From positions 372,001 to 436,000 of the forward strand of contig CANQBM010000001.1 in NCBI GenBank assembly GCA_947589575.1: DNA of 64,000 nt, written 5' to 3'. Each line of letters starts with the position of its first letter. Position 1 is the stretch's first letter. This stretch comes from an uncultured Clostridia bacterium. GTDB lineage: Bacteria; Bacillota; Clostridia; Oscillospirales; Acutalibacteraceae. The position numbers and the translations under genes are program-made. Shown here piece by piece: positions 1 through 64,000 of this stretch. The notes below the pieces were generated by a model. That model ran no database searches. It saw nothing but the letters and a program-made list of their open reading frames with translations, and was not told the DNA's origin.

Positions 1-1
1 T

Positions 2-3000
2 GACGGAATAATCGCTCAGCAGGTAACTTTAATTGAAGAAGCGTTAAAGACACTTCGTATTGACCCTGACACGGTTGTAGTTACCGAAAACGGCAGATAT
101 TCTTTAAATTCGGCTGTTAAGCTTGAGGATGAGGCGGGAGATCCGCACGATTATGCAAACTACGTTGTATTTGAAACTGCTGTTAACGACGCAAGAAATT
201 ATATTCTTCAGATGGCTGCTGAGGAGTTTACGGATTATGATACTCAGTATAATGCTTATATTGAGAAGATAAATGCTGTTGTTAAAGCGTATTATTCTCT
301 TGAATATGCGTTTACAAACATACCTGACGGTACAATAGCTCAAACTCCTGAATATAAAAGCATTACTCAGCTTAACCACGATCCGGACGGTGGTTATAAT
401 TACTGGTTTGACTTCCGTTATCCGTCATCCGCTATTATTTTCAGAACAACTCACGATGCAAAGACTGTAGATTACGGTGATGCGGAACTTACCTATGCTT
501 TGACATCCGGCAGCGATGCAAATAAAGACAATAATGCTCTTGACAGTATTACAATCGAAGGCACTGCGGAAGCTGCTGCCGGTCAATTAACCAGCAATGG
601 TATGGGTAACGGCACGCCGAAAGAATTGTCTCAAGACCAGAAAACGACATATGCCGGCTCTCTGTCTCATAACGGATTTTCGTTAACCAACTTCAGAGTA
701 ACGGAAACAGCAAACGACACCCTTGACCATTACGGCATAGATGCAAGCGGTAACCATATCACCGAGATGGTATCGCCGACTGACGAATACACAAAGATTC
801 TTGCGACAACAGAGGGCTTATCATCATTGAACGGCACAATTCCTCTTAAGGCTACAAAAGGCGGTGAAAACGCATCAATTAAGCTCACTTCCGATATGAA
901 CTATGATGTGCCCGCGTCTGAAAAGCAGGAGCTTTCCGCGACGACACTGCCTACAAGCACTACTTATTCGTTGACCGGAACATATTTCGGCGCTACATTT
1001 GCATGGAGTACACAGCCGTCTTTTGCTTATGCAGGTTATGCTTATGTAACGTCAAAGACAAATGAAGAGATGCTTGCATCAACAGTAACCGTACTTGATA
1101 TCTCATATCTTATTGAACTGTGCGATAAGATTGAGGATGAGGTTGCTCCCGAAAGCCAGAAATATACCGATGACTCATGGCAGCAGTTATCACAGGCTCT
1201 CATGGAGGCTGAAGCAAGCTTAGATTACTCTACGCTCAGCGCGGCTACCATGCTCAATCGCTGCCGCGGAAGATATACTAATCTTTGGAACGCATACCAG
1301 AACCTTAAGATTAAGGACCTGAATGTTACATTCAATTATAAGGACGCTCAGGGCTCTGATACATCAAGCGTTATCACAGTTAAGTACGGTGAAACTCTCA
1401 ATGACCATCTTGACGAGTTCAACCAAATAGTTCCTCCTTCATATTCATCTGAAGACGGCATGACACTGTACACATTTGATACATGGTCGCCTGAAGTTCA
1501 GCTTGAGGAGCCTGTTGTATTTGAATCAAGCTATACAGCTCAGTATGTTGAATCTCAGAACAAAGCCGATTTCACTGAATATGATCTTGCAAAGGCTGCT
1601 CTGAAGGGCAAGCTTACAGATAAAACCTATACGGTTAAAGACCTTGAGGCTCTTGAAGCCGATGTTAAGCAGATGACATATTTTGATATGGACGAAGGTG
1701 CGAAAGGAGAGCTGATGGGTGACTCTCAGCCCGCAATTAACGCTGAGAAAGATAAAATCAATCAGCTTGCTGAAGGACTCAAGGCGGCTACTCTTGATGA
1801 TTCAGCCGCTGAGGCTGCCGTTCAGGCTGCAAAGGCAGGCAAGGACGAAGATGTTTATGACATCAGCGGTCTTGATTTTGAGTATACGCAATCAGTAAGC
1901 GTATGCGGTGAGAGTGTTCTTGGTCTTAAGTATGAAAGCCAGGATGAGCTTGACGCGGCTATCTCTGAAGTTTTAAGCAGCTTAAGCAAGCATCAATATA
2001 CTATTTATCTCAACGGCAGAAATGTAGGTACGGCAGAGTACGGCACACCTGTTATAGTAGACAGTAACGGAACATTTACTGCAAATGTTGACGACACATC
2101 TAAGAATGATGAGTCATGTGATATGGTTGCATGGTCATACAGCTATGCTGCTCCTTCAAGAGATAATCAGCAGACCGAGTCTAAATATATGCTCACAGCT
2201 AAATCATTAGGCTTTGTTGTAAAGGGCGACACATATCTTACAACGGCAAAAGCAGTTGCCTCCGATGAAGGTCATGTAGTTAAGTTTATGACAAATGACG
2301 GTAAGGTATTTGACATCCAGTATACAACAAACGGTCAGGTTAAAATGCCTGCTCCTCCAAGCTATGCGTACTATAAATTTACAGGTTACGATAACGGTCA
2401 GAGCGCAGGTGATACAATTAATGTAACCGATGATATGGTTATTGTAGCTAACTACACTCCTGAATCAAAAACAACTTATACAATCAGTTACTTCGATTCA
2501 TTATACGGCTCTTGGATGGATGAAACAACAACAGATGAAAAAACAGTATCGTATAATACGCTTGTTTCATTCTCAAATCCGGATGCTTATTGCTGGACAA
2601 TCGCGCAGAAAGATGATTTAGGTAATGATAAATATGTTGTAGTATCTTATGGTACTGAATATTCTTTCTACGCTTGCGAATCATTTGATTATGAAGCTGA
2701 TCAAAAAGGATTATTAGCATTTAGCGAAGAAGAATACCAGGCAATCGTTGAATATCAGACAGATTCTGCAACAGGTGAGCACGCAGAAGGCACCGATGAT
2801 ATGCAGCTCTTAGACGCAAACGGCGACTATATTCTTGCCGAAGTTGATGAAACGATGGGTACACTAACATATAAAGATCCGCCTCCGGCAGTATCTGTTC
2901 TTGAAAATGTAGTTCCTATTTACGATTCAAGCGAGAAATTTGAGAAGTTCTCAATGATTGGTACTTTCATTCTTCCTAAAGAATATTCATTGATTGAAAG

Positions 3001-3247
3001 CGGATTCCTGTTCTCATCTAATCAGGATGCTGACCTTACTGTTGAGAAGGTAGGCCAGGACGGAATTGCCCGTATGAAAGCATCAAAGCATACCTGCGGT
3101 AATCAGTTTGTAGTAAATGTTAAAGCCCCGACGGACGGCAGAGTTGTTACATTCAAGTACGCCGGTTATGCAATAGTTAAGGATGCCGAGGGTAACTTAA
3201 CAACACTTTATTCTAAATCAGTATCAACTTCAACAGCTGGTTTCTAA
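2..3247 (+). CDS. Large surface protein, 3' part only (FIVAR-like and InlB-type repeats)
   Basis: The frame is open from base 2, so the gene starts before the window; 1081 residues are visible. In visible numbering, helical FIVAR-like segments lie near residues 373-436 and 523-610. Beta-rich InlB B-repeat-like segments (a 'F.G Y' pattern ending in 'VVANYTPE' or similar) lie near 440-517 and 757-823, with a related segment following. The last ~110 residues form a domain with 'ESGFLFSS', 'DLTVEKV' and a final 'LYSKSVSTSTAGF' that resembles the C-terminus of the protease ending at 38995. No LPXTG, dockerin or C-terminal membrane helix is visible. The composition is Thr/Ser/Asp-rich and Cys-poor, typical of an exported adhesin-like or glycan-binding protein. 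The function is unknown and the N-terminus, including any catalytic domain, cannot be seen. A 51-residue peptide gene starts 19 bases downstream. Confidence 0.85.
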   Translation, partial: DGIIAQQVTLIEEALKTLRIDPDTVVVTENGRYSLNSAVKLEDEAGDPHDYANYVVFETAVNDARNYILQMAAEEFTDYDTQYNAYIEKINAVVKAYYSLEYAFTNIPDGTIAQTPEYKSITQLNHDPDGGYNYWFDFRYPSSAIIFRTTHDAKTVDYGDAELTYALTSGSDANKDNNALDSITIEGTAEAAAGQLTSNGMGNGTPKELSQDQKTTYAGSLSHNGFSLTNFRVTETANDTLDHYGIDASGNHITEMVSPTDEYTKILATTEGLSSLNGTIPLKATKGGENASIKLTSDMNYDVPASEKQELSATTLPTSTTYSLTGTYFGATFAWSTQPSFAYAGYAYVTSKTNEEMLASTVTVLDISYLIELCDKIEDEVAPESQKYTDDSWQQLSQALMEAEASLDYSTLSAATMLNRCRGRYTNLWNAYQNLKIKDLNVTFNYKDAQGSDTSSVITVKYGETLNDHLDEFNQIVPPSYSSEDGMTLYTFDTWSPEVQLEEPVVFESSYTAQYVESQNKADFTEYDLAKAALKGKLTDKTYTVKDLEALEADVKQMTYFDMDEGAKGELMGDSQPAINAEKDKINQLAEGLKAATLDDSAAEAAVQAAKAGKDEDVYDISGLDFEYTQSVSVCGESVLGLKYESQDELDAAISEVLSSLSKHQYTIYLNGRNVGTAEYGTPVIVDSNGTFTANVDDTSKNDESCDMVAWSYSYAAPSRDNQQTESKYMLTAKSLGFVVKGDTYLTTAKAVASDEGHVVKFMTNDGKVFDIQYTTNGQVKMPAPPSYAYYKFTGYDNGQSAGDTINVTDDMVIVANYTPESKTTYTISYFDSLYGSWMDETTTDEKTVSYNTLVSFSNPDAYCWTIAQKDDLGNDKYVVVSYGTEYSFYACESFDYEADQKGLLAFSEEEYQAIVEYQTDSATGEHAEGTDDMQLLDANGDYILAEVDETMGTLTYKDPPPAVSVLENVVPIYDSSEKFEKFSMIGTFILPKEYSLIESGFLFSSNQDADLTVEKVGQDGIARMKASKHTCGNQFVVNVKAPTDGRVVTFKYAGYAIVKDAEGNLTTLYSKSVSTSTAGF

Positions 3248-3265
3248 GAAAGGAGGATGGTAATT

Positions 3266-3421
3266 ATGAAAAAAGCTTATGAAGGACCAAATATTGAAAT
3301 TCGTAATTATACACTCCCTCTCAGAGATGTAGTTATGACATCGGACATCAGCGGCGGCGGTTCCGGTGGTTCCGGCGGCGGAGACCTTGGTGACGGTGAC
3401 GATTTTGATTATTTCGGATAA
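3266..3421 (+). CDS. Small Gly/Asp-rich peptide (51 aa) behind the surface protein
   Basis: ATG at 3266 follows a very strong AAAGGAGG ribosome binding site at about 3249-3256. The product begins MKKAYEGPNIEIRNY, continues with 'LRDVVMTSDI', and ends in a Gly/Ser run followed by an acidic, aromatic end (DGDDFDYFG). It is related to the 40-residue peptide at 38998: both have MK..Y..P..I.I..(F/Y), then DV..TS. and D.G. Both follow a secreted protein with a similar C-terminal domain. There is no signal peptide, transmembrane helix or Cys. Similar short proteins occur in many Clostridia as hypothetical proteins; I know of no assigned function. A conserved leader-like half and a hypervariable tail would fit a precursor or tag-like peptide, but that is inference. 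Transcription probably ends at the hairpin just downstream. Confidence 0.8.
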   Translation: MKKAYEGPNIEIRNYTLPLRDVVMTSDISGGGSGGSGGGDLGDGDDFDYFG

Positions 3422-3432
3422 ATAACAATTTT

Positions 3433-3470
3433 CAAAAGGCTATGGAGAAATCCGTAGCCTTTTGTTTATT
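3433..3470 (+). terminator. Rho-independent terminator after the peptide gene
   Basis: A 13-base stem (CAAAAGGCTATGG with CCGTAGCCTTTTG, one G-T pair) closes a 6-base loop and runs into a T-rich tract. It ends the surface protein-peptide unit. Confidence 0.8.
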
Positions 3471-3519
3471 TCCAAAAATAAATAATAGATTAATTTATTA
3501 AATTTAACCCTTTTGTTAT

Positions 3520-3548
3520 TTGACTTATTATAAGTTATATATTATTAT
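3520..3548 (+). promoter_or_regulatory. Predicted sigma-A promoter of the aromatic operon
   Basis: TTGACT at 3520-3525, a 17-base spacer and TATTAT at 3543-3548 lie about 30 bases before the tyrA start, in an AT-rich gap after the preceding terminator. It is called by motif only. Confidence 0.55.
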
Positions 3549-3579
3549 AAGTATAACTATTTAACTAAAGGTGTGGCTA

Positions 3580-4407
3580 ATGAATGTTTTAATTGTCGGA
3601 CTCGGCTTAATCGGCGCGAGCCTTGCAAAGACCTTAAAAAAAAATACATCACATACAGTCCTCGGCTGGAACAGGACAGGCACAGTTTCAGCGCGCGCTG
3701 TTGACGACGGCGTTATAGATAAAACAGGTTCTCTCGAGGAGCTTATTCCGCAGGCTGATATTACTTTCGTGAACTTTTATCCGGAGGCGATTGTTCCGTT
3801 TATTATCAAGCATAAAAATTTGTTCAAAAAAAACAGCATTGTAACAGATTCCTGCGGTATCAAAACAAAAATCTGCCGTGAGCTTGAAAATGAAAATTTT
3901 GATTTTTATTTTATAGGCGCGCACCCTATGGCAGGCAGAGAAGTAAGCGGATATGATAATTCTCTTGCAACACTTTTTGACGACGCGTCATTTATCTGCA
4001 CTCCTTTTAAAAATACTCCGAGGAACAAAACAGACGCGCTTGTAGGGCTTGCACAGGAAATGGGTTTTGCAAGAACGGTGGTAACTACACCCGAGCATCA
4101 CGATGAAATGATTGCCTTTACATCTCAGATTGCTCATGTGCTTGCCTGTTCCTACGTTCTTTCACCTTTAGCTCCGCACCACGCGGGTTATTCGGCAGGG
4201 AGCTACCGCGATGTAAGCCGTGTTGCAAGAATTAACGCAGATATGTGGACAGAGCTTTTTATCGACAACAAAGAACCGCTTGTACGTGAAATAGACGACC
4301 TTGTTTCAAACTTAATGAAATTTAAGTACAGTATTGTAAACGAAGATGATAAGGCTCTGCGTGATTTAATGGAAAAAGGCAACAGAATTAAAGAGGAAAT
4401 CGGATAA
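3580..4407 (+). CDS. tyrA: Prephenate dehydrogenase
   Basis: Oxidative decarboxylation of prephenate to 4-hydroxyphenylpyruvate, the committed step to tyrosine; NAD(P)-dependent and cytosolic. The 275-residue protein opens with a Rossmann dinucleotide loop (GLGLIG, residues 7-12). It carries 'GAHPMAGRE' and 'HHDEMIAFTSQIAHVLA', the prephenate-binding and catalytic region of the TyrA family. There is no ACT domain, so it is the short form. The start is ATG at 3580 with AAAGGTG seven bases upstream; an in-frame GTG at 3571 overlaps that site and is less likely. It leads the operon tyrA-aroB-aroA-aroC-pheA and overlaps aroB by one base (TAATG), which suggests translational coupling. Confidence 0.93.
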   Translation: MNVLIVGLGLIGASLAKTLKKNTSHTVLGWNRTGTVSARAVDDGVIDKTGSLEELIPQADITFVNFYPEAIVPFIIKHKNLFKKNSIVTDSCGIKTKICRELENENFDFYFIGAHPMAGREVSGYDNSLATLFDDASFICTPFKNTPRNKTDALVGLAQEMGFARTVVTTPEHHDEMIAFTSQIAHVLACSYVLSPLAPHHAGYSAGSYRDVSRVARINADMWTELFIDNKEPLVREIDDLVSNLMKFKYSIVNEDDKALRDLMEKGNRIKEEIG

Positions 4408-5456
4408 TGAAAAAGCTTACGGTTAATGTTGATAACGGTTATGATATTTTGATTGAAAAGGGGCTGATTGAAAAAACAGGCGAACTGGTTAAATCAGTTT
4501 TACCCTCAAACAAAATAATTCTTATAAGCGATACAACCGTTTACAGGTTATACGGTGATAAGGTTAAAGCTTCTTTAGAGGAACAGAAATATCAGGTTTT
4601 TACATATATATTTAACGCAGGCGAGGTTTCAAAAAAGACCGAAACTGTTATTAATATTGTAGAGTTCATGGCAGAAAAAGGACTTACGAGAGGCGACGGA
4701 GCAGTTGCTCTCGGCGGAGGCGTATGCGGAGATATGGCAGGCTTTGCGGCTGCAATTTATCTTAGGGGAATAAAATTTGTTCAGATTCCTACATCGCTTC
4801 TTGCGCAGGTTGATTCTTCGGTAGGCGGAAAAACAGGCGTTAATCTCCCCCAGGGCAAAAACCTTTGCGGCTCGTTTCACCAGCCGAGTATGGTTATTAT
4901 TGACCCGGGTGTGCTTAACACGTTAAGTCCTCATTACTTTAGCGACGGAATGGGCGAGGTTATAAAATACGGCTGTATTAAATCAAAAACTCTGTTTGAA
5001 AGGCTTGCAAATGAAAATCCGAATGATTTTATTGAGGATATGATTTTTGAATGTGTTGATATTAAACGGCGTATTGTTGAAAATGATGAGAAGGAGCAGG
5101 GCGAAAGGGCTCTTTTGAATTTTGGCCACACCTGCGGCCATGCTATTGAAAAATTGTGGAATTTTGAAACAATCAGTCACGGTGAGGCAGTCGGCATAGG
5201 CATGGTTATGATAAGCAAGGCAGGCGAGGAGCTTGGCTTAACAGAACAGGGTACATCCGAAAAAATTGCCTGTGTTTTGAAAAAATATAATCTTAAGACA
5301 GAAGATTCTCACAGTACAGAGGAAATTGTAAGCGCAATGAGCGCTGATAAAAAAAGAACGGGAACAGGTATAAAGCTTATTATGCTTAAAAGTATCGGCG
5401 AAAGCTTTATAAAACCTGTCGCTTATTCAGAAACAGCAAAAATTTTCGGAGTATAA
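4407..5456 (+). CDS. aroB: 3-dehydroquinate synthase
   Basis: Second enzyme of the shikimate pathway, converting DAHP to 3-dehydroquinate with NAD and a metal ion in the cytosol. The 349-residue length is usual. Diagnostic motifs are 'GGGVCGDMAGFAAAIYLRG' (NAD-binding glycine-rich segment), 'QVDSSVGGKTGVN' (substrate-binding Lys) and 'NFGHTCGHAIE' (metal-binding His). The start overlaps the tyrA stop and aroA begins one base after the aroB stop, so the three genes are tightly packed. The DAHP synthase, aroD, aroE and aroK needed to complete the route are not in this window. Confidence 0.97.
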   Translation: MKKLTVNVDNGYDILIEKGLIEKTGELVKSVLPSNKIILISDTTVYRLYGDKVKASLEEQKYQVFTYIFNAGEVSKKTETVINIVEFMAEKGLTRGDGAVALGGGVCGDMAGFAAAIYLRGIKFVQIPTSLLAQVDSSVGGKTGVNLPQGKNLCGSFHQPSMVIIDPGVLNTLSPHYFSDGMGEVIKYGCIKSKTLFERLANENPNDFIEDMIFECVDIKRRIVENDEKEQGERALLNFGHTCGHAIEKLWNFETISHGEAVGIGMVMISKAGEELGLTEQGTSEKIACVLKKYNLKTEDSHSTEEIVSAMSADKKRTGTGIKLIMLKSIGESFIKPVAYSETAKIFGV

Positions 5457-5457
5457 A

Positions 5458-6660
5458 ATGAGTATTGTTAAAATAAACAGTTCCGCCCTCGAAGGAGAGG
5501 TGGTTATACCGCCTTCAAAATCAGCCGCCCACAGAGCGCTGATTTGCTCTTTTCTTTCAGGCGGAGGCACGGTTAATCCTATTATTGATTCTAAAGATAT
5601 GCAGGCAACAGTCGGCGTTATTGAGGCTCTTAAGAATGGTAAGTCCGTTCTTGACTGCATTGAAAGCGGTTCAACGCTCCGTTTTATGATTCCTGTTGCC
5701 GCGGCGCTTGGAAGGAGCGTCACTTTTACAGGGCAGGGAAGTCTTCTTGACAGAACAATCGGCGAATATCTTGAAATCCTGCCAAAGCATAATGTGTCGG
5801 TTAAGAGCAGCGGAAGACTGCCGATTGAAATCAGCGGACGGCTTGATAACGGTACTTATGAAGTATCGGGCGACGTCAGCAGTCAGTATATAACGGGGCT
5901 TCTTCTTGCGCTTCCTAATCTTGCGGGGGACAGTGCGGTTATTCTTAAAACTCCGTTACAGTCAAAGCCGTATGTGGATATGACAGTCAAGGTTATGAGT
6001 GATTACGGTGTGGAGATAAGAGAGACTGATTTCGGTTATCTTATTCACGGAGGACAGACTTTTAAAAAACTTGATTATACGGTTGAGGGAGATTGGTCAC
6101 ACTCGGCGTTTTTCCTTGCCGCAGGTGCTATCGGCGGGGATGTTACAGTTTCGGGACTTGATATGGATACTGCGCAGGGCGATAAGGCAATACTTGAAGT
6201 ACTAAGCTCTTTCGGCGCGCAGACGGAAATAAATGACAGCCGTGTAAGATGTGTAAAAAGCGAGCTGAAAGGGACAGAAATTGACGCGACAGATATTCCG
6301 GATTTAGTTCCCGTTATTGCAGTGCTTGCTGCTTTTTCAAAAGGGCAGACAGTTATCAAAGGCGCCCGCAGACTGAGATTTAAGGAATCCGACAGAATTA
6401 AAAGTGTTGTTGAAAATCTAAAGCTTATCGGCGTTGATGTTATACAGACAGAGGATGGAATGATTATTAACGGAGGAGCAAAACTTCATCCGGCTAAGCT
6501 GAAAGGGTATAATGACCACAGAATAGTAATGGCGTTCTCAATTGCCGCACTGTTTTTAAACGGCGCAACCGAAATTGACGACGCTATAAGCATCAATAAA
6601 TCGTATCCCTCATTTTTTGAAGATTATAACAGAATTGGTGGTAAGGCAGATGTCATCTGA
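5458..6660 (+). CDS. aroA: 3-phosphoshikimate 1-carboxyvinyltransferase (EPSP synthase)
   Basis: Transfers the enolpyruvyl group of PEP to shikimate 3-phosphate. The protein is 400 residues, slightly short for the family (about 425). Visible motifs are 'PPSKSAAHRALI' near residue 17 (phosphate-binding Lys/Ser/Arg), 'SGSTLRFMIPVAAALG' near 65, 'GDWSHSAFFLAAGA' and 'RLRFKESDR' near 305. The final 'YNDHRIVMAFSIAAL' carries the conserved His-Arg. The 3' end overlaps the start of aroC by 11 bases. Confidence 0.96.
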   Translation: MSIVKINSSALEGEVVIPPSKSAAHRALICSFLSGGGTVNPIIDSKDMQATVGVIEALKNGKSVLDCIESGSTLRFMIPVAAALGRSVTFTGQGSLLDRTIGEYLEILPKHNVSVKSSGRLPIEISGRLDNGTYEVSGDVSSQYITGLLLALPNLAGDSAVILKTPLQSKPYVDMTVKVMSDYGVEIRETDFGYLIHGGQTFKKLDYTVEGDWSHSAFFLAAGAIGGDVTVSGLDMDTAQGDKAILEVLSSFGAQTEINDSRVRCVKSELKGTEIDATDIPDLVPVIAVLAAFSKGQTVIKGARRLRFKESDRIKSVVENLKLIGVDVIQTEDGMIINGGAKLHPAKLKGYNDHRIVMAFSIAALFLNGATEIDDAISINKSYPSFFEDYNRIGGKADVI

Positions 6661-7723
6661 ATTTGGTAAAAATATTAAGCTTTTTGTATTCGGTGAAAGT
6701 CACGGAGAGGCTATAGGCTGTGTAATTGACGGGCTCCCAGCAGGAATAAAGCTTGATATTGATAAAATATATGTTGATATGAAAAGACGGGCTCCCGGGC
6801 AGGATAAATCAGCCACGCCAAGACTTGAAAAGGACATTCCGCATATTCTTTCCGGTGTCCTTGATAATGTTACTACGGGCGCTCCGCTCGCAATGATTAT
6901 TGAAAACACAAATACAAAAAGCGGCGACTATTCAAATTTAATGACTGTTCCAAGACCGTCACACAGCGATTATCCCGCGTATGTGAAATATAAAGGAAAT
7001 AATGACATACGCGGCGGCGGTCATTTCAGCGGCAGGCTTACAGCGCCTATTGTTTTTGCGGGCGCTGTTGCAAAGCAGATACTTGAGAAAAAGGGAGTCA
7101 CGGTGGGAGCACATATTGCGCAAATCAGCGGTGTACAAGATGAAAAGTTTGATAAAAATAACATTTCTCCGGAGCTGTTGAAGTCGCTTTCTTCTGTACC
7201 TTTTTCAACTATATCTAATGACGCGCAGGAGAAAATGAAGGATATTATAGAAAAGGCAAGGCTTAATCGGGACAGCGTCGGCGGAGTAATTGAATGTGCC
7301 GCTGTCGGACTTCCTGTAGGTATCGGCGCAAATATATTTTCAACAGTTGAGAGTCATCTGTCATCAATTTTGTTCGGTATTCCCGCTGTAAAGGGAATTG
7401 AATTCGGCGCGGGATTTGATTTTGCAAATATGACAGGCTCACAGGCAAACGACGCTTACTGCATCAAGGACGGTGAAATAGCGCTCAAAACAAATAATAA
7501 CGGCGGTGTTCTCGGCGGTATGACAACAGGCGCCCCCCTTGTATTGAGCGTTGCGGTTAAGCCGACGCCGTCTATATCACAGCCGCAGCAAAGTGTTAAT
7601 CTTCAGACAATGGAGGAGGAAACCTTGGTTATTAAGGGACGTCACGACCCTTGTATTGTTCCGAGAGCTTTGCCCGTGGTTGAAGCGGCAGTCGCATTCG
7701 GACTGCTTGATATGATGTTATAA
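6650..7723 (+). CDS. aroC: Chorismate synthase
   Basis: Makes chorismate from EPSP using reduced FMN, the end of the common aromatic pathway. The 357-residue protein has the three family signatures: 'GESHGEAIGCVIDGLPAG' near the N-terminus, 'RGGGHFSGRLTAPIVFAGA' near residue 125, and 'GRHDPCIVPRALPVVEA' near the C-terminus. ATG at 6650 (MSSEFGKNI) is chosen because GGTGGTAAGG lies just upstream and homologues begin at this point; the longer frame from 6617 lies wholly inside aroA. Its product feeds tyrA and pheA in the same operon. Confidence 0.96.
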   Translation: MSSEFGKNIKLFVFGESHGEAIGCVIDGLPAGIKLDIDKIYVDMKRRAPGQDKSATPRLEKDIPHILSGVLDNVTTGAPLAMIIENTNTKSGDYSNLMTVPRPSHSDYPAYVKYKGNNDIRGGGHFSGRLTAPIVFAGAVAKQILEKKGVTVGAHIAQISGVQDEKFDKNNISPELLKSLSSVPFSTISNDAQEKMKDIIEKARLNRDSVGGVIECAAVGLPVGIGANIFSTVESHLSSILFGIPAVKGIEFGAGFDFANMTGSQANDAYCIKDGEIALKTNNNGGVLGGMTTGAPLVLSVAVKPTPSISQPQQSVNLQTMEEETLVIKGRHDPCIVPRALPVVEAAVAFGLLDMML

Positions 7724-7745
7724 TTAAGAAGGATATTATTAATTT

Positions 7746-8879
7746 ATGGATTTATTAGGCCTAAGAAAAGAAATTGACGAAATTGACGAACAGCTCATAC
7801 CTCTTCTTTTGAAGAGAATGAATATATCGGAGCAGGTAGCAAAATACAAAGTAGAAAGAGGAATACCTGTATTAAATTCCGAAAGAGAGCAGCAAATACT
7901 TAATAATGTTGCCGAAAAATGCGGTGAGCACGGAGATACAATAAAAACGGTTTTCTCAGCGACAATGGATGCTTCAAGAGCCTTGCAACACAAAATTATC
8001 GGCGGAGGTAAGGAGCTTAGGGCCGCTATAACAAACGCTATATCAGATAAAAAGCTGAGCGCAGACGGCAAGGCGATTGCTTGCCAGGGTGTTGACGGCG
8101 CATACAGCTCAGTTACGGCAAATATACTATTTCCAAAATCTCCTGTAAAATTTTACAAGCAGTTTGAAGATGTCTTTGAAGCTGTGAACAGGGGCGAGGC
8201 GAAGTTCGGAGTTATTCCTGTTGAAAATTCAACAGCAGGCTCGGTACACGAGTCATATGACCTTATTATGAAATACAGGTTTTATGTTGTAGGCGCTTAT
8301 GATTTAAAGGTTGAGCATTGTCTTTGTGCTAAGGAAAACACAAGATATGAGGATATTACGGAAGTTTATTCTCATCCGCAGGCGCTTTCACAATGTAATA
8401 ATTTTCTGAAAAGTTTTGATTTTACGGGAGTCAACTTTACAAATACGGCTGCGGCCGCAAAATTTGTCGCGCAAAGCAGTAAAAACAATATCGGTGTTAT
8501 CTGCTCGCAGCTTGCTGCAAAAAAATACGGTTTAAAGATTTTAAAACGAAATGTTCAGAATAATAATAATAACAGAACAAGATTTATTGTAATTTCAAAA
8601 GAGCTTGTAATAGGTAAAGACGCTGATAAAATATCGCTTATTTTTTCGCTTGCTCATAAAACAGGCTCGCTCTACCGTGTTCTTGGAAGATTTTCAATGG
8701 CAGGGCTTAATCTTACAAAGCTTGAGTCAAGACCTATTGAAAATGCGGATTTCAGTTATTATTTCTATGTTGATGTTTTAGGCTCGGTTAAAGATGAGTC
8801 AACTCTTGATTTGATTTGCGCTCTTTCAGACGAGCTTCCGGAGTTTGAATTTCTCGGTAATTTTTATGAAAATACATAA
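7746..8879 (+). CDS. pheA: Bifunctional chorismate mutase / prephenate dehydratase
   Basis: Converts chorismate to prephenate and then phenylpyruvate, the route to phenylalanine. It has three modules in 377 residues. An AroQ-type chorismate mutase lies at about 1-85 (LGLRKEIDEIDEQLIPLLLKR). A prephenate dehydratase domain at about 108-285 contains 'GVIPVENSTAGSV' and the catalytic 'NRTRFIVI'. An ACT domain at about 300-370 contains 'KTGSLYRVLGRFSMAGLNLTKLESRP', which in the family binds phenylalanine for feedback inhibition. The mutase module supplies prephenate for tyrA too, as no other mutase is seen here. The gene starts 22 bases after aroC behind an AAGGA site. Confidence 0.95.
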   Translation: MDLLGLRKEIDEIDEQLIPLLLKRMNISEQVAKYKVERGIPVLNSEREQQILNNVAEKCGEHGDTIKTVFSATMDASRALQHKIIGGGKELRAAITNAISDKKLSADGKAIACQGVDGAYSSVTANILFPKSPVKFYKQFEDVFEAVNRGEAKFGVIPVENSTAGSVHESYDLIMKYRFYVVGAYDLKVEHCLCAKENTRYEDITEVYSHPQALSQCNNFLKSFDFTGVNFTNTAAAAKFVAQSSKNNIGVICSQLAAKKYGLKILKRNVQNNNNNRTRFIVISKELVIGKDADKISLIFSLAHKTGSLYRVLGRFSMAGLNLTKLESRPIENADFSYYFYVDVLGSVKDESTLDLICALSDELPEFEFLGNFYENT

Positions 8880-8914
8880 TATTCGCTGACATCAGCTGAT
8901 TCGGAGATGACTTT

Positions 8915-9685
8915 GTGAAACAGCAAAAACGCCATCAGACAAATTTAATATCGGCAATTATTGTACTTATAACAGCAGCGCTTTTAATTTTTCTTTCAGT
9001 TGTGCTTTATAACCACTCCAGACTTGAAATAAGGTTTGATACTCTGATTAGCTGGCTTGAGCAGATAGATGATGCAATAGTTAAGCTTGATTCCGATACG
9101 GAAATTATTATATGTATCTTTGCTCTTTACATTGCAAAATGCCAGCTTCCGATTCCTATGGGATTTCTTTGCGTTATTTCGGGCATTGTTTTTCCGATGA
9201 CCCAGGCGGTCGTTATTAACCTTGTTTTCAGCGCCTTCTTTTTCTCTGTAAAATATGTGGAGGGAAAGTTTATCGGCGGAGGCTGGACCGGAATGATTTT
9301 AGGCATAAAGCGCCTTCACTTTCTACGTGACTGGATACAGTTTAAGGGTACGGGCAATCCGTATGTGCTTTTTGTATCAAGGCTTGTACCGTCTATTCCG
9401 CTCGGTATGGTATCAAAGTATTACGGCTCAATGAAGTACGACTTTATTTATTATACTTGCCTTAGCCTTTTGGGATTTGCGCCCAGACTTTTTATCTACA
9501 CTAAAATAGGAGCGGCGATTTATAATCCGTTTTCGGTACAGTTTATAGTACTGTTAATGATTGTTGTTGCGTTTACAGGTATATCAATTATTACATTTAA
9601 TGTATTCTACGGAATAAAGTCAAAGCAAATGAATCAGACGCTTTTGCTTTATTCCGAAAAAGAGAAATATAAAATTGTTTTATAG
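8915..9685 (+). CDS. TVP38/TMEM64 (VTT-domain) membrane protein
   Basis: A 256-residue integral membrane protein with about six hydrophobic segments. The central 'FVSRLVPSIPLGMVSKYYGSM' matches the VTT/TVP38 signature of DedA-related proteins. The N-terminus (MKQQKRHQ) is a short basic cytoplasmic tail. The GTG start at 8915 is preceded by CGGAGATGA. Members are linked to lipid scrambling or membrane homeostasis, but this copy's substrate is unknown. It lies 35 bases after pheA and 11 bases before galK, so it may be read through from the aromatic operon or begin a separate unit; I see no terminator between them. Confidence 0.8.
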   Translation: MKQQKRHQTNLISAIIVLITAALLIFLSVVLYNHSRLEIRFDTLISWLEQIDDAIVKLDSDTEIIICIFALYIAKCQLPIPMGFLCVISGIVFPMTQAVVINLVFSAFFFSVKYVEGKFIGGGWTGMILGIKRLHFLRDWIQFKGTGNPYVLFVSRLVPSIPLGMVSKYYGSMKYDFIYYTCLSLLGFAPRLFIYTKIGAAIYNPFSVQFIVLLMIVVAFTGISIITFNVFYGIKSKQMNQTLLLYSEKEKYKIVL

Positions 9686-9696
9686 GAGAGGAAAAT

Positions 9697-10977
9697 ATGA
9701 GACCAAGCGAGCTTATCAGTGAAATTACAGGCGGAAGAATGGACGCTTGTATTAAAAAGGTGTATGTTACCGATTCCGCTGTCGAGACACAAAAGCCGCG
9801 TTACATAAGGATTATTCAAAAATTTATTGAGCTTTTTGGTGATGACAGAGACGTAATAATTCTCAGCGCTCCCGGCAGAACGGAAATTTGCGGAAATCAT
9901 ACCGACCATAATAACGGCAAAGTTCTGGCGGCTTCAATTAATCTTGACGCTATTGCCGTTGCCGCTAAAAATAATGATAATACAGTCCGTGAAAAGTCAG
10001 AGGGGCATGGAATGAATAATGTTGATTTATCAGACCTTTTGCCTGACGAAAAATACTTTGGCAAATCAGCCGCGATGATTAAGGGAGTTGCGGCAGGACT
10101 TAAAAACAGCGGATACAGTATAGGCGGATTTGACGCCTGTACAACAAGTGATGTTATGGGAGGCTCAGGTCTTTCGTCATCGGCTGCATTTGAGGTGCTT
10201 TTGGGCACGGCTATCTCATATCTTTATAATGACGGGGACATAGATGCCGTAACTATTGCCAAAGCGGCGCAGTACAGCGAAAATGTATTTTTCGGTAAAC
10301 CGTCGGGGCTTCTTGACCAAATGGCTTCGTCAGTCGGTACGTTTGTTACAATAGATTTTAAAAGCACTCAAAATCCTCTTATTAAGAAGGTTGATTTTGA
10401 TTTTGAGAAATCGGGCTACAGTCTTTGCATTGTTGATACCCACGGCAATCACAGTGATTTAACCGATGACTATGCCGCTGTTCGCAGTGAAATGGAAGAT
10501 GTGGCGCATGCGCTCGGAAAAAATGTTTTAAGAGAAATTAACGCTGATGAATTTTTCAAATCAATCCCCGGCCTTGTCGGTAAAGTCAATGACCGCGCAA
10601 TTTTAAGAGCAACCCATTTCTTTAATGAAAATATCAGAGTTGACAAGGCGGTTACTGCCCTTGAAAATAATAATTTTGAATCATTTAAGCAGATAATTAC
10701 GGATTCAGGTTTTTCATCATATTTATATAATCAAAATGTTTTTACGCCTAATAATCCGACCGAACAGAAACTTTCGCTTGCTCTTTGCTTAAGCCAGCAG
10801 ATTCTTGAGGGCAAGGGAGCGTGGAGAGTTCACGGAGGAGGATTTGCGGGAACCATACAGGCGTTTGTTCCTGATGAGCTTTTAGATGAATACAGACAAA
10901 CTATGGATGCGGTATTCGGCGAAGGATCATGTCTTGTCCTGATAATAAGACCTGTCGGCGGAACAAGAGTTATGTAA
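9697..10977 (+). CDS. galK: Galactokinase
   Basis: ATP-dependent phosphorylation of galactose at C1, the entry to the Leloir pathway. The GHMP-fold protein is 426 residues. The galactokinase signature 'GRTEICGNHTDHNNG' is near residue 62, where GRTEICGNHTDH corresponds to the sugar-binding and arginine region. The ATP-binding glycine-rich loop 'VMGGSGLSSSAAFEVLLG' follows near 153. A third GHMP motif, 'WRVHGGGFAGTIQAFVP', is near the C-terminus. galT and galE are not in the window. RBS GGAGAGG precedes ATG. Confidence 0.93.
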   Translation: MRPSELISEITGGRMDACIKKVYVTDSAVETQKPRYIRIIQKFIELFGDDRDVIILSAPGRTEICGNHTDHNNGKVLAASINLDAIAVAAKNNDNTVREKSEGHGMNNVDLSDLLPDEKYFGKSAAMIKGVAAGLKNSGYSIGGFDACTTSDVMGGSGLSSSAAFEVLLGTAISYLYNDGDIDAVTIAKAAQYSENVFFGKPSGLLDQMASSVGTFVTIDFKSTQNPLIKKVDFDFEKSGYSLCIVDTHGNHSDLTDDYAAVRSEMEDVAHALGKNVLREINADEFFKSIPGLVGKVNDRAILRATHFFNENIRVDKAVTALENNNFESFKQIITDSGFSSYLYNQNVFTPNNPTEQKLSLALCLSQQILEGKGAWRVHGGGFAGTIQAFVPDELLDEYRQTMDAVFGEGSCLVLIIRPVGGTRVM

Positions 10978-11003
10978 TCGTTTTAAACAGAGGAGTAATT
11001 AAA

Positions 11004-11957
11004 TTGAAGTACATATTTGTTGTTAATCCCATTGCCGGAAATGATAATAAGCAAAAAATTTTTTCAAGGATTAAGTCAACATTCCGCCTTATTGAAGACG
11101 AGATGATTATTGAGGAAACGAAATGTAAAGGCGACGCACAGCATATCGCACTACGTTATTCGGAAAAATATGGCAGGGAGTGTGTAATTGTTTGCTGCGG
11201 AGGCGACGGTACCGTTCACGAAATTGCGAACGGGCTTGCTCATACAGATACGCCTATGCTCATTTTACCTCTCGGCACGGGAAATGATTTTGCCAAAAAA
11301 ATTTACGCAACGAAAAAGATTAATGTTGAGAATGTAATCAAAGCTTTCGGCTTTTATAACGGCAGGATTAAATATGACGTCAAGTCTATTGACCTTATTG
11401 ATTATAACGGTGAAAAATGTATAAATGTTATGAGCTACGGCCTTGATACAAAGGTTGAAACAATAGGTAAAAATATAGCGGATAAAGCGCCGTTTATAGG
11501 TCATCAGGCTTATAATATTGCAATTATACCTGTACTTTTAGGCTCTATGAAATATCAGATTAATATTGATTTAAACTGTATTGACAAAGACGGTAAGGAA
11601 TACAAAATCCATAATGAACCGCTCGATTACACCCTGCTTGCTATCTGCAACGCAAGCTATTACGGGGGAGGCTTTTGCCCCGCGCCAAATTCAAAGCTTG
11701 ACGACGGGCTTCTTGATTTTGCTCTTTGCCATCCCATTAAACTTTTTGAGGCGCCGCCTCTGATTCCGAAATACAATGCAGGTAAAATTGATGAAATTAA
11801 AAAAATAGACTCCGGGTTTGTTACAGGAGGACGTATCTGGTCGGTTGACGGAGAGCCTCTTCTCGGTAATTGCGACGGCGAAAACTTTGATTATAAAGAG
11901 GTTAATTTTAAGGTTGAACATAATGCGTTAAAGATATGCTTTTTAAAAGGATTGTAA
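11004..11957 (+). CDS. Diacylglycerol kinase-family lipid kinase
   Basis: The 317-residue DAGK catalytic-domain protein opens with 'KYIFVVNPIAGN'. It has the nucleotide-binding 'VVCCGGDGTVHEIANGL' and 'LPLGTGNDFAKKI' motifs and a beta-rich C-terminal half. The family (DgkB/YegS/BmrU type) phosphorylates diacylglycerol or related lipids at the inner membrane face. The start is TTG at 11004 with AGAGGAG eight bases upstream; a longer frame from 10929 would sit inside galK and lacks a ribosome site. The next gene starts two bases after its stop. Confidence 0.87.
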   Translation: MKYIFVVNPIAGNDNKQKIFSRIKSTFRLIEDEMIIEETKCKGDAQHIALRYSEKYGRECVIVCCGGDGTVHEIANGLAHTDTPMLILPLGTGNDFAKKIYATKKINVENVIKAFGFYNGRIKYDVKSIDLIDYNGEKCINVMSYGLDTKVETIGKNIADKAPFIGHQAYNIAIIPVLLGSMKYQINIDLNCIDKDGKEYKIHNEPLDYTLLAICNASYYGGGFCPAPNSKLDDGLLDFALCHPIKLFEAPPLIPKYNAGKIDEIKKIDSGFVTGGRIWSVDGEPLLGNCDGENFDYKEVNFKVEHNALKICFLKGL

Positions 11958-11958
11958 T

Positions 11959-14556
11959 ATGAAAAAATTTTTAAAGGTACTGCTTGCGGCAGTTATTTGT
12001 ATTGTATTTATTGTAGCGCTTTGTGCCGGCAGTTTTTTTATATTTTACACACCGAGCCTGACTGCCGATATGAGCGTTAAAACAGGCGATGTTACCACAG
12101 GAGCGTCGGGTTATCTTTACGGCATAGCCGAAGAGGGTGTTCCGTCAAAAAATATGACGGAGAGCATTGACATTTCAACTGCTTCGCAAAAGGTTGCAGG
12201 CGGTCTTCAGCACCCGATAGGCGATATTTCACATGTGTACAAGCAGCTTGAAAATACAGATTATAATGTCGTCTATTTGCAGGATGTTTATTCCACATGG
12301 TATTACGAGCATGACAACATTGAAAAGCAGCGCAGTGAAGGTACATACGACTGGAAAAAATTTTTAAAAAATGATTATCTTCCTAAAGTAAAGGAATCTG
12401 TACAGTATCTTTCAGGCGCGCCGTACGGCGATAAGGTTGTTTACTGTATTTATAATGAATGTGACAACGGTGTCTGGTTCGGAGAAACAAAGAAGAATGA
12501 AAACAGTACTTATGGCGTTTACGGTGAATATAATTCTTCAGGCGAGCAGAATTTCTTTGAGGCGTGGAAAATCACATATGATTATGTTAAAGCAATTAAT
12601 CCGAACGCGCTTATCGGGGGACCCGGATTCTGCGATTACGGCAGTGAAAAAATTGAAAATTTTATGAAATATTGTGTTAAAAACGGATGTGTGCCTGAGG
12701 TTATGATTTATCATGAGCTTAATGACTATTCCGTATATCACTGGCAGAAACACGTTAAAAATTACAGGGAAATCGAGTCTAATCTTGGTATTGATAAGTT
12801 ACCTATAATTATTACGGAATATGGCAGAATGCAGGATAATGGTCTGCCTGGTAAAATGCTTCAGTATATTACACAGATTGAACTTACAAAAGTTTACGCG
12901 GACAATGCTTACTGGAGACTGGCGGACAATCTCTGTGATGTTTGCGCTGACGATAACTCGCCTAATTCAAACTGGTGGCTGTACCGCTGGTACGCAGATA
13001 TGGACGGGCAGACAGTTGACATTAAGTATCAGGATTTGTTTAAATCTAATTTTGAAAACGCGTTTATTAAGCGTAAGGACGACTATACTTCACAGGGATT
13101 TATGGGCGTTGTTTCCATTACGGATAACGAGGATGAAATAGATGTAATCTGCGGTGGAAGGAGCGGTTCCTCAGTAGTTAAGCTCAAAAATATTGATGAA
13201 ACCGCTCTTGCCGGCAATAAGGTCAATGTAAAGATAGAAGAAACGGTTTATAAGGGAATTTCGGGCGTTGTTAATTCACCTGTCGTCCTTAGGGAATACA
13301 CCACAGTTCTTAAGGGTTCAAATCTTACCATTGATATGAATGATATGGACGAGGCAAATGCTTACCATATTACTATTGTACCTGCTGAGGATAATGAAAA
13401 AACCGATTATGATAATGACGGATACATCGAAAGGTACGAGTTTGAATCAGGTGAGCTTTTAGGCAGCGCTTATACATATGACAGCGTATACGCGACAACA
13501 GGCGAGTTCAACGGTATGGTAGGCGGTATGGAACAAGAGGGCGACGGAATTAAGCTGACCTTTAATGTGCCTGAGGACAATACATATAATCTGGATATTA
13601 TTTACGGTAATTCAAACGACGGCAAATTTGACGATAAGGGCAGACAAAATCCTGACGACAGAGTTGATTCGTCCTCAATAATGACTCTTGACGGACAAAA
13701 GACAATATTATCGTTTGCCAATACAATCAAGAGCGAATATACAGACTGTATAACATTATCGTATGAGCTTAAAAAGGGTGAGCATACAATCAGTTTTCAG
13801 CACGATACAGGTACAATCGTGCTTGATTCGCTGCTTGTTTCCACCGCTGACAAGAGCGGGAGTATATCGGTTTTAAAGGATTCTGACAGAACAAACGGCT
13901 CAACTCAGTCGTACCTTGCAGTAGCTCCTGCTGACGGATATTATGATGTGCGTATGGTTGGTAATGATATTTCAAAGGCGTATGTAAATAATCAGGAATT
14001 CAGCGTTACTGATAAAAATACCGTTTATCTTATGAGAGGTCTTAACTATATTGATATTGCCTCAGCCGAAAAGTTAGATGATTTTAGTATTAAATATGCT
14101 GAAAACACGGGCAGACCGATTGAATTTTATCCCGAAAACGCAAAGCTTTCAGGCGTTGCGAAGACAGGCAGTAACGGCTCTGAAGAAAACAACATAAAGT
14201 ATTTGTATAACATTTCATCTAAGGGCGGTAAAGCGGAATTTAACGTAAATGTTTCAAAGACAGGCACATATGCCCTTACTCTTAAATACGCTAATAATGA
14301 CGAGAATGGAAATCACGATTATAATGTGGACCTTATTGAGCGTTATGTGACCGTTACGGCGGGCGGAAAATCCCAGGACGTATATTGCAGGAACACGTAC
14401 AGCTGGGATACATATAAAACCGTTACCTGTTATGTTAAACTAAAGGCGGGAAATAACAAAATTACCTTTACAAACAGCGGTAACAATAAGTTTGACAATC
14501 GTGATACATATATTCCTTATATCGCATCCTTTACGGTAAGTAAAATCTGCATATAA
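11959..14556 (+). CDS. Membrane-anchored clan-A glycoside hydrolase with CBM-like modules
   Basis: The 865-residue exported protein has an N-terminal signal or anchor helix at about 7-30 and no obvious cleavage site. Residues ~50-440 look like a (beta/alpha)8 glycosidase of the GH39/GH5 type. The likely acid/base is Glu167 in 'YCIYNECDNG' and the likely nucleophile Glu287 in 'IIITEYGRM', 120 residues apart, as expected for clan A retaining enzymes. From about 490, 'YIERYEFESGELLG' begins a CBM6/35-like beta-sandwich ending near 635. Two further beta-rich segments follow to the end ('GGKAEFNVNVSKTGTYALTLKY' fits another carbohydrate-binding fold). The substrate cannot be read from the sequence. 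It is translationally close to the lipid kinase and is last in this run. Confidence 0.7.
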   Translation: MKKFLKVLLAAVICIVFIVALCAGSFFIFYTPSLTADMSVKTGDVTTGASGYLYGIAEEGVPSKNMTESIDISTASQKVAGGLQHPIGDISHVYKQLENTDYNVVYLQDVYSTWYYEHDNIEKQRSEGTYDWKKFLKNDYLPKVKESVQYLSGAPYGDKVVYCIYNECDNGVWFGETKKNENSTYGVYGEYNSSGEQNFFEAWKITYDYVKAINPNALIGGPGFCDYGSEKIENFMKYCVKNGCVPEVMIYHELNDYSVYHWQKHVKNYREIESNLGIDKLPIIITEYGRMQDNGLPGKMLQYITQIELTKVYADNAYWRLADNLCDVCADDNSPNSNWWLYRWYADMDGQTVDIKYQDLFKSNFENAFIKRKDDYTSQGFMGVVSITDNEDEIDVICGGRSGSSVVKLKNIDETALAGNKVNVKIEETVYKGISGVVNSPVVLREYTTVLKGSNLTIDMNDMDEANAYHITIVPAEDNEKTDYDNDGYIERYEFESGELLGSAYTYDSVYATTGEFNGMVGGMEQEGDGIKLTFNVPEDNTYNLDIIYGNSNDGKFDDKGRQNPDDRVDSSSIMTLDGQKTILSFANTIKSEYTDCITLSYELKKGEHTISFQHDTGTIVLDSLLVSTADKSGSISVLKDSDRTNGSTQSYLAVAPADGYYDVRMVGNDISKAYVNNQEFSVTDKNTVYLMRGLNYIDIASAEKLDDFSIKYAENTGRPIEFYPENAKLSGVAKTGSNGSEENNIKYLYNISSKGGKAEFNVNVSKTGTYALTLKYANNDENGNHDYNVDLIERYVTVTAGGKSQDVYCRNTYSWDTYKTVTCYVKLKAGNNKITFTNSGNNKFDNRDTYIPYIASFTVSKICI

Positions 14557-14681
14557 ATGAACATTTTATAAACTCTTTCATAGTATGATACTGAAGTTAG
14601 GGGTATCAACAGACAAACTTAAACAGGCTTGTTAAATTTTTATTGTTATCCCGATTCAATATATTATGAAGGAGTTTTGTT

Positions 14682-15503
14682 ATGCCTGACAATCCGATTT
14701 TAGAAACAGGTGAAAGACGAATAAATGAGGCAGTATGTATAGACACAAAACGTATTTTTGACAGCTGTGTAAGTAAGGACTGCTTAGAAGATTTAAGGGT
14801 TACATTTTTCTCGCGCAGCCAGCGCCTTATTGACGAGGCTGTAACTGTAAAGACACGCGACTGCTGTATTGAAGAGGTAAGCGTAGATGTTGAAGAAGTG
14901 CCTTTCAACAGAGGATTTTACAGTGTGGATATTACGTTTTATTTCAAACTGTGCTTTGACACATACGCATCACCCTGCACTACTCCGCAGGTAGCGGTAG
15001 GATTTGCTCAGTTTAATAAAAAATGTATCCTTTACGGCAGCGACGGAAATGTAAAGGTATTTGTTTCAAATCCGACAAGCGAGGCGCTTGACTGTCCCGT
15101 TGCTCCGCAGTATACAAATCCTGTGGCAAAGGTACAGGCGGTAGATCCGGTTATTCTTTCAACAGATATATGTGACAGCTGTGACTGCAATATATCGGTA
15201 TGCTCGTCATTTCCTCAGTCAATTCTTAACTCTATTGAGGATACAATGCCATCCTGCGGCGCGTCAAAGGCAATTCTCGTAACTCTCGGACTTTTCTCAA
15301 TCGTTCAGATGGAAAGAGATGCCCAGATTCTTATACCTGCTTATGATTACTGTGTACCTGACAGAGAATGTAATTGCAACACGTCTAATCCCTGTGAAAC
15401 CTTCCAGTCGATTGAATTCCCTGTTGACGAGTTCTTCCCGGTTGACAGAGACGGCGGCGGATGCTCGCCCTGCGCGGCTGATTTAACCAAGCAAAACAAT
15501 TAA
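14682..15503 (+). CDS. Cys-rich conserved clostridial protein of unknown function
   Basis: The protein is 273 residues with about 20 cysteines, clustered as 'DCCIE', 'CDSCDCNISVC', 'CNCNTSNPC' and 'GGCSPC'. There is no signal peptide or transmembrane segment. The N-terminus (INEAVCIDTKRIFDSCVSKDCLEDLRV) recurs, from memory, in hypothetical proteins of many spore-forming Clostridia. The pattern suggests a disulfide-rich or metal-binding structural protein, for example of the spore coat, but nothing here proves that. ATG at 14682 has GAAGGAG eight bases upstream. It is monocistronic, with a hairpin terminator about 40 bases downstream. Confidence 0.75.
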   Translation: MPDNPILETGERRINEAVCIDTKRIFDSCVSKDCLEDLRVTFFSRSQRLIDEAVTVKTRDCCIEEVSVDVEEVPFNRGFYSVDITFYFKLCFDTYASPCTTPQVAVGFAQFNKKCILYGSDGNVKVFVSNPTSEALDCPVAPQYTNPVAKVQAVDPVILSTDICDSCDCNISVCSSFPQSILNSIEDTMPSCGASKAILVTLGLFSIVQMERDAQILIPAYDYCVPDRECNCNTSNPCETFQSIEFPVDEFFPVDRDGGGCSPCAADLTKQNN

Positions 15504-15544
15504 AAAAACCTGGTAAGTTTTTCCCGGTGTCTAATAACACAAAG

Positions 15545-15583
15545 AACGGCTCGGTTTCGGAAACGGATTCGCGCCGTTTTCTT
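15545..15583 (+). terminator. Probable terminator after the Cys-rich gene
   Basis: AACGGCTCG pairs with CGCGCCGTT (one mismatch), with a small GTTT/AAAC inner hairpin, followed by TTTTCTT. Confidence 0.6.
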
Positions 15584-15675
15584 GTATGTATAACTTGAAA
15601 ATTCCGGCATTTTTTATATAATTATATTAGGATAAATATCAAAAAGATCTGTATGGAAAAAGGAGATTGCGTACA

Positions 15676-16464
15676 ATGGAAGAGATTTTGCCGGATAATC
15701 TTGAAAACAAGCGCCGGGGGATTAAATGTCTTAATGCCGTGCATTTGAAAATAATGGCTTGCGCGCTGATGCTTTGCGACCATATATGGCTTGCTCTGCT
15801 CAACGGAGAAAAATGGGAATGGATGACATGCGTGGGACGTCTTGCGTTTCCGATATTTGCTTTTCAGATAGCCGAAGGATTCCATTATACTAAAAATTTC
15901 AAAAAATATCTCATGCGAATGTTTATATTCGCGCTTATCTCGGAGCTCCCGTTCAACCTTATGAACAGCGGTTCTCTGATATATCTTGAGCATCAGAACG
16001 TCATGTTTACTTTCTGTCTGTCGCTGATATGTATGTATTTGCTTGAAAAAGCAAAGAAAAAGGGCGTTTTTTTGTATATCCTGTCGGCAGCGGTTATACT
16101 TGCCGTCAGCTTTTTGCTGGGCACTTTTACCTTTGTTGATTATGGCGGTTACGGAATATGGATGGTGCTGCTGTTTTATTTCACAAGAGATATCCGCTTC
16201 GGCAAACTTTTACAGCTTGCGGGTATGATAATAATAAACGGCATTATGATAGGCGGGCTGTCATTCCCGATAGAAATTTTAGAAAAGACCTTTTACTTCC
16301 CGGAGCAGGCATTTGCGGTTTGCGCCCTTGTTATTATATGGCTCTATAACGGCAAGCAAGGTTCAAAAAACAAGGCTATACAATATTCCTTCTATGCGTT
16401 TTACCCTGTGCATATGCTGATACTCGGAATTATTGCGCTTGTTTTATTCGGAGCAATAGCTTGA
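15676..16464 (+). CDS. TraX-family integral membrane protein
   Basis: A 262-residue membrane protein with about seven or eight hydrophobic helices. The segment from 'LKIMACALMLCDHIWLALL' through 'RLAFPIFAFQIAEGFHYTKN' to 'LISELPFNLM' is the TraX-family core. TraX in the F plasmid acetylates pilin; the many chromosomal copies in Clostridia have no established substrate and no conjugation gene is nearby. The start is ATG at 15676 with AAGGAG ten bases upstream; an upstream TTG at 15667 sits only two bases from that site. A strong terminator follows. Confidence 0.85.
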   Translation: MEEILPDNLENKRRGIKCLNAVHLKIMACALMLCDHIWLALLNGEKWEWMTCVGRLAFPIFAFQIAEGFHYTKNFKKYLMRMFIFALISELPFNLMNSGSLIYLEHQNVMFTFCLSLICMYLLEKAKKKGVFLYILSAAVILAVSFLLGTFTFVDYGGYGIWMVLLFYFTRDIRFGKLLQLAGMIIINGIMIGGLSFPIEILEKTFYFPEQAFAVCALVIIWLYNGKQGSKNKAIQYSFYAFYPVHMLILGIIALVLFGAIA

Positions 16465-16494
16465 GAAGGGAAGGGTAAATTCTGCAAAAAAAAG

Positions 16495-16525
16495 CGGCGA
16501 GGCACTTTTGTGCCGCGCCGTTTTT
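16495..16525 (+). terminator. Rho-independent terminator after traX-like gene
   Basis: CGGCG-A-GGCAC pairs with GTGCC-G-CGCCG around a TTTT loop, then five T. It separates the plus-strand TraX gene from the convergent malQ. Bases 16526-16689 show no further gene. Confidence 0.85.
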
Positions 16526-16689
16526 CTTATAATGATTTTTCTTTAATTTCAGAGCCGTTTAAAATAATCGGTCAGATTTTGCCCCTGTGAACAAACTGTT
16601 TTGAAAGCTCTTTTCATAATCCCGTTTTAATGTCTGTATTGAATTACACACTTGTGAACGTCCGGCATTTTTTATATTCAAATACTTTA

Positions 16690-18204
16690 TTAAAATACAG
16701 GATACATTCTTCTGTAAAGGGAATTGATTTTTTTAAAATACTCACTGTCGATTGATTTAATAGTGTCCATAGTTGTACGAAAACGCCAGTTTTTTTGGGG
16801 TACGCCCGGAATATTCATTCTTGCGTCGCTGCCAAAGCCGCACATATCTTGAAGTGAAACGATTGCAACATTTGATGAGCTTTTCCATACTGTTTCTATA
16901 ATTTTCCTGCAGGACGGGCTGTAGTAGCCTCCCTCACCCCAGTTACCGTCTGTAAATCCCGCATAGTCAAGCGCAAATGTGCGCTCGCTTTCGCTTGCCT
17001 CCCAAAGCCAGCCGAGTATGGTGTTGTTGTCGTGTGTACCGACATAATTTACACTGTTTTGAACAGCGTTATGAGGCATATGCGAGGAGTCGGAACTGGG
17101 GTCAAAACCGAATTGTACAACCTTCATTCCGGGAAATCCCGTGTCCTTAAGCAGTTTAACAACATCTTCTCCAAACACGCCAAGATCCTCTGCAATTATC
17201 GGCGCGTCGGGGCAAGCCTCAAATACTTTGTCAAAAAGTTTCATTTTCGGTCCGTCAACCCATTCGCCGACCTTTGCGGTATCGGAATCGGCAGGAACCT
17301 GCCAATATGATGCGAACGCTCTGAAATGGTCTATTCTGACGGTGTCGTATATTTTCAATGCGTTTTTAAGACGTGAAATCCACCATGAAAAATTATCCTT
17401 TTCCATTGCTTTCCAGTCATATATCGGGTTACCCCATAGCTGACCGTTCTCGCTGAAATAATCGGGCGGGACGCCTGCAACTTTTTCAACCTTAAGCGTT
17501 TTTTCATCAATCAAAAACATTGGCAGATTTGACCATACGTCAACGCTGTCCATTGCCACATAAATCGGCATATCACCTATTACGGCAATACCTTTTTTAT
17601 TAGCGTATTGCTTAAGCTCAAACCACTGCTTGAAGAAAATGAACTGCACAAATTTCCAAAATGCAGCGGACTCTTCATAGGAATAGATATTTTTAATACA
17701 TTCAAAATAATGGGAGTGTTTTTTGTCCCATTCCCACCACGGTTTCATTCCCTCAGCCTCCTTTACAGCCATAAATACGCTGTAATCTGTAAGCCATGGG
17801 TTATCAATCTCAAAAGCCTTTATTTCCTTTGCCAAATCATCATTAATATTTAAAAACGCTTTTTTCAGCGTCGCAAGTCTTTTTTTACCCGCAAACTCAT
17901 AATCGGCAGTGTACGGTGAGCCTGAGTACATATTGTCTTTAACATCATCATCGCTGATTAAACCCATATCTCTGAGCCCCGCAGGGTCGATAAAAAGATA
18001 ATTGCCAGCAAACGCTGACGGCGAGCAGTAAGGAGAATTTGCTTCGTCAAGAGGATTAAACGGCAGTACCTGCCAGTAGGTAAAACCCATCTCGGCAATT
18101 CTGTCTATAAATTCTTTCGCGTTTGTATCAAAAACGCCCACGCCATAATCGGACGGCATTGAACTTATATGCAGTAAAACTCCTGCGCCTCTTTTATTTA
18201 ACAT
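16690..18204 (-). CDS. malQ: 4-alpha-glucanotransferase (amylomaltase)
   Basis: A GH77 enzyme moving alpha-1,4-glucan segments between maltodextrins, used in starch or glycogen metabolism in the cytosol. The protein is 504 residues. It begins 'RGAGVLLHISSMPSDYGVG' and contains 'GDMPIYVAMDSVDVW', 'DTVRIDHFRAFASYW' (nucleophile Asp), 'IIAEDLG' (acid/base Glu) and 'NYVGTHDNNT' (third acidic residue), all intact. The start is placed at 18204, where AGGTGA stands upstream on the minus strand; the ORF can be extended 21 codons upstream but those residues are not family-like. It is transcribed alone, divergent from miaB. Confidence 0.95.
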   Translation of the reverse strand: MLNKRGAGVLLHISSMPSDYGVGVFDTNAKEFIDRIAEMGFTYWQVLPFNPLDEANSPYCSPSAFAGNYLFIDPAGLRDMGLISDDDVKDNMYSGSPYTADYEFAGKKRLATLKKAFLNINDDLAKEIKAFEIDNPWLTDYSVFMAVKEAEGMKPWWEWDKKHSHYFECIKNIYSYEESAAFWKFVQFIFFKQWFELKQYANKKGIAVIGDMPIYVAMDSVDVWSNLPMFLIDEKTLKVEKVAGVPPDYFSENGQLWGNPIYDWKAMEKDNFSWWISRLKNALKIYDTVRIDHFRAFASYWQVPADSDTAKVGEWVDGPKMKLFDKVFEACPDAPIIAEDLGVFGEDVVKLLKDTGFPGMKVVQFGFDPSSDSSHMPHNAVQNSVNYVGTHDNNTILGWLWEASESERTFALDYAGFTDGNWGEGGYYSPSCRKIIETVWKSSSNVAIVSLQDMCGFGSDARMNIPGVPQKNWRFRTTMDTIKSIDSEYFKKINSLYRRMYPVF

Positions 18205-18238
18205 AAAAATCACCTGAAATTTTGTATATAATGACATA

Positions 18239-18267
18239 ATATTATCATTAATTAAATAAAAAATCAA
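18239..18267 (-). promoter_or_regulatory. Predicted malQ promoter
   Basis: On the minus strand TTGATT (18267-18262), a 17-base spacer and TAATAT (18244-18239), about 35 bases before the malQ start. Motif match only, in very AT-rich DNA. Confidence 0.45.
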
Positions 18268-18332
18268 TCTTATTTGTGTAATTTGCTTATCGTAATTATT
18301 AATAAAATTATTATTTTATTAATAACTATATA

Positions 18333-18361
18333 TTGATTATAATATAGTCTTTTGTTATAAT
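18333..18361 (+). promoter_or_regulatory. Predicted promoter of the miaB-mutSL-miaA operon
   Basis: TTGATT at 18333-18338, a 17-base spacer and a perfect TATAAT at 18356-18361, about 40 bases before the miaB start. Confidence 0.6.
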
Positions 18362-18402
18362 ACTTTTAATATAATGAATAAGTATGTCCGGAGGTGACGC
18401 GC

Positions 18403-19851
18403 TTGAACGGCAGTAAAAGAAAAACAACGGTTATCAGCGATGATGAGCTTGAAACACAAAGGCGGTTTATGCGCAGGGTAAGCGCCGTTATCACCGCCGG
18501 ATATAATGAGAAGCCGAAAGCGTGCGTAATCACCTACGGCTGCCAGCAGAATGTTGCGGACAGCGAAAAGATTAAGGGTATGCTTGAACTTATGGGATAT
18601 GATTTTACAGACAATCGTCTTGAAGCCAAGCTTATTATTTTTAATACCTGCGCTGTCAGGGAACACGCTGAAGACAGAGTTTTCGGAAATGTCGGATCGC
18701 TTAAAAGCTATAAACGTGAAAATCCCGATATTATCATTGCCCTTTGCGGCTGTATGATGCAGCAAAAGCATATTGCGGATAAGATCAGACAGTCTTTCCC
18801 GTTTGTTGACCTTGTGTTCGGGACACATGTTATTCATTGCCTGCCCGAGCTTTTGTTTAAAACGCTGACCGGGAAAAAGAGGATTTTTGAGATTCCCGAT
18901 ATGGACGGCGCTATTGATGAGGGTGTTCCTGTTAAGAGGGATAATGATAAAAAGGCGTGGCTGCCGATAATGTACGGATGCAATAATTTCTGCTCGTATT
19001 GTATTGTTCCGTACGTGCGTGGCAGAGAACGCAGCAGAGAAAAATCAAATATTGTTAATGAATTTAAGGAACTTGTGTCACAGGGATATAAAGAAATAAC
19101 TCTCTTAGGACAAAATGTAAATTCCTACGGCAAGGATTTAATTCCGAGCGTTTCGTTTTCTCAGCTTTTGCGTGAGCTGAATTCTCTTGACGGCGATTTC
19201 AGAATACGTTTTATGACAAGTCACCCCAAGGACTGTACAAGAGAGCTTATTGAAACAATGGCGTCTTGTGATAAGGTTGCCCAGCATCTTCATCTTCCGT
19301 TTCAAAGCGGCAGCAATCGTGTGCTTAAGGAAATGAACAGGCATTATACAAGAGAGCAGTATCTTGAACTGATTAATTATGCAAAAGAGCTTATGGGCGA
19401 TGAGCTTTCAATAACAAGTGATATTATAGTCGGCTTTCCGGGTGAAACCTATGATGAATTTAAAGAGACGCTTTCACTTGTTGAGGAGATTAAGGCAACC
19501 TCGCTTTTTACCTTTATTTATTCACCGAGAAAGGGTACTCCTGCGGCAGAGATGGACGATCCCGTTCCTGCAGAGGAGAAATCACGCTGGTTTAAGGAAC
19601 TGACTGATTTGCAGGAAAAAATCAGCGCACAGCAGATGGCTTTACATAAGGGTAAGACTTTTAAGTGTTATGTTTATGGTAAAGGAAAGCTCGCTGATAA
19701 TTATCTTGCCGCAAGAAACGACGGTAATCTGATTATAGAATTTGAGGGTGACGAAAGTCTTATCGGAACCTTTCAAAATATAAAAGTTATTGAACCTCTT
19801 ACATTTGTTATGAGGGGAGAAATTGTAAAGGAGAAAAATTATGAGTATTGA
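18403..19851 (+). CDS. miaB: tRNA-2-methylthio-N6-dimethylallyladenosine synthase
   Basis: A radical-SAM methylthiotransferase that adds 2-methylthio to i6A37 in tRNAs. The 482-residue protein has an N-terminal UPF0004 domain with cluster cysteines ('YGCQQN', 'NTCAVR', 'LCGCMMQ'). The radical SAM core carries Cys193, Cys197 and Cys200 in 'GCNNFCSYCIVPYVRGRE', and a C-terminal TRAM domain follows. The TTG start at 18403 is chosen because GGAGGTGA lies 5-6 bases upstream; the GTG at 18394 is inside that site. Its substrate is made by MiaA, encoded in the same gene run. It overlaps the next gene by 11 bases. Confidence 0.94.
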   Translation: MNGSKRKTTVISDDELETQRRFMRRVSAVITAGYNEKPKACVITYGCQQNVADSEKIKGMLELMGYDFTDNRLEAKLIIFNTCAVREHAEDRVFGNVGSLKSYKRENPDIIIALCGCMMQQKHIADKIRQSFPFVDLVFGTHVIHCLPELLFKTLTGKKRIFEIPDMDGAIDEGVPVKRDNDKKAWLPIMYGCNNFCSYCIVPYVRGRERSREKSNIVNEFKELVSQGYKEITLLGQNVNSYGKDLIPSVSFSQLLRELNSLDGDFRIRFMTSHPKDCTRELIETMASCDKVAQHLHLPFQSGSNRVLKEMNRHYTREQYLELINYAKELMGDELSITSDIIVGFPGETYDEFKETLSLVEEIKATSLFTFIYSPRKGTPAAEMDDPVPAEEKSRWFKELTDLQEKISAQQMALHKGKTFKCYVYGKGKLADNYLAARNDGNLIIEFEGDESLIGTFQNIKVIEPLTFVMRGEIVKEKNYEY

Positions 19852-20257
19852 ATCAGCACTCAGAGAATTAGGAAAGGAAATTCAAAAGGATGAGCGTTTT
19901 ATAGCGCTTCAGGCTGCCGCAAAGGCAAATGACGGAGATGAAAAGCTCCAGCAACAGATGCAGGAAATGCAGCTTCTTTCGCTTAAGTATCAAAAGGAGA
20001 GCGAAAAAGGCGAAGAGGCTTCACAGGAAAAAATTACAGAACTTCAAGATCAGTATCAGAAGCTTTACGGCAAAATTATGGAAGGCGAAAATATGCAAAA
20101 GTATTCTGCCGCTGCATCTGAAATGGAACAGATGGCTCAATATATAAGCGGAATGATAGGTCTTTTCTTTGACGGCCAGGACCCTGAAACCTGCGAACTG
20201 CCGAAACCTGAAGAGGGATGTACACACGATTGTTGTACCTGCGGCGGCTGCCACTAA
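19841..20257 (+). CDS. YlbF/YmcA (RicF/RicA)-family protein with Cys tail
   Basis: A 138-residue helical protein of the YlbF family: N-terminal helix 'ALRELGKEIQKDERFIALQ', a long Glu/Gln-rich helical stretch, and a tail with 'CTHDCCTCGGCH'. In Bacillus subtilis the related RicA and RicF join RicT in an Fe-S-containing complex affecting RNA processing and development, and ricA (ymcA) lies beside miaB (ymcB). The Cys cluster here would fit an Fe-S or metal site. Which paralogue this is cannot be decided from the sequence. A long hairpin without a T-run separates it from mutS. Confidence 0.82.
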   Translation: MSIESALRELGKEIQKDERFIALQAAAKANDGDEKLQQQMQEMQLLSLKYQKESEKGEEASQEKITELQDQYQKLYGKIMEGENMQKYSAAASEMEQMAQYISGMIGLFFDGQDPETCELPKPEEGCTHDCCTCGGCH

Positions 20258-20277
20258 AAGCTGAAATTTTACGTGCT

Positions 20278-20314
20278 GTCGGATAAGTATATGCTTCCAT
20301 ATATCTTGTCCGAC
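20278..20314 (+). other. Long imperfect hairpin between ylbF-like gene and mutS
   Basis: GTCGGA...TCCGAC arms extend inward through AAG/CTT and TATATG/CATATA around a CTTC loop. No T-run follows, so it is more likely an RNA processing or stability element than a terminator. Confidence 0.4.
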
Positions 20315-20355
20315 CGCCTTAAAAAATAATCACATTGATGAAAGAGGGAGAATAA

Positions 20356-22992
20356 ATGGGAAATACGAATACTAAGCTGTCACCGATGATGGTGCAGTAT
20401 TTTCAGATAAAAGCTCAGTATAATGACGCTATTTTATTCTTCCGTCTCGGTGATTTTTATGAGATGTTTTTTGAGGACGCAAGGATAGGGGCTCGTGAGC
20501 TTGACCTTGTACTGACAGGCCGTGACTGCGGTCAGGAAGAAAAGGCTCCCATGTGCGGTGTCCCTTTTCACAGCGCCGACAGCTATATTGCAAAGCTTGT
20601 ATCACGCGGTTACAAGGTTGCAATATGCGAGCAGTTGGAGGACCCTGCAACCGTTAAGGGAATTGTCAAAAGAGATGTCATAAGAGTCATCACCCCCGGC
20701 ACTGTTATTGAGAGTAATATGCTTGATGACGGTGTAAATAATTATCTCTGTTCGATTTTCAGTGGCAGCAGGGATGTGGGCGTTTGCTTTGCGGACGTAT
20801 CTACGGGCGAATTTCATATTACTGTTTTAGACGGTGATGAAATAGAGAATAAGCTTATTAACCAGCTTTCTTCATATTCGCCCAAGGAGCTTATAATAAA
20901 TTCAAAATCACTTGATTATAATCAGATTGAAGGCTTTGCGAAAAGGCTTGATGCAAGCATAGAGGTGCTTGATGACGATAAATTTGATTTTGATAATGCT
21001 ACTGCTCTTATTATTGAAACGCTTAAGAAAGACGAGATTTCATCGCTTGGCATAGGACACAGCCGTTCTGCCGTCTGCGCTCTCGGCGCTGTTATATACT
21101 ACCTCAGGGAAACGCAAAAGAGAAATGAGATTGAAACTCCGTCCGAAATTGAATTTTATGACGACGAGCAGTATATGAAGCTTGACATCAGCGCGAGAAA
21201 AAATCTTGAGCTTACAAAATCAATGATGACAGGCGATAAAAAGCATTCACTCCTTTGGGTGATTGATAAGACAAAAACGGCAATGGGCAAGCGTATGATT
21301 AAATCGTGGCTTGAACGTCCGCTTATGTCAATTCCGAAAATAGTAAAAAGGCAGAACGCGGTAGGCGAACTCACCGACAGTCCTATGATTCGTGACTCGA
21401 TTCGTGAAGCTCTGACAGGTATCAATGATATTGAAAGACTTATGACGCGTATTGTATACGGTACCGCAAATGCCAAAGAACTTAAATCACTTCAGTATAC
21501 AATTGAAAAACTTCCGGAGCTTAAATCAATACTTTCCGGCGCGTCGACAGCGCTTTTACAGGATATATATAACGGTATTGATTTGCTTGATGATGTGCAT
21601 TCTCTTATTGAAAGAGCGATTGTGGACGAGCCTCCGTTTTCCGTTCGAGAGGGAGGACTTATAAAATCCGGGTATAATGAGGAAATTGACTCTCTTAAAG
21701 AAATTATGAATGACGGCGCAGGAATTATAGCGTCAATCGAAAATGAGCAGAGGAAACTTACGGGAATTCCTAAGCTGAAGGTAGGTTATAACAGAGTATT
21801 CGGATACTATATTGAGGTTTCAAACTCATATAAGGAAATGGTGCCTGAAACGTATATCAGAAAGCAGACATTAACAAACTGCGAACGCTTTATCACGCAG
21901 GAGTTAAAGGAGCTTGAGGGAAGAATTGTCGGCGCTAAGGAGCGTAGTATCGCTCTTGAATATGATGTTTTCTCATCAGTCAGAAATCTTGTCGGAAACG
22001 AAGTTCAAAGGCTTCAGATAACTGCAAAAAGCCTTGCGTCGCTTGACGTGTTAGCGTCTCTCGCTCAGACTGCCGTTAATAATAATTACACCTGCCCCGT
22101 AATTTCAAATAACGGTGTTATTGAGATTAAGGACGGTCGGCACCCTGTTGTTGAGGCTCTTCTCAATGACGCGCCGTTTGTTCCAAACGATACAATACTT
22201 GATACTGACGAAAACAGGTGCGCGATAATTACAGGGCCTAATATGGCGGGTAAATCTACATATATGCGCCAGATTGCGCTTATAACTCTTTTGGCGCAGG
22301 TAGGCTCATTTGTTCCGGCAAAGAGCGCAAAAATCGGTATAGTTGACGCAATTTTCACACGTGTGGGCGCAAGCGACGACCTTGCGACAGGTCAGTCGAC
22401 CTTTATGGTCGAGATGAACGAAGTTGCGTCAATTCTTAAAAATGCCACGTCGGACTCGCTTATTATTCTTGATGAAATCGGCAGAGGTACATCAACCTTT
22501 GACGGTATGAGCATTGCGAGGGCGGTGCTTGAATTTGTCTGCAAGAAAAAAAGTCTCGGTGCAAAATCGCTTTTTGCCACGCATTATCATGAGCTTACCG
22601 CGATGGAGGGTATGATTGACGGAGTTAAAAATTACTCGATAGCGGTAAAAAAACGCGGCGATGATATAACATTCTTACGGCGCATTGTGGTCGGCGGTGC
22701 GGACCAGAGCTTTGGTATTGAGGTAGCTAAGCTTGCGGGAGTACCCGACAGCGTTGTTAAGCGTGCCAAGATTATTCTTAAAGAGCTTGAGAAGAATGCC
22801 GTTCAGATTGAATTTAAGGCTGATGACAGTATTGTTGAGGAAGAGGATAACGATATACAGTATAATTTCACCGCTAACGGAAGGCAGGAAATATTTGAAA
22901 TTTTGAAAGCGGTTGATATAAACACCTTAACACCGATTGAGGCAATGCAGACGCTTTATGATTTAAAAAAGAAAGCGCAGGAGCTTTCTTAA
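20356..22992 (+). CDS. mutS: DNA mismatch repair protein MutS
   Basis: Recognises mismatches and small loops and recruits MutL. The 878-residue length is usual for MutS1. The mismatch-reading Phe-X-Glu lies at 34-36 in 'LGDFYEMF'. The Walker A 'GPNMAGKSTYMRQIALI' is near residue 628, Walker B 'SLIILDEIGRGTSTFDGMS' near 710, and 'FATHYHELT' follows. RBS AGAGGGAG precedes ATG. mutL starts 32 bases downstream, forming the classical mutSL pair. No MutH is expected, since MutL carries the nuclease in this group. Confidence 0.97.
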   Translation: MGNTNTKLSPMMVQYFQIKAQYNDAILFFRLGDFYEMFFEDARIGARELDLVLTGRDCGQEEKAPMCGVPFHSADSYIAKLVSRGYKVAICEQLEDPATVKGIVKRDVIRVITPGTVIESNMLDDGVNNYLCSIFSGSRDVGVCFADVSTGEFHITVLDGDEIENKLINQLSSYSPKELIINSKSLDYNQIEGFAKRLDASIEVLDDDKFDFDNATALIIETLKKDEISSLGIGHSRSAVCALGAVIYYLRETQKRNEIETPSEIEFYDDEQYMKLDISARKNLELTKSMMTGDKKHSLLWVIDKTKTAMGKRMIKSWLERPLMSIPKIVKRQNAVGELTDSPMIRDSIREALTGINDIERLMTRIVYGTANAKELKSLQYTIEKLPELKSILSGASTALLQDIYNGIDLLDDVHSLIERAIVDEPPFSVREGGLIKSGYNEEIDSLKEIMNDGAGIIASIENEQRKLTGIPKLKVGYNRVFGYYIEVSNSYKEMVPETYIRKQTLTNCERFITQELKELEGRIVGAKERSIALEYDVFSSVRNLVGNEVQRLQITAKSLASLDVLASLAQTAVNNNYTCPVISNNGVIEIKDGRHPVVEALLNDAPFVPNDTILDTDENRCAIITGPNMAGKSTYMRQIALITLLAQVGSFVPAKSAKIGIVDAIFTRVGASDDLATGQSTFMVEMNEVASILKNATSDSLIILDEIGRGTSTFDGMSIARAVLEFVCKKKSLGAKSLFATHYHELTAMEGMIDGVKNYSIAVKKRGDDITFLRRIVVGGADQSFGIEVAKLAGVPDSVVKRAKIILKELEKNAVQIEFKADDSIVEEEDNDIQYNFTANGRQEIFEILKAVDINTLTPIEAMQTLYDLKKKAQELS

Positions 22993-23024
22993 AACTATAA
23001 GACGATTGAGAGGAGGGACGTTTA

Positions 23025-24884
23025 ATGCCGAAAATTAATATTTTACCTAAGGAAATATACCAGCTTATTGCGGCAGGTGAGGTCGTTGAGCGTCCGTCGT
23101 CAATCGTCAAGGAAATGATTGAAAATTCTGTTGACGCAGGCGCAAAAAATATTACCGTTGAAATCAAAAACGGCGGTTCAACATATATCCGTATTACTGA
23201 CGATGGATGCGGTATAGAGAAGGGTGAAATAAAAAAAGTTTTTGTTTCCCACGCTACGAGCAAAATTTCCGATAAAGAGGATTTGAATTCCATTTCCACT
23301 CTCGGTTTCAGAGGAGAGGCGATGGCGTCAATCTCCGCAGTGGCTAAGGTCGAGCTTTTAACCAAGTCCGAAAATGAGAGTATAGGAACGAGATATGAAA
23401 TTTCGGGCGGTGAGGAAATTTCGTTTGATGATGCAGGATGTCCGAAAGGGACAACAATCGTTGTGCGCGATATTTTCTATAACACCCCCGCGCGAATGAA
23501 ATTTTTAAAAAAGGATGTTACTGAGGGTAATGCGGTCGCGGGCATTGTGGACAGAATGGCAATTTCACACCCCGAAATATCCTTCAGATTTATCAGAGAC
23601 GGTAAGCAGACGCTTATTACCTCAGGAAACGGAGAGCTTGTTTCTGCAATATATTCCGTGTTCGGTAAAGAGGTATGCGATTCGCTTATCCCTGTTGATT
23701 ACAGTTATGAAAATATGAAACTGACGGGCTTTGTCTCAAAACCCGCCTCATCACGAAAAAGCAGGGCGATGCAGTTTTTCTTTATAAACGGCAGGCTTAT
23801 TAAGTCACAGACTGCGATGGCCGCTTTGGAACAGGCGTATAAAAACTCGATTATGGTCGGCAGATTTCCTATGTGCGTATTAAACATAGAGCTTAACCCG
23901 TCGCTTGTGGACGTCAATGTTCACCCTGCAAAGATTGAAGTGCGTTTTGCAAATGAAAAGCCGATATTTGACTTGATTTATTACGGAGTAAAAACCGCGG
24001 TTGAGGCGGACCGTTCTGTTAAGAAGGCGGAGCTTACTCCAAAAATAGAACAGGTTTACGATATACCCCAAAAGATTTATTCCTCTAAGATTGATTTTTT
24101 TAAGAAAAAGGATAACTCTCCCGTTCAGCAGGCTTTCAGGCTTGAACCGAAAAGGGAATTCCGGCAGGTAAGCTCGCCCACGCTTGATTTTACAAATCAC
24201 GGCGACAGGGAGTCAGAGGTAGTTAAAATCCCCGTCATTCAGTCAAAAGAGCCTGATGAATTTTTGAAAAAAAACGAGCAGGGCAATGAACAGACGGCAA
24301 CAGTTGACGAGGAAAAAAATATTTCTTTCCGTTTAGTCGGTGAGGCGTTTGATACATATATTATTGCCGAGATTGATAAGGAACTTTATTTTATTGACAA
24401 GCACGCCGCACATGAACGAATGAACTATGAACGGCTTAAGGCTCAAAGTACCGTTGAAACGCAGATGCTTTTATCGCCTGCGGCAGTCTCTCTTTCCAAA
24501 GATGAATTTGATGCTGTTACAGAGAATGGTGATTTGCTTTTAAAATGCGGTTTTGAAACAGAGCCGTTTGGTGAAAGCGCAGTTATTGTACGCGCCGTAC
24601 CGTCGCTTGTCGGTGACAGCGATATTAATGATTTGATAACCGAGATAGCTCAAAAGCTTCTTGAGCATAAAACAGATATAACGCCTGATAAAATTGATTG
24701 GATATATCATTCAGCCTCTTGCAGAGGCGCAGTTAAAGCAGGCGACAAAACAACTCCTCAGGAGCAGGAGTTATTTATAAAAAAACTTTTTTCAATGCCG
24801 AATATCCGCTTTTGTCCGCATGGCAGACCTGTATTTATTAAGATTTCCAAATACGATATTGAAAAACAGTTTGGCAGAGTTTAG
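23025..24884 (+). CDS. mutL: DNA mismatch repair protein MutL (endonuclease type)
   Basis: A 619-residue GHKL ATPase with 'EMIENSVDAGA' near residue 30, 'ITDDGCGI', 'TLGFRGEAMASI' and 'GTTIVVRDIFYNTPAR'. A variable linker runs from about 335 to 430. The C-terminal domain has the nicking-endonuclease metal motif 'DKHAAHERMNYE' starting at Asp458, plus 'SCRGAVKAGD' and 'FCPHGRP', which complete the metal site in MutL proteins lacking a MutH partner. All key residues are present. The start has AGGAGGGACG upstream. The miaA start is nine bases after its stop. Confidence 0.97.
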   Translation: MPKINILPKEIYQLIAAGEVVERPSSIVKEMIENSVDAGAKNITVEIKNGGSTYIRITDDGCGIEKGEIKKVFVSHATSKISDKEDLNSISTLGFRGEAMASISAVAKVELLTKSENESIGTRYEISGGEEISFDDAGCPKGTTIVVRDIFYNTPARMKFLKKDVTEGNAVAGIVDRMAISHPEISFRFIRDGKQTLITSGNGELVSAIYSVFGKEVCDSLIPVDYSYENMKLTGFVSKPASSRKSRAMQFFFINGRLIKSQTAMAALEQAYKNSIMVGRFPMCVLNIELNPSLVDVNVHPAKIEVRFANEKPIFDLIYYGVKTAVEADRSVKKAELTPKIEQVYDIPQKIYSSKIDFFKKKDNSPVQQAFRLEPKREFRQVSSPTLDFTNHGDRESEVVKIPVIQSKEPDEFLKKNEQGNEQTATVDEEKNISFRLVGEAFDTYIIAEIDKELYFIDKHAAHERMNYERLKAQSTVETQMLLSPAAVSLSKDEFDAVTENGDLLLKCGFETEPFGESAVIVRAVPSLVGDSDINDLITEIAQKLLEHKTDITPDKIDWIYHSASCRGAVKAGDKTTPQEQELFIKKLFSMPNIRFCPHGRPVFIKISKYDIEKQFGRV

Positions 24885-24892
24885 GTGAGGTA

Positions 24893-25834
24893 ATGAAAAA
24901 TAAAATCATTGTTGTTGCCGGGCCGACTGCTTCGGGAAAAACAAGTCTTGGTATTGAAATTGCAAAAGCGTTAAACGGTGAAATTATTTCTGCTGATTCA
25001 ATGCAGGTTTATAAAAATATGCCGATTGCAACGGCCTGTCCCACTGCCGAAGAAAAAGAAACGGCTGTTCATCACCTTGTCGAATTTCTTGACTGTAATG
25101 AAAATTTTTCGGTTGCGGTGTGGTGTAATCTTGCAAGGAAGAAAATTGATGATATAGTAAGCCGAAAAAAAATCCCAATAATTGTGGGAGGAACAGGACT
25201 TTTTATAGACAGCCTTGTTGATAATATTATATTTGAGGATGTAGAAGTTAATCACGAACTCAGAGATGAACTTATGAAAAGAGACCCCGATTCACTTTAT
25301 AATGAACTTTTAAAAGTTGATTATGACTCGGCGCAGGGAATACACAAAAACAATAAAAAGCGTGTTGTCAGGGCTTTGGAACTTTACTACTCAGGTATAA
25401 GCAAGACCAGGCAGAATATAAATTCACGAAAGCGGGAATCCCCGTATGACGTACTTTATTTTGTTATTGATTATGATAACCGGCAGTTTCTTTATGACAG
25501 GATTAACAGCAGAGTTGACAAAATGGTACGGCTCGGTTTGGAGCAGGAGGCAAGGAAAGTATTAAATAACAGTACGGGGACTTGCGCTCAGGCAATAGGC
25601 CACAAGGAACTCCTGCCGTATATTAACGGAGAGTGTACGCTTGATACCGCGCTTGACAATCTTAAACAAAAAACACGTAATTATGCCAAACGTCAAATCA
25701 CCTGGTTTAAAAAAAGAGAAAATGCGGTTGTACTTAAACCCGATGTTCTCGGCTATGATAAAATGGCGGAAACAGCGATTAATTATTGCGAGGATTTTAT
25801 AAATGGAAAATTCCAAAAGGGAAAAAGTGAATAA
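24893..25834 (+). CDS. miaA: tRNA dimethylallyltransferase
   Basis: Transfers the dimethylallyl group of DMAPP to A37 of tRNAs reading U-initial codons, the step before MiaB. The 313-residue protein has the P-loop 'VVAGPTASGKTSL' at about 6-18, 'EIISADSMQVYKNMPIATA' at about 32-50, 'VGGTGLFIDSL' and 'AIGHKELLPYI', all diagnostic. Its 3' end overlaps the following HlyD-like gene by 32 bases, indicating one transcript into the division cluster. Confidence 0.96.
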   Translation: MKNKIIVVAGPTASGKTSLGIEIAKALNGEIISADSMQVYKNMPIATACPTAEEKETAVHHLVEFLDCNENFSVAVWCNLARKKIDDIVSRKKIPIIVGGTGLFIDSLVDNIIFEDVEVNHELRDELMKRDPDSLYNELLKVDYDSAQGIHKNNKKRVVRALELYYSGISKTRQNINSRKRESPYDVLYFVIDYDNRQFLYDRINSRVDKMVRLGLEQEARKVLNNSTGTCAQAIGHKELLPYINGECTLDTALDNLKQKTRNYAKRQITWFKKRENAVVLKPDVLGYDKMAETAINYCEDFINGKFQKGKSE

Positions 25835-27068
25835 AAATCCTAAAAAAAAGAACGGCGATATTGCAGCGATTATAGTAGTTTTGTTAATTATTGCGGGATA
25901 TGTTTTTTACGAGTGCTATACCGCAACACATGTTGATGTTGAAACAATTACGGCGGTTACGTCAACCGTATATGAAACGGTTGAGGCAAAGGCGCTCGTT
26001 GTAAGGGATGAGCACACTGTAAGCGGTAGTTCCAACGGAGTTATTGTGCCGAGCGTTCAGGACGGTGAAAAGGTTAAACTGGGCGGTAATGTGGCAATGA
26101 TGTTTTCTTCGGAGGATAACGCAAAGGCGTATTCCTCTTCACTTGATTTGCACAGTCAGCTTGACTATTATCTTGAACTTGAAGGCAAATCTGCCGGTAT
26201 GGCTACCGATATTGAAAGTATAGACAAGGATATACTCAGCGACGTTAATGATTATATCCGTACTGTGAACAGCAATTCTTTAAGCGGCCTTTCGGCATGC
26301 TCAAAGGATTTAAACGACAAACTGACAAGACGTCAGATGATTATAGGCAAGAGTGTTGATTTTTCAAAGATTAAGTCCGACTTGCAGTCACAGATTAACA
26401 GTATCAATATTGATTCCTGCAAGCCTGCAGGCTATATCACCGCCGATGAGTCGGGAATCTTCTCGTCATATACAGACGGTTGTGAAGGTTTATTTGATTA
26501 TGACACTATTAAAAAGACCGATGTAAAAACACTGCAAGGTTATATTGAAAAGGCATCGGACCGGCAGAAATCAAATAACAGTTTTGGTAAGCTGGTTACA
26601 AGTTATGAGTGGTATTTTTGCTGCGTGGTTGACGCGGACAAGGTGAAAAATATCAGTAACGGAGACACGCTGAATGTTGCTCTTAAAGACAGCGATGAAG
26701 TGCTTAACTGTACTGTTGTCAGCGGCGCGGATACAAATTTGGGAGTAAAGGAAACCGTTTTGATTCTTCAGTGTTCTCAGATGAACAGCCAGATTATTTC
26801 TATGCGTCTTGAGGATATAGAAATCCGTTATGATGAGTATACAGGCTTTAAAGTGCCTGCGTCGGCAGTTCATGTTGATAAAGAAGGAAACAAATGCGTT
26901 TATGCGCTTATTTCAAATCAGGTAGCGGAGCGAAGGGGCGAAATAATTTACTCTACAAAGGACTTTGTGATATTTAAAAACGACCCGGAGAACAGCAATT
27001 CTATCCGCTATTATGACAGGATTATTACGAAAGGAAAGGATTTGCACGATGGAAAGGTTTATAGTTGA
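25803..27068 (+). CDS. HlyD-like single-span membrane protein in the division cluster
   Basis: The 421-residue protein has a basic N-terminus and one transmembrane helix at about 23-42. An extracytoplasmic region follows with a biotinyl/lipoyl-like beta segment ('ETVEAKALVVRDEHTV', 'GVIVPSVQDGEKVKLGGNVAMMF'), a helical insert at about 105-200, and a return beta segment with 'FKVPASAVHVDKEGNKCVYAL'. This is membrane-fusion-protein (HlyD) topology, but no partner ABC or RND transporter is adjacent. The same gene, as I recall, often precedes yggS-sepF in Clostridia, which suggests a cell-envelope or division role rather than efflux. It starts inside the miaA 3' end with AGGA upstream and overlaps yggS by 20 bases. 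Confidence 0.7.
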   Translation: MENSKREKVNKNPKKKNGDIAAIIVVLLIIAGYVFYECYTATHVDVETITAVTSTVYETVEAKALVVRDEHTVSGSSNGVIVPSVQDGEKVKLGGNVAMMFSSEDNAKAYSSSLDLHSQLDYYLELEGKSAGMATDIESIDKDILSDVNDYIRTVNSNSLSGLSACSKDLNDKLTRRQMIIGKSVDFSKIKSDLQSQINSINIDSCKPAGYITADESGIFSSYTDGCEGLFDYDTIKKTDVKTLQGYIEKASDRQKSNNSFGKLVTSYEWYFCCVVDADKVKNISNGDTLNVALKDSDEVLNCTVVSGADTNLGVKETVLILQCSQMNSQIISMRLEDIEIRYDEYTGFKVPASAVHVDKEGNKCVYALISNQVAERRGEIIYSTKDFVIFKNDPENSNSIRYYDRIITKGKDLHDGKVYS

Positions 27069-27777
27069 CGAAGCGAGAATGAAGGCGGTTGAGGATAACT
27101 ATAAGGCTGTTAAGTCAAGGATTGAGGAATCTGCAATAAAGGCGGGAAGAAATCCAAATGATGTAAGGCTTATGGCGGTTACCAAAACTGTTGAGAGCGT
27201 GTATATTAACAGAGCAATAAAGCTTGGCGCTGATTTAATCGGCGAAAACAGAGTTCAGGAATATCTCGGCAAGAAGGATGAACTGAACCTTAACGGCGTT
27301 GAAAAGCACCTTATAGGTCATCTGCAAACAAATAAAGTAAGGCAGATAGTCGGCGAGGTTGATATGATTGAATCGGTTGATTCTGTTAAACTTGCCAAGG
27401 AAATCAGCCGGGTATCTGTAAATAAGGGATTGATAACCAATGCGCTTGTCGAGGTCAATGTCGGCAGAGAGGAGTCAAAGAGCGGTATTTATACGGAACA
27501 GCTTGAGGAACTGCTTTATGAAATATCACAAATGGACAATATAAAAATCAAGGGACTTATGACCATTCCTCCGATTTGTGATACAGAAAAAGAGATTAAT
27601 GAATATTTCAGCACAATGTATCAATCTTTCATTGACATTAAGAGTAAAAATATAGATAATATAGATATGAATATTTTGTCAATGGGAATGAGCGGCGATT
27701 TTGAGGCTGCCGTTTCCAACGGCTCAAATATAGTCCGTGTTGGCTCTGCCATTTTCGGCGCGAGAAAGTATTTTTAA
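27049..27777 (+). CDS. YggS/YlmE-family pyridoxal phosphate-binding protein
   Basis: A 242-residue alanine-racemase-fold TIM barrel that binds PLP and contributes to vitamin B6 and amino-acid homeostasis. The PLP lysine is Lys46 in 'LMAVTKTVES'. Other family motifs are 'GENRVQEYLGK', 'HLIGHLQTNKVR', 'LVEVNVGREESKSGI', 'GLMTIPPI' and the closing 'LSMGMSGDFEAAV...VRVGSAIFG'. The start is ATG at 27049 with AAAGGAAAGGA upstream; a longer in-frame start lies within the preceding gene. It is followed 12 bases later by sepF, the usual ylmE-ylmF order of Gram-positive division clusters. Confidence 0.92.
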   Translation: MERFIVDEARMKAVEDNYKAVKSRIEESAIKAGRNPNDVRLMAVTKTVESVYINRAIKLGADLIGENRVQEYLGKKDELNLNGVEKHLIGHLQTNKVRQIVGEVDMIESVDSVKLAKEISRVSVNKGLITNALVEVNVGREESKSGIYTEQLEELLYEISQMDNIKIKGLMTIPPICDTEKEINEYFSTMYQSFIDIKSKNIDNIDMNILSMGMSGDFEAAVSNGSNIVRVGSAIFGARKYF

Positions 27778-27789
27778 GGAGAGGCGAAT

Positions 27790-28296
27790 ATGGGATTTTT
27801 AGATAAAATTAAGGATATTGTTACAGATAATGATGATGACGATTTTGACGATTTTTATGATAATGACAGCAACGGCAGTTCCTTTGGTATTGCCCCTCCG
27901 AAAGAGCGGACGGGCAGACGTGAAAGAGCATATGACAGGTCGGAAAAAGAGGAGCGTTTTACAGAGCGTCCCCGTATACGCCGCCACGACAGCGACAAGG
28001 TAGTCAATATTCACACCACAACACAGCTTCAGGTGGTACTTGTAAAGCCTGAACACTTTGAGGAGGCTGCGTCAATCGCCGATAATCTAAACGCAAAGAG
28101 AACGGTTGTGCTGAACCTTGAAAGCACAAATCGCGACATTGCCCGCAGATTACTTGACTTTTTGAGCGGTGTAGCTTATGCAAGTAACGGTCAGATAAAA
28201 AGAGTAGCAAACAGCACATATATAATAACTCCCTATAATGTTGACGTTATGGGCGATTTGATTGATGAACTTGAAAATAACGGAATGTTTATGTAA
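27790..28296 (+). CDS. sepF: Cell division protein SepF
   Basis: A 168-residue FtsZ-binding septum protein. The first ten residues form the amphipathic membrane-targeting helix (MGFLDKIKDI). An acidic, charged linker extends to about residue 75, and the conserved SepF domain runs from 'VNIHTTTQLQVVLVKPEHFEEA' to 'YIITPYNVDVMGD'. SepF tethers and bundles FtsZ in Firmicutes lacking a functional FtsA or alongside it. RBS AAGGAGAGG. Confidence 0.95.
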   Translation: MGFLDKIKDIVTDNDDDDFDDFYDNDSNGSSFGIAPPKERTGRRERAYDRSEKEERFTERPRIRRHDSDKVVNIHTTTQLQVVLVKPEHFEEAASIADNLNAKRTVVLNLESTNRDIARRLLDFLSGVAYASNGQIKRVANSTYIITPYNVDVMGDLIDELENNGMFM

Positions 28297-28338
28297 TTAA
28301 TTTAATTAAGTGATGAAAAATAATGCGGAGGGAAAAAT

Positions 28339-29592
28339 ATGATTACACCAAATCAAATCAGGGAAAAAAAGATTTCAACAGTTGAAAACGGCGGCTATGA
28401 CAGAGATGAGGTTAATGAACTTCTGCTCGAAATCATAGAATCATATGAGGCTGTAATTGATGAAAACAAGGAACTTTATCGCAAGATGGAGGTTCTCGCA
28501 AACCGTATTGAAGAATACAGAGCCGATGAGGACTCAATAAAAACCGCGCTTATAACAGCGCAGAAAATGGCAACCCAGGTAACACGTGAGGCAAAGGAAA
28601 AAGCAGAGCAGTCTCTCGCGGATTCTGCCGCTTCCGCGCATAAGACTGTAGTTGACGCGCAGGAAAAGGCAGAGAATATTATCAGCGAGGCAAGAGAGTA
28701 TGTAGCAGGTCTTACAAAGGAGAAAGCGGAGGCTGCCGATGAAATAATTTCTGAGGCGAGAAAGAAGGCAAATGAGGCTATTGACAGCGCAAAGGTTGTA
28801 GCTGATAACGCGCTTTTGCAGGCAAAAAAACTTGCGGGTGAAATCGTTAATAAGGCAAAGCAGGAAAAGGACTATCATTCTGAAATTGTAACGAAACTCA
28901 AGAACGAGTCAAAGACTTTCAGAACAACTCTTGTAGACCTTTACGAAACACAGCTTGATAAACTCAAAAATTTGGCTCGTATTCCCGAAAGTAATGAAGA
29001 AGAGAGCGGGAATATTGAAGAGATAGAAAAAGAACTTGACACATTAATGTCGGCTATTACCGATGTTATAGGCGACAAAGCTGAAACAGAAGAAATCAAA
29101 GAGAAAATTACCGAACAGGAAAGCGCCGGCAGCTCTGACGTAACGGATGATGAAGAAACAGAAGTGATTGAGGAGTTTGATGAATCTCAAGAGGAAATTC
29201 AGAACTTGGGGGAAAGCGATGATACGCAATCAGAAAAAACAGAGCTTGAAGATGAAATTGACGAGGTAGACGAAATTATTGATGAGATTGAATCAGTTAA
29301 TACATATGAGCCGGCTCAGGAGAACACCGACGAATCTCCTACCGAAGAAGAGGTTTCAAGCGCTCTTGATGCTTTTACAACTGATGAAATTACACCTATT
29401 GATGAGAGTGTAAAAACAATTCCCGTAATTGAGGATGAGTCCGATATGGAGGGCTCAATGCCTTTTGAAAGCTTTTTTAATATAAAAAAAGAAACCGAAA
29501 GAACTAATGAGACCATCTCTTTAATTCCGCCTGATGATGAAGACGAAGGCGACGGCTCAAAATTTAAAGGCTTTTTTAAAAAGAAAAAATAA
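28339..29592 (+). CDS. divIVA: DivIVA-family protein with long acidic C-terminal extension
   Basis: The N-terminal DivIVA membrane-binding motif is present ('MITPNQIREKKISTVENGGYDRDEVNELL'-type start, residues 1-30). A long coiled coil rich in Ala/Glu/Lys follows to about residue 220. The remaining ~200 residues are a disordered, strongly acidic tail (runs of Glu/Asp with Ser/Thr) ending in basic 'KGFFKKKK'. At 417 residues it is more than twice the Bacillus protein. DivIVA marks curved membrane at poles and septa. The ylmE-sepF-divIVA-ileS order is the standard Firmicutes arrangement. Confidence 0.9.
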   Translation: MITPNQIREKKISTVENGGYDRDEVNELLLEIIESYEAVIDENKELYRKMEVLANRIEEYRADEDSIKTALITAQKMATQVTREAKEKAEQSLADSAASAHKTVVDAQEKAENIISEAREYVAGLTKEKAEAADEIISEARKKANEAIDSAKVVADNALLQAKKLAGEIVNKAKQEKDYHSEIVTKLKNESKTFRTTLVDLYETQLDKLKNLARIPESNEEESGNIEEIEKELDTLMSAITDVIGDKAETEEIKEKITEQESAGSSDVTDDEETEVIEEFDESQEEIQNLGESDDTQSEKTELEDEIDEVDEIIDEIESVNTYEPAQENTDESPTEEEVSSALDAFTTDEITPIDESVKTIPVIEDESDMEGSMPFESFFNIKKETERTNETISLIPPDDEDEGDGSKFKGFFKKKK

Positions 29593-29601
29593 TCTAAAGC
29601 C

Positions 29602-29639
29602 GGCAAAGGAAGATTAAGCTATAATAATTTTCTTTTGCC
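29602..29639 (+). other. Hairpin upstream of ileS
   Basis: GGCAAAGGAAGA pairs with TTTTCTTTTGCC allowing wobbles, in the 70-base gap before ileS. It is not followed by a T-run and the gap is too short for a T-box leader, so its role is unclear. Confidence 0.3.
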
Positions 29640-29662
29640 TGCGTATTTAAGGAGCAGATGTA

Positions 29663-32455
29663 ATGGATTATAATCAGACACTGAATTTACCAAAAACCGA
29701 ATTTCCCATGCGTGCGGGACTTCCGACAAGAGAACCTGAATTTCTTGCCCGATGGGAGAAAAATGACCAGTACAGAAGGCTTATGAAACACAATGAGGGC
29801 AAGCCTTTATTCGTGCTTCATGACGGACCTCCGTATGCAAACGGTGATGTCCATATCGGTCACGCGCTTAATAAGACGCTTAAAGATTTTATTGTAAGAT
29901 ATAAAAATATGACGGGCTTTCAGTCCCCGTTCGTACCCGGTTGGGATACGCACGGACTTCCGACGGAGCTTGCCGCAAGAAAAAAGGCAGGCATTACGGC
30001 TGAAAGCAATATTTCCGATTTGCAACTGAGAAAAATATGCCGTGACACAGCCTTAAGCTATGTTGACCTTCAGCGCGAATCATTTAAAAGACTCGGTGTT
30101 ATAGCGGAGTGGGATAATCCATATATCACTTTAAACAAGGAGTTTGAAGAGGAGCAGATAAAAGTATTTGCGACTATGGCGTCAAAGGGCTATATATACA
30201 AGGGATTAAAGCCTGTTTACTGGTGCGCAGATTGTAATACTGCTCTTGCCGAGGCGGAAATTGAATATGCCGAAGATCCCTGTCATTCAATTTATGTTAA
30301 ATTTAATGTAACGGATGATTTGGGCAAACTCACTGCAATGGGTGCGGATTTGTCAAAAACATATTTTGTTATCTGGACAACAACAACCTGGACGCTTCCC
30401 GCTAATGTTGCAATATGCGTAGGGCCTAATTACGAATATTCATTGATTAAAGCAGGAGATGAATACTATGTAATGGCAACGGATCTTGCACCTGCCGCTA
30501 TGGAGGCAAAGGGCGTTGACGATTACGAAACGGTAGGTATTATAAAAGGCAGTGAGCTTGAGTATATGAAAACTCAGCATCCTTTTATTGACCGTACCTC
30601 TCTTGTTATTGTCGGTGACCATGTTACTCTTGAAAGCGGTACGGGCTGTGTTCATACAGCTCCCGGTCATGGTGTTGACGACTTTATTGTTTGTAAAAAT
30701 TATCCTGAAATTCCGATAATTGTGCCTGTTGATGCAAAGGGCAGGCTCACCGATGAAGCAGGACAGTTTGCAGGTCTTTCCACAGAAGAAGCAAATAAAC
30801 CTATAGCGCTTCATCTTGAAAAAATAGGCGCGCTTTTTGCTCTTAAGAAAATTGAACACCAGTATCCTCACTGCTGGCGGTGCCATAAACCCGTTATATT
30901 CCGTGCAACAAGCCAGTGGTTCTGTTCGGTTGATGATTTTAAGGATAAAGCTGTTGAGGCTGCGGAGGATGTTAAGTGGTACCCTGAGTGGGGCAAGGAC
31001 AGACTTCAGTCAATGATTCAGGAAAGAGCCGACTGGTGTATCTCGCGTCAGAGAAAATGGGGTGTGCCGATTCCAGTTGTATATTGCCGGGATTGCGGCA
31101 AAGAAATCATTGACAATGATGTTATGATGAAGATTTCCGAAGTATTCGGCAAAGAAGGCTCGGACTCTTGGTATGCCCACGATACAGAGTATTTTCTTCC
31201 CGAAGGCTTTAAGTGCCCTCATTGCGGCAGCGCAAATGGTTTTGATAAAGAAAAGGATATTATGGACGTATGGTTTGACTCTGGTTCGTCACATGCTGCT
31301 GTTTGCAAAAACAGACCATACTTAAAGTATCCCGCCGATGTTTATCTTGAGGGTGCAGACCAGTACAGAGGCTGGTTCCAGTCATCACTTCTGACCGCTG
31401 TTGCAGGCGGCAAGAGAGCCCCTTATGAGCAGATTATTACTCACGGCTGGACGGTTGACGGCGATGGCAGAAAGATGTCAAAGTCACTTGGCAACGGCAT
31501 TGCCCCTCAGGAAATCATAGCCCAGTACGGCGCAGATATTCTTCGTCTGTGGGTTGCAAGCGCGGATTACCATGCCGATATTCGTATCAGCAAGGAAATA
31601 TTAAAGCAGATTTCAGATAATTACAGAAAGCTCAGAAATACTGCGAGATACTGTCTTGGAAATCTTTATGACTTTGATCCCGACAAGGATTTGGTTGATA
31701 ACGATAAGCTTGAAGAGCTTGATAAGTACGCTCTTATGAAGCTTGATGAGGTTATTGAGATTTCACGCAAAGGCTACGAGGAGTACGATTATCATACAAC
31801 AGCTCACGCTATTCACAATTTCTGTGTAGTTGATATGAGCAATTTCTACTTTGATGTGCTCAAGGACAGACTTTATACATCTGCTCCCGCAAGCGCAACA
31901 AGGCGCGCGGCTCAGACCGTTCTTTATAAGGTGCTTGACGCGCTCACGCTTTTGCTTACTCCTATTCTTGCATATACTGCTGACGAAATCTGGCTTGCAA
32001 TGCCTCACGACAACAGCAGAAATGCCGAATCACCTCTTCTTAACGATATTCCTACTGCGGATTATATTGAAACGGACGACGCATTTATTGCAAAATGGGA
32101 TAAAATCCATTCTGTAAGAGTTGATGTTCAGAAAGCTCTTGAGCTTGCAAGAAATGAAAAAATCATAGGAAAACCGCTTGAGGCAAAGGTTACTCTTTAC
32201 GCTGACGGCGAGCTTTATGATTTCTTAAAATCTGTTGAGGCTGACCTCCCCGAAATATTCATTACCTCAGCCGTTACTGTTGAAAACGGTGAAGGAGAGG
32301 TTAAGGGTGAGATTGAGGGACTCTCGGTTTCAGTATCCAAGGCAGACGGAGAAAAGTGTGAACGCTGCTGGAAATATTCAGACACTGTCGGAAGAAGCAG
32401 TGAACATCCTGCGCTTTGTTCACATTGTGCAGAGGTAATGAAAGAAATTTGCTGA
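29663..32455 (+). CDS. ileS: Isoleucyl-tRNA synthetase
   Basis: A 930-residue class I synthetase charging tRNA-Ile. It has the HIGH signature 'PPYANGDVHIGHAL' near residue 57 and the editing (CP1) domain with 'WTTTTWTLPANVAI' and 'GTGCVHTAPGHG'. KMSKS appears as 'GRKMSKSLGNG' near 602, with the anticodon-binding domain after it. The C-terminal zinc finger 'CERCWKY...CSHC' closes the protein. Length and motifs are those of the bacterial (IleS1) type. Transcription with divIVA is likely; no T-box leader is visible in the gap. Confidence 0.98.
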   Translation: MDYNQTLNLPKTEFPMRAGLPTREPEFLARWEKNDQYRRLMKHNEGKPLFVLHDGPPYANGDVHIGHALNKTLKDFIVRYKNMTGFQSPFVPGWDTHGLPTELAARKKAGITAESNISDLQLRKICRDTALSYVDLQRESFKRLGVIAEWDNPYITLNKEFEEEQIKVFATMASKGYIYKGLKPVYWCADCNTALAEAEIEYAEDPCHSIYVKFNVTDDLGKLTAMGADLSKTYFVIWTTTTWTLPANVAICVGPNYEYSLIKAGDEYYVMATDLAPAAMEAKGVDDYETVGIIKGSELEYMKTQHPFIDRTSLVIVGDHVTLESGTGCVHTAPGHGVDDFIVCKNYPEIPIIVPVDAKGRLTDEAGQFAGLSTEEANKPIALHLEKIGALFALKKIEHQYPHCWRCHKPVIFRATSQWFCSVDDFKDKAVEAAEDVKWYPEWGKDRLQSMIQERADWCISRQRKWGVPIPVVYCRDCGKEIIDNDVMMKISEVFGKEGSDSWYAHDTEYFLPEGFKCPHCGSANGFDKEKDIMDVWFDSGSSHAAVCKNRPYLKYPADVYLEGADQYRGWFQSSLLTAVAGGKRAPYEQIITHGWTVDGDGRKMSKSLGNGIAPQEIIAQYGADILRLWVASADYHADIRISKEILKQISDNYRKLRNTARYCLGNLYDFDPDKDLVDNDKLEELDKYALMKLDEVIEISRKGYEEYDYHTTAHAIHNFCVVDMSNFYFDVLKDRLYTSAPASATRRAAQTVLYKVLDALTLLLTPILAYTADEIWLAMPHDNSRNAESPLLNDIPTADYIETDDAFIAKWDKIHSVRVDVQKALELARNEKIIGKPLEAKVTLYADGELYDFLKSVEADLPEIFITSAVTVENGEGEVKGEIEGLSVSVSKADGEKCERCWKYSDTVGRSSEHPALCSHCAEVMKEIC

Positions 32456-32472
32456 TATAACAGAATATAATA

Positions 32473-32502
32473 AGGCACACGGCTTAAAACAGCTGTGTGC
32501 CT
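32473..32502 (+). terminator. Stem-loop after ileS
   Basis: AGGCACAC-G-GCT pairs with AGC-T-GTGTGCCT around a 6-base loop. Only a loose T-rich stretch follows, so it may be a weak terminator or attenuator before lspA. Confidence 0.45.
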
Positions 32503-32551
32503 ACAATAATTTTGTATTGACCCGATAGCAGTCTTAAAGGGAGGCGCTTTG

Positions 32552-33034
32552 TTGAAATTTAAAAGTAAAAATTTATGGGCAGTTGTGATGATTATACTTA
32601 TTATTGCATTTGACCGTTTGACTAAATATTTAGCAAAAGCAGCGCTTTATCCCGATAAGGCAGAGAATTTTATCAAAGGCTTTGTTGAATTCAGGTATGC
32701 TGAAAATACAGGTGTTGCCTTTTCGCTTTTCAGCGGCGGAAGATGGTTTTTTATTGTTTTAACGGCGGCGGTTGCCGTGGGTATTCTTGTTTATATGTTT
32801 ACTAAGGCTGAGAAAAATATTTGGCTTTTCTGGTCTTTGGGTGTGATTTTTTCGGGTGCAGTCGGTAATCTTATTGACAGAATTTTTCTTGGGTATGTTA
32901 TTGATTTTATCAATCCTACATTTGTCAATTTTGCGGTGTTTAATATTGCGGACTGCGCTGTAACGCTCGGCGCAATCAGCCTGATAGCCTGCCTTTTCTT
33001 TGGTATGTTAAAAAAGGAGAACAGGAATGAGTGA
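32552..33034 (+). CDS. lspA: Lipoprotein signal peptidase (signal peptidase II)
   Basis: A 160-residue inner-membrane aspartyl protease that cleaves prolipoproteins after diacylglyceryl modification. Four transmembrane helices are apparent. The conserved boxes are 'DRLTKYLAK', 'NTGVAFSLF', 'GNLIDRIFLGYVIDFI' and 'FNIADCAVTLG', the last two supplying the catalytic Asp pair. Two adjacent TTG codons at 32549 and 32552 can start translation; the second is better spaced from AAAGGGAGG. The lipoprotein at 39124 is a likely substrate. It overlaps rluD by eight bases. Confidence 0.95.
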   Translation: MKFKSKNLWAVVMIILIIAFDRLTKYLAKAALYPDKAENFIKGFVEFRYAENTGVAFSLFSGGRWFFIVLTAAVAVGILVYMFTKAEKNIWLFWSLGVIFSGAVGNLIDRIFLGYVIDFINPTFVNFAVFNIADCAVTLGAISLIACLFFGMLKKENRNE

Positions 33035-33965
33035 AACTATAGTTTTATCCGTTGATGAGGACAAAGCAGGTGAAAGAATTGATAAATTTCTGAGCGACAG
33101 CATTGAAGATTTTACGCGAAGCAAAGCGGTCAGGCTTATTTCGGAAGAAAATGTGACAGTCAATTCATCATTAGTTTCCAAAAATTATAAATGTAAATTA
33201 AATGACAGTATAACCGTTCTTATTCCCGATGCGGTTGAGCTTGACGTAAAGGCGGAAAATATTCCTCTTGATATAGTGTATGAGGATAGTGATTTGCTCG
33301 TTGTCAATAAACCGAAAGGTATGGTTGTTCACCCCGCGGCGGGTAATTACAGCGGCACGCTTGTAAACGCGCTTCTTTATCACTGCAAGGACAGCCTGAG
33401 CGGTATCAACGGCGTTATCCGTCCCGGAATAGTACACAGAATTGATAAGGACACATCAGGGCTTTTGATAGTTGCAAAAAATGATACGGCGCACTTGAAT
33501 CTCGCAAAACAGATTAAAGAACATTCCTTTCACCGTGCATACCAGGCGGTATGCTATGGGAATATAAAAGAGGACACGGGTACAATTCATCAGCCTGTCG
33601 GACGTCACCCTAAGGACAGAAAAAAGATGGCTGTAACAGATAAAAATTCAAAGGACGCCGTAACACACTTTGAAGTGATTGAAAGATTCGGCGGTTTTAC
33701 GCATATACGCTGTGTCCTCGAAACCGGAAGGACTCACCAGATAAGAGTTCATATGTCATATATCGGTCATCCGCTTGCGGGGGACAGCGTTTACGGTCCG
33801 GGCAAGGTTATTAAAAGTCTTAACGGCCAGTGCCTGCACGCAGGTGAGATTGGTTTTGTCCATCCGAGGACGCAGGAATATATGCGGTTCACATCTGAAT
33901 TGCCTGATTATTTTACACAGTTTATAAATAAAATTAAAAAAGAAAATCAGTATAGGAGAATATAA
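33027..33965 (+). CDS. RluA/RluD-family ribosomal RNA pseudouridine synthase
   Basis: The 312-residue protein has an S4 RNA-binding domain at about 13-75 and a pseudouridine synthase domain with 'DSDLLVVNKPKGMVVHPAAGN'. The catalytic Asp is in 'GIVHRIDKDTSGLLIVAKN'. The lspA-rluD (YlyB in Bacillus) pairing is common in Firmicutes. The exact uridines modified cannot be told from the sequence. It ends one base into the next gene (TAATG overlap). Confidence 0.92.
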   Translation: MSETIVLSVDEDKAGERIDKFLSDSIEDFTRSKAVRLISEENVTVNSSLVSKNYKCKLNDSITVLIPDAVELDVKAENIPLDIVYEDSDLLVVNKPKGMVVHPAAGNYSGTLVNALLYHCKDSLSGINGVIRPGIVHRIDKDTSGLLIVAKNDTAHLNLAKQIKEHSFHRAYQAVCYGNIKEDTGTIHQPVGRHPKDRKKMAVTDKNSKDAVTHFEVIERFGGFTHIRCVLETGRTHQIRVHMSYIGHPLAGDSVYGPGKVIKSLNGQCLHAGEIGFVHPRTQEYMRFTSELPDYFTQFINKIKKENQYRRI

Positions 33966-34828
33966 TGAGTAAAACCTTTGAAAATTGGCTCGTTGTTTCC
34001 GACATTGACGGAACGCTCAACAATAAGCTGAGGAGACTGCCTAAGAGAAATTATGACGCAATAAAAAAATTTACTGATTTGGGCGGTAATTTCACTCTCG
34101 CTTCAGGCAGGCTTCAGTCAAGCCTTGAAAGAAATTATAATCGTATAACGCCTAATCAGCCTGCAGTTGTTTTGAACGGCGCGGGACTATATGATTATAA
34201 TAAGAGGGAAATGCTCTGGAGAAATACTATAGGCGTAAAGGGTCAGGACTTTGTACGCCGGATTGCAAAGGAATTTAATGATATTTTCAAAAGCGTTGAT
34301 ATAGGCGTTTATTTTGACGATTATGTTTATGTTGTCAAAAGAGGACTTTTTTCGCAGGTAACGATGTACTTTGACAAGGCAAACCACGAGTGCGTAAAAT
34401 CAATCGACGATGTTCCTACGCAAGGCTGGATGAAGGTAATATTCTGGTCTAATCCCGTTACGATTAACCGCCTGAGAGAAGTTATCAACAGATTACCTAA
34501 TCCCGACGCTAATTTTATGGAGTCATCTCTGTGGAGTATGGAAATGCTGCAAAAGGATACGCATAAGGGCGTTGGAATTATGAAACTTGCCGATATGCTT
34601 AAAATTGAAAAAAGTCACGTTGCGGCAATCGGTGATTATTATAACGATTGGGATATGCTTAAAACAGTAGGTCTGCCGGCCTGCGCAGGCCAGGCTCCGT
34701 CTGCAATACATAAAATATGCAAGTTTGAGGCTTGCCATTGCAACAAGGGCTGTGTTGCGGACCTGCTTGAATACATAATGTCCGGAAGGGCTGAGGAAGA
34801 TATGGCAAAAGAAATTTTGCCGAAATAA
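33965..34828 (+). CDS. Cof-type HAD hydrolase
   Basis: A 287-residue HAD-superfamily phosphatase of subclass IIB. Motif I is '[11 protein letters not shown]' (nucleophile Asp and second Asp), motif II 'FTLASGRLQ', and motif IV '[14 protein letters not shown]'. A cap domain sits between II and III; the motif III Lys is probably in '[13 protein letters not shown]'. Members dephosphorylate sugar phosphates or flavin/PLP-type substrates; the target here is unknown. It is translationally coupled to the pseudouridine synthase gene upstream. Confidence 0.85.
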
Positions 34829-34845
34829 TTAAAAGGGGTAAAATT

Positions 34846-35679
34846 ATGTTAATTATAGGAGCGCACTTGAGTGCGTCAAAAGGTTATACGGCTATGCTTA
34901 AGCAAGCGCAGGAAATCGGCGCAAATACTTTTCAGTTTTTTACCCGTAATCCGCGCGGAGGAAGTGCAAAGGCGATTGACGAAAAAGATGTTGCAACCTT
35001 TTTGGATTTAATGAAAACGCAAGGCTTTCCGGTAATTCTTGCACACGCGCCGTATACGCTTAATTGCTGCAGCGCAAAGCCTGAAACAAGAGAGTTTGCG
35101 ATAAATACTTTTTCAGATGATTTAAAGAGAATGGAATATACGCCTAACCAGCTTTATAATTTTCATCCGGGCTCACATGTAGGACAGGGCGAGGAGGTTG
35201 GCATTGAGCTGATTGCCGATGCGCTTAATAATGTTCTGTTTGAGGATATGACGACAACAGTCCTGCTTGAAACAATGGCGGGCAAGGGCTCGGAAATCGG
35301 CAAAACCTTTGAGGAGCTGAGAGCAATAATTGACAGAGTGGAGCTGAATAATAAGTTAGGCGTCTGCCTTGATACCTGCCATGTGAATGACGGCGGATAT
35401 GATATAGTCAATAACCTTGATAATGTTCTTGATGAGTTTGACAGAGTGGTAGGCATAGACAGACTAAAGGCAGTCCACCTTAACGATTCTAAAAATCCTT
35501 TAGCCGCTCACAAGGACAGGCACGAAAAAATCGGAGACGGATATATCGGTATAGACGCGTTTGAAAGGATTATCAATCACCCGTCACTTAAAAAACTCCC
35601 GTTTTTCCTTGAAACTCCTAATGAGCTTGACGGCTACGCAAAGGAAATAGCGCTCCTTAAATCATTATATAAAGAATAG
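34846..35679 (+). CDS. nfo: Deoxyribonuclease IV (AP endonuclease)
   Basis: A 277-residue TIM-barrel enzyme that incises abasic sites in base excision repair using three zinc ions. Family signatures are '[11 protein letters not shown]' at the N-terminus, '[10 protein letters not shown]' (His ligand), '[14 protein letters not shown]' (Glu ligand), '[16 protein letters not shown]' and '[22 protein letters not shown]'. All metal ligands appear present. It is last in the long run from miaB and is followed by a strong terminator. Confidence 0.95.
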
Positions 35680-35682
35680 AAA

Positions 35683-35718
35683 AACCGAAGGTCTGCTTAT
35701 TCGACCTTCGGCTTTTTT
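35683..35718 (+). terminator. Rho-independent terminator after nfo
   Basis: CCGAAGGTC pairs perfectly with GACCTTCGG, followed by CTTTTTT. Confidence 0.92.
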
Positions 35719-35730
35719 GTCTATACCTGA

Positions 35731-35760
35731 TTGACTATTACCATAATAGTATGATATATT
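35731..35760 (+). promoter_or_regulatory. Predicted promoter of the protease-peptide-lipoprotein unit
   Basis: TTGACT (35731-35736), an 18-base spacer and TATATT (35755-35760), 41 bases before the protease start and just after a terminator. Confidence 0.55.
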
Positions 35761-35800
35761 ATTGTTGGGGAGATATTAAGCGTTTAAATGAGGGAATATT

Positions 35801-38800
35801 ATGAAAAAACAGTTATGCTTTATTTTGTCAATCCTGATGGCGTCGTCGGTTATTGCGCCGTGTCAGAGTGTAATAGCTGCGGAAGTCAACAAACACAGCG
35901 TGGGATATTTTTCGGATTCCGTTAATGAGATTATTGATACATACGACGGGGATGAGGAATACACATCAGATTCCGAAAGCGACCAGTCCCTTATTAAAGA
36001 CAGGCTCATAGTATCGTCGGATAAGGCTGTAAATGATTACGGTGCTGTTGATAAGGTTGTCGGTCTCGGCTATACAATTCTGCAATATGATAGCGAAGAA
36101 ACCGCCGAAACTGCCAAAGAAAATATTAATGCAGACGGCTATAATGCCGAATATGATTCTGTTCTCTCTTGTGCCGATGTTAATTCGACAGAAAGCACCT
36201 CTAAAACTTGGGGTAATGACAGAATTGAATCAAAGGAAACCTTAAAAGCAATAAAAGCCTCGGGCAAGGAATTGTCCGAGGTTACGGTAGGTGTTATTGA
36301 CACGGGTGTTGACTATACCCACCCCGATTTAAAGAACAGAATAGTTGATACCTCCCTTAACTTTTCATCAAGCGGTAACAGCGGCAGCAGTATGGACGAT
36401 CAGGGACACGGCACTATGGTTGCGGGTATTGTTATGCAGAATACTTCCGATAATGTAAAAATCAAGCCGTATAAGGTGCTTAATAAAGACGGTAAATGTG
36501 CAACATCGCAGATAATTTCCGTTGTTAATCATATTCTTGCCGAAAAGGACGCGCCGAGTGTTATCAACCTTTCTCTCGGCGGAGAGTATGACAAGCTCGA
36601 CCCATTTGAGCAAACGCTGAGAAGTCTGATTGAAAGCCTTGTAGGAAAAGGCTGCACCGTAGTTGTTGCCGCAGGCAATGAATCAAGCGACGCGGGAAAT
36701 TACTCGCCTTCTAATATCAACAGTGTTATTACGGTATCGGCATCAACATCAAAAAACACAAGGAGCTATTACTCTAATTTCGGCAGCACAGTAGATATTG
36801 CCGCTCCCGGAGATAATATCTACACAACGAACTTAGGCGGAGGATATACAAACAGCTATAGCGGAACATCTTTTGCGGCGCCTTTTGTAACTGCCGCTGC
36901 CGCAACGGTTTTGACTCTTGATAACAGCCTTACGTCAAAACAGGTTGAAAACAAAATAAAGGACGCCGCTTTTCCGATTATTAATAATACGGGCACAGAA
37001 TGGTGCGGAGCGGGTATACTCAACTATTCGGCTCTTTATGAGGATACACTTGCTCCTGTGCCCACATTCAGTCAGGAAAGCGGCGCGTATAACGAGATTA
37101 TCCGTTTAACCGCAAACGCGGAAAAAGGATACACAATCAGATATACAACGGATAATACTGTACCAACCTTAACAAACGGTGAAACCTTGAACGGAACATT
37201 GACTATTGAGGACAGTATGTCCTTTGTTGCCGTTGCGATAAATGAAAGCGGAAAGAGCAAATATATACCGCTCAATTATTCTGTAATCTATCTTGCGGAT
37301 GAAAACGATTTTGAAATTACAGATACGGGCGCGATTAAAAGCTATTCGGGCAACAAGAAAAGTATTGTTGTGCCTGAAACAATAAAGGGTATCACACCTA
37401 CTTCAGTTTCAAATAATGCCTTTGCGGGCAGTGATATTAAGGTGATTGAGTTCCCCGATACGGTTACAAAATTAGGCAACAGCGCATTAAATAAATGCAC
37501 TCGGCTCACTTCAATAACCGCCAAGGGAGTAACGGAAATAGGAACGTTTTGTTTTTATTGCGATACGGCGTTAACCGATGTGGATATGCCGAATGTATTG
37601 TTTGTTAATACAAAAGGTTTCAGTGGATGTAAAAAGCTTGAAACGGTGAACTTTAATGAAACAGTTGAAAATTTTTACGGCGGAGTATTTGAGGACACAG
37701 CATTTAAATACGCATATTTCCCGAAAGTCTATAACTTTCAGGACACATTTGTAAACACACCTTTGATTTCGGCAGATTTGCCATTGTTGTATTGGGCAAG
37801 CGGAGCTTTTAAGAATTGTTATTCCCTTGAGCATCTTTATGCTCCCGAATTAGAGGAGCTTGCGCACGGAGCATTTGCAAACTGCATAAAGCTGACTGAA
37901 TTTGTTAAAGAGGGCGAATATGATTTAAGAAAGATTAAAGTTCTCGAAGCGGACGCGTTTGCGGATTCATATTTTAAAGAGATTGAACTGCCCTTAATTG
38001 AAGCGTTTGATTCCGGCGGTTCAGGTGTATTCCAAAGATGCCATGCCGAATATATCAGTATTCCGAAATTGAAAATTCTACGCGAATATACATTTTATCA
38101 GTGTAAAGAGCTTAAGCACATTAATATACCAAATTATGTTGATACTTTAAGATATCCGTATGAAAATGTTTTTACAGATTGTTATTCTTTAGAGGAATTA
38201 TATCTTCCAAACGCTGTTTATCTTCCCCCAATATTAAATACAAGTGATACAAATAAAATGTCTTTGCAATATATTTATGCTCCAAATGTTGAAGATTTCA
38301 CTTCTACTGTTTCATCTTTATTATATTTTTGTGCGAATTTAAAATGGGCTTTTCTTCCTAATGCAAAGTATATACCTAACTTACCGCATGAAGGCAACGC
38401 AACAATATATATATCTGATAAAGTACACGAAATTAATGAACCGCCTTCAAAAAATTTAACTATTGTTGCTCCAAGCGGCTCATACGCAGAATCATATGCT
38501 AAAGAAAAAGGTTTGAAATTCATCCCGAGCGACAGCAGAGATGACAGTATTGAAAATCCTGCAAATGTAACAGATTTAGGCAGATCAATATGCACAACGG
38601 TTGCGGGTCTGAGATTTGGATTCACATGGGATAATATTGATGAAATAGAAAGTCTTGCGTCCGATATTGAATACGGATTTGTTTACAGTCAGAAAGGCGT
38701 TGAGGATTTATCATTAGATAAAGTTGACGACGAAAATGTTAAATCTGTAACCGCAACAAACCGTATAGACCATGGCGATACGACCTCGTTTAATCTTGTT

Positions 38801-38995
38801 ATTTCAAACATACCGAAAAGTTATTATAACAGAGAAATAACAGCAAGAGCTTATGTTTGTATAGACGGAATGTATTTCTATTCAAATGAGCAAAAAGGCT
38901 CTTTCGGCGAGGTGGCAAATCTTGTTTTAGCCGATAATGAAATAGATACGAATACTAAAAATGCTGTTAAAAATTTGCTTGAAAAGGAGGCATAA
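35801..38995 (+). CDS. Secreted subtilisin-like protease with BspA-type LRR region
   Basis: The 1064-residue protein has a signal peptide of about 28 residues and a short propeptide (about 60-125). The S8 peptidase domain has its triad at Asp167 ('GVIDTGVDYTHPDL'), His203 ('DQGHGTMVAGI') and Ser357 ('YSGTSFAAPF'), so it should be active. A chitobiase-C-like beta module ('YTIRYTTDNTVPTL') follows near 430-490. LRR_5/BspA-type repeats run from about 520 to 890 ('AFAGSDIKVIEFPDTVTKLG'). The C-terminal ~110 residues ('YGFVYSQKG', 'DLSLDKV', 'AYVCIDGMYFYS') resemble the end of the surface protein at 2-3247. The repeats probably bind a surface or substrate. No sortase signal is seen. The peptide gene's ribosome site lies inside its last codons. 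Confidence 0.88.
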   Translation: MKKQLCFILSILMASSVIAPCQSVIAAEVNKHSVGYFSDSVNEIIDTYDGDEEYTSDSESDQSLIKDRLIVSSDKAVNDYGAVDKVVGLGYTILQYDSEETAETAKENINADGYNAEYDSVLSCADVNSTESTSKTWGNDRIESKETLKAIKASGKELSEVTVGVIDTGVDYTHPDLKNRIVDTSLNFSSSGNSGSSMDDQGHGTMVAGIVMQNTSDNVKIKPYKVLNKDGKCATSQIISVVNHILAEKDAPSVINLSLGGEYDKLDPFEQTLRSLIESLVGKGCTVVVAAGNESSDAGNYSPSNINSVITVSASTSKNTRSYYSNFGSTVDIAAPGDNIYTTNLGGGYTNSYSGTSFAAPFVTAAAATVLTLDNSLTSKQVENKIKDAAFPIINNTGTEWCGAGILNYSALYEDTLAPVPTFSQESGAYNEIIRLTANAEKGYTIRYTTDNTVPTLTNGETLNGTLTIEDSMSFVAVAINESGKSKYIPLNYSVIYLADENDFEITDTGAIKSYSGNKKSIVVPETIKGITPTSVSNNAFAGSDIKVIEFPDTVTKLGNSALNKCTRLTSITAKGVTEIGTFCFYCDTALTDVDMPNVLFVNTKGFSGCKKLETVNFNETVENFYGGVFEDTAFKYAYFPKVYNFQDTFVNTPLISADLPLLYWASGAFKNCYSLEHLYAPELEELAHGAFANCIKLTEFVKEGEYDLRKIKVLEADAFADSYFKEIELPLIEAFDSGGSGVFQRCHAEYISIPKLKILREYTFYQCKELKHINIPNYVDTLRYPYENVFTDCYSLEELYLPNAVYLPPILNTSDTNKMSLQYIYAPNVEDFTSTVSSLLYFCANLKWAFLPNAKYIPNLPHEGNATIYISDKVHEINEPPSKNLTIVAPSGSYAESYAKEKGLKFIPSDSRDDSIENPANVTDLGRSICTTVAGLRFGFTWDNIDEIESLASDIEYGFVYSQKGVEDLSLDKVDDENVKSVTATNRIDHGDTTSFNLVISNIPKSYYNREITARAYVCIDGMYFYSNEQKGSFGEVANLVLADNEIDTNTKNAVKNLLEKEA

Positions 38996-38997
38996 AA

Positions 38998-39120
38998 ATG
39001 AAAGAAGAATACGCAAAACCAATCGTTGGAATTGAAGAATTCAAAACAGTTGATGTTATCACAACAAGCGGCGATCTCGGCAAAGACGACAATGTTGTTG
39101 ACGGTAGTGATGGCTGGTAA
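38998..39120 (+). CDS. Small peptide (40 aa) paired with the secreted protease
   Basis: ATG at 38998 has AAAGGAGG within the end of the protease gene, whose stop lies two bases before it. The product starts MKEEYAKPIVGIEEF, continues 'TVDVITTSGDLG' and ends in an acidic, Trp-terminated tail (DGSDGW). It is clearly related to the 51-residue peptide at 3266: the shared skeleton is MK..Y..P..I..(F/Y), DV..TS, D.G. It has no Cys, signal peptide or membrane helix. Location directly behind a secreted protein is the same in both cases. Function unknown. Confidence 0.8.
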   Translation: MKEEYAKPIVGIEEFKTVDVITTSGDLGKDDNVVDGSDGW

Positions 39121-39123
39121 TCA

Positions 39124-39633
39124 ATGAAAAAGCAATTACTTATTATTTCAATATCAGTTATTATAGTCGGTGTTTTTGTTTCCTGTTCTGCAAGCAGCAG
39201 TAGTAAAGAAATTTCAACTACTGCTGTTACGGACAGTAACTGCACAACGCACTACTATGAGCCTGTTGCTGATAATAAGGGCGTATATGCCGAGATTGAA
39301 ACAGAATCAAACGGCAAAGCTGTAACCGAAAAAGACGGTACATATGTTACAAATGAACATACAACTGTCTTGCCGATTAATGACGAAAACGAAAAATCAA
39401 GCAGCAATAAAAAACTGACAACAGAACAATCAAAAAAAGAAAAACCAGCAACAGAAAAATCAACATTAAGCGCAACAAATAATGCTGCTGATAATGTTGT
39501 TGATTTTGAGCCTGACAAGCAAACAGAGAAAACAAAACCGACTGTATCAACTACTACTGAAAAACAAGCAACAACTGTAAAAGAAACCCAGCCTGCGACA
39601 GATAAGGACGGCTGGATTACTAAATGGTATTAA
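39124..39633 (+). CDS. Thr/Lys-rich lipoprotein
   Basis: The 169-residue product has a lipoprotein-type leader with Cys21 as the probable lipidated residue ('GVFVSCSASSSS'; Phe at -3 is slightly unusual). The rest is low-complexity and rich in Thr, Lys, Glu and Ser, apparently disordered and wall-spanning. The end is 'DKDGWITKWY'. It starts three bases after the peptide stop and is probably co-transcribed with the protease and peptide. No enzymatic domain is visible. It may act as a tether or partner for the unit, but that is inference. Confidence 0.75.
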   Translation: MKKQLLIISISVIIVGVFVSCSASSSSKEISTTAVTDSNCTTHYYEPVADNKGVYAEIETESNGKAVTEKDGTYVTNEHTTVLPINDENEKSSSNKKLTTEQSKKEKPATEKSTLSATNNAADNVVDFEPDKQTEKTKPTVSTTTEKQATTVKETQPATDKDGWITKWY

Positions 39634-39640
39634 AAAGCAA

Positions 39641-39675
39641 AGGAGCAGTCATCTGACTGCTCCTGAAATTTTTTC
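39641..39675 (+). terminator. Terminator shared by convergent genes
   Basis: AGGAGCAGTCA pairs perfectly with TGACTGCTCCT around TC, then a T-run on the plus strand. It also lies just after the stop of the minus-strand small ORF. Confidence 0.88.
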
Positions 39676-39810
39676 TTATCTTAAAACTGCAAAGCCCAAA
39701 TCAATTACTCCGCCTAACACTTTGCTCGTTTTTCTCATATTTAAGGTTTCGGCAAACCAAAGAAGAATAAGCGCAACAAGTATTGCGATAATTAATGTTT
39801 TCTCTGACAT
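39676..39810 (-). CDS. Small single-span membrane protein (44 aa)
   Basis: ATG at 39810 on the minus strand is preceded by GGAGG with a 7-base gap, a convincing ribosome site. The product starts MSEKTLIIAILVALILLWFA, one transmembrane helix after a short polar N-terminus, followed by a basic segment and 'GGVIDLGFAVLR'. No homologue is recognised. It is convergent with the lipoprotein gene and divergent from oadG. The clean ribosome site and amphipathic tail argue that it is real. Confidence 0.6.
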   Translation of the reverse strand: MSEKTLIIAILVALILLWFAETLNMRKTSKVLGGVIDLGFAVLR

Positions 39811-39972
39811 ATAATTGCCTCCTTTTCGTTAATAATATTATATACTATTTTTAGAATAAATCAAGTAATTTTATACAAATTGACAGAAATTATAAATTTC
39901 CAAAATTTCGTTGAAATCTTATTTAATATGATTTATAATATCACTAATAAATTTATAATGGGGGAATTTGTG

Positions 39973-40419
39973 ATGAGCCCGATTTCAATGATAATTGCTG
40001 ATAAAAGCGCAACATTTACAGCAACCCTTGTTATTTCCGGTATTGTTGTTGTACTTGGCATATTGATTCTTCTTATTTTTATAATGTTTCTCTTTGGTGT
40101 TATTGTGCCTAAATTTGACAAAAAAAGCAAGCGTAGGGCTGAAAAAAAAGCCTCTAAAAAGGCAGTTAAAATGATTGATAAAAATAACGGGGGCAATGAA
40201 ATGATAAAACAGACTAATCCCGTACAGATTATTCCTGCGCCTGCACCCGCTCCTGTTGTTGAGGCAGGTGTCAGCGAAGAGATAGTGGCGGTAATTGCGG
40301 CAGCTGTCACTGAATATGAGGGTACAGGTGTTGTTATCCGTTCAATTAAAAGAAAAAATGTCGGCAGCAGAAATCCATGGGCGCAAGCTGCTATTGCCGA
40401 TAACACAAGACCTTTTTAA
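39973..40419 (+). CDS. OadG-like gamma subunit of a Na+-pumping decarboxylase
   Basis: The 148-residue protein has one N-terminal transmembrane helix (about 14-42), a basic Lys/Arg patch, a Pro/Ala linker ('PAPAPAP') and the conserved C-terminal helix-tail 'NPWAQAAIADNTRPF' that in OadG-type subunits contacts the other subunits. The start is ATG at 39973 with GGGGGAA seven bases before it; in-frame codons at 39958 and earlier are less well placed. It is followed by the beta subunit 18 bases downstream. Confidence 0.8.
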   Translation: MSPISMIIADKSATFTATLVISGIVVVLGILILLIFIMFLFGVIVPKFDKKSKRRAEKKASKKAVKMIDKNNGGNEMIKQTNPVQIIPAPAPAPVVEAGVSEEIVAVIAAAVTEYEGTGVVIRSIKRKNVGSRNPWAQAAIADNTRPF

Positions 40420-40437
40420 AGGAGGCTGTTACAAATT

Positions 40438-41646
40438 ATGGAAATACTGCAGGGGATTTGGGAAGTTATTGTCAGCATCTTCACAAACTCAGGATATGCC
40501 TATTTTTTTACTGCTGACGGCGGTTATAAAAATTTAATTATGATTCTTTTATCCTTCTTTTTTCTTTGGTTAGGAATAAAAAAAGGATTTGAGCCGTTGC
40601 TGATGGTACCAATTGCGTTCGGTATGCTTCTTGCGAATATACCCGGCGCAAACTTAGCTGTTCAATATCACGATTTAGACGGTTTCAGGGATTTGATTGC
40701 AAGCAGAGGGGAATTTGCCGGAGCTACTCCAGGTCTTATGGATTTCCTTTACCTCGGTGTTAAGGCCGGTATTTATCCGCCGCTTATATTCCTTGGTATA
40801 GGCGCTATGACTGATTTCAGTCCGCTGATTGCTAACCCGAAAAGTTTTATTCTCGGTGCGGCGGCGCAGTTTGGTATATTCTTTACTTATATCGGAGCTG
40901 TTCTTATAGGCTTTACTCCAAAGGAAGCAGGAGCAATATCCATTATCGGCGGCGCTGACGGACCTACGGCGATATTTGTAACGTCAATTCTCGCGCCGGG
41001 TCTGCTTGGTACAATCGCAGTCGCCGCATACTCGTATATGGCGCTCGTTCCGTTTATTCAGCCTCCTATTATGAGAGCGCTTACAACTAAAAAAGAACGC
41101 TCTGTTGTGATGGAAAATCTCCGTCCCGTTTCAAAGCTTGAAAAAATTTTATTTCCGATTATTGTTACAGTAGTTGTTGCGCTTCTTTTGCCGGACGCTG
41201 CCGCTCTTGTCGGTATGCTTATGCTTGGTAATCTGCTTAAGGAAAGCGGACGGACGGAGCGTATCGCGAAGGCTGCTCAGAATGAGCTTATGAATATTAT
41301 AACGATTATGCTCGGTGTATCTGTCGGTGCGACAACATCGGCGCAAACTTTCCTTAATCTCAAGACCTTGGGCATTGTTCTTCTTGGATTGATAGCCTTT
41401 GCTGTCGGTACTGCTTCGGGCGTACTTTTCGGCAAGCTTATGTATATTTTTACAAAGGGCAAGATTAATCCGCTTATAGGCTCGGCAGGAGTATCAGCGG
41501 TTCCTATGGCTGCGCGTGTTTCGCAAAAGGTCGGTCAGGAGCAAAATCCTTCAAACTTTCTTCTTATGCACGCAATGGGTCCGAACGTATCGGGCGTAAT
41601 AGGCTCGGCAGTTGCGGCAGGTATTTTGCTTACACTTTTAAGATAA
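40438..41646 (+). CDS. Na+-translocating decarboxylase beta subunit (OadB/GcdB family)
   Basis: A 402-residue polytopic membrane protein that couples decarboxylation of carboxybiotin to Na+ export in oxaloacetate, methylmalonyl-CoA or glutaconyl-CoA decarboxylases. Family motifs are '[20 protein letters not shown]', '[15 protein letters not shown]' (catalytic Asp) and '[14 protein letters not shown]'. The carboxyltransferase (alpha) and biotin carrier genes are not adjacent, so substrate specificity cannot be assigned. It is translated after oadG with AAAGGAGG upstream. Confidence 0.93.
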
Positions 41647-41660
41647 TTAAAGAATATAAA

Positions 41661-41692
41661 AATCAGGGTGGCATCTTGTCACCCTGATTTAT
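41661..41692 (+). terminator. Stem-loop terminator after the beta subunit
   Basis: AATCAGGGTG pairs perfectly with CACCCTGATT around a 9-base loop; the T-tract is short (ATTTATT). Confidence 0.7.
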
Positions 41693-41774
41693 TCACAAAT
41701 ATTATATAACGCATTATCCCGTAGATAATAGCGTAATTGACAATATTACAGACAGAAAGAAAGGTATGGATTTT

Positions 41775-43952
41775 ATGCCACTTAATGAAATGCAGCAAAA
41801 GGCTGTTAATACAACCGAAGGACCCCTGCTGATTCTTGCAGGCGCAGGCTCGGGTAAAACAACAGTTCTTGTAAACAGAGTTCAGCATATAATTGAAACA
41901 GGACTTGCACAGCCGTGGCAGGTGCTTGCAATTACATTTACCAATAAGGCGGCAGGCGAGCTGAGGGAAAGGCTTGTTAAGGCAGTCGGAGACGAGGCAA
42001 ACAGCATATGGGCATATACATTTCATAGCTGTTGCTCACGTATACTCCGCCGTTTTGGTGAAAAATTAGGATATTCAAACCATTTTACCATATATGATAC
42101 TGATGATTCCCGCCGTGTTATGAAACAGTGCCAAAAGCATCTCGGCATAGAGGATAAGTTTCTCAATCACAAATCAATACTGAATGAAATCAGCAGGGCG
42201 AAGGACAGCCTTATTGACCCCGATGAGTACAAAGCAACATCATCAAATGATTTCCGCAAGGGTAAGATTGCTCAGTGCTATGAGCTTTACCAGCAGGAGC
42301 TTAAAAGGTCTGACGCAATGGATTTTGATGATATTATTTTCAATACCGTGAAATTATTGCAGGAAAATGATGATGTGCGTGATTTTTACCAGACACAGTT
42401 TAAATATGTTATGGTGGACGAGTATCAGGATACAAACCATGCCCAGTATGTGCTTACATCGCTTTTGGCGGATAAGTATAAAAACATCTGTGTTGTCGGT
42501 GATGATGACCAAAGTATTTACCGTTTCCGCGGCGCGACTATTGAAAATATACTTTCCTTTGAGCAGCATTATAAGGGCGCCGAGGTAATAAGACTTGAGG
42601 AAAATTACCGTTCAACTCAGAATATTCTTGACGGAGCAAACGCTGTTATCGCAAACAACAAAAACCGCAAGGGTAAAACTCTCTTTACACGTTCGGGAAG
42701 CGGAGATAAGATTGTTCTTAACACCGCTATGAACGAGTCCGACGAATCGGCTTTTATTATAGATGAGATACTTAAAAATGTTAAAAACGGCAGGAGTCTT
42801 TCCGATCATGCGATTCTCTACCGTATGAACGCACAGTCGCGTAATCTTGAAATTATGCTCACAAAAAGCGGAATATCGCACAGAATCATAGGAGGCAACC
42901 GTTTCTTTGACAGAAAGGAAATTAAGGATATTATTTCCTATTTAGCTGTTATAAATAATCCTGCCGATAATGTCCGCCTGCAAAGAATTATCAATGTTCC
43001 GAAACGTCAGATTGGTGACACTATGTTTGCGAATGTTATGGAAATCGCCTCAGGTCTCGGTATGTCCGCGTTTGAAGTGTGCGAAAGAGCGGACGAGTTT
43101 CAAAAAACCTCACGAAGTGCTTCAAAGCTAATAGCGTTTACACAGCTTATAAAGTATTTTCAGACGTGCTATGAGGAAAAAATGCCGCTCAGCGATTTGC
43201 TCCAGGAAATTCTTGAAAAAACGAAATACCTTGATTATCTAAACGAAGACCCTGAAACGTATAACGACAGAGTGAATAATATCAAGGAGCTTTCCTCAAT
43301 GCTTATAAAATATCAGGAGGAAACGGACGAGCCTGACCTCTCCGATTTTCTTGAGGACGTTGCGCTTATAACTGATATTGATTCATATAACGAGGACGAG
43401 GATTCGGTTGTTTTGATGACTTTGCACTCCGCAAAGGGACTTGAATTTCCTGTTGTGTTTATTCCGGGTATGGAGGAGGGGATTTTTCCCGGCAACCAGT
43501 CGCTTTACAGTGAGGAGGAGCTTGAGGAGGAACGCCGTCTTGCTTATGTTGGAATTACACGGGCAAAGGAAAAGCTTTATCTTATAAATGCTCAGCAGCG
43601 TATGCTTTACGGTACGACGTCAAGGAATATGCCGTCGCGCTTTCTGCGTGAAATTCCTATGAGTGTTACAGAGGATGTTACGGTAAAAACTTATAAAGCG
43701 CCGTCTTCAAAAATTCCACTACAAAGTTCATCGGCAAGTCAGAATGCGCATAGGTTCGGTCAGGCAGGTAATACCTCCTCAAAGCCGTCGGCTGATTATA
43801 AGGTAGGCGATACAGTATTACATAAAAGTTTTGGTACTGGAACAATTCTCACACTTCAGCCTATGGGCAATGATATTTTAATGGAAATTGCTTTTGACAA
43901 GGCAGGTACAAAAAAGATGATGGCTAACTTCGCCAGACTTGAAAAGGTGTAG
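41775..43952 (+). CDS. pcrA: ATP-dependent DNA helicase PcrA/UvrD family
   Basis: A 725-residue superfamily 1A 3'-5' helicase acting in excision repair and replication restart. The motifs are in order: Q motif 'LNEMQQKAV', Walker A 'LAGAGSGKTTVL' near residue 20, Ia 'AITFTNKAAGELRERL', Walker B 'MVDEYQDTN', III 'VVGDDDQSIYRFRGA', IV 'LEENYRST', V 'TLHSAKGLEFPVVFI' and VI 'RLAYVGITRAKE'. The C-terminus 'YKVGDTVLHKSFGTGTI' is the Tudor-like domain that binds RNA polymerase in PcrA. ATG at 41775 is preferred; the ATG at 41766 is only one base from the AAAGG site. Confidence 0.96.
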   Translation: MPLNEMQQKAVNTTEGPLLILAGAGSGKTTVLVNRVQHIIETGLAQPWQVLAITFTNKAAGELRERLVKAVGDEANSIWAYTFHSCCSRILRRFGEKLGYSNHFTIYDTDDSRRVMKQCQKHLGIEDKFLNHKSILNEISRAKDSLIDPDEYKATSSNDFRKGKIAQCYELYQQELKRSDAMDFDDIIFNTVKLLQENDDVRDFYQTQFKYVMVDEYQDTNHAQYVLTSLLADKYKNICVVGDDDQSIYRFRGATIENILSFEQHYKGAEVIRLEENYRSTQNILDGANAVIANNKNRKGKTLFTRSGSGDKIVLNTAMNESDESAFIIDEILKNVKNGRSLSDHAILYRMNAQSRNLEIMLTKSGISHRIIGGNRFFDRKEIKDIISYLAVINNPADNVRLQRIINVPKRQIGDTMFANVMEIASGLGMSAFEVCERADEFQKTSRSASKLIAFTQLIKYFQTCYEEKMPLSDLLQEILEKTKYLDYLNEDPETYNDRVNNIKELSSMLIKYQEETDEPDLSDFLEDVALITDIDSYNEDEDSVVLMTLHSAKGLEFPVVFIPGMEEGIFPGNQSLYSEEELEEERRLAYVGITRAKEKLYLINAQQRMLYGTTSRNMPSRFLREIPMSVTEDVTVKTYKAPSSKIPLQSSSASQNAHRFGQAGNTSSKPSADYKVGDTVLHKSFGTGTILTLQPMGNDILMEIAFDKAGTKKMMANFARLEKV

Positions 43953-44006
43953 ACTTTTGATTTTTCTGTCCGAAAAAGAATAAACTAAAAATTCAAGGAG
44001 AAATTT

Positions 44007-44317
44007 ATGAAAACTTATAATAAACTGGTTAGAGATAATATACCGGAAATTATTAAAAAAACGGGCAGACTGCATACATTTCGGTTCTTGATAATGATAA
44101 GTATAATGAAGAACTTAAAAATAAGCTGTGTGAGGAAACAAAGGAATTTTTAGACAGTGAGGATATTGAGGAGCTTGCGGATATTGTTGAAGTGGTTGAG
44201 GCATTGGCAAATTATAACGGAAGCTCAATTGAGCACGTTCTTGAAATTAAGGAGCGAAAGGCACTGAAAAACGGTAAATTTGAAAAAAGACTGTTTCTTG
44301 AAAAGGTAGACGGGTAA
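44007..44317 (+). pseudogene. MazG-like nucleotide pyrophosphohydrolase, single-base frameshift
   Basis: ATG at 44007 follows AAGGAG. The first frame reads MKTYNKLVRDNIPEIIKKTG..., the typical N-terminus of the phosphoribosyl-ATP pyrophosphatase/MazG-like clostridial family. The reading then fails, and from about 44087 another frame continues with 'LDNDKYNEELKNKLCEE', 'EELADIVEVVEALA' and 'EKRLFLEKV' to TAA at 44315-44317. Adding one base near 44082-44086 (CGG to CGGG) restores a family-like product of about 103 residues. It is a one-base deletion or a sequencing error. The acidic residues expected for metal binding are otherwise present. Confidence 0.8.
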
Positions 44318-44341
44318 ATATAATTCAAAGGGTGTGATACA

Positions 44342-44932
44342 TTGAAAGCTGTTATATTAGATATGTACGGAGTAATTTTAAAACAGACCGGCGATGATTT
44401 TGTTCCCTATGTTCAGCAGACTTTTCCAAACCTGAAACCCGAAGAAATATACAAGCCTTGGTTAAAAGCGGATATAGGAGAGATACCCTCTCTTCAAATA
44501 TGGGAGGAGATAGGATTTCGGGGCAATTTGGAAAAAATTGAAAAGAATTATCTTGATACCATAAAATTAAATGACGGATTTTTGGATTTTATCAGTACTG
44601 CCAAAAAGAAGTATAAATTAGCTGTAATTTCTAATGACTCTTCCGGTTGGAGCAAGTATATTCGTGAAAAATTTGATATAAACAAATATTTTGATGTTAT
44701 AAGTATAAGCGGAGATTTGAAAATTCAAAAGCCGGACGAACGTATTTTTAATCTTACTATTGACAAGCTGAAAGTTAAAGCAAAGGATTGCCTGTACATA
44801 GATGACAGAGAGGGAAATTTAAAAGCGGCTGAAAAATTGGGGATGAAAACAATTATGCTCAACAGCAGAAATGTTCAGTATTCAGGCGATGCGGTGAATA
44901 GTTTTAAAGAGCTTGCAGAAAGAATATTATAA
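44342..44932 (+). CDS. HAD-family hydrolase (subclass IA)
   Basis: The 196-residue HAD protein starts 'MKAVILDMYGVIL'. Position two of motif I is Tyr-Gly-Val rather than a second Asp, which departs from DxD and may weaken phosphatase activity, though many dehalogenase-type members have this. Motif II is 'LAVISNDSSGW', the Lys is in 'KIQKPDERIF', and the acidic motif IV is 'CLYIDDREGNLKAAEKLGMKTI'. The substrate is unknown. It starts at TTG 44342 after AAAGGGTG, 24 bases after the broken MazG-like gene. Confidence 0.82.
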   Translation: MKAVILDMYGVILKQTGDDFVPYVQQTFPNLKPEEIYKPWLKADIGEIPSLQIWEEIGFRGNLEKIEKNYLDTIKLNDGFLDFISTAKKKYKLAVISNDSSGWSKYIREKFDINKYFDVISISGDLKIQKPDERIFNLTIDKLKVKAKDCLYIDDREGNLKAAEKLGMKTIMLNSRNVQYSGDAVNSFKELAERIL

Positions 44933-44982
44933 TGTAATGATTTTTGGGTATGAAATATGAATTTGCTGAAAGGGAATGTTAT

Positions 44983-45636
44983 ATGAAAAAAGAATTTGTT
45001 ATATGTCCGCAATCTATTAACGAAGATGAACTTTACGGCTTTTCTTGGATGGAACATGTTGCGGCTGTTCCGTCACCTTTAGTAGTTGTGACAACATATA
45101 AATCTAACGGATTACCAAATGCAACAATGCAGTCATGGTGTACTTTTATAGGAGAAGAAGGTTATCATTGCATATTTTCGAGTGTAAACAAATACGGTCA
45201 TATGTATAAATCTTTAAAAGAAACAGGATGTTGTGTCATTAATTTCCCATCTAAAGACTGTTTTTTGAAATGTATAGATACTATAAAAAATAATGGTTTT
45301 GACAATGATGAAATAACTATGTCAGGTCTTACACCGGAAATTGCAAGTAAGATAAATGCACCAAGAATAAAAGAATGTTTTTTAAATTTAGAATGTGAGC
45401 TTGAATGGGAAAAAGACCTTTTTCAAAACGGTAATCACGCTGTTATGTGCCTGAAAGTTGTGAACATGTGTATGGATGAGGCACATTATAATGAAAATGA
45501 AATAGGCAGATATGGAGAAAACGGATACTTGTACAATATTCATTCACCCCGCAATCCCGCAACGGGAGAAGTAAGCGAGACATATGTAGGAACTCTTACA
45601 AAATACGCAACATATGAAGAATTGCAGAACATTTAA
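44983..45636 (+). CDS. Flavin reductase-like (FMN-binding split barrel) protein
   Basis: The 217-residue protein of the flavin reductase-like family has a split-barrel core: 'PSPLVVVTTYKSNGLPNATMQSWCTF', 'FSSVNKYGHMYKSLKETGCCVINFPS', 'LNLECELEWEKDLF', and a C-terminal 'NPATGEVSETYVGTL'. Such proteins bind FMN and act as flavin reductases or flavoredoxins. The start is ATG at 44983 with AAAGGGAA eight bases upstream; the frame can be extended 13 codons but without a site. It is likely co-transcribed with the HAD gene. Confidence 0.8.
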   Translation: MKKEFVICPQSINEDELYGFSWMEHVAAVPSPLVVVTTYKSNGLPNATMQSWCTFIGEEGYHCIFSSVNKYGHMYKSLKETGCCVINFPSKDCFLKCIDTIKNNGFDNDEITMSGLTPEIASKINAPRIKECFLNLECELEWEKDLFQNGNHAVMCLKVVNMCMDEAHYNENEIGRYGENGYLYNIHSPRNPATGEVSETYVGTLTKYATYEELQNI

Positions 45637-45662
45637 TAACTATTAAATAGTGGTAAAGTTTT

Positions 45663-46385
45663 ATGAAACTTGGAGTAATTACAGATATACATAACAATCT
45701 GATAGCGCTTAAAGCTGTGTTGGAAAGATTGAATCAAGCGGAATGTGATAAAATAATTTGCTGCGGGGATATAATTGGAATCGGACCATGTCCTGAAGAA
45801 ACGGTACAATATATGATGCAAATTCCAAATTTAATCGCAGTGCGCGGAAATCACGAAAGATATTTGCTTGAAGGAATGCCGAACGAATATCCAAATGAGG
45901 AAAATATGGGATTTGAAGAAATGAAACATCATAAATGGGAGCATCATTTGTTATCAGAAGAATCAACTGCTTTTCTTGAAAGCTTACCATATAAGACAGA
46001 TATTACGATTGAAGGATTTGATGTATCCGTTATACATTATTGTATGGATAGTGATGGGCATTATATTAATTATAAAATTAACCCCGCCGAAGATGATTTG
46101 AGAAAAATGTTTGCCAATGTTAAAAGCGATATTATTTTATATGGGCATAACCACAGCAGGAATATTTGCAAAGGTGACAAATTTTATATCAATGTCGGTT
46201 CACTTGGCTGCCCTGCGCGGGACAAAAATTTAGCGCGAGCCGGTATTTTAAATATAGAAAAAGGAAATGTTAAAATACAGCCGATTGATATAGAATATGA
46301 CGTGAATGAAGTAATTCATTTAATTGATGAGATAAATTATCCTGACGCTGATAATATAAAAAAATATTTTTATGGGATTTGGTAA
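45663..46385 (+). CDS. Calcineurin-like metallophosphoesterase
   Basis: The 240-residue protein has all five metallophosphoesterase motifs: Asp8-X-His10 in 'ITDIHNNLIAL', 'CCGDIIG', 'VRGNHERYL', 'VSVIHYC' and 'LYGHNHSRN'. This is the YfcE/MJ0936-type phosphodiesterase arrangement with two metal ions. The substrate is unknown. It lies 26 bases downstream of the flavin reductase gene; the local group of small enzymes has no clear common pathway. Confidence 0.88.
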   Translation: MKLGVITDIHNNLIALKAVLERLNQAECDKIICCGDIIGIGPCPEETVQYMMQIPNLIAVRGNHERYLLEGMPNEYPNEENMGFEEMKHHKWEHHLLSEESTAFLESLPYKTDITIEGFDVSVIHYCMDSDGHYINYKINPAEDDLRKMFANVKSDIILYGHNHSRNICKGDKFYINVGSLGCPARDKNLARAGILNIEKGNVKIQPIDIEYDVNEVIHLIDEINYPDADNIKKYFYGIW

Positions 46386-46416
46386 TATATAAAAATTAGA
46401 ATTTGAGGAATAATAT

Positions 46417-46761
46417 ATGTCAACAAGTAAGGAATATTTATATTTTATATTAGAACAGCTCTCGGAGCTTGACGGTATATCGTACCGTATTATGATGGGT
46501 GAATATATAATTTATTATAATGGTAAAATCTCTGCTTATATCTGTGATGATCGCTTTTTAGTTAAGCCTGTACCATCCGCGCTTAAGCTGTTGCCCGATG
46601 CCGAATACGACGCAATCAGTGAAGGCGGAAGTAAGAAATTGCTCAGAGTAGATGATGTCGACAACCGCGGGCTTTTGGTTAATTTATTTACAGCAATGTA
46701 TGATGAATTGCCTGAGCCAAAGCCTAAAAAGAAAAAACGGACAAAGTATGAAATCAGATAA
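46417..46761 (+). CDS. TfoX/Sxy N-terminal-domain protein
   Basis: A 114-residue protein that aligns with the TfoX N-terminal domain: 'ISYRIMMGEYIIYYNGKISAYICDDRFLVKPVPS' with later 'LVNLFTAMYDELP', then a Lys-rich tail. TfoX/Sxy regulates competence in Gammaproteobacteria. Stand-alone N-terminal domains like this are common in Clostridia and have no known role. RBS GAGGAA. No competence genes are adjacent. Confidence 0.8.
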   Translation: MSTSKEYLYFILEQLSELDGISYRIMMGEYIIYYNGKISAYICDDRFLVKPVPSALKLLPDAEYDAISEGGSKKLLRVDDVDNRGLLVNLFTAMYDELPEPKPKKKKRTKYEIR

Positions 46762-46829
46762 ATCAAAAAACAACAAATAACTTGCAGTTTAAAATATAAA
46801 TCGTAATATATTTTAAAATAAAGTGCGGG

Positions 46830-47354
46830 GTGGGGTGTTTTAGTGTGAATGGCATATCGGTTTCAACCTGTTTTAATTATGAAATCGGCTTTAAAAAACA
46901 GTTGGAGCTTATACATAATGCGGGTTTCAGCCACTTTTCCATAGGCTCAAATTACAATCACAGCGGAATATTAAAGAAAAAGAATTATGATGAAATCAAG
47001 ATTTTTTCCGAATATTATAATTTGTCCATAGACACAATACACGGATACGCTCTGGATAAGGCAGATACCGTGTCTGTTAATAAAATGCTTGCTGAAGCAG
47101 CAAGCGCTTTAAATGTACCGGTTATAGTTCATCATTGCAGCTCTTTTGCAATTAATCTATGCAGTCTTGACGCCCAAAGAGGGTTTTATAGATTTTGAAC
47201 AGCTTACAAAAATAATTCGTTTTGCAAATCCCTCATTTCCGTTGCTTATGGAAGTTATGACCGAACATTCTAAGTATAAAAAGCGGATGAGTTTTTAGCC
47301 GTTACATATAAAGAAGCGTTAAAGTTGTACGAAAATATAAATTTACAGTCTTAA
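46830..47354 (+). pseudogene. Sugar-phosphate isomerase/AP-endonuclease-like TIM-barrel gene, degraded
   Basis: The first ~105 codons encode the N-terminal part of a xylose isomerase-like TIM barrel ('SVSTCFNYEIGFKKQLELIHNAGFSHFSIG', 'IDTIHGYALDKAD', 'VPVIVHHCSSF'). The frame ends at 47198. A second frame from about 47150 continues with 'LTPKEGFIDFEQLTKIIRFA' and 'LLMEVMTEHSKYK', and a third from about 47284 with 'ADEFLAVTYKEALKLYEN' to TAA at 47352-47354. The two junctions need frameshifts, and the central barrel (expected to hold metal ligands) is missing between pieces 1 and 2. The total is about 175 codons versus about 270-280 in intact members. The gene is dead. Confidence 0.8.
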
Positions 47355-47368
47355 ATAAATCACTCGTG

Positions 47369-47397
47369 TTGACATAATTTTATGATAGTGTTATCAT
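47369..47397 (+). promoter_or_regulatory. Consensus promoter overlapped by a palindrome
   Basis: A perfect TTGACA (47369-47374), a 17-base spacer and TATCAT (47392-47397). The -10 is one arm of the inverted repeat ATGATA-GTGT-TATCAT (47382-47397), a layout typical of repressor (TetR-like) operators. It drives the 31-codon ORF. Confidence 0.6.
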
Positions 47398-47418
47398 TAT
47401 CAAAATGAGGCGACTGCT

Positions 47419-47514
47419 ATGAATAAATTATTTACAAAATTCAATACATTTGATTTTGATATGCCTATGGATCTCACATGGGCTTATTTGCGTTGTGTTC
47501 ATAGTATCAGTTAA
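47419..47514 (+). CDS. 31-residue ORF in its own promoter-terminator unit
   Basis: ATG at 47419 follows TGAGG with an 8-base gap. The product begins MNKLFTKFNTFDFDMPMDLT and ends 'WAYLRCVHSIS'. It is bracketed by a consensus promoter upstream and a clear terminator downstream, so the unit would make a transcript of about 175 bases. It could be an intact small protein, an ncRNA carrying a chance ORF, or the 5' stump of a lost gene; the surrounding genes are decayed, which favours the last. No homologue recognised. Confidence 0.4.
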   Translation: MNKLFTKFNTFDFDMPMDLTWAYLRCVHSIS

Positions 47515-47539
47515 ATTAGTTTCTTAATTATAACATAAA

Positions 47540-47581
47540 AACCGCTGATGAACACAAATGTTTGTCAGCGGTTAATTTTTT
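47540..47581 (+). terminator. Rho-independent terminator after the 31-codon ORF
   Basis: AACCGCTGA-T-GAACA pairs with TGTTTG-TCAGCGGTT, followed by AATTTTTT. Confidence 0.85.
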
Positions 47582-47591
47582 GGAGGTTGTT

Positions 47592-48367
47592 ATGAATTAT
47601 CTTGAGGAGTATTATAGTAATTTTGAAGAGGACAGCAGATTAATTCCCAAAAGCAGATAACCTGAATTTTTAACTACAATGAAATATATGAAAAAGTATT
47701 TGACAGCGGATTCAAAATACTTGAAATCGGAGCAGGTTCGGGCAGATATTCAAGATCATTAGCTGATATGGGGTATAAAGTGGACTCTGTTGAATTAATA
47801 CAGAGGAATATTGAAGTTTTCAAAAGTAAATTAAATGAGAATTAGCAAATAAATATTTATAAGGGCAATGCCTGTAATTTAAACTTTTTGAAAAGTAATA
47901 CATACGACATTGTTTTATTGCTAGGTCCAATGTATCATTTATTTACGGATGAGGATAAGCATAAGGCAGTCAGTGAAGCAATCAGAGTCGCTAAAAAGAA
48001 CGCTGTTATATTTGCGGCTTATTGTAATCTGGATACTTGTGTTTACAGAAACTTTGCAGAAAGAACAATGATTGAAAAGGTCAACAAAGGAATTTTTGAT
48101 GCTGAAATCTTTAAAGAAAATAAATTGCAGAATACTTTGTTTTTACAATGCAGAAAAGAAGATGTTGATAAAATTATGAGTTCTTATAATGTTCAACGAC
48201 TTCATTATGTAGGTGTTGATATGCTGACATCTTTCTTCAGAGAAAGCTTTAATGATTTTACCAAAGAGGAATTTGAACTTTATATGAAATATCATTATCA
48301 GATTTGTGAGCGCAAGGATATGATAGGTATGTCTTTCCATATACTTGATATATTTAAAAAGCTGTAA
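47592..48367 (+). pseudogene. Class I SAM-dependent methyltransferase, inactivated
   Basis: ATG at 47592 has TTGGAGG upstream and starts 'MNYLEEYYSNFEEDSRLIPKSR'. An in-frame TAA follows at 47658-47660, and 'PEFLTTMKYMKKYL' continues after it. One base is missing near 47717 in an A-run, after which the new frame gives motif I 'ILEIGAGSGRYSRSLADMGY'. A TAG lies at 47843-47845. Then comes 'YDIVLLLGPMYHLFTDEDKHKAVSEAIRVAKKN' through to the normal C-terminus. Three separate lesions make sequencing error an unlikely full explanation. The intact product would be about 255 residues. A fragment starting at a TTG at 47888 could still be translated but lacks the SAM-binding loop. Confidence 0.85.
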
Positions 48368-48425
48368 TAAGCGGCGAAAAATAAATATTAAAAGGCGGGA
48401 AAATTTATCTTAATCTCTTTGTAAT

Positions 48426-48848
48426 TTATAGGCTTTTTCTCATCCAGTAGTGGGGGCAATGCTCCTCATACTCCATTTGACTGCAAATGGAATATCCCTG
48501 CTTTTCATAAAAGCCTGTTGCCTGCTCCTGAGAGTGAAGCTCAACTGCTTTTCCGCCTCTGTTCTTAATAAGCTCTTCGGCTTTTTTTAGCATTTCGGCG
48601 CCAAGCCCGTTTTTTCTGTACTCTTTAATTACCGCAAGTCTGCCGATTAAATACGCGTTTCTTTTCTCACTCCAAAAGAAACGGCACACCGCGACAGGTC
48701 TGTCTCCGTCATATGCCAGAAGGTGCGACGCAGTTTTATCAATCTTATCAAATTCATCCCGAAAGCCCTGCTCGTCAATAAACACCGTTTTCCTTACAAG
48801 CATTGCGTCACCGCACAGACCCTTGTATTCCTTAATCTCCATTTTCAT
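48426..48848 (-). CDS. GNAT-family N-acetyltransferase
   Basis: A 140-residue single-domain acetyltransferase. The acetyl-CoA pyrophosphate-binding signature is 'RLAVIKEYRKNGLGAEMLKKA', followed by 'AVELHSQEQATGFYEKQGY', closest in style to ElaA-type GNATs. The substrate is unknown. It overlaps the 3' end of rmuC (AGGAATTGATG region), implying co-transcription. Alternative ATG at 48842 is equally possible. Confidence 0.88.
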   Translation of the reverse strand: MKMEIKEYKGLCGDAMLVRKTVFIDEQGFRDEFDKIDKTASHLLAYDGDRPVAVCRFFWSEKRNAYLIGRLAVIKEYRKNGLGAEMLKKAEELIKNRGGKAVELHSQEQATGFYEKQGYSICSQMEYEEHCPHYWMRKSL

Positions 48849-50040
48849 CAATTCCTAAAATATCGCTGTTTTCGGCAGAATCAAGAGTTTCAACTTTCCT
48901 TAAATGCTTTTGAATAACATCATTTCTGTGGTTAGCATCGTCAAGCGCTTTGCCTGCCTCTTCAACCTTTTTGCGCGCCTTTGCGAGCAAATCACCGAAA
49001 AGGCTGTATTGCTTTTTGGCAACTCCGAGTGTTTTCCAAACCTCGTTTGCCTTTTCATTTATCGCCATTGTTCTGAAACCCATTGCGAGCGAATTAAGAA
49101 GCGCGGTGATTGTTGACGGCCCCGCTATCATAATTCCGTCAGACTGGAGTTTTTCCGCTATGCCTGTTCTTGATGCCGTAATTTCAGCGTAAAGTCCCTC
49201 AGTCGCAAGATACATAATCGCGAACGGCGTTGTTTCAGGCGAGCTTATATATTGCTTAACAAGCTTTGCCTCGTCCTTGATTCTTGCCTCAAGCGCTTTT
49301 TTTGCTTTTTCGAGCGCCTCAAGGTCGCCTGCCTCCGACGCGGCGGAAAGCCTTGCGTAGTCCTCCATAGGGAATTTTGAGTCAAGCGGAAGATATGTAA
49401 AGCTGCCGTCCTCGTTGTTCGGTATCTTTACGGCAAATTCAACACGTCCGTTGTACTTCGGATTTGTCTGCACATTCGTTTCGTACATATTCGGAATAGT
49501 CTGATCGAGAATATTGCCAAGCTGGACCTCAGCCCATGTTCCCCTGCTTTTAACATTAGTCAGCACACGGTTAAGTCCCTTTACATTATCCGTTACGCCC
49601 GCGGAAAGCTCTTTCATCTCGCCGAGACTTTTATAGACATTTGAAAGCTGTTCTGAAACCGTTTTAAATGATGCGTTAAGCCTTTGGTTAAGTGTTTCCG
49701 TCAGTTTCTCGTCAACTGTCTTTCTCATCTGCTCAAGCTTTTCCTCATTGCTTTTCTGCATACTGCTTATTGCTTCGCTCGTCATCTTTGTCTGCTTTTG
49801 AGCATTTTCATTCAGCGTTTCAATCAGTTTTATCTGCTGTTCGTAGTTTTTTTCCGTCAGACCCTGCATCTGCTTTGAAAGATAGTTCATCTGCTCATAG
49901 CTTTGCTTTGCGTTTATATCAAGCTTCTGGTCGAGCAGAGCGGCGGTGTTGTCGCCTTTAGGCTTTCTTGCAAGAAGAATAATAAGCAAAATAATAATTA
50001 CCGCACAAAGTCCGATGAGTATGTATAGCAAAAAATCCAT
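48832..50040 (-). CDS. rmuC: DNA recombination protein RmuC
   Basis: A 402-residue protein with an N-terminal transmembrane helix (about 3-25), a long coiled coil to about 140, and the RmuC PD-(D/E)XK-like nuclease domain: 'GTWAEVQLGNILDQ', 'EFAVKIPN', 'YLPLDSKFPMEDY' and 'GIMIAGPSTITALLNSLAMGF'. It is implicated in limiting inverted-repeat recombination and in cell protection, with a membrane-tethered location. The start is placed at 50040, where GGAGAGA stands upstream; an extended frame from 50058 lacks a site. Confidence 0.92.
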   Translation of the reverse strand: MDFLLYILIGLCAVIIILLIILLARKPKGDNTAALLDQKLDINAKQSYEQMNYLSKQMQGLTEKNYEQQIKLIETLNENAQKQTKMTSEAISSMQKSNEEKLEQMRKTVDEKLTETLNQRLNASFKTVSEQLSNVYKSLGEMKELSAGVTDNVKGLNRVLTNVKSRGTWAEVQLGNILDQTIPNMYETNVQTNPKYNGRVEFAVKIPNNEDGSFTYLPLDSKFPMEDYARLSAASEAGDLEALEKAKKALEARIKDEAKLVKQYISSPETTPFAIMYLATEGLYAEITASRTGIAEKLQSDGIMIAGPSTITALLNSLAMGFRTMAINEKANEVWKTLGVAKKQYSLFGDLLAKARKKVEEAGKALDDANHRNDVIQKHLRKVETLDSAENSDILGIDENGD

Positions 50041-50229
50041 AAAATCTCTCCTTTTCAATAAATTATTTTAACATATATATTATTTTAAAACAATGGAATT
50101 TATTTTTTACAGAAAAAATATTAAAAAATGTAATATGATATATACAGTGTTATTGCTATATTGTTTACTTTGACTTTTTATATTGCTTATAGGCTTTTAT
50201 TATGATAAAATACCAAAAGAGGTAACATT

Positions 50230-51288
50230 ATGGAAAAGCTATGGATAAAAAATTTAAGAGATATTGAGCCTTATGTTCCCGGTGAGCAAAGCGGTGAAAA
50301 GGATATAGTTAAAATAAACGCTAATGAAAATCCTTATCCGCCGTCGCCAAAGGCAGTTGAGGCAATCAGGAATTTTAACGCGCAGCTGTTGAGATTTTAC
50401 CCTAATGCGAACGCTACGCCGCTTAAGCAGGCGATTGCGGACTATTATAATGTTGATATTAAGAATGTATTTTTGGGAAACGGTTCTGATGATGTTATCG
50501 CGATTGCTTTTCAGGCTTTGTTTAACAGTGATCTGCCTATTGTTTATCCGGATCTTACATACAGCTTTTATCCTGTATGGTGCTCTCTTTTCGGTATTCC
50601 CTATAAGAATTATCCCGTTGACGAGAATTTCAGAATTAATGTTGAGGATTACAGGGAGAAAAACGGAGGCGTGATTATCCCTAATCCTAATGCGCCGACC
50701 TCGCTTGGAGAGGGCAGGGAATTTGTGGAAAAGCTGATGGAGTATAACAGGGACAGCATTGTTGTTATTGACGAGGCTTATGTTGATTTCGGCGGTTTTT
50801 CCTCCGTTGAGCTTACAAAGAAATATGAAAATCTGCTTGTGACAGGCACATTTTCAAAATCACGCTCTCTCGCGGGGCTGAGGATCGGCTTTGCAATCGG
50901 AAGCGAAAAATTAATTTCAGTTCTTGAAGCAGTTAAAAATTCATATAATTCTTATACGATAGATTCGGTTTCTATTGAGGCAGGCAGGGCAAGTATTCTT
51001 GATGATGAATACTTCAGGGAAACCTGTGATAAGATAATCAGAACAAGAGCGCGTGTGACAGATGACATGAGAGCGCTGGGCTTTAAGGTGCTTGACTCGC
51101 AGACAAATTTTATTTTTGCCACTAAGGACGATATGTCAATGAAGGATATGTTTGAATATCTTAAAACGAAGAAGGTTTTTATCCGTTATTTTTCAGTACC
51201 GAGGATTGAGAATTATGTGCGTATTACAATAGGTACTGATGAGGAAATGAATGTATTTTTAAACGAGTTAAAGGAGTATGTTAAATGA
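50230..51288 (+). CDS. hisC: Histidinol-phosphate aminotransferase
   Basis: A 352-residue PLP fold-type I aminotransferase for the histidine pathway (imidazole-acetol phosphate to histidinol phosphate). Motifs are 'KINANENPYPPSPKAVEAI', 'LGNGSDDVIAIAFQAL', 'IPNPNAPTS', 'VVIDEAYVDF', and the PLP Lys210 in 'TFSKSRSLAGLRIGFAIG'. Homologues can act on aromatic amino acids too, notable here because no aromatic aminotransferase accompanies the aro operon, but assignment as HisC is the natural reading. RBS AAGAGG. The next gene overlaps its end by four bases. Confidence 0.92.
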   Translation: MEKLWIKNLRDIEPYVPGEQSGEKDIVKINANENPYPPSPKAVEAIRNFNAQLLRFYPNANATPLKQAIADYYNVDIKNVFLGNGSDDVIAIAFQALFNSDLPIVYPDLTYSFYPVWCSLFGIPYKNYPVDENFRINVEDYREKNGGVIIPNPNAPTSLGEGREFVEKLMEYNRDSIVVIDEAYVDFGGFSSVELTKKYENLLVTGTFSKSRSLAGLRIGFAIGSEKLISVLEAVKNSYNSYTIDSVSIEAGRASILDDEYFRETCDKIIRTRARVTDDMRALGFKVLDSQTNFIFATKDDMSMKDMFEYLKTKKVFIRYFSVPRIENYVRITIGTDEEMNVFLNELKEYVK

Positions 51289-51722
51289 ATTCACCCAAAA
51301 AAGCGGCAATAATTTTTCTGTCTGTTATTAACCTGATGAATATTGCGGCCGGAATTATAACAGAGCTTGAAATGGCTTTGGGCAGAGATGTTGTATCAAT
51401 TATTCCGATTAAAGCGGAAATGACAGTTAATCAGATTTTAATATTGAATTTCGTTATAGTTGCGGCAATAATGCTTTTAATCAGCATTGTTACAACGTAT
51501 CTTGCGACAGATATTCCTTACTCCCCAAAGGAGATTGTCTCAAACTGTGCGGGAATATTTATGGTCATACCGATACTTGTATTTTTTGCCGCGGTATTTA
51601 ACGCAATTAACGCAGAGATTACGGCAGATAAGGTCTGGATAATATTAAGCGGAATTTTCTATGTGCTTGCGAATGTTATAAATATCGGATGTGTACTAAC
51701 AATAAAAGAGGACGCGGAATGA
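51285..51722 (+). CDS. Four-helix integral membrane protein, unknown function
   Basis: A 145-residue hydrophobic protein with four predicted membrane helices (about 7-25, 52-74, 86-106 and 117-137) and short charged ends. It is translationally coupled to hisC through an ATGA overlap. No recognised domain or catalytic motif. The link to hisC is positional only. Confidence 0.75.
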   Translation: MNSPKKAAIIFLSVINLMNIAAGIITELEMALGRDVVSIIPIKAEMTVNQILILNFVIVAAIMLLISIVTTYLATDIPYSPKEIVSNCAGIFMVIPILVFFAAVFNAINAEITADKVWIILSGIFYVLANVINIGCVLTIKEDAE

Positions 51723-51725
51723 TAA

Positions 51726-51757
51726 AAAGCGGATGACATTAATCGTCGTCCGCTCTT
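51726..51757 (+). terminator. Terminator after the hisC unit
   Basis: AGCGGATGAC pairs with GTCGTCCGCT (one wobble) around a 7-base loop, then CTTTG. Confidence 0.75.
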
Positions 51758-51811
51758 TGTATATATTTTTTATAAAAACAAGGTTATGACTTATATGGGT
51801 AAGTCGGATCC

Positions 51812-52561
51812 TTATTTCATTTGAGAACGATATTCTGTTGGTGTTATGCCGTATTCCTTTTTAAATGAGGAAATAAAATAGGATTGAGAGCGGAAAGAAA
51901 GCGATTTACAGATTTTTTTGTTGTCATATCCCTCCCATAAAAGAGTTTTGGCAATTTCAAGCTTTTGCTTAAGTATATATGCCGTAAGATTTATTCCCAT
52001 TTCTTTTTTAAAAATATGTGAAAGATAATCCGAAGAAATCGAGCATTTTTCGCTGAGTTCACTGACTGTGATTTTTTTATTAATGTTTTTGTTAATATAG
52101 GCAACCGCCTTTCTTATATGCGGAGAATATTTCATTTTTTCTTTATTCTCATTAACAAGATTTGTAAGCTCAATTATATTTCCCGCAAGGTGCTCAAGAA
52201 TTTTTACCGGAGTGTTAATTGAATCAATTTCGCGTATAAACTCATCGGAAAAATGATATGCCCTGAATTCATCAAGTCCGCCCTGTATTGCGTATCTTGT
52301 CGCAAGAGTTATGGCGCTTACCGCCATATAACGGTATTGCCGTATATCATCGCTTGACATTTCGCCGACGAAAATACCGCTTTGTATAAAAGGTTTGATT
52401 TCAGCGATAAGTCTGTCCATATCGCCCTGCTTTATGCAGGAAAAAAGTCTTATTTCATCTTTGTACGGCGTGTGGCTTAAGCCCTGCTCGCTTTGAGCAA
52501 AGAGAGAGCTTGATATTTCCTGAGGAATTATGTTAATGCTTATAAGCTCGCTTGCTTTCAT
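51812..52561 (-). CDS. AraC-family transcriptional regulator
   Basis: A 249-residue protein: residues ~1-140 form an unclassified N-terminal sensor-like helical domain, and the C-terminal ~100 residues are the AraC double helix-turn-helix ('KKITVSELSEKCSISSDYLSHIFKKEMGINLTAYI', then 'ICKSLSFRSQSYFISSFKKEYGITPTEYR'). ATG at 52561 has AGGTGA directly upstream on the minus strand. It is divergent from the esterase at 52857 and might control it. Confidence 0.9.
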   Translation of the reverse strand: MKASELISINIIPQEISSSLFAQSEQGLSHTPYKDEIRLFSCIKQGDMDRLIAEIKPFIQSGIFVGEMSSDDIRQYRYMAVSAITLATRYAIQGGLDEFRAYHFSDEFIREIDSINTPVKILEHLAGNIIELTNLVNENKEKMKYSPHIRKAVAYINKNINKKITVSELSEKCSISSDYLSHIFKKEMGINLTAYILKQKLEIAKTLLWEGYDNKKICKSLSFRSQSYFISSFKKEYGITPTEYRSQMK

Positions 52562-52742
52562 ATCTTTCACCTCAGTTTTAAAATATATATTTTGTATTCC
52601 CGTGTCAATATTATTTTACATTAAATATAAGATTTTCAAAATTTTATAGGTTTTTTGATATAAAAGAGTATCGCTTTAAAAACATGCCGTTTTTTTGGAT
52701 ATAAGAATAAAAGGAAAATTTAACTGAAAAATATTTAAAATG

Positions 52743-52771
52743 TTGACAAGCGCTTTTTTTAGTCGCATAAT
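52743..52771 (+). promoter_or_regulatory. Predicted esterase promoter with palindromic overlap
   Basis: TTGACA (52743-52748), a 17-base spacer and CATAAT (52766-52771). The palindrome AAGCGCTT (52748-52755) abuts the -35 and could be an operator. The rest of 52562-52856 is AT-rich with no gene seen. Confidence 0.55.
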
Positions 52772-52856
52772 TTATATAATGAAACAGAATTTTATTAAAT
52801 AAGTTTTATTATTTTAGCGAGTTAAACTTTATCGTCGGCAATAACCGCTTTACTGT

Positions 52857-53813
52857 ATGAAAAGATTAATTATGAAAAATATTGACAAACAAATTCGTTT
52901 AGAGGGACAGATACTTAAAATAATCAGTCCGTTAGGTTATGAAAAGGTTCAAAGATTTATTGGACCTATATCAACAAAGGCAATGTCCTTGCTTCAGCTA
53001 AAAAATTTAAATTGTGAAAAGATAAGAATCAGACGTTCTGACGGTACGTCTTTTCGCGTTTGCATTATGCGTGGTAAAAAAACAGAGGGTAAAACAGTCG
53101 GTATCCTTTGGCTGCATGGCGGAGGTTATGTTTTAGGCGCGCCTGAAATGGCAATTATGTCTTTTCCGAAACATTTGATAAAAAACTGTAACTGTGTTAT
53201 TGTTGCTCCTGATTATACGCTTTCTTCGATCAGTCCGTATCCCGCCGCGCTTCAGGACGCGTTTACCACACTTGTTTGGTTAAAAAATAACCGCAAAAAT
53301 CTTGGGATAGAAAGCGTCAAATTTGTCGCAGGCGGAGAGAGTGCGGGCGGAGGACTTGCCGCTGCGTTATGTATTTATGCAAGAGATAAAGGAATGGGCG
53401 ACATTGCTTTCCAGATGCCGCTTTATCCTATGCTCGATGACAGAGTTACCGAAACTTCAAAAGAAAACAATGCGCCTGTGTGGGATACAAAAGCAAATAA
53501 AGCCGCCTGGCGAATTTATCTCGGCGATAAAGTTATGAATAATAATGTTTCAGTGTATGCTGCGCCTGCTCGAAATAAAGATTTTTCAAATCTTCCTCCT
53601 GCAATATCAATAATCGCAACAGCAGAACCGTTTTATGCGGAAACACTTGCTTATTTTGATAATCTTCATAAAGCGGGTATCGAAACACAGTTAAAAGAAT
53701 TTGAAGGCGGTTATCACGCGTTTGATATGTTGGCGCCATATGCCGAAATCAGTAAAAATGCTAATAAATTTCTGCTCGAAAAATATATAGAATTTGTTAA
53801 AAAATATATATAA
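52857..53813 (+). CDS. Alpha/beta hydrolase (hormone-sensitive-lipase family esterase)
   Basis: The 318-residue esterase has the oxyanion motif 'HGGG' at 87-90, the nucleophile Ser162 in 'GGESAGGGLAAAL', a 'LYPMLDDRV' segment and the catalytic His in 'GGYHAFDML' near residue 291. It acts on short acyl esters in this family; the substrate is unknown. There is no signal peptide, so it is cytosolic. The ribosome site is weak, and ATG at 52857 or 52872 could start it. It is divergent from an AraC regulator. Confidence 0.88.
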   Translation: MKRLIMKNIDKQIRLEGQILKIISPLGYEKVQRFIGPISTKAMSLLQLKNLNCEKIRIRRSDGTSFRVCIMRGKKTEGKTVGILWLHGGGYVLGAPEMAIMSFPKHLIKNCNCVIVAPDYTLSSISPYPAALQDAFTTLVWLKNNRKNLGIESVKFVAGGESAGGGLAAALCIYARDKGMGDIAFQMPLYPMLDDRVTETSKENNAPVWDTKANKAAWRIYLGDKVMNNNVSVYAAPARNKDFSNLPPAISIIATAEPFYAETLAYFDNLHKAGIETQLKEFEGGYHAFDMLAPYAEISKNANKFLLEKYIEFVKKYI

Positions 53814-53842
53814 TTGATGAAATTAAAGCAATCATTAAAAGT

Positions 53843-53873
53843 AAAAGAGAGACATCCCGGCTGTCTCTCTTTT
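53843..53873. terminator. Bidirectional terminator between esterase and nanA
   Basis: AAAGAGAGACA pairs perfectly with TGTCTCTCTTT around a 7-base loop; A- and T-tracts flank both sides, serving both convergent genes. Confidence 0.85.
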
Positions 53874-53882
53874 AGTATTTTA

Positions 53883-54782
53883 TCAAAGTTCACTTACATA
53901 TCCGTTAATTTTATCTGCAATCGGCTTTGCCTCTTCAAAGGACACTGGAAGAAACGGTTTTCTCGGTTCGCCGCAGTCAATATTGAATCTAAGTGAAATT
54001 ACCTTTTTTGCCGCGCCGTAAAGTGATTTGCAGGACAGTAAATCAAAAATACATTCGTTTATTTTATACTGCAAAGCCTTTGCTTTTTCAATCTCATTTT
54101 CATTGATAAGTCTGTCAAGCTCAACAAATAGCTCCGGCATACAGCCGTAAGTTCCGCCTATACCTGAATCGGCGCCCATAAGCCTTCCGGCTAAAAACTG
54201 CTCGTCACAGCCGTTGAAAATCACAAAGTCATCACCTGCGGCACGGCGGTATCTTTCGGTAAGATAAACAGGCTCGGCAGAATTTTTAACTCCGATGATT
54301 TTCTCGTTTTCAGCAAGCTCTCCGAGCATAGCGGGCGAAAGGTCAAAGCCCGTAAGTTGTGGTATGTTGTAAATTATAAACGGTATATCTGCTTGCTCAA
54401 TAATTGACTCCCAGTGGAGTCTGACACTTTCGGCAGGAAGGCGGTAGTAAACGCTCGGAACGGCGCTTATTGCGTCAGCACCTATAGTTTCAGCGTGCTT
54501 TGCAAGCTCTATACTTTCTTTGGTTGACGCACATCCGATGTGTATAATCACCGTGAAATCGCCGCCCGCGGCAGTCTTTACCGCCTCGGCAACCCGCTTT
54601 CTTTCGTCGGTTGAAAGCAAAAAGCCCTCTCCCGTTGAGCCGCAGGCATAAACGCCCTTTACTCCGAGTGATTTATATATCTTTACAAGCTCTTTTATTT
54701 TTCCCTCGTCAATATTATCATTTTTATCATATATTGCGTTAAGCGCGCAAAAAACGCCGCGAAATTTATTCAAATCAGTCAT
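53883..54782 (-). CDS. nanA: N-acetylneuraminate lyase
   Basis: Class I aldolase cleaving sialic acid to N-acetylmannosamine and pyruvate. The 299-residue TIM barrel has 'ACGSTGEGFLLSTDER' (the GSTGE motif), Tyr138 in 'IIYNIPQLTG', and Schiff-base Lys166 in 'IIGVKNSAE', at positions matching the E. coli enzyme closely. The NAL reading is favoured over DHDPS by 'GSTGE' and the Phe/Leu surroundings and by the divergent nanE. RBS AGGAGG. Confidence 0.9.
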   Translation of the reverse strand: MTDLNKFRGVFCALNAIYDKNDNIDEGKIKELVKIYKSLGVKGVYACGSTGEGFLLSTDERKRVAEAVKTAAGGDFTVIIHIGCASTKESIELAKHAETIGADAISAVPSVYYRLPAESVRLHWESIIEQADIPFIIYNIPQLTGFDLSPAMLGELAENEKIIGVKNSAEPVYLTERYRRAAGDDFVIFNGCDEQFLAGRLMGADSGIGGTYGCMPELFVELDRLINENEIEKAKALQYKINECIFDLLSCKSLYGAAKKVISLRFNIDCGEPRKPFLPVSFEEAKPIADKINGYVSEL

Positions 54783-54833
54783 GTCAATTCCTCCTGACAG
54801 CTAAATTGTATCATACGGTATTTTAATATTCAA

Positions 54834-54862
54834 TAGACAACCTTAAGATGAAATGATATAAT
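54834..54862 (+). promoter_or_regulatory. Predicted nanE promoter
   Basis: TAGACA (54834-54839), a 17-base spacer and TATAAT (54857-54862). Transcription from it would start near 54869, giving a 5' leader of only about ten bases including the AAGGTGAT ribosome site. Confidence 0.55.
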
Positions 54863-54878
54863 TGTTAAGGTGATATGT

Positions 54879-55565
54879 ATGACAAACAGTGAAATACTGA
54901 AAAAAATAAAAGGCGGTCTTATTGTTTCCTGCCAGGCGCTTGAAACAGAACCGTTATATGATAGCTATATTATGTCAAAAATGGCATGGGCGGCATATCT
55001 CGGCGGAGCAGCGGGTATAAGGGCAAATACGGTTGTCGACATCAAAGCTATAAAGGAAAAGGTGGATTTGCCTGTTATAGGAATTATAAAGCGGGTTTAT
55101 GACGACAGCGATGTTTATATTACTCCCACAATGAAAGAGATTGACGCGCTTGTTAATATCGGCTGTGAGATAATTGCCGTTGATGCGACAAACAGACTAA
55201 GACCAAACGGAGTTCCTCTTGAAAAGTTTTTTAAAGCGGTGAGAAATAAGTATCCGAACCAGCTTTTTATGGCGGATACAAGCTGTTTTGACGAAGGCAA
55301 AAGGGCAGAGGAGCTCGGCTTTGACCTTATCGGTACAACAATGGCAGGCTATACACCATATACTAAAGGCGTTGCTCTCCCTGATTTCAAACTGATGAAA
55401 AGATATGTTGCAGAGCTTAACACACCCGTTATTGCAGAGGGAGGTATCTGGACGCCCGACGAGCTTAAGAAGGCTGTTAATATTGGCGTTTATTCAGCCG
55501 TTGTCGGAACCGCCATAACACGCCCTATGGACATAACAAAAAGATTTGTAAACGCAATATCATAA
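54879..55565 (+). CDS. nanE: N-acetylmannosamine-6-phosphate 2-epimerase
   Basis: Converts ManNAc-6-P to GlcNAc-6-P in sialic acid catabolism. The 228-residue TIM barrel has '[17 protein letters not shown]', '[16 protein letters not shown]', 'LPVIGIIKR', '[14 protein letters not shown]', '[14 protein letters not shown]' and '[15 protein letters not shown]', all NanE hallmarks. ATG at 54879 follows AAGGTGAT by about four bases; GTG at 54870 overlaps that site. It is divergent from nanA; nanK, nagA and nagB are not in the window. Confidence 0.94.
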
Positions 55566-55572
55566 ATAAAAA

Positions 55573-55600
55573 AGGCGCTGTCGGGTAACAGCGTCTTTTT
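55573..55600. terminator. Terminator between nanE and the GH43-like gene
   Basis: GGCGCTGT pairs with ACAGCGTC (one wobble) around CGGGTA, then five T; the upstream A-tract makes it usable for the convergent gene too. Confidence 0.8.
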
Positions 55601-55605
55601 GATAG

Positions 55606-56490
55606 CTATAAACCGAATCTTGTCACTAATCTGTTATATTCTTCATCGGTTATATGAAGCATTGAGCCGTGGCGGGGGCGGAGATGATTAAGTGAAAAAT
55701 CATCAACCCTTTTAAAATTAATCATATCCTCCGTTTCCTGCATAAAGTATCCGCCCGCTTTGAACTGGTCGGCAATCATAACATATTTATTACTGCCGAG
55801 AATTTTGTATATGCAGTTGCCCTCAAGCGCCGTGTCGGCAATAGATACCTTATTATCATCAGGCTCAAAATAAGGACCTGACGGTTTATCCGCAACAACA
55901 AAGCAGATTGCGTTTTTTCCTCCGTCAGCCTCATAAAGATAATATTTACCGTTCACCTCGACAATGTCAGCGTCAATCGCGGACAAATTGCTTTTTGGAT
56001 TAAACAAAACCTTCGGAGCGGTGGTAAGAGTTTTGAAGTCGCTTGTGTATGCGTACCAAATGATAGTATCAAGATTATCGTCCGTATTGTTGTGGCTCCA
56101 GTAAATCATATATTCTTTTTTAAATTTGTCAAAAATTACCTGAGGCGCCCATACTCTGTCAGCGTTTTTTGTTTCTTTAAACCGAGAAAAATCAATGATT
56201 CTCTCATTCTCCCAGCAAATTAAATCCTCACTGTCCCAGACAATCATTGAATTATTGCTTGACCAGCCGTCAAAGCATCTCATATCAGTCGCGATGATAT
56301 GAAAAATTCCGCTTTCATCCCTGAAGATAAACGGGTCTCTGCAACACTTTTTGCCGAGCGTCTGATTTATTATTTTTTTATTGTCGTTAAGTGCGTTAAA
56401 ATGATAGCCGTCGTCAGATACGGCAAGATGTACGCTTTCATTTTCCGGCTCGTTGCCTGTGAAATAGCAGAATAAGTATTTTGTAAGCAT
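55606..56490 (-). CDS. GH43-like five-bladed beta-propeller glycosidase
   Basis: The 294-residue protein has GH43/GH32-clan features: candidate catalytic base Asp52 in 'RDPFIFRDESG', the acidic pair in 'AIDADIVEVNGKYYLYEA' (Asp173/175, pKa modulator) and candidate acid Glu223 in 'ALEGNCIYKI'. There is no signal peptide, so it is intracellular and should act on imported oligosaccharides. The usual linkage would be arabinosyl or xylosyl, but this cannot be fixed. It is divergent from the GPH transporter at 56747, which could import its substrate. Confidence 0.75.
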   Translation of the reverse strand: MLTKYLFCYFTGNEPENESVHLAVSDDGYHFNALNDNKKIINQTLGKKCCRDPFIFRDESGIFHIIATDMRCFDGWSSNNSMIVWDSEDLICWENERIIDFSRFKETKNADRVWAPQVIFDKFKKEYMIYWSHNNTDDNLDTIIWYAYTSDFKTLTTAPKVLFNPKSNLSAIDADIVEVNGKYYLYEADGGKNAICFVVADKPSGPYFEPDDNKVSIADTALEGNCIYKILGSNKYVMIADQFKAGGYFMQETEDMINFKRVDDFSLNHLRPRHGSMLHITDEEYNRLVTRFGL

Positions 56491-56630
56491 ATGTCACTCC
56501 GATAATTAACTTTAATTTTCGACATGTTCTTTCCAAAACGGTATACAGAATTTATAAGAACCTTGTCATCTATGATTTTATTTATTATAAAATATTGTAT
56601 AAAATCAGTCAATATGGATTATGAGATAAG

Positions 56631-56674
56631 TTTTGTTAAAAAATATAAAAAATATATAAATTTTTTTAACAAAA
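56631..56674. repeat. 13-bp perfect inverted repeat in the transporter upstream region
   Basis: TTTTGTTAAAAAA (56631-56643) is matched by its exact reverse complement at 56662-56674 with an 18-base AT-rich spacer. It sits between the divergent GH43-like and transporter genes, so it is more likely a regulator site or cruciform than a terminator. The remainder of 56491-56746 shows no gene. Confidence 0.5.
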
Positions 56675-56746
56675 TTTAAAATCATAGTGCAATTTAACAA
56701 CAAATATGATATAATTGTAAAGTAAATATCTTAAAGGGGAATTTTT

Positions 56747-58543
56747 ATGCCAAGCAAAGTAAATTCAAAGGTAAAGGAATTATTTACCGAAATAAAAACT
56801 CATTGGAAAACGCCGGCGCCCGGCAAGTATGTTCCGTATAGGGAATACGGGGATATACTTGTGGGAGGAGGCAGCAACTATGTAGCGTCCAAAACACTTG
56901 ATTATCTGTCATTTGCCGCAAGCTGCTATCTTATGATGTATCATTATAAGCTGCCTTATTTGACTTTTTCCATTATAAATCTTATCAATATGCCGCTCAA
57001 TTATATCTGGACAATGATGGGCTGGGTTATTAATGATAATCTCGGCTTTCTGCCGAAGCGAACAGAGCGGAAATTCAACGCTGTGTACCTGTTGCTTATA
57101 GTTATAGGACTGTCTATGATTATCGGCGATTATTCGCAGCTGTTTGACCAGACAGGAAAATTTGTTACATATCTAAATGGTCTTGAGGGTATAAGCGCGG
57201 CGTCAGCGTTTAAGATTCTCGGAACACATATTCTGTGGAACGGCTGGTCCGGTGCAAGAAACATTTTCTGGCGCAAAAAGCTCGTTCCCAAATTCGGACG
57301 TTATAAGTACTCGCTTTATTGCGACTTTGTGCCAAAGGTAGTAATGGTATTCCTTCTCGGTTGGCTTCCTTTCTACACAACTATCACAGATGTTACGACA
57401 AGAGTTTGGGTTGCGAATCTTTTGTTCGCGATATTCAATCTGTTCGGCGGCTTTGCAACAAATGTAAATCAGCTTGAGGCATGCGCTCAGAACTGCAGCC
57501 CGAATGTCCGCGAAAGAATTTTTGTAAGAACATGGCCTATTAAACTTTCTCATTTTGCGCAGTCAATACTCGCAATTCTTCTTCCTGTATTTATCGGTAT
57601 GACAAAGGATGAGTGGGCGGATATTGCTGTATTTAAGTGGATAATTCCGATTACATTCCTTATTTCGTCATCACTGACAATGATTTTTGCCGGAAGAATT
57701 AAAGAGAGAATTCCTCAGCCACCGCTTGAACAGAAAGTTAAGATCAGCTTCTGGGGAGGTATGTTCGGTGTAATGCGAAACAAGTACAGGTGGATTCAGA
57801 CGATTGTCGGTCTGCTTGACTCACTCGGAAATGGTATGCTCGCTTTTACAACTGTACTTTATCTTTATACCTTCAGACTTTCAGGTCTTACATACAGTCT
57901 GATTGTTGCTCTTATATCATTTGCGGGAACACCGCCCGATTTCTTTACGCCGTACTTTATTAAGAGATTTTCATATAAGCAGATTATGATATTCTATCAG
58001 CTTTCAAGAGCGCTATGCTATGGCGTTATAGTTTGTGCTTATGTGTTCTGCGGTCAAAATCTTACTCTGTGCGGTATTATCAGCGTCGTTATGCTGTTTA
58101 TTACCGAAATGTTCCAGACTGTGCCGAAATCAGTTTCCCACGATATGGATATACGTGTTAATGACTATCAGATGTATCTGTCAGGCGAGAGGCTTGAGAG
58201 CTTTGCGGGTGTGTTCGGCTGGTTTACAGGTCCTATAACAACCTTTGTCGGTCTTATTATTCCGATTTTGCTTTTGAAATACGGCTTTAACAGTAACTGG
58301 GATGTACTCTTTATTGATGAATCGAGAATTAAAATTATTGTTATTCCTATTTTATTTGATATAGCCGGATACCTCCTTATGACAATACCTTATTTCTTCT
58401 GGGATTATGATGATGATAAGCAGAATAAGGTTATGCAGGTTCTGCGCCGCCGTGAGGAAGTTACCAGAAAGCAGTATGAAAGCACTCACGCAGATCAGGA
58501 TGAGCCTGCTGAAGAGAAAGAGACAGCGGAGGTGATTTCATGA
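56747..58543 (+). CDS. MFS transporter of the GPH (glycoside/pentoside/hexuronide) type
   Basis: A 598-residue polytopic membrane protein with about 12 helices. The soluble N-terminus (about 45 residues) precedes 'YREYGDILVGGGSNYVASKTLDYLSF'. The large C-terminal cytoplasmic part has 'YFFWDYDDDKQNKVMQVLRRREE', similar in form to the C-terminal tails of GPH sugar:cation symporters. It is longer than usual (about 460-500), mainly through the N-terminus and loops. The substrate is probably a glycoside. RBS AAAGGGGA. The next gene overlaps its stop (ATGA). Confidence 0.75.
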   Translation: MPSKVNSKVKELFTEIKTHWKTPAPGKYVPYREYGDILVGGGSNYVASKTLDYLSFAASCYLMMYHYKLPYLTFSIINLINMPLNYIWTMMGWVINDNLGFLPKRTERKFNAVYLLLIVIGLSMIIGDYSQLFDQTGKFVTYLNGLEGISAASAFKILGTHILWNGWSGARNIFWRKKLVPKFGRYKYSLYCDFVPKVVMVFLLGWLPFYTTITDVTTRVWVANLLFAIFNLFGGFATNVNQLEACAQNCSPNVRERIFVRTWPIKLSHFAQSILAILLPVFIGMTKDEWADIAVFKWIIPITFLISSSLTMIFAGRIKERIPQPPLEQKVKISFWGGMFGVMRNKYRWIQTIVGLLDSLGNGMLAFTTVLYLYTFRLSGLTYSLIVALISFAGTPPDFFTPYFIKRFSYKQIMIFYQLSRALCYGVIVCAYVFCGQNLTLCGIISVVMLFITEMFQTVPKSVSHDMDIRVNDYQMYLSGERLESFAGVFGWFTGPITTFVGLIIPILLLKYGFNSNWDVLFIDESRIKIIVIPILFDIAGYLLMTIPYFFWDYDDDKQNKVMQVLRRREEVTRKQYESTHADQDEPAEEKETAEVIS

Positions 58544-59784
58544 GCAGAAAAAAAGAAAAGGTAAATAAGCCTAATGATGACTTTCTTGCGCAGGAAGCGA
58601 AGGAAAGCCAGGCAACTGCAGAGGAGTACACCATTGATATCCCCGATGACGAAATATGGACTTATCATATCGAGGGACTTCAGGAGCCGCGTATTAATGT
58701 TCCGGTTAAAAATTCCGGACTGAAAAAAGCAATAGTTATAATTGCTCTTTTAATAGCAATCGGTTTAGCAATTTATATGTCATTTCGCGCAGTTCATAAT
58801 GATACATATGAATATAAGGATTTGGGCGACGGAACGTATGAGCTTGTAAAATTTTCAAATCCGGGCGATTTAAAGGAAATTACAATAGACTATGTTGTTG
58901 ATTTGGAAACCGGCGAGAAGGATATGTCAAAGCCAATTTCAAAAATTAACGAATACGCTTTTAACTGTGATGAAATATTAAATGAGATTTCATTCGGTAA
59001 ATATGTAAAGGAAATCGACGGAAAGTCAATTTACAGCTGTTGGTGGGTCCAGAATGTTTGGATTGACGATGAAAATCCGTATTACTGTGATATTGACGGC
59101 GTAATATATTCTAAGGATTTAACGGAAATCGTTTTCTATCCTAACGACCATGATAAATATATAAGAGCCAAGACGGGTTATGACAATCTGCTTGACGATG
59201 ACGGTAATCCAATGGAGGAGCTTTGGGGAACAACCGAAAGGTATGACGAAAATTTCCTTGCCGAATATAATAAGGTTGTGCGTACATATGTTGTTCCGTC
59301 AACGGTTACAAAAATCGGTCAGCTTGCTTTTGCATACTCAAACATTACTGATTTGTATATTCCGGAGGGTGTAACAACAATGGAGCCAATGGCTGTATTT
59401 AAGAACACCGTTTTGCTGAATATTTACAGCTACAAAACTGAAAGCAAAATTACCGATGTAACATATAAATCAATTAATTCAATGTCGCAGGTATATAACT
59501 CTCTTCCAGAAGGACTGGAATATATCGGTTCGGACTGTTTCTATTATTGCAGAGGACTGACTTATATGTATGTTCCGTCATCAGTTACATATATAGGTCA
59601 TCACGCGTTTTGGGATACGGTATATAAAGAGGACGGTGAGCTTAAGGGCGTTAAAGCTATTGATGTTGCTGCAAGCGAAGATGATTTTTCAAAGGTTGAA
59701 AAAGGTGATAGCTGGAGACCGCAGTACGATTATATGCTGTTTAAAAAATCTGTCGATGTAAATTATCAGTCGCAGAGACAGTAA
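58540..59784 (+). CDS. Membrane-anchored BspA-type LRR protein
   Basis: The 414-residue protein has an acidic cytoplasmic N-terminus of about 60 residues, one transmembrane helix at about 64-82, and an extracytoplasmic part with LRR_5/BspA-type repeats ('ISKINEYAFNCDEILNEISF', 'KIGQLAFAYSNITDLYIPEGV', 'YIGSDCFYYCRGLTYMYVPSS'). The absence of a signal peptide and the type II topology are clear. It is translationally coupled to the transporter by an ATGA overlap, suggesting that the two act together, perhaps in substrate capture, but this is inference. Confidence 0.82.
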   Translation: MSRKKEKVNKPNDDFLAQEAKESQATAEEYTIDIPDDEIWTYHIEGLQEPRINVPVKNSGLKKAIVIIALLIAIGLAIYMSFRAVHNDTYEYKDLGDGTYELVKFSNPGDLKEITIDYVVDLETGEKDMSKPISKINEYAFNCDEILNEISFGKYVKEIDGKSIYSCWWVQNVWIDDENPYYCDIDGVIYSKDLTEIVFYPNDHDKYIRAKTGYDNLLDDDGNPMEELWGTTERYDENFLAEYNKVVRTYVVPSTVTKIGQLAFAYSNITDLYIPEGVTTMEPMAVFKNTVLLNIYSYKTESKITDVTYKSINSMSQVYNSLPEGLEYIGSDCFYYCRGLTYMYVPSSVTYIGHHAFWDTVYKEDGELKGVKAIDVAASEDDFSKVEKGDSWRPQYDYMLFKKSVDVNYQSQRQ

Positions 59785-59823
59785 AAGCAAATTGATTTTT
59801 CACACCGGATAATAGTAATGATT

Positions 59824-59855
59824 AAAGGCGCTGCTTTTGCAGCGCCTTTATTTAG
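59824..59855 (+). terminator. Terminator after the LRR gene
   Basis: AAAGGCGCTGC pairs perfectly with GCAGCGCCTTT around TTTT, then ATTT. Confidence 0.85.
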
Positions 59856-59944
59856 TCAAATACAGTTTTACAAAACTATAAAAATATATTGCGTCCTGTT
59901 ATATACGTTTTTAAACCTTATATTATAATGCAGGACGTTTTTAT

Positions 59945-60319
59945 TTATAAAACAAATGTTGATATAATTTTACATATTTCAGTAACATTAGAATTGCTTT
60001 TAAATTCAAATTTAACTTTTCCTAATCCCGAAAACCACATTTCAAGCTCACTGTCTAAATCAATCGTTCCTGCTGTTTCAACAGAGTAAGCATTTATTTT
60101 GCTGTATGGAAGCGAAGTAAAATCTTTTTTTGTTCCTGTTAATCCCTGAACATTTATTGAGATTATTCTCTTGTTAGTAAAAACGACACCATCCCGCACG
60201 GTTTTGTATGAAGATATGATACTTTCTCCGTTAATCAACATAGGCGTTATTACTTTTTCAAATTCGGAATTATTTACAAGTTTTAGTTTTAAGAAAGTTG
60301 CGTTTTTAAAATCAATCAT
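59945..60319 (-). CDS. Bacterial PH-domain protein
   Basis: A 124-residue protein matching the bacterial pleckstrin-homology domain (YvbH/bPH family): 'EFEKVITPMLINGESIISSYKTVRDGVVFTNKRIISINVQG', then 'DFTSLPYSKINAYSVETAGTIDLDSELEMWF', where 'V(F/L)TN(K/R)RI' is the usual signature. There are no membrane segments; some family members assemble as oligomeric rings. The role is unknown. It is alone on the minus strand, with RBS AAGGAGAA. Confidence 0.85.
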   Translation of the reverse strand: MIDFKNATFLKLKLVNNSEFEKVITPMLINGESIISSYKTVRDGVVFTNKRIISINVQGLTGTKKDFTSLPYSKINAYSVETAGTIDLDSELEMWFSGLGKVKFEFKSNSNVTEICKIISTFVL

Positions 60320-60492
60320 TTTCTTTTCTCCTTAGAAATTAAATTTTTATCACTTAATAAAATGATGATTTTTAAATAACAAAAAACGTCATATTTAGTC
60401 AATAGAAAATGATAATGTGCAGAAAAATAATGCAAAAAAGCTGATAAAGAGCGACAAAATTTTGCAAAATATAACTGTTCTGCAAAATAAAT

Positions 60493-60585
60493 TTAAAAAG
60501 CTCTTATAATCCAATAAACCTCTAAAAAATTTGGTAATGCCTCCTGAGTGAGTTCTATTGACTTTTTTGCTTTTCTTATAGTCAT
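60493..60585 (-). CDS. 30-residue basic peptide ORF
   Basis: ATG at 60585 on the minus strand has GAGGTG with a seven-base gap, and the product begins MTIRKAKKSIELTQEALPNF and ends 'VYWIIRAF'. It follows the frame-disrupted small membrane ORF by ten bases, so the two would be one transcript. No homologue recognised. It could be a small signalling or toxin-like peptide, or debris. Confidence 0.4.
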   Translation of the reverse strand: MTIRKAKKSIELTQEALPNFLEVYWIIRAF

Positions 60586-60595
60586 AATAAACACC

Positions 60596-60743
60596 TCATT
60601 TTTTAATTGCAATAATCAGTGCGCTTGTTGCAACTATTACTGATATAATTAATATAGGAATTCTAAATCGTGAAAAGACTGTAAATGTAAGAGTGCAACT
60701 AACACAAGATATAATGATTAATAAAAGTATTGATTTTTTTCAT
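60596..60743 (-). pseudogene. Small two-helix membrane protein ORF interrupted at an A7 run
   Basis: On the minus strand ATG at 60743 is followed by seven A. With six A the frame would read MKKSILLLIIISCVSCTLTF and continue to '...SVIVATSALIIAIKK' and TGA at 60596-60598, a 48-residue protein with two membrane helices. With seven A the frame fails after 14 codons. No ribosome site precedes the ATG. It may be a pseudogene, a phase-variable or programmed-slippage gene, or a sequencing error in a homopolymer. Confidence 0.4.
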
Positions 60744-60774
60744 AATAATTTGATATACTAAAGATATAAGGTTC

Positions 60775-60790
60775 GGGGAGTTTCCTCCCC
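60775..60790. repeat. Perfect 6-bp hairpin with TTTC tetraloop
   Basis: GGGGAG-TTTC-CTCCCC in the gene-poor stretch 60320-61078. No T-run follows on either strand. Apart from this and the tiny ORFs listed, bases 60744-60953 show nothing else I can name. Confidence 0.3.
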
Positions 60791-60953
60791 ATTCCTTTAC
60801 CGTTTCCGTTTTTGTTTGTTGGACTTTTTTGGAGCGGTTTTCTTTTTGTCTTGCTTTATTAATATTATCAAGGTGATTGTTGCTATCACATTTGACCATA
60901 TTGTCAAGACCTTTTTAAACATTTTTTATTTTTTTAATCTACATTTGGGAGCA

Positions 60954-61025
60954 ATGAACGCAACAAAAAGACAACAAGAAAAGTACAATTTAAAACAAGT
61001 ACAATTAAAAAAACGGCTTAAATAG
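60954..61025 (+). CDS. 23-residue Lys/Gln-rich ORF before a terminator
   Basis: ATG at 60954 is preceded by GGGAG, and the product starts MNATKRQQEKYNLKQVQLKK. Its last codons form the left arm of the terminator hairpin. Its start resembles the 'NAT..AQ.KY' openings of small mobile-element proteins, so it may be the remnant of such a gene. Weakly supported. Confidence 0.25.
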   Translation: MNATKRQQEKYNLKQVQLKKRLK

Positions 61026-61034
61026 CCGTTTTTT
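61010..61034 (+). terminator. Hairpin terminator on the plus strand
   Basis: AACGGCT pairs with AGCCGTT around TAAAT, then TTTTT. Confidence 0.6.
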
Positions 61035-61046
61035 GCATTAAATATG

Positions 61047-61076
61047 TTAAAAAGAGCAGGAATAAAACCCTGCTCT
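61047..61076 (-). terminator. Terminator of tRNA-Pro(GGG)
   Basis: On the minus strand AGAGCAGG pairs with CCTGCTCT and is followed by TTTTT, right after the tRNA 3' end. Confidence 0.8.
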
Positions 61077-61078
61077 AA

Positions 61079-61154
61079 TGGTCGGAGTGACAGGACTTGA
61101 ACCTGCGGCCCCTAGACCCCCAGTCTAGTGCGCTACCACCTGCGCTACACCCCG
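61079..61154 (-). tRNA. tRNA-Pro, anticodon GGG
   Basis: The cloverleaf is complete on the minus strand. The acceptor CGGGGTG pairs with CACTCCG with one wobble, and the 3' CCA is encoded. The D-arm GCGC stem, the T-arm GCAGG/CCTGT and the TTCAAGT loop are present. The anticodon stem CTAGA/TCTAG closes the loop CTGGGGG, giving anticodon GGG. C1-G72 and A73 fit proline tRNA. Confidence 0.93.
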
Positions 61155-61194
61155 ATATTTTTATAATACAATAATCTGTTTATATCGTTTTTTT

Positions 61195-61220
61195 AAAAGG
61201 GTACCGCTCGGTACCCTTTT
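61195..61220 (-). terminator. Hairpin between the two tRNA-Pro genes
   Basis: AAAAGGGTACC pairs perfectly with GGTACCCTTTT around a 4-base loop, just after the 3' end of tRNA-Pro(CGG) on the minus strand. Confidence 0.65.
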
Positions 61221-61225
61221 AAATT

Positions 61226-61302
61226 TGGTCGAGGCAACAGGATTTGAACCTGCGGCCCCTACGTCCCGAACGTAGTGCTCTACCAAACTGAGCTATGCCT
61301 CG
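61226..61302 (-). tRNA. tRNA-Pro, anticodon CGG
   Basis: The acceptor CGAGGCA pairs with TGCCTCG and CCA is encoded. The anticodon stem CTACG/CGTAG closes loop TTCGGGA, giving CGG. The D-arm GCTC/GAGC and the T-arm with TTCAAAT are present. The T-arm region is nearly identical to the neighbouring tRNA-Pro(GGG). Confidence 0.93.
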
Positions 61303-61357
61303 ATAAGAAGAACATATAGATTATCGCACATTACGTTTAATTTTTCAAGTATTTTTT

Positions 61358-61387
61358 TTGACAATTTAATATATATAATGGTATAAT
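61358..61387 (+). promoter_or_regulatory. Predicted promoter of the GH51-like gene
   Basis: TTGACA (61358-61363), an 18-base spacer and TATAAT (61382-61387), 30 bases before the ATG. Confidence 0.6.
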
Positions 61388-61416
61388 CAAAAATATCATT
61401 AAAAAGGAGAAATTTT

Positions 61417-63798
61417 ATGAAAAGGATAATTACTTTTTTAATTACCCTTGCGTTAATTATATTTATGCTTGCTTCACCCGTGTGTGCACAGGAAAGCATT
61501 GTGCTTAATATTTTCGCAAATGACGCCTCACGCAATACATCGGATAAGCTGTACGGGCTTTCTCTTGATAATACATCATGCGTCTGCGACGGAGGTCTCG
61601 TATCAAATCTTATTAATAACAATTCCTTTGAGTATGAACTTGATAAAACTATGGGCTGGGTTTTTGACGGAGTTAATGTTTCGACCGAGGAAACAAATAC
61701 TCCGATTAGCAAAAATAATCCTACTTATGCCCAAATCACGGTAAACGGAAAGGGAAGCGTGACAAATCTCGGATTTACTGAAAAATATACGTACAAGTCA
61801 TATAAAGTAAATGACAAGAAGGCGCGTACCGCCGATATGGGATTTAAGGAGAATACCGAATATGATTTTTCCTGTTATATAAATAATAAGGATTTTGACG
61901 GTACAGTCAGCGTATATCTTGATTCTCCGAAAAACAGAATAAATGTTACCGAACTGGATATATCAAAGAGCGGAAAGTTATGGAATAAGCTTAACACAGT
62001 ATTGACTTCTGTTGCGCAGGAAGACGGAGGACTTACCATTGAATTTAACGGCACAGGCACAATCTGTATTGATTTTGTTACTCTTATTCCCAAAGACAGT
62101 CACGGCTATGGTACAAATGAGTGGAAATATACTACACTGCGTTCCGACATTTACACAGCGCTTGAACAGCTTAATCCGTCGTTTATCCGTTTTTCAGCCG
62201 ATTGTAATAATGCAGAGGAAAGAGTTGAAGACCTTTATAGCTGGAAAGATGCAATCGGGCCTCTTGAGGAGCGCGTTCAGTGTTCTGTTTCCTATAAAGA
62301 CGATGAAAAAAACAGCTATCTCAATACAATGGCTATGGGTTGCCTGGAATATTTTCAGCTATGCAGTGACTTAAAAGCCGAGCCGGTGCCTGTAGTTAAT
62401 GCGGGTATCGTCTGTCAGAAAGGTACTTCTTATGATGACTATGCTTTAGCTCTTGAAAAAATATCCATGTCAGATACAGAGTGGGAGAAATATCTTACAG
62501 AAACAAAAAAGCTTGATCCGGACGATATTCAGGCAAGAGCTGATTTTACAAGTTATATTGACGGATTAAATATTAAATCTCAAAATGATTTTGAAAAGTA
62601 TCTTGATTCAATAGCAATTCGCCCCGGAACAAAGGAATGGGATGCCTATGTTCAGGATATTCTTGATTTGATTGAATACGCAAACGGTGACTCGATAACA
62701 TCATACTGGGGCGCGATACGCGCCGCTAACGGAAGCATTGAACCGTTTAATCTTAAATATATTGGACTCGGAAATGAAAGCAGGGGAGAGGTATACGAAA
62801 GAAATTTCAGAGCGCTTTATAAGGAGATTAAAAAAGCTCATCCTGAAATAACAATTATTTCTTCATCGGGTGAATCAGCCGAAGGAATCTCTTATGAGGA
62901 AAATGCGAACCGGATAAATAAGAATTTCAGCGACATTTTAGTTGATGAGCGCTTTTACACAGGCAACAGCCTTTTGGAGTACAGAGACAGGTATGACAGC
63001 TTCGACCGAAACGGTACGCACGTATTAATCGGCGGATATTCAGCGTCAGATACCGGTACAGGTACCGTTCAGACAAAGTCTAATATATTAAGCGCGGTCG
63101 AGGAGGCAGGTTATCTTACAGGTATTGAGAAAAACGCAGATGTAGTTGAAATGGCTGCGTATGCCTCCGCTTTCGCTAAGGTGAATGCTCAGCGTAGTGA
63201 TGTAAATCTTATGTGGTTTGACTCACAGGAGCTTGTGCTTACACCCGGATATTATGTCCAAGAGCTTTTTGCAAACAATTACGGCACAAAGTATCTTGAA
63301 TCTGTTTTTTCAAACGGTGATACAGTGCAAAACGGTATTTATGAGTCTGTAACAGTTGATGAAGATTCACAAACACTATATGTAAAACTTGTTAATACCT
63401 CAGGCAAGGCGCAGAGTGTTGACGTGAATATTTCCGATTTTGGCAGTATAAACCGCATTTGCGCTCAGTCAATAAGCAGCAGTTACAAATCCGCCTGCAA
63501 TGAAACAGGTAAAAACACCGTATACCCTGTTGAGAGGGATTTAACAGCGGGCGAAAAAGTAACGGTTGATATGGGTAAATATGATGTAACCGTTTTGGAA
63601 ATTGCTTACGGAGATAATGACGGTTCTTCGCTTTATACCCTGCCGGATTTTATCAGCACAATGACGACTGATACATCAGACTATATTCCTATGGCAATCA
63701 GGATTGCAATACCTTTTACGGTTGCGGGAATTACAGCCGTTACAGTAATTATTACTGTTAGCATTTTAAAAAATAAGAAAAAGAAGAATGATAGATAA
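61417..63798 (+). CDS. GH51-like secreted, membrane-anchored protein with altered active site
   Basis: The 793-residue protein has a signal peptide ending near 'VCAQES' (about residue 25) and a C-terminal membrane helix at about 765-785 followed by a Lys/Asn-rich tail. The core resembles alpha-L-arabinofuranosidase (GH51), with an N-terminal beta-sandwich, then 'PSFIRFSADCNN' where the family usually has a PGG motif, 'YSWKDAIGPLEER', 'YFQLCSDLKAEPVPVVNAG', and the acid/base Glu454 in 'LGNESRG'. Where the nucleophile Glu is expected (GEY or GEF), this protein has Gly540 in 'VLIGGYSASDTG'. The downstream 'EEAGYLTGIEKNADVVEMAAYA' is again GH51-like. It is therefore probably a non-catalytic or altered member, such as a surface glycan binder. 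It overlaps the next ORF by one base. Confidence 0.82.
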   Translation: MKRIITFLITLALIIFMLASPVCAQESIVLNIFANDASRNTSDKLYGLSLDNTSCVCDGGLVSNLINNNSFEYELDKTMGWVFDGVNVSTEETNTPISKNNPTYAQITVNGKGSVTNLGFTEKYTYKSYKVNDKKARTADMGFKENTEYDFSCYINNKDFDGTVSVYLDSPKNRINVTELDISKSGKLWNKLNTVLTSVAQEDGGLTIEFNGTGTICIDFVTLIPKDSHGYGTNEWKYTTLRSDIYTALEQLNPSFIRFSADCNNAEERVEDLYSWKDAIGPLEERVQCSVSYKDDEKNSYLNTMAMGCLEYFQLCSDLKAEPVPVVNAGIVCQKGTSYDDYALALEKISMSDTEWEKYLTETKKLDPDDIQARADFTSYIDGLNIKSQNDFEKYLDSIAIRPGTKEWDAYVQDILDLIEYANGDSITSYWGAIRAANGSIEPFNLKYIGLGNESRGEVYERNFRALYKEIKKAHPEITIISSSGESAEGISYEENANRINKNFSDILVDERFYTGNSLLEYRDRYDSFDRNGTHVLIGGYSASDTGTGTVQTKSNILSAVEEAGYLTGIEKNADVVEMAAYASAFAKVNAQRSDVNLMWFDSQELVLTPGYYVQELFANNYGTKYLESVFSNGDTVQNGIYESVTVDEDSQTLYVKLVNTSGKAQSVDVNISDFGSINRICAQSISSSYKSACNETGKNTVYPVERDLTAGEKVTVDMGKYDVTVLEIAYGDNDGSSLYTLPDFISTMTTDTSDYIPMAIRIAIPFTVAGITAVTVIITVSILKNKKKKNDR

Positions 63799-64000
63799 TG
63801 AACATCACATTTTATTCAAATGTAACAACTAAAGAAGAAGTTTTTAAGTATATACCTAAACTTAAAGAACATAATGTCAGGTTTATAAGGCTTGCGGACA
63901 GAGATGCTCTGATAAATACCGCCTGTGATACCGAAATTCTTTTTATAGACGCGATGGGCAGGCTTGACGCTGAAATTATTACTGCAATGCCAAAACTTAA
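63798..64000 (+). CDS. D-isomer-specific 2-hydroxyacid dehydrogenase, 5' part
   Basis: The gene runs off the window; 67 codons are visible, starting MNITFYSNVTTKEEVFKYIP at ATG 63798 (TAATG overlap with the GH51-like gene). The segment '(D)TEILFIDAMGRLDAEIITAMPKL' matches the N-terminal domain of D-2-hydroxyacid dehydrogenases ('DILFV...G.VD.E.I.A.P.LK'). The cofactor domain and catalytic residues lie beyond the window, so family subtype and substrate cannot be given. Confidence 0.65.
   Translation, partial: MNITFYSNVTTKEEVFKYIPKLKEHNVRFIRLADRDALINTACDTEILFIDAMGRLDAEIITAMPKL

Follow-up and report, generated by a model that had tools for sequence, protein, structure and literature searches.

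What the product of a short ORF placed directly behind the gene of a large surface protein is made for is the question raised by this locus, and it is raised twice in the window (the whole stretch of 64,000 nucleotides from an uncultured Clostridia bacterium analyzed here), since a second short ORF with a similar first half also follows the gene of a secreted protein (Table 1). The initial annotation had read the two peptides as a conserved leader-like part with a variable tail, suggesting a precursor, an export tag or a co-secreted partner and possibly an undescribed system. We consider it quite likely that both products are precursor peptides of an LPP-type linear RiPP whose enzymes act in trans.

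Table 1. Positions of the two peptide genes, their flanking elements and the candidate processing genes (window coordinates, or contig and start in the own genome, G000)
Feature	Position	Strand	Remarks
Precursor peptide 1 (predicted), 51 aa	3266..3421	+	leader MKKAYEGPNIEIRNYTLPLRDVVMTS, Gly/Asp tail
Ribosome binding site AGGAGG of peptide 1	3251..3256	+	
Large surface protein, gene directly upstream of peptide 1	2..3247	+	start outside window; putatively secreted, from the L082 and L070 relatives
C-terminal domain of surface protein	2909..3247	+	from alignments; common to at least 25 other peptide-linked secreted proteins
Terminator-like hairpin directly 3' of peptide 1	3433..3464	+	1 found vs 0.3 expected
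Precursor peptide 2 (predicted), 40 aa	38998..39120	+	MKEEYAKPIVGIEEFKTVDVITTS and acidic tail with the end DGSDGW
Ribosome binding site AGGAGG of peptide 2	38985..38990	+	
Subtilase with BspA-type leucine-rich repeats, directly upstream of peptide 2	35801..38995	+	PF00082 4e-43, PF13306 1.9e-36
Lipoprotein, directly downstream of peptide 2	39124..39633	+	lipobox by eye; Thr-rich linker, C-terminal tail DGWITKWY
Terminator-like hairpin 3' of lipoprotein gene	39641..39664	+	5 found in region vs 0.7 expected
Discrete PqqD-like RRE, 88 aa	C5:42433		gene starts 182 bases behind a peptide gene
Discrete PqqD-like RRE, 88 aa	C2:175108		
HprK-like kinase	G000:C2:136930		kinase profile 1.4e-83; P-loop SGTGKST present
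SipW-like peptidase	G000:C3:38828		peptidase profile 2.3e-35; SM.P, MHR, GDN motifs
ABC exporter, 563 aa	directly behind C3:38828 peptidase		matches to MsbA-type and type I secretion models, none reaching cut-off

A peptide family and its place behind secreted proteins

Peptides 1 and 2 align over their first halves with 42% identity and a two-residue insertion before DV, so that the similarity first reported is real while the strict position-by-position register is not. Their membership in one family was confirmed with a profile of 49 family members, built without both window peptides and the two syntenic relatives of peptide 1, which ranked 38998 (E 4.7e-14) and 3266 (E 4.5e-6) as the top two of 2355 window frames, the third best (E 0.1) being the opposite strand of peptide 1 itself. 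The strong ribosome site attributed to peptide 1 is present, and its start lies 18 bases past the stop of the surface-protein gene; an alternative ATG at 3257, which touches the AGGAGG, would give a peptide of 54 residues. Syntenic relatives of peptide 1 are found in the loci L082 and L070 ahead of similar downstream genes, where the proteins encoded upstream have a signal peptide at their start (by eye).

With the peptide as sole query, a search of the own genome retrieved nothing beyond the query itself, and a DNA pattern and then profiles were needed. The pattern gave nine matches in this genome, seven of them family members, against two for the reversed pattern, and the profile search gave eight members at E <= 8.5e-10 with the next match at 0.087, the profile having itself taken in seven of the eight. 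A peptide match at E <= 0.01 occurs in 29 of 37 genomes of the genus (one of them reaching 15 matches when the limit is loosened to E <= 10) and, using a wider profile, in 73 of 295 genomes of the order. The resulting set comprises 92 distinct peptides from 83 loci, including a few low-scoring and possibly false members, all of which were kept. In nine pairs of related members chosen by the analyst, pooled pS (0.43) exceeds pN (0.11), and the absence of codon conservation that would have spoken against the family was thus not borne out. One member of the own genome (G000:C18:12848-12940) is without an ATG, GTG or TTG start and is probably decayed; its contig also has what we take to be a SCIFF-like peptide gene. 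Tandem peptide genes occur at L066 and L068, a near-identical set at two sites in one genome (G029). Pfam and NCBIfam gave nothing for either window peptide, the only PDB sequence retrieved by a profile of the peptide was a ribosomal protein (E 1.2), and peptide 2 gave one match in phage records (E 0.4) and none in plasmids; at gathering cut-offs, the Rfam matches of the window are two tRNAs only.

The placement behind secreted proteins, likewise part of the initial annotation, holds across the family. Under a heuristic signal-peptide rule, 44 of the 92 peptides have a signal-peptide protein of 200 residues or more encoded at most 200 bases ahead of them, the others lying behind an ORF cut by the edge of the stretch (24, among them peptide 1 of the window), behind another ORF (5), behind none (10) or at an edge (9). 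A large secreted protein therefore precedes 44 of the 59 members whose upstream gene can be judged, compared with 15 of 149 other ORFs of at least 100 residues in stretches of the own genome (Fisher 1.3e-19 with the same heuristic rule), which is not the random placement that would have argued against a link. Among 36 upstream proteins scanned, 14 have leucine-rich repeats, 12 have InlB-like repeats and 10 are subtilases; simple rules found no LPxT-type motif and no C-terminal membrane segment in the 36, and of the 26 families matched by them, the 25 that were covered include none of the SLH, sortase-anchor or dockerin type. A C-terminal domain around YGFVY...ARAY...YS is common to many upstream proteins (its alignment covers 26 of 38, picked by eye), and its ending is absent from at least seven (L059, L062, L063, L066, L068, L071, and L079). 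In the window, the subtilase has a signal peptide (by eye) and the shared domain at 38543-38995, and the surface protein upstream of peptide 1 matches no Pfam family at cut-off.

Leader, tail and candidate processing enzymes

The family consensus is MKExYxKPxxEIxEFxTxDVITTS, with conserved columns over the 92 peptides at Y5 (88), P8 (89), F/Y15 (83), D19 (89), and S24 (80). The motif [Y/W]xxPx[hydrophobic] is bound by the leader-recognition proteins of lasso peptides and LPPs (PMC13381572), and we read the shared half of the family as a putative leader with a YxxP motif of the RRE-binding type and the tail as a short acidic core. Tails could be parsed in 82 of the 92 peptides and have a median of 14 residues after the Ser; the Gly/Asp-rich character first noted fits peptide 1, and across the family acidity is the general feature (76/82) while richness in Gly is not constant. 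An aromatic residue stands within the last six positions of 67 parsed tails, 42 are without Ser, and 21 are without both Ser and Thr, which makes the invariant Ser of the shared half the natural candidate for an acceptor. The distance from Tyr to Ser, 19 here and 18 in LppA (PMC13381572), also supports Ser24 as the predicted acceptor. By analogy, the leader would be cut perhaps after [FY]15-x-[T/A/S]17, which resembles the F-3 E-2 T-1 cut of LppA, and T-T-S at positions 22-24 would also suit an enzyme resembling a signal peptidase.

From these features we infer leader binding, phosphorylation, cleavage, export, and function as follows. The peptide would be co-translated with the upstream surface protein, and a discrete PqqD-like RRE would bind its leader through YxxP...E-[IV]..[FY]. 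The RRE would hand the leader to an HprK-like kinase, which may place a phosphate on the invariant Ser of D-[VI]-x-T-[TA]-S, and would also present the peptide to a SipW-like peptidase, which would cut off the leader, perhaps after [FY]-x-[TAS] at residues 15-17. An MsbA-like ABC protein encoded beside the peptidase would export the core, a nucleotidyltransferase could decorate the phosphate, and the predicted end state is a short acidic peptide outside the cell, together with the surface protein.

Genes of each of these types are present in the own genome. The two RREs (Table 1) match PF05402 at 2.9e-17 and 4.9e-16 and differ from each other. In the profile alignment both have N35 and D72 at the positions of LppB N33 and D70, 37 residues apart, and among 13 aligned RREs the Asn is kept in all 13 and the Asp in 11; binding of a leader of the Tyr type is predicted from the retention of these residues. 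The kinase, present like the peptidase in one copy, has only a weak ScmC match in NCBIfam and no match in the PDB, and its relatives have a weak HprK_rel_A match. The motifs of the peptidase are presumably catalytic, its matches to TIGR02228 and SipW lie below cut-off, and kinase, peptidase, and exporter are all below the curated NCBIfam cut-offs. The order of peptidase gene and then exporter gene recurs in G007, G013, and G005, and NTP_transf_5 (PF14907) is present in three copies at three places. As the processing genes are scattered in this genome instead of forming one cluster with a precursor, the proposed use of these enzymes by the peptides is drawn from co-occurrence and analogy.

Co-occurrence is found at the level of the order, where a PqqD match (E<=1e-5, a few fused proteins included) is present in 66 of 73 genomes with the peptide and in 57 of 222 without a detected one (Fisher 1.7e-23, phylogeny ignored), and in a table by genus, entered by hand from tallies, with 46 of 47 genera with the peptide against 30 of 101 without (phylogeny again ignored). 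The seven peptide genomes without a PqqD match are all 68-90% complete. Similarly, among 25 genomes of the genus, four (G004, G015, G019, and G022) are without peptide (E<=0.001), RRE, kinase, and peptidase together, and the other 21 have an RRE in 21 cases, the kinase in 19 (absent in G003 and G018) and the peptidase in 20 (absent in G014); the peptide-free members may be one clade. In G010, G014, and G020 the RRE is present and the peptide matches are weak (E 0.03-0.5). NTP_transf_5 occurs in two to five copies in the 29 genus genomes with a peptide match, in three in G010, G014, and G020, and in one in the four peptide-free genomes named above and in G035, which also has no peptide; its neighborhoods in the genus showed no compact cluster in 12 loci read.

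Physical clustering is found in other genera. At least 15 genomes, the own genome included, have a peptide and a PqqD match 0.5-3.3 kb apart (pairs picked by eye), and a gene for an HprK-like kinase with the P-loop motif stands alongside in 9 of 14 such loci outside the genus; the motif was not found in the other five, though L203 looks to have a cut or diverged one. At L139 and L199, for example, the peptide gene is followed by those for (an SLH protein), the kinase, the RRE, the SipW-like peptidase, the ABC exporter, and NTP_transf_5. L201 is similar, with the nucleotidyltransferase absent from the stretch read, as is L202 (G314), in which a radical SAM/SPASM peptide maturase-like protein (L202:6115-7545; TIGR04463 2.5e-34, below cut-off) is inserted between kinase and RRE. 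Named records contain kinase relatives at 27 loci, most of them in MAGs labeled Eubacterium sp., uncultured Clostridia, Clostridium sp., and Oscillospiraceae. The reading of leader and variable tail as a precursor is well supported by the RRE-type motif and by the way the peptide co-occurs, and in other genera clusters, with genes for RRE, kinase, peptidase, and exporter. Frames of ~470 residues whose PqqD matches are weak were left aside; that at L132 is a SCIFF maturase (TIGR03974). Behind the kinase gene, three genus genomes (L218, L220, and L222) have a gene of a similar, lipoprotein-like type.

Recurring tails and competing explanations

At L081, L204, L080, and L202, an adjacent Sec-type protein ends in residues that match the end of the peptide, for example as DDEGWIDKWY/DAEGWIDKWY or as EGDNGTGWG twice. 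At a score of 24 these four cases compare with an average of 0.5 and a maximum of 3 in 300 shuffles, counting same-strand neighbors that passed a hydrophobicity filter (75 of the 92 peptides had any such neighbor); since L080 and L081 have one tail type in common, the independent cases are three. An opposite-strand lipoprotein with the same PYIPIP tail at L068 (flavodoxin-like, named by eye) falls outside these same-strand counts. At L207, the tails of two proteins are related to each other and less so to that of the peptide. SLH domains were confirmed at L199, L204, L207, and L210, and at L210:4490-5509 (G188) the SLH protein (339 residues; PF00395) continues in frame into a family peptide at its C-terminus, so that nature itself links the two. 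The tail of the window lipoprotein resembles the GW-I/V-DKWY tails of the L063, L080, and L081 peptides and has nothing in common with that of peptide 2 beyond DGW; at L065, L078, L080, and L081, too, the peptide is followed by a lipoprotein ending in GW-I-x-[KR]-WY. Recurrence of the tail on anchored neighbors hints that it may work at the cell surface. A more specific version is doubtful in our judgment: the tail would be an extracellular docking tag that arrives at the surface in two ways, as a modified peptide via RRE, kinase, and exporter or as the end of an anchored arm protein, with the shared C-terminal domain, for which no known anchor was found, as its partner. The arm proteins, an equally doubtful part of that proposal, would be lipoproteins, SLH proteins or membrane proteins with flexible linkers. 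If true, the docking tag would be a RiPP-based means to hold or organize surface proteins.

The strong link to secreted proteins, many with one C-terminal domain in common, would also suit a peptide that is no RiPP precursor and serves that domain as a small partner (chaperone or clamp), either in the cytosol or exported with it, and the peptide itself is without a signal peptide (by eye). We regard such a partner as improbable, as the conserved residues are those of an RRE-binding leader, the peptide co-occurs and clusters with RRE, kinase, peptidase, and exporter genes, and for 10 of the 92 members no ORF of at least 100 residues ends in the 200 bases upstream. A role as a pheromone, secreted and sensed through a two-component system whose response would involve the surface protein, is compatible with the RiPP route and would agree with the many paralogous tails per genome and with the two-component genes, partly LytTR/AgrC-like (by eye), beside the peptide at L059, L080, L069, and L088; no two-component neighbor was noticed in the other loci read, and we give this role little credence. 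That the peptides are lasso or bacteriocin precursors is very improbable: the YxxP leader and discrete RRE are as in lasso peptides, and the RRE profile scores TbiB1 and TfuB1 above LppB, but the PF13471 leader peptidase is unmatched in 55 of 60 genomes searched, the own included (5 match at E<=0.001), and the tails are short, acidic, and often without a Gly start.

Comparison with LPP and other known systems

Our preferred reading, a linear RiPP processed in trans, shares one feature with paeninodin-type and other lasso peptides, namely a [Y/W]xxP leader bound by a discrete RRE, and paeninodin clusters also have a kinase and an NTP transferase (PMC13381572). Assignment to the lasso peptides was dropped, as the own genome gave no match to the PF13471 leader peptidase and no cyclase (macrolactam synthetase) was noticed by eye in the clusters read. 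Prochlorosins are reportedly lanthipeptides of picocyanobacteria made by ProcM, with a different leader and chemistry and with scattered genes. The use of one promiscuous enzyme for many precursors is common to them and to the system proposed here (PMC10783134).

The closest counterpart is LPP, described in 2026 for Bacilli, where the kinase, peptidase, and RRE of the Paenibacillus alginolyticus lpp cluster were tested experimentally (PMC13381572). In LppB, the Pro of YxxP is held by N33 and its Tyr by D70, and D70A weakens binding while N33A nearly abolishes it (PMC13381572). Both systems have a discrete RRE with N33/D70 counterparts, a YxxP leader, a conserved N-terminal part with a variable C-terminus, and genes for an HprK-like kinase, a SipW-type leader peptidase, and an MsbA-like exporter; PF14907 is a candidate counterpart of the LPP NTP transferase. 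The YxxP motif together with the matching Asn/Asp of the RRE is found here, with Y in 88 and P in 89 of the 92 peptides and both residues in both own RREs; PF14907 is present three times, yet also once in peptide-free members of the genus. The LPP leader consensus YxxPxVLxHQxIxFETxxS is not matched, as YxxP, F-x-T, and a later Ser correspond while the spacing differs, and the LPP core of 45 residues is much longer than the tails here (PMC13381572). LPP precursors number one to three within one cluster, often near capsule genes of Bacilli (PMC13381572), whereas here up to 15 matches per genome (at the limit of E<=10) occur, many behind surface-protein genes, with the enzymes unlinked in the own genome. 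Although most features agree, the peptides were for these two reasons, the full leader consensus and the clustering in the own genome, not filed as LPP; we infer a system that works like LPP, as a scattered variant outside Bacilli.

The suggestion of an undescribed system accordingly stands in part, since machinery of this kind is known from LPP (PMC13381572), while the word "clostridia" is absent from the main text of that paper and a literature search, with many journals outside its scope, found no earlier description of the scattered form in Clostridia with precursors linked to surface proteins. If true, the proposal would add a large group of Clostridia from the gut to the range of a RiPP type known from clusters in Bacilli, and it would give a role to some of the PqqD-like proteins without lasso genes from RRE mining (RRE-Finder, PMC7470986). 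It would also mean that RiPP precursors can be spread through a genome as attachments of surface-protein operons, an arrangement that cluster-based mining would miss. The biological role of LPPs is stated as unknown (PMC13381572), a question that becomes testable through the association with surface proteins.
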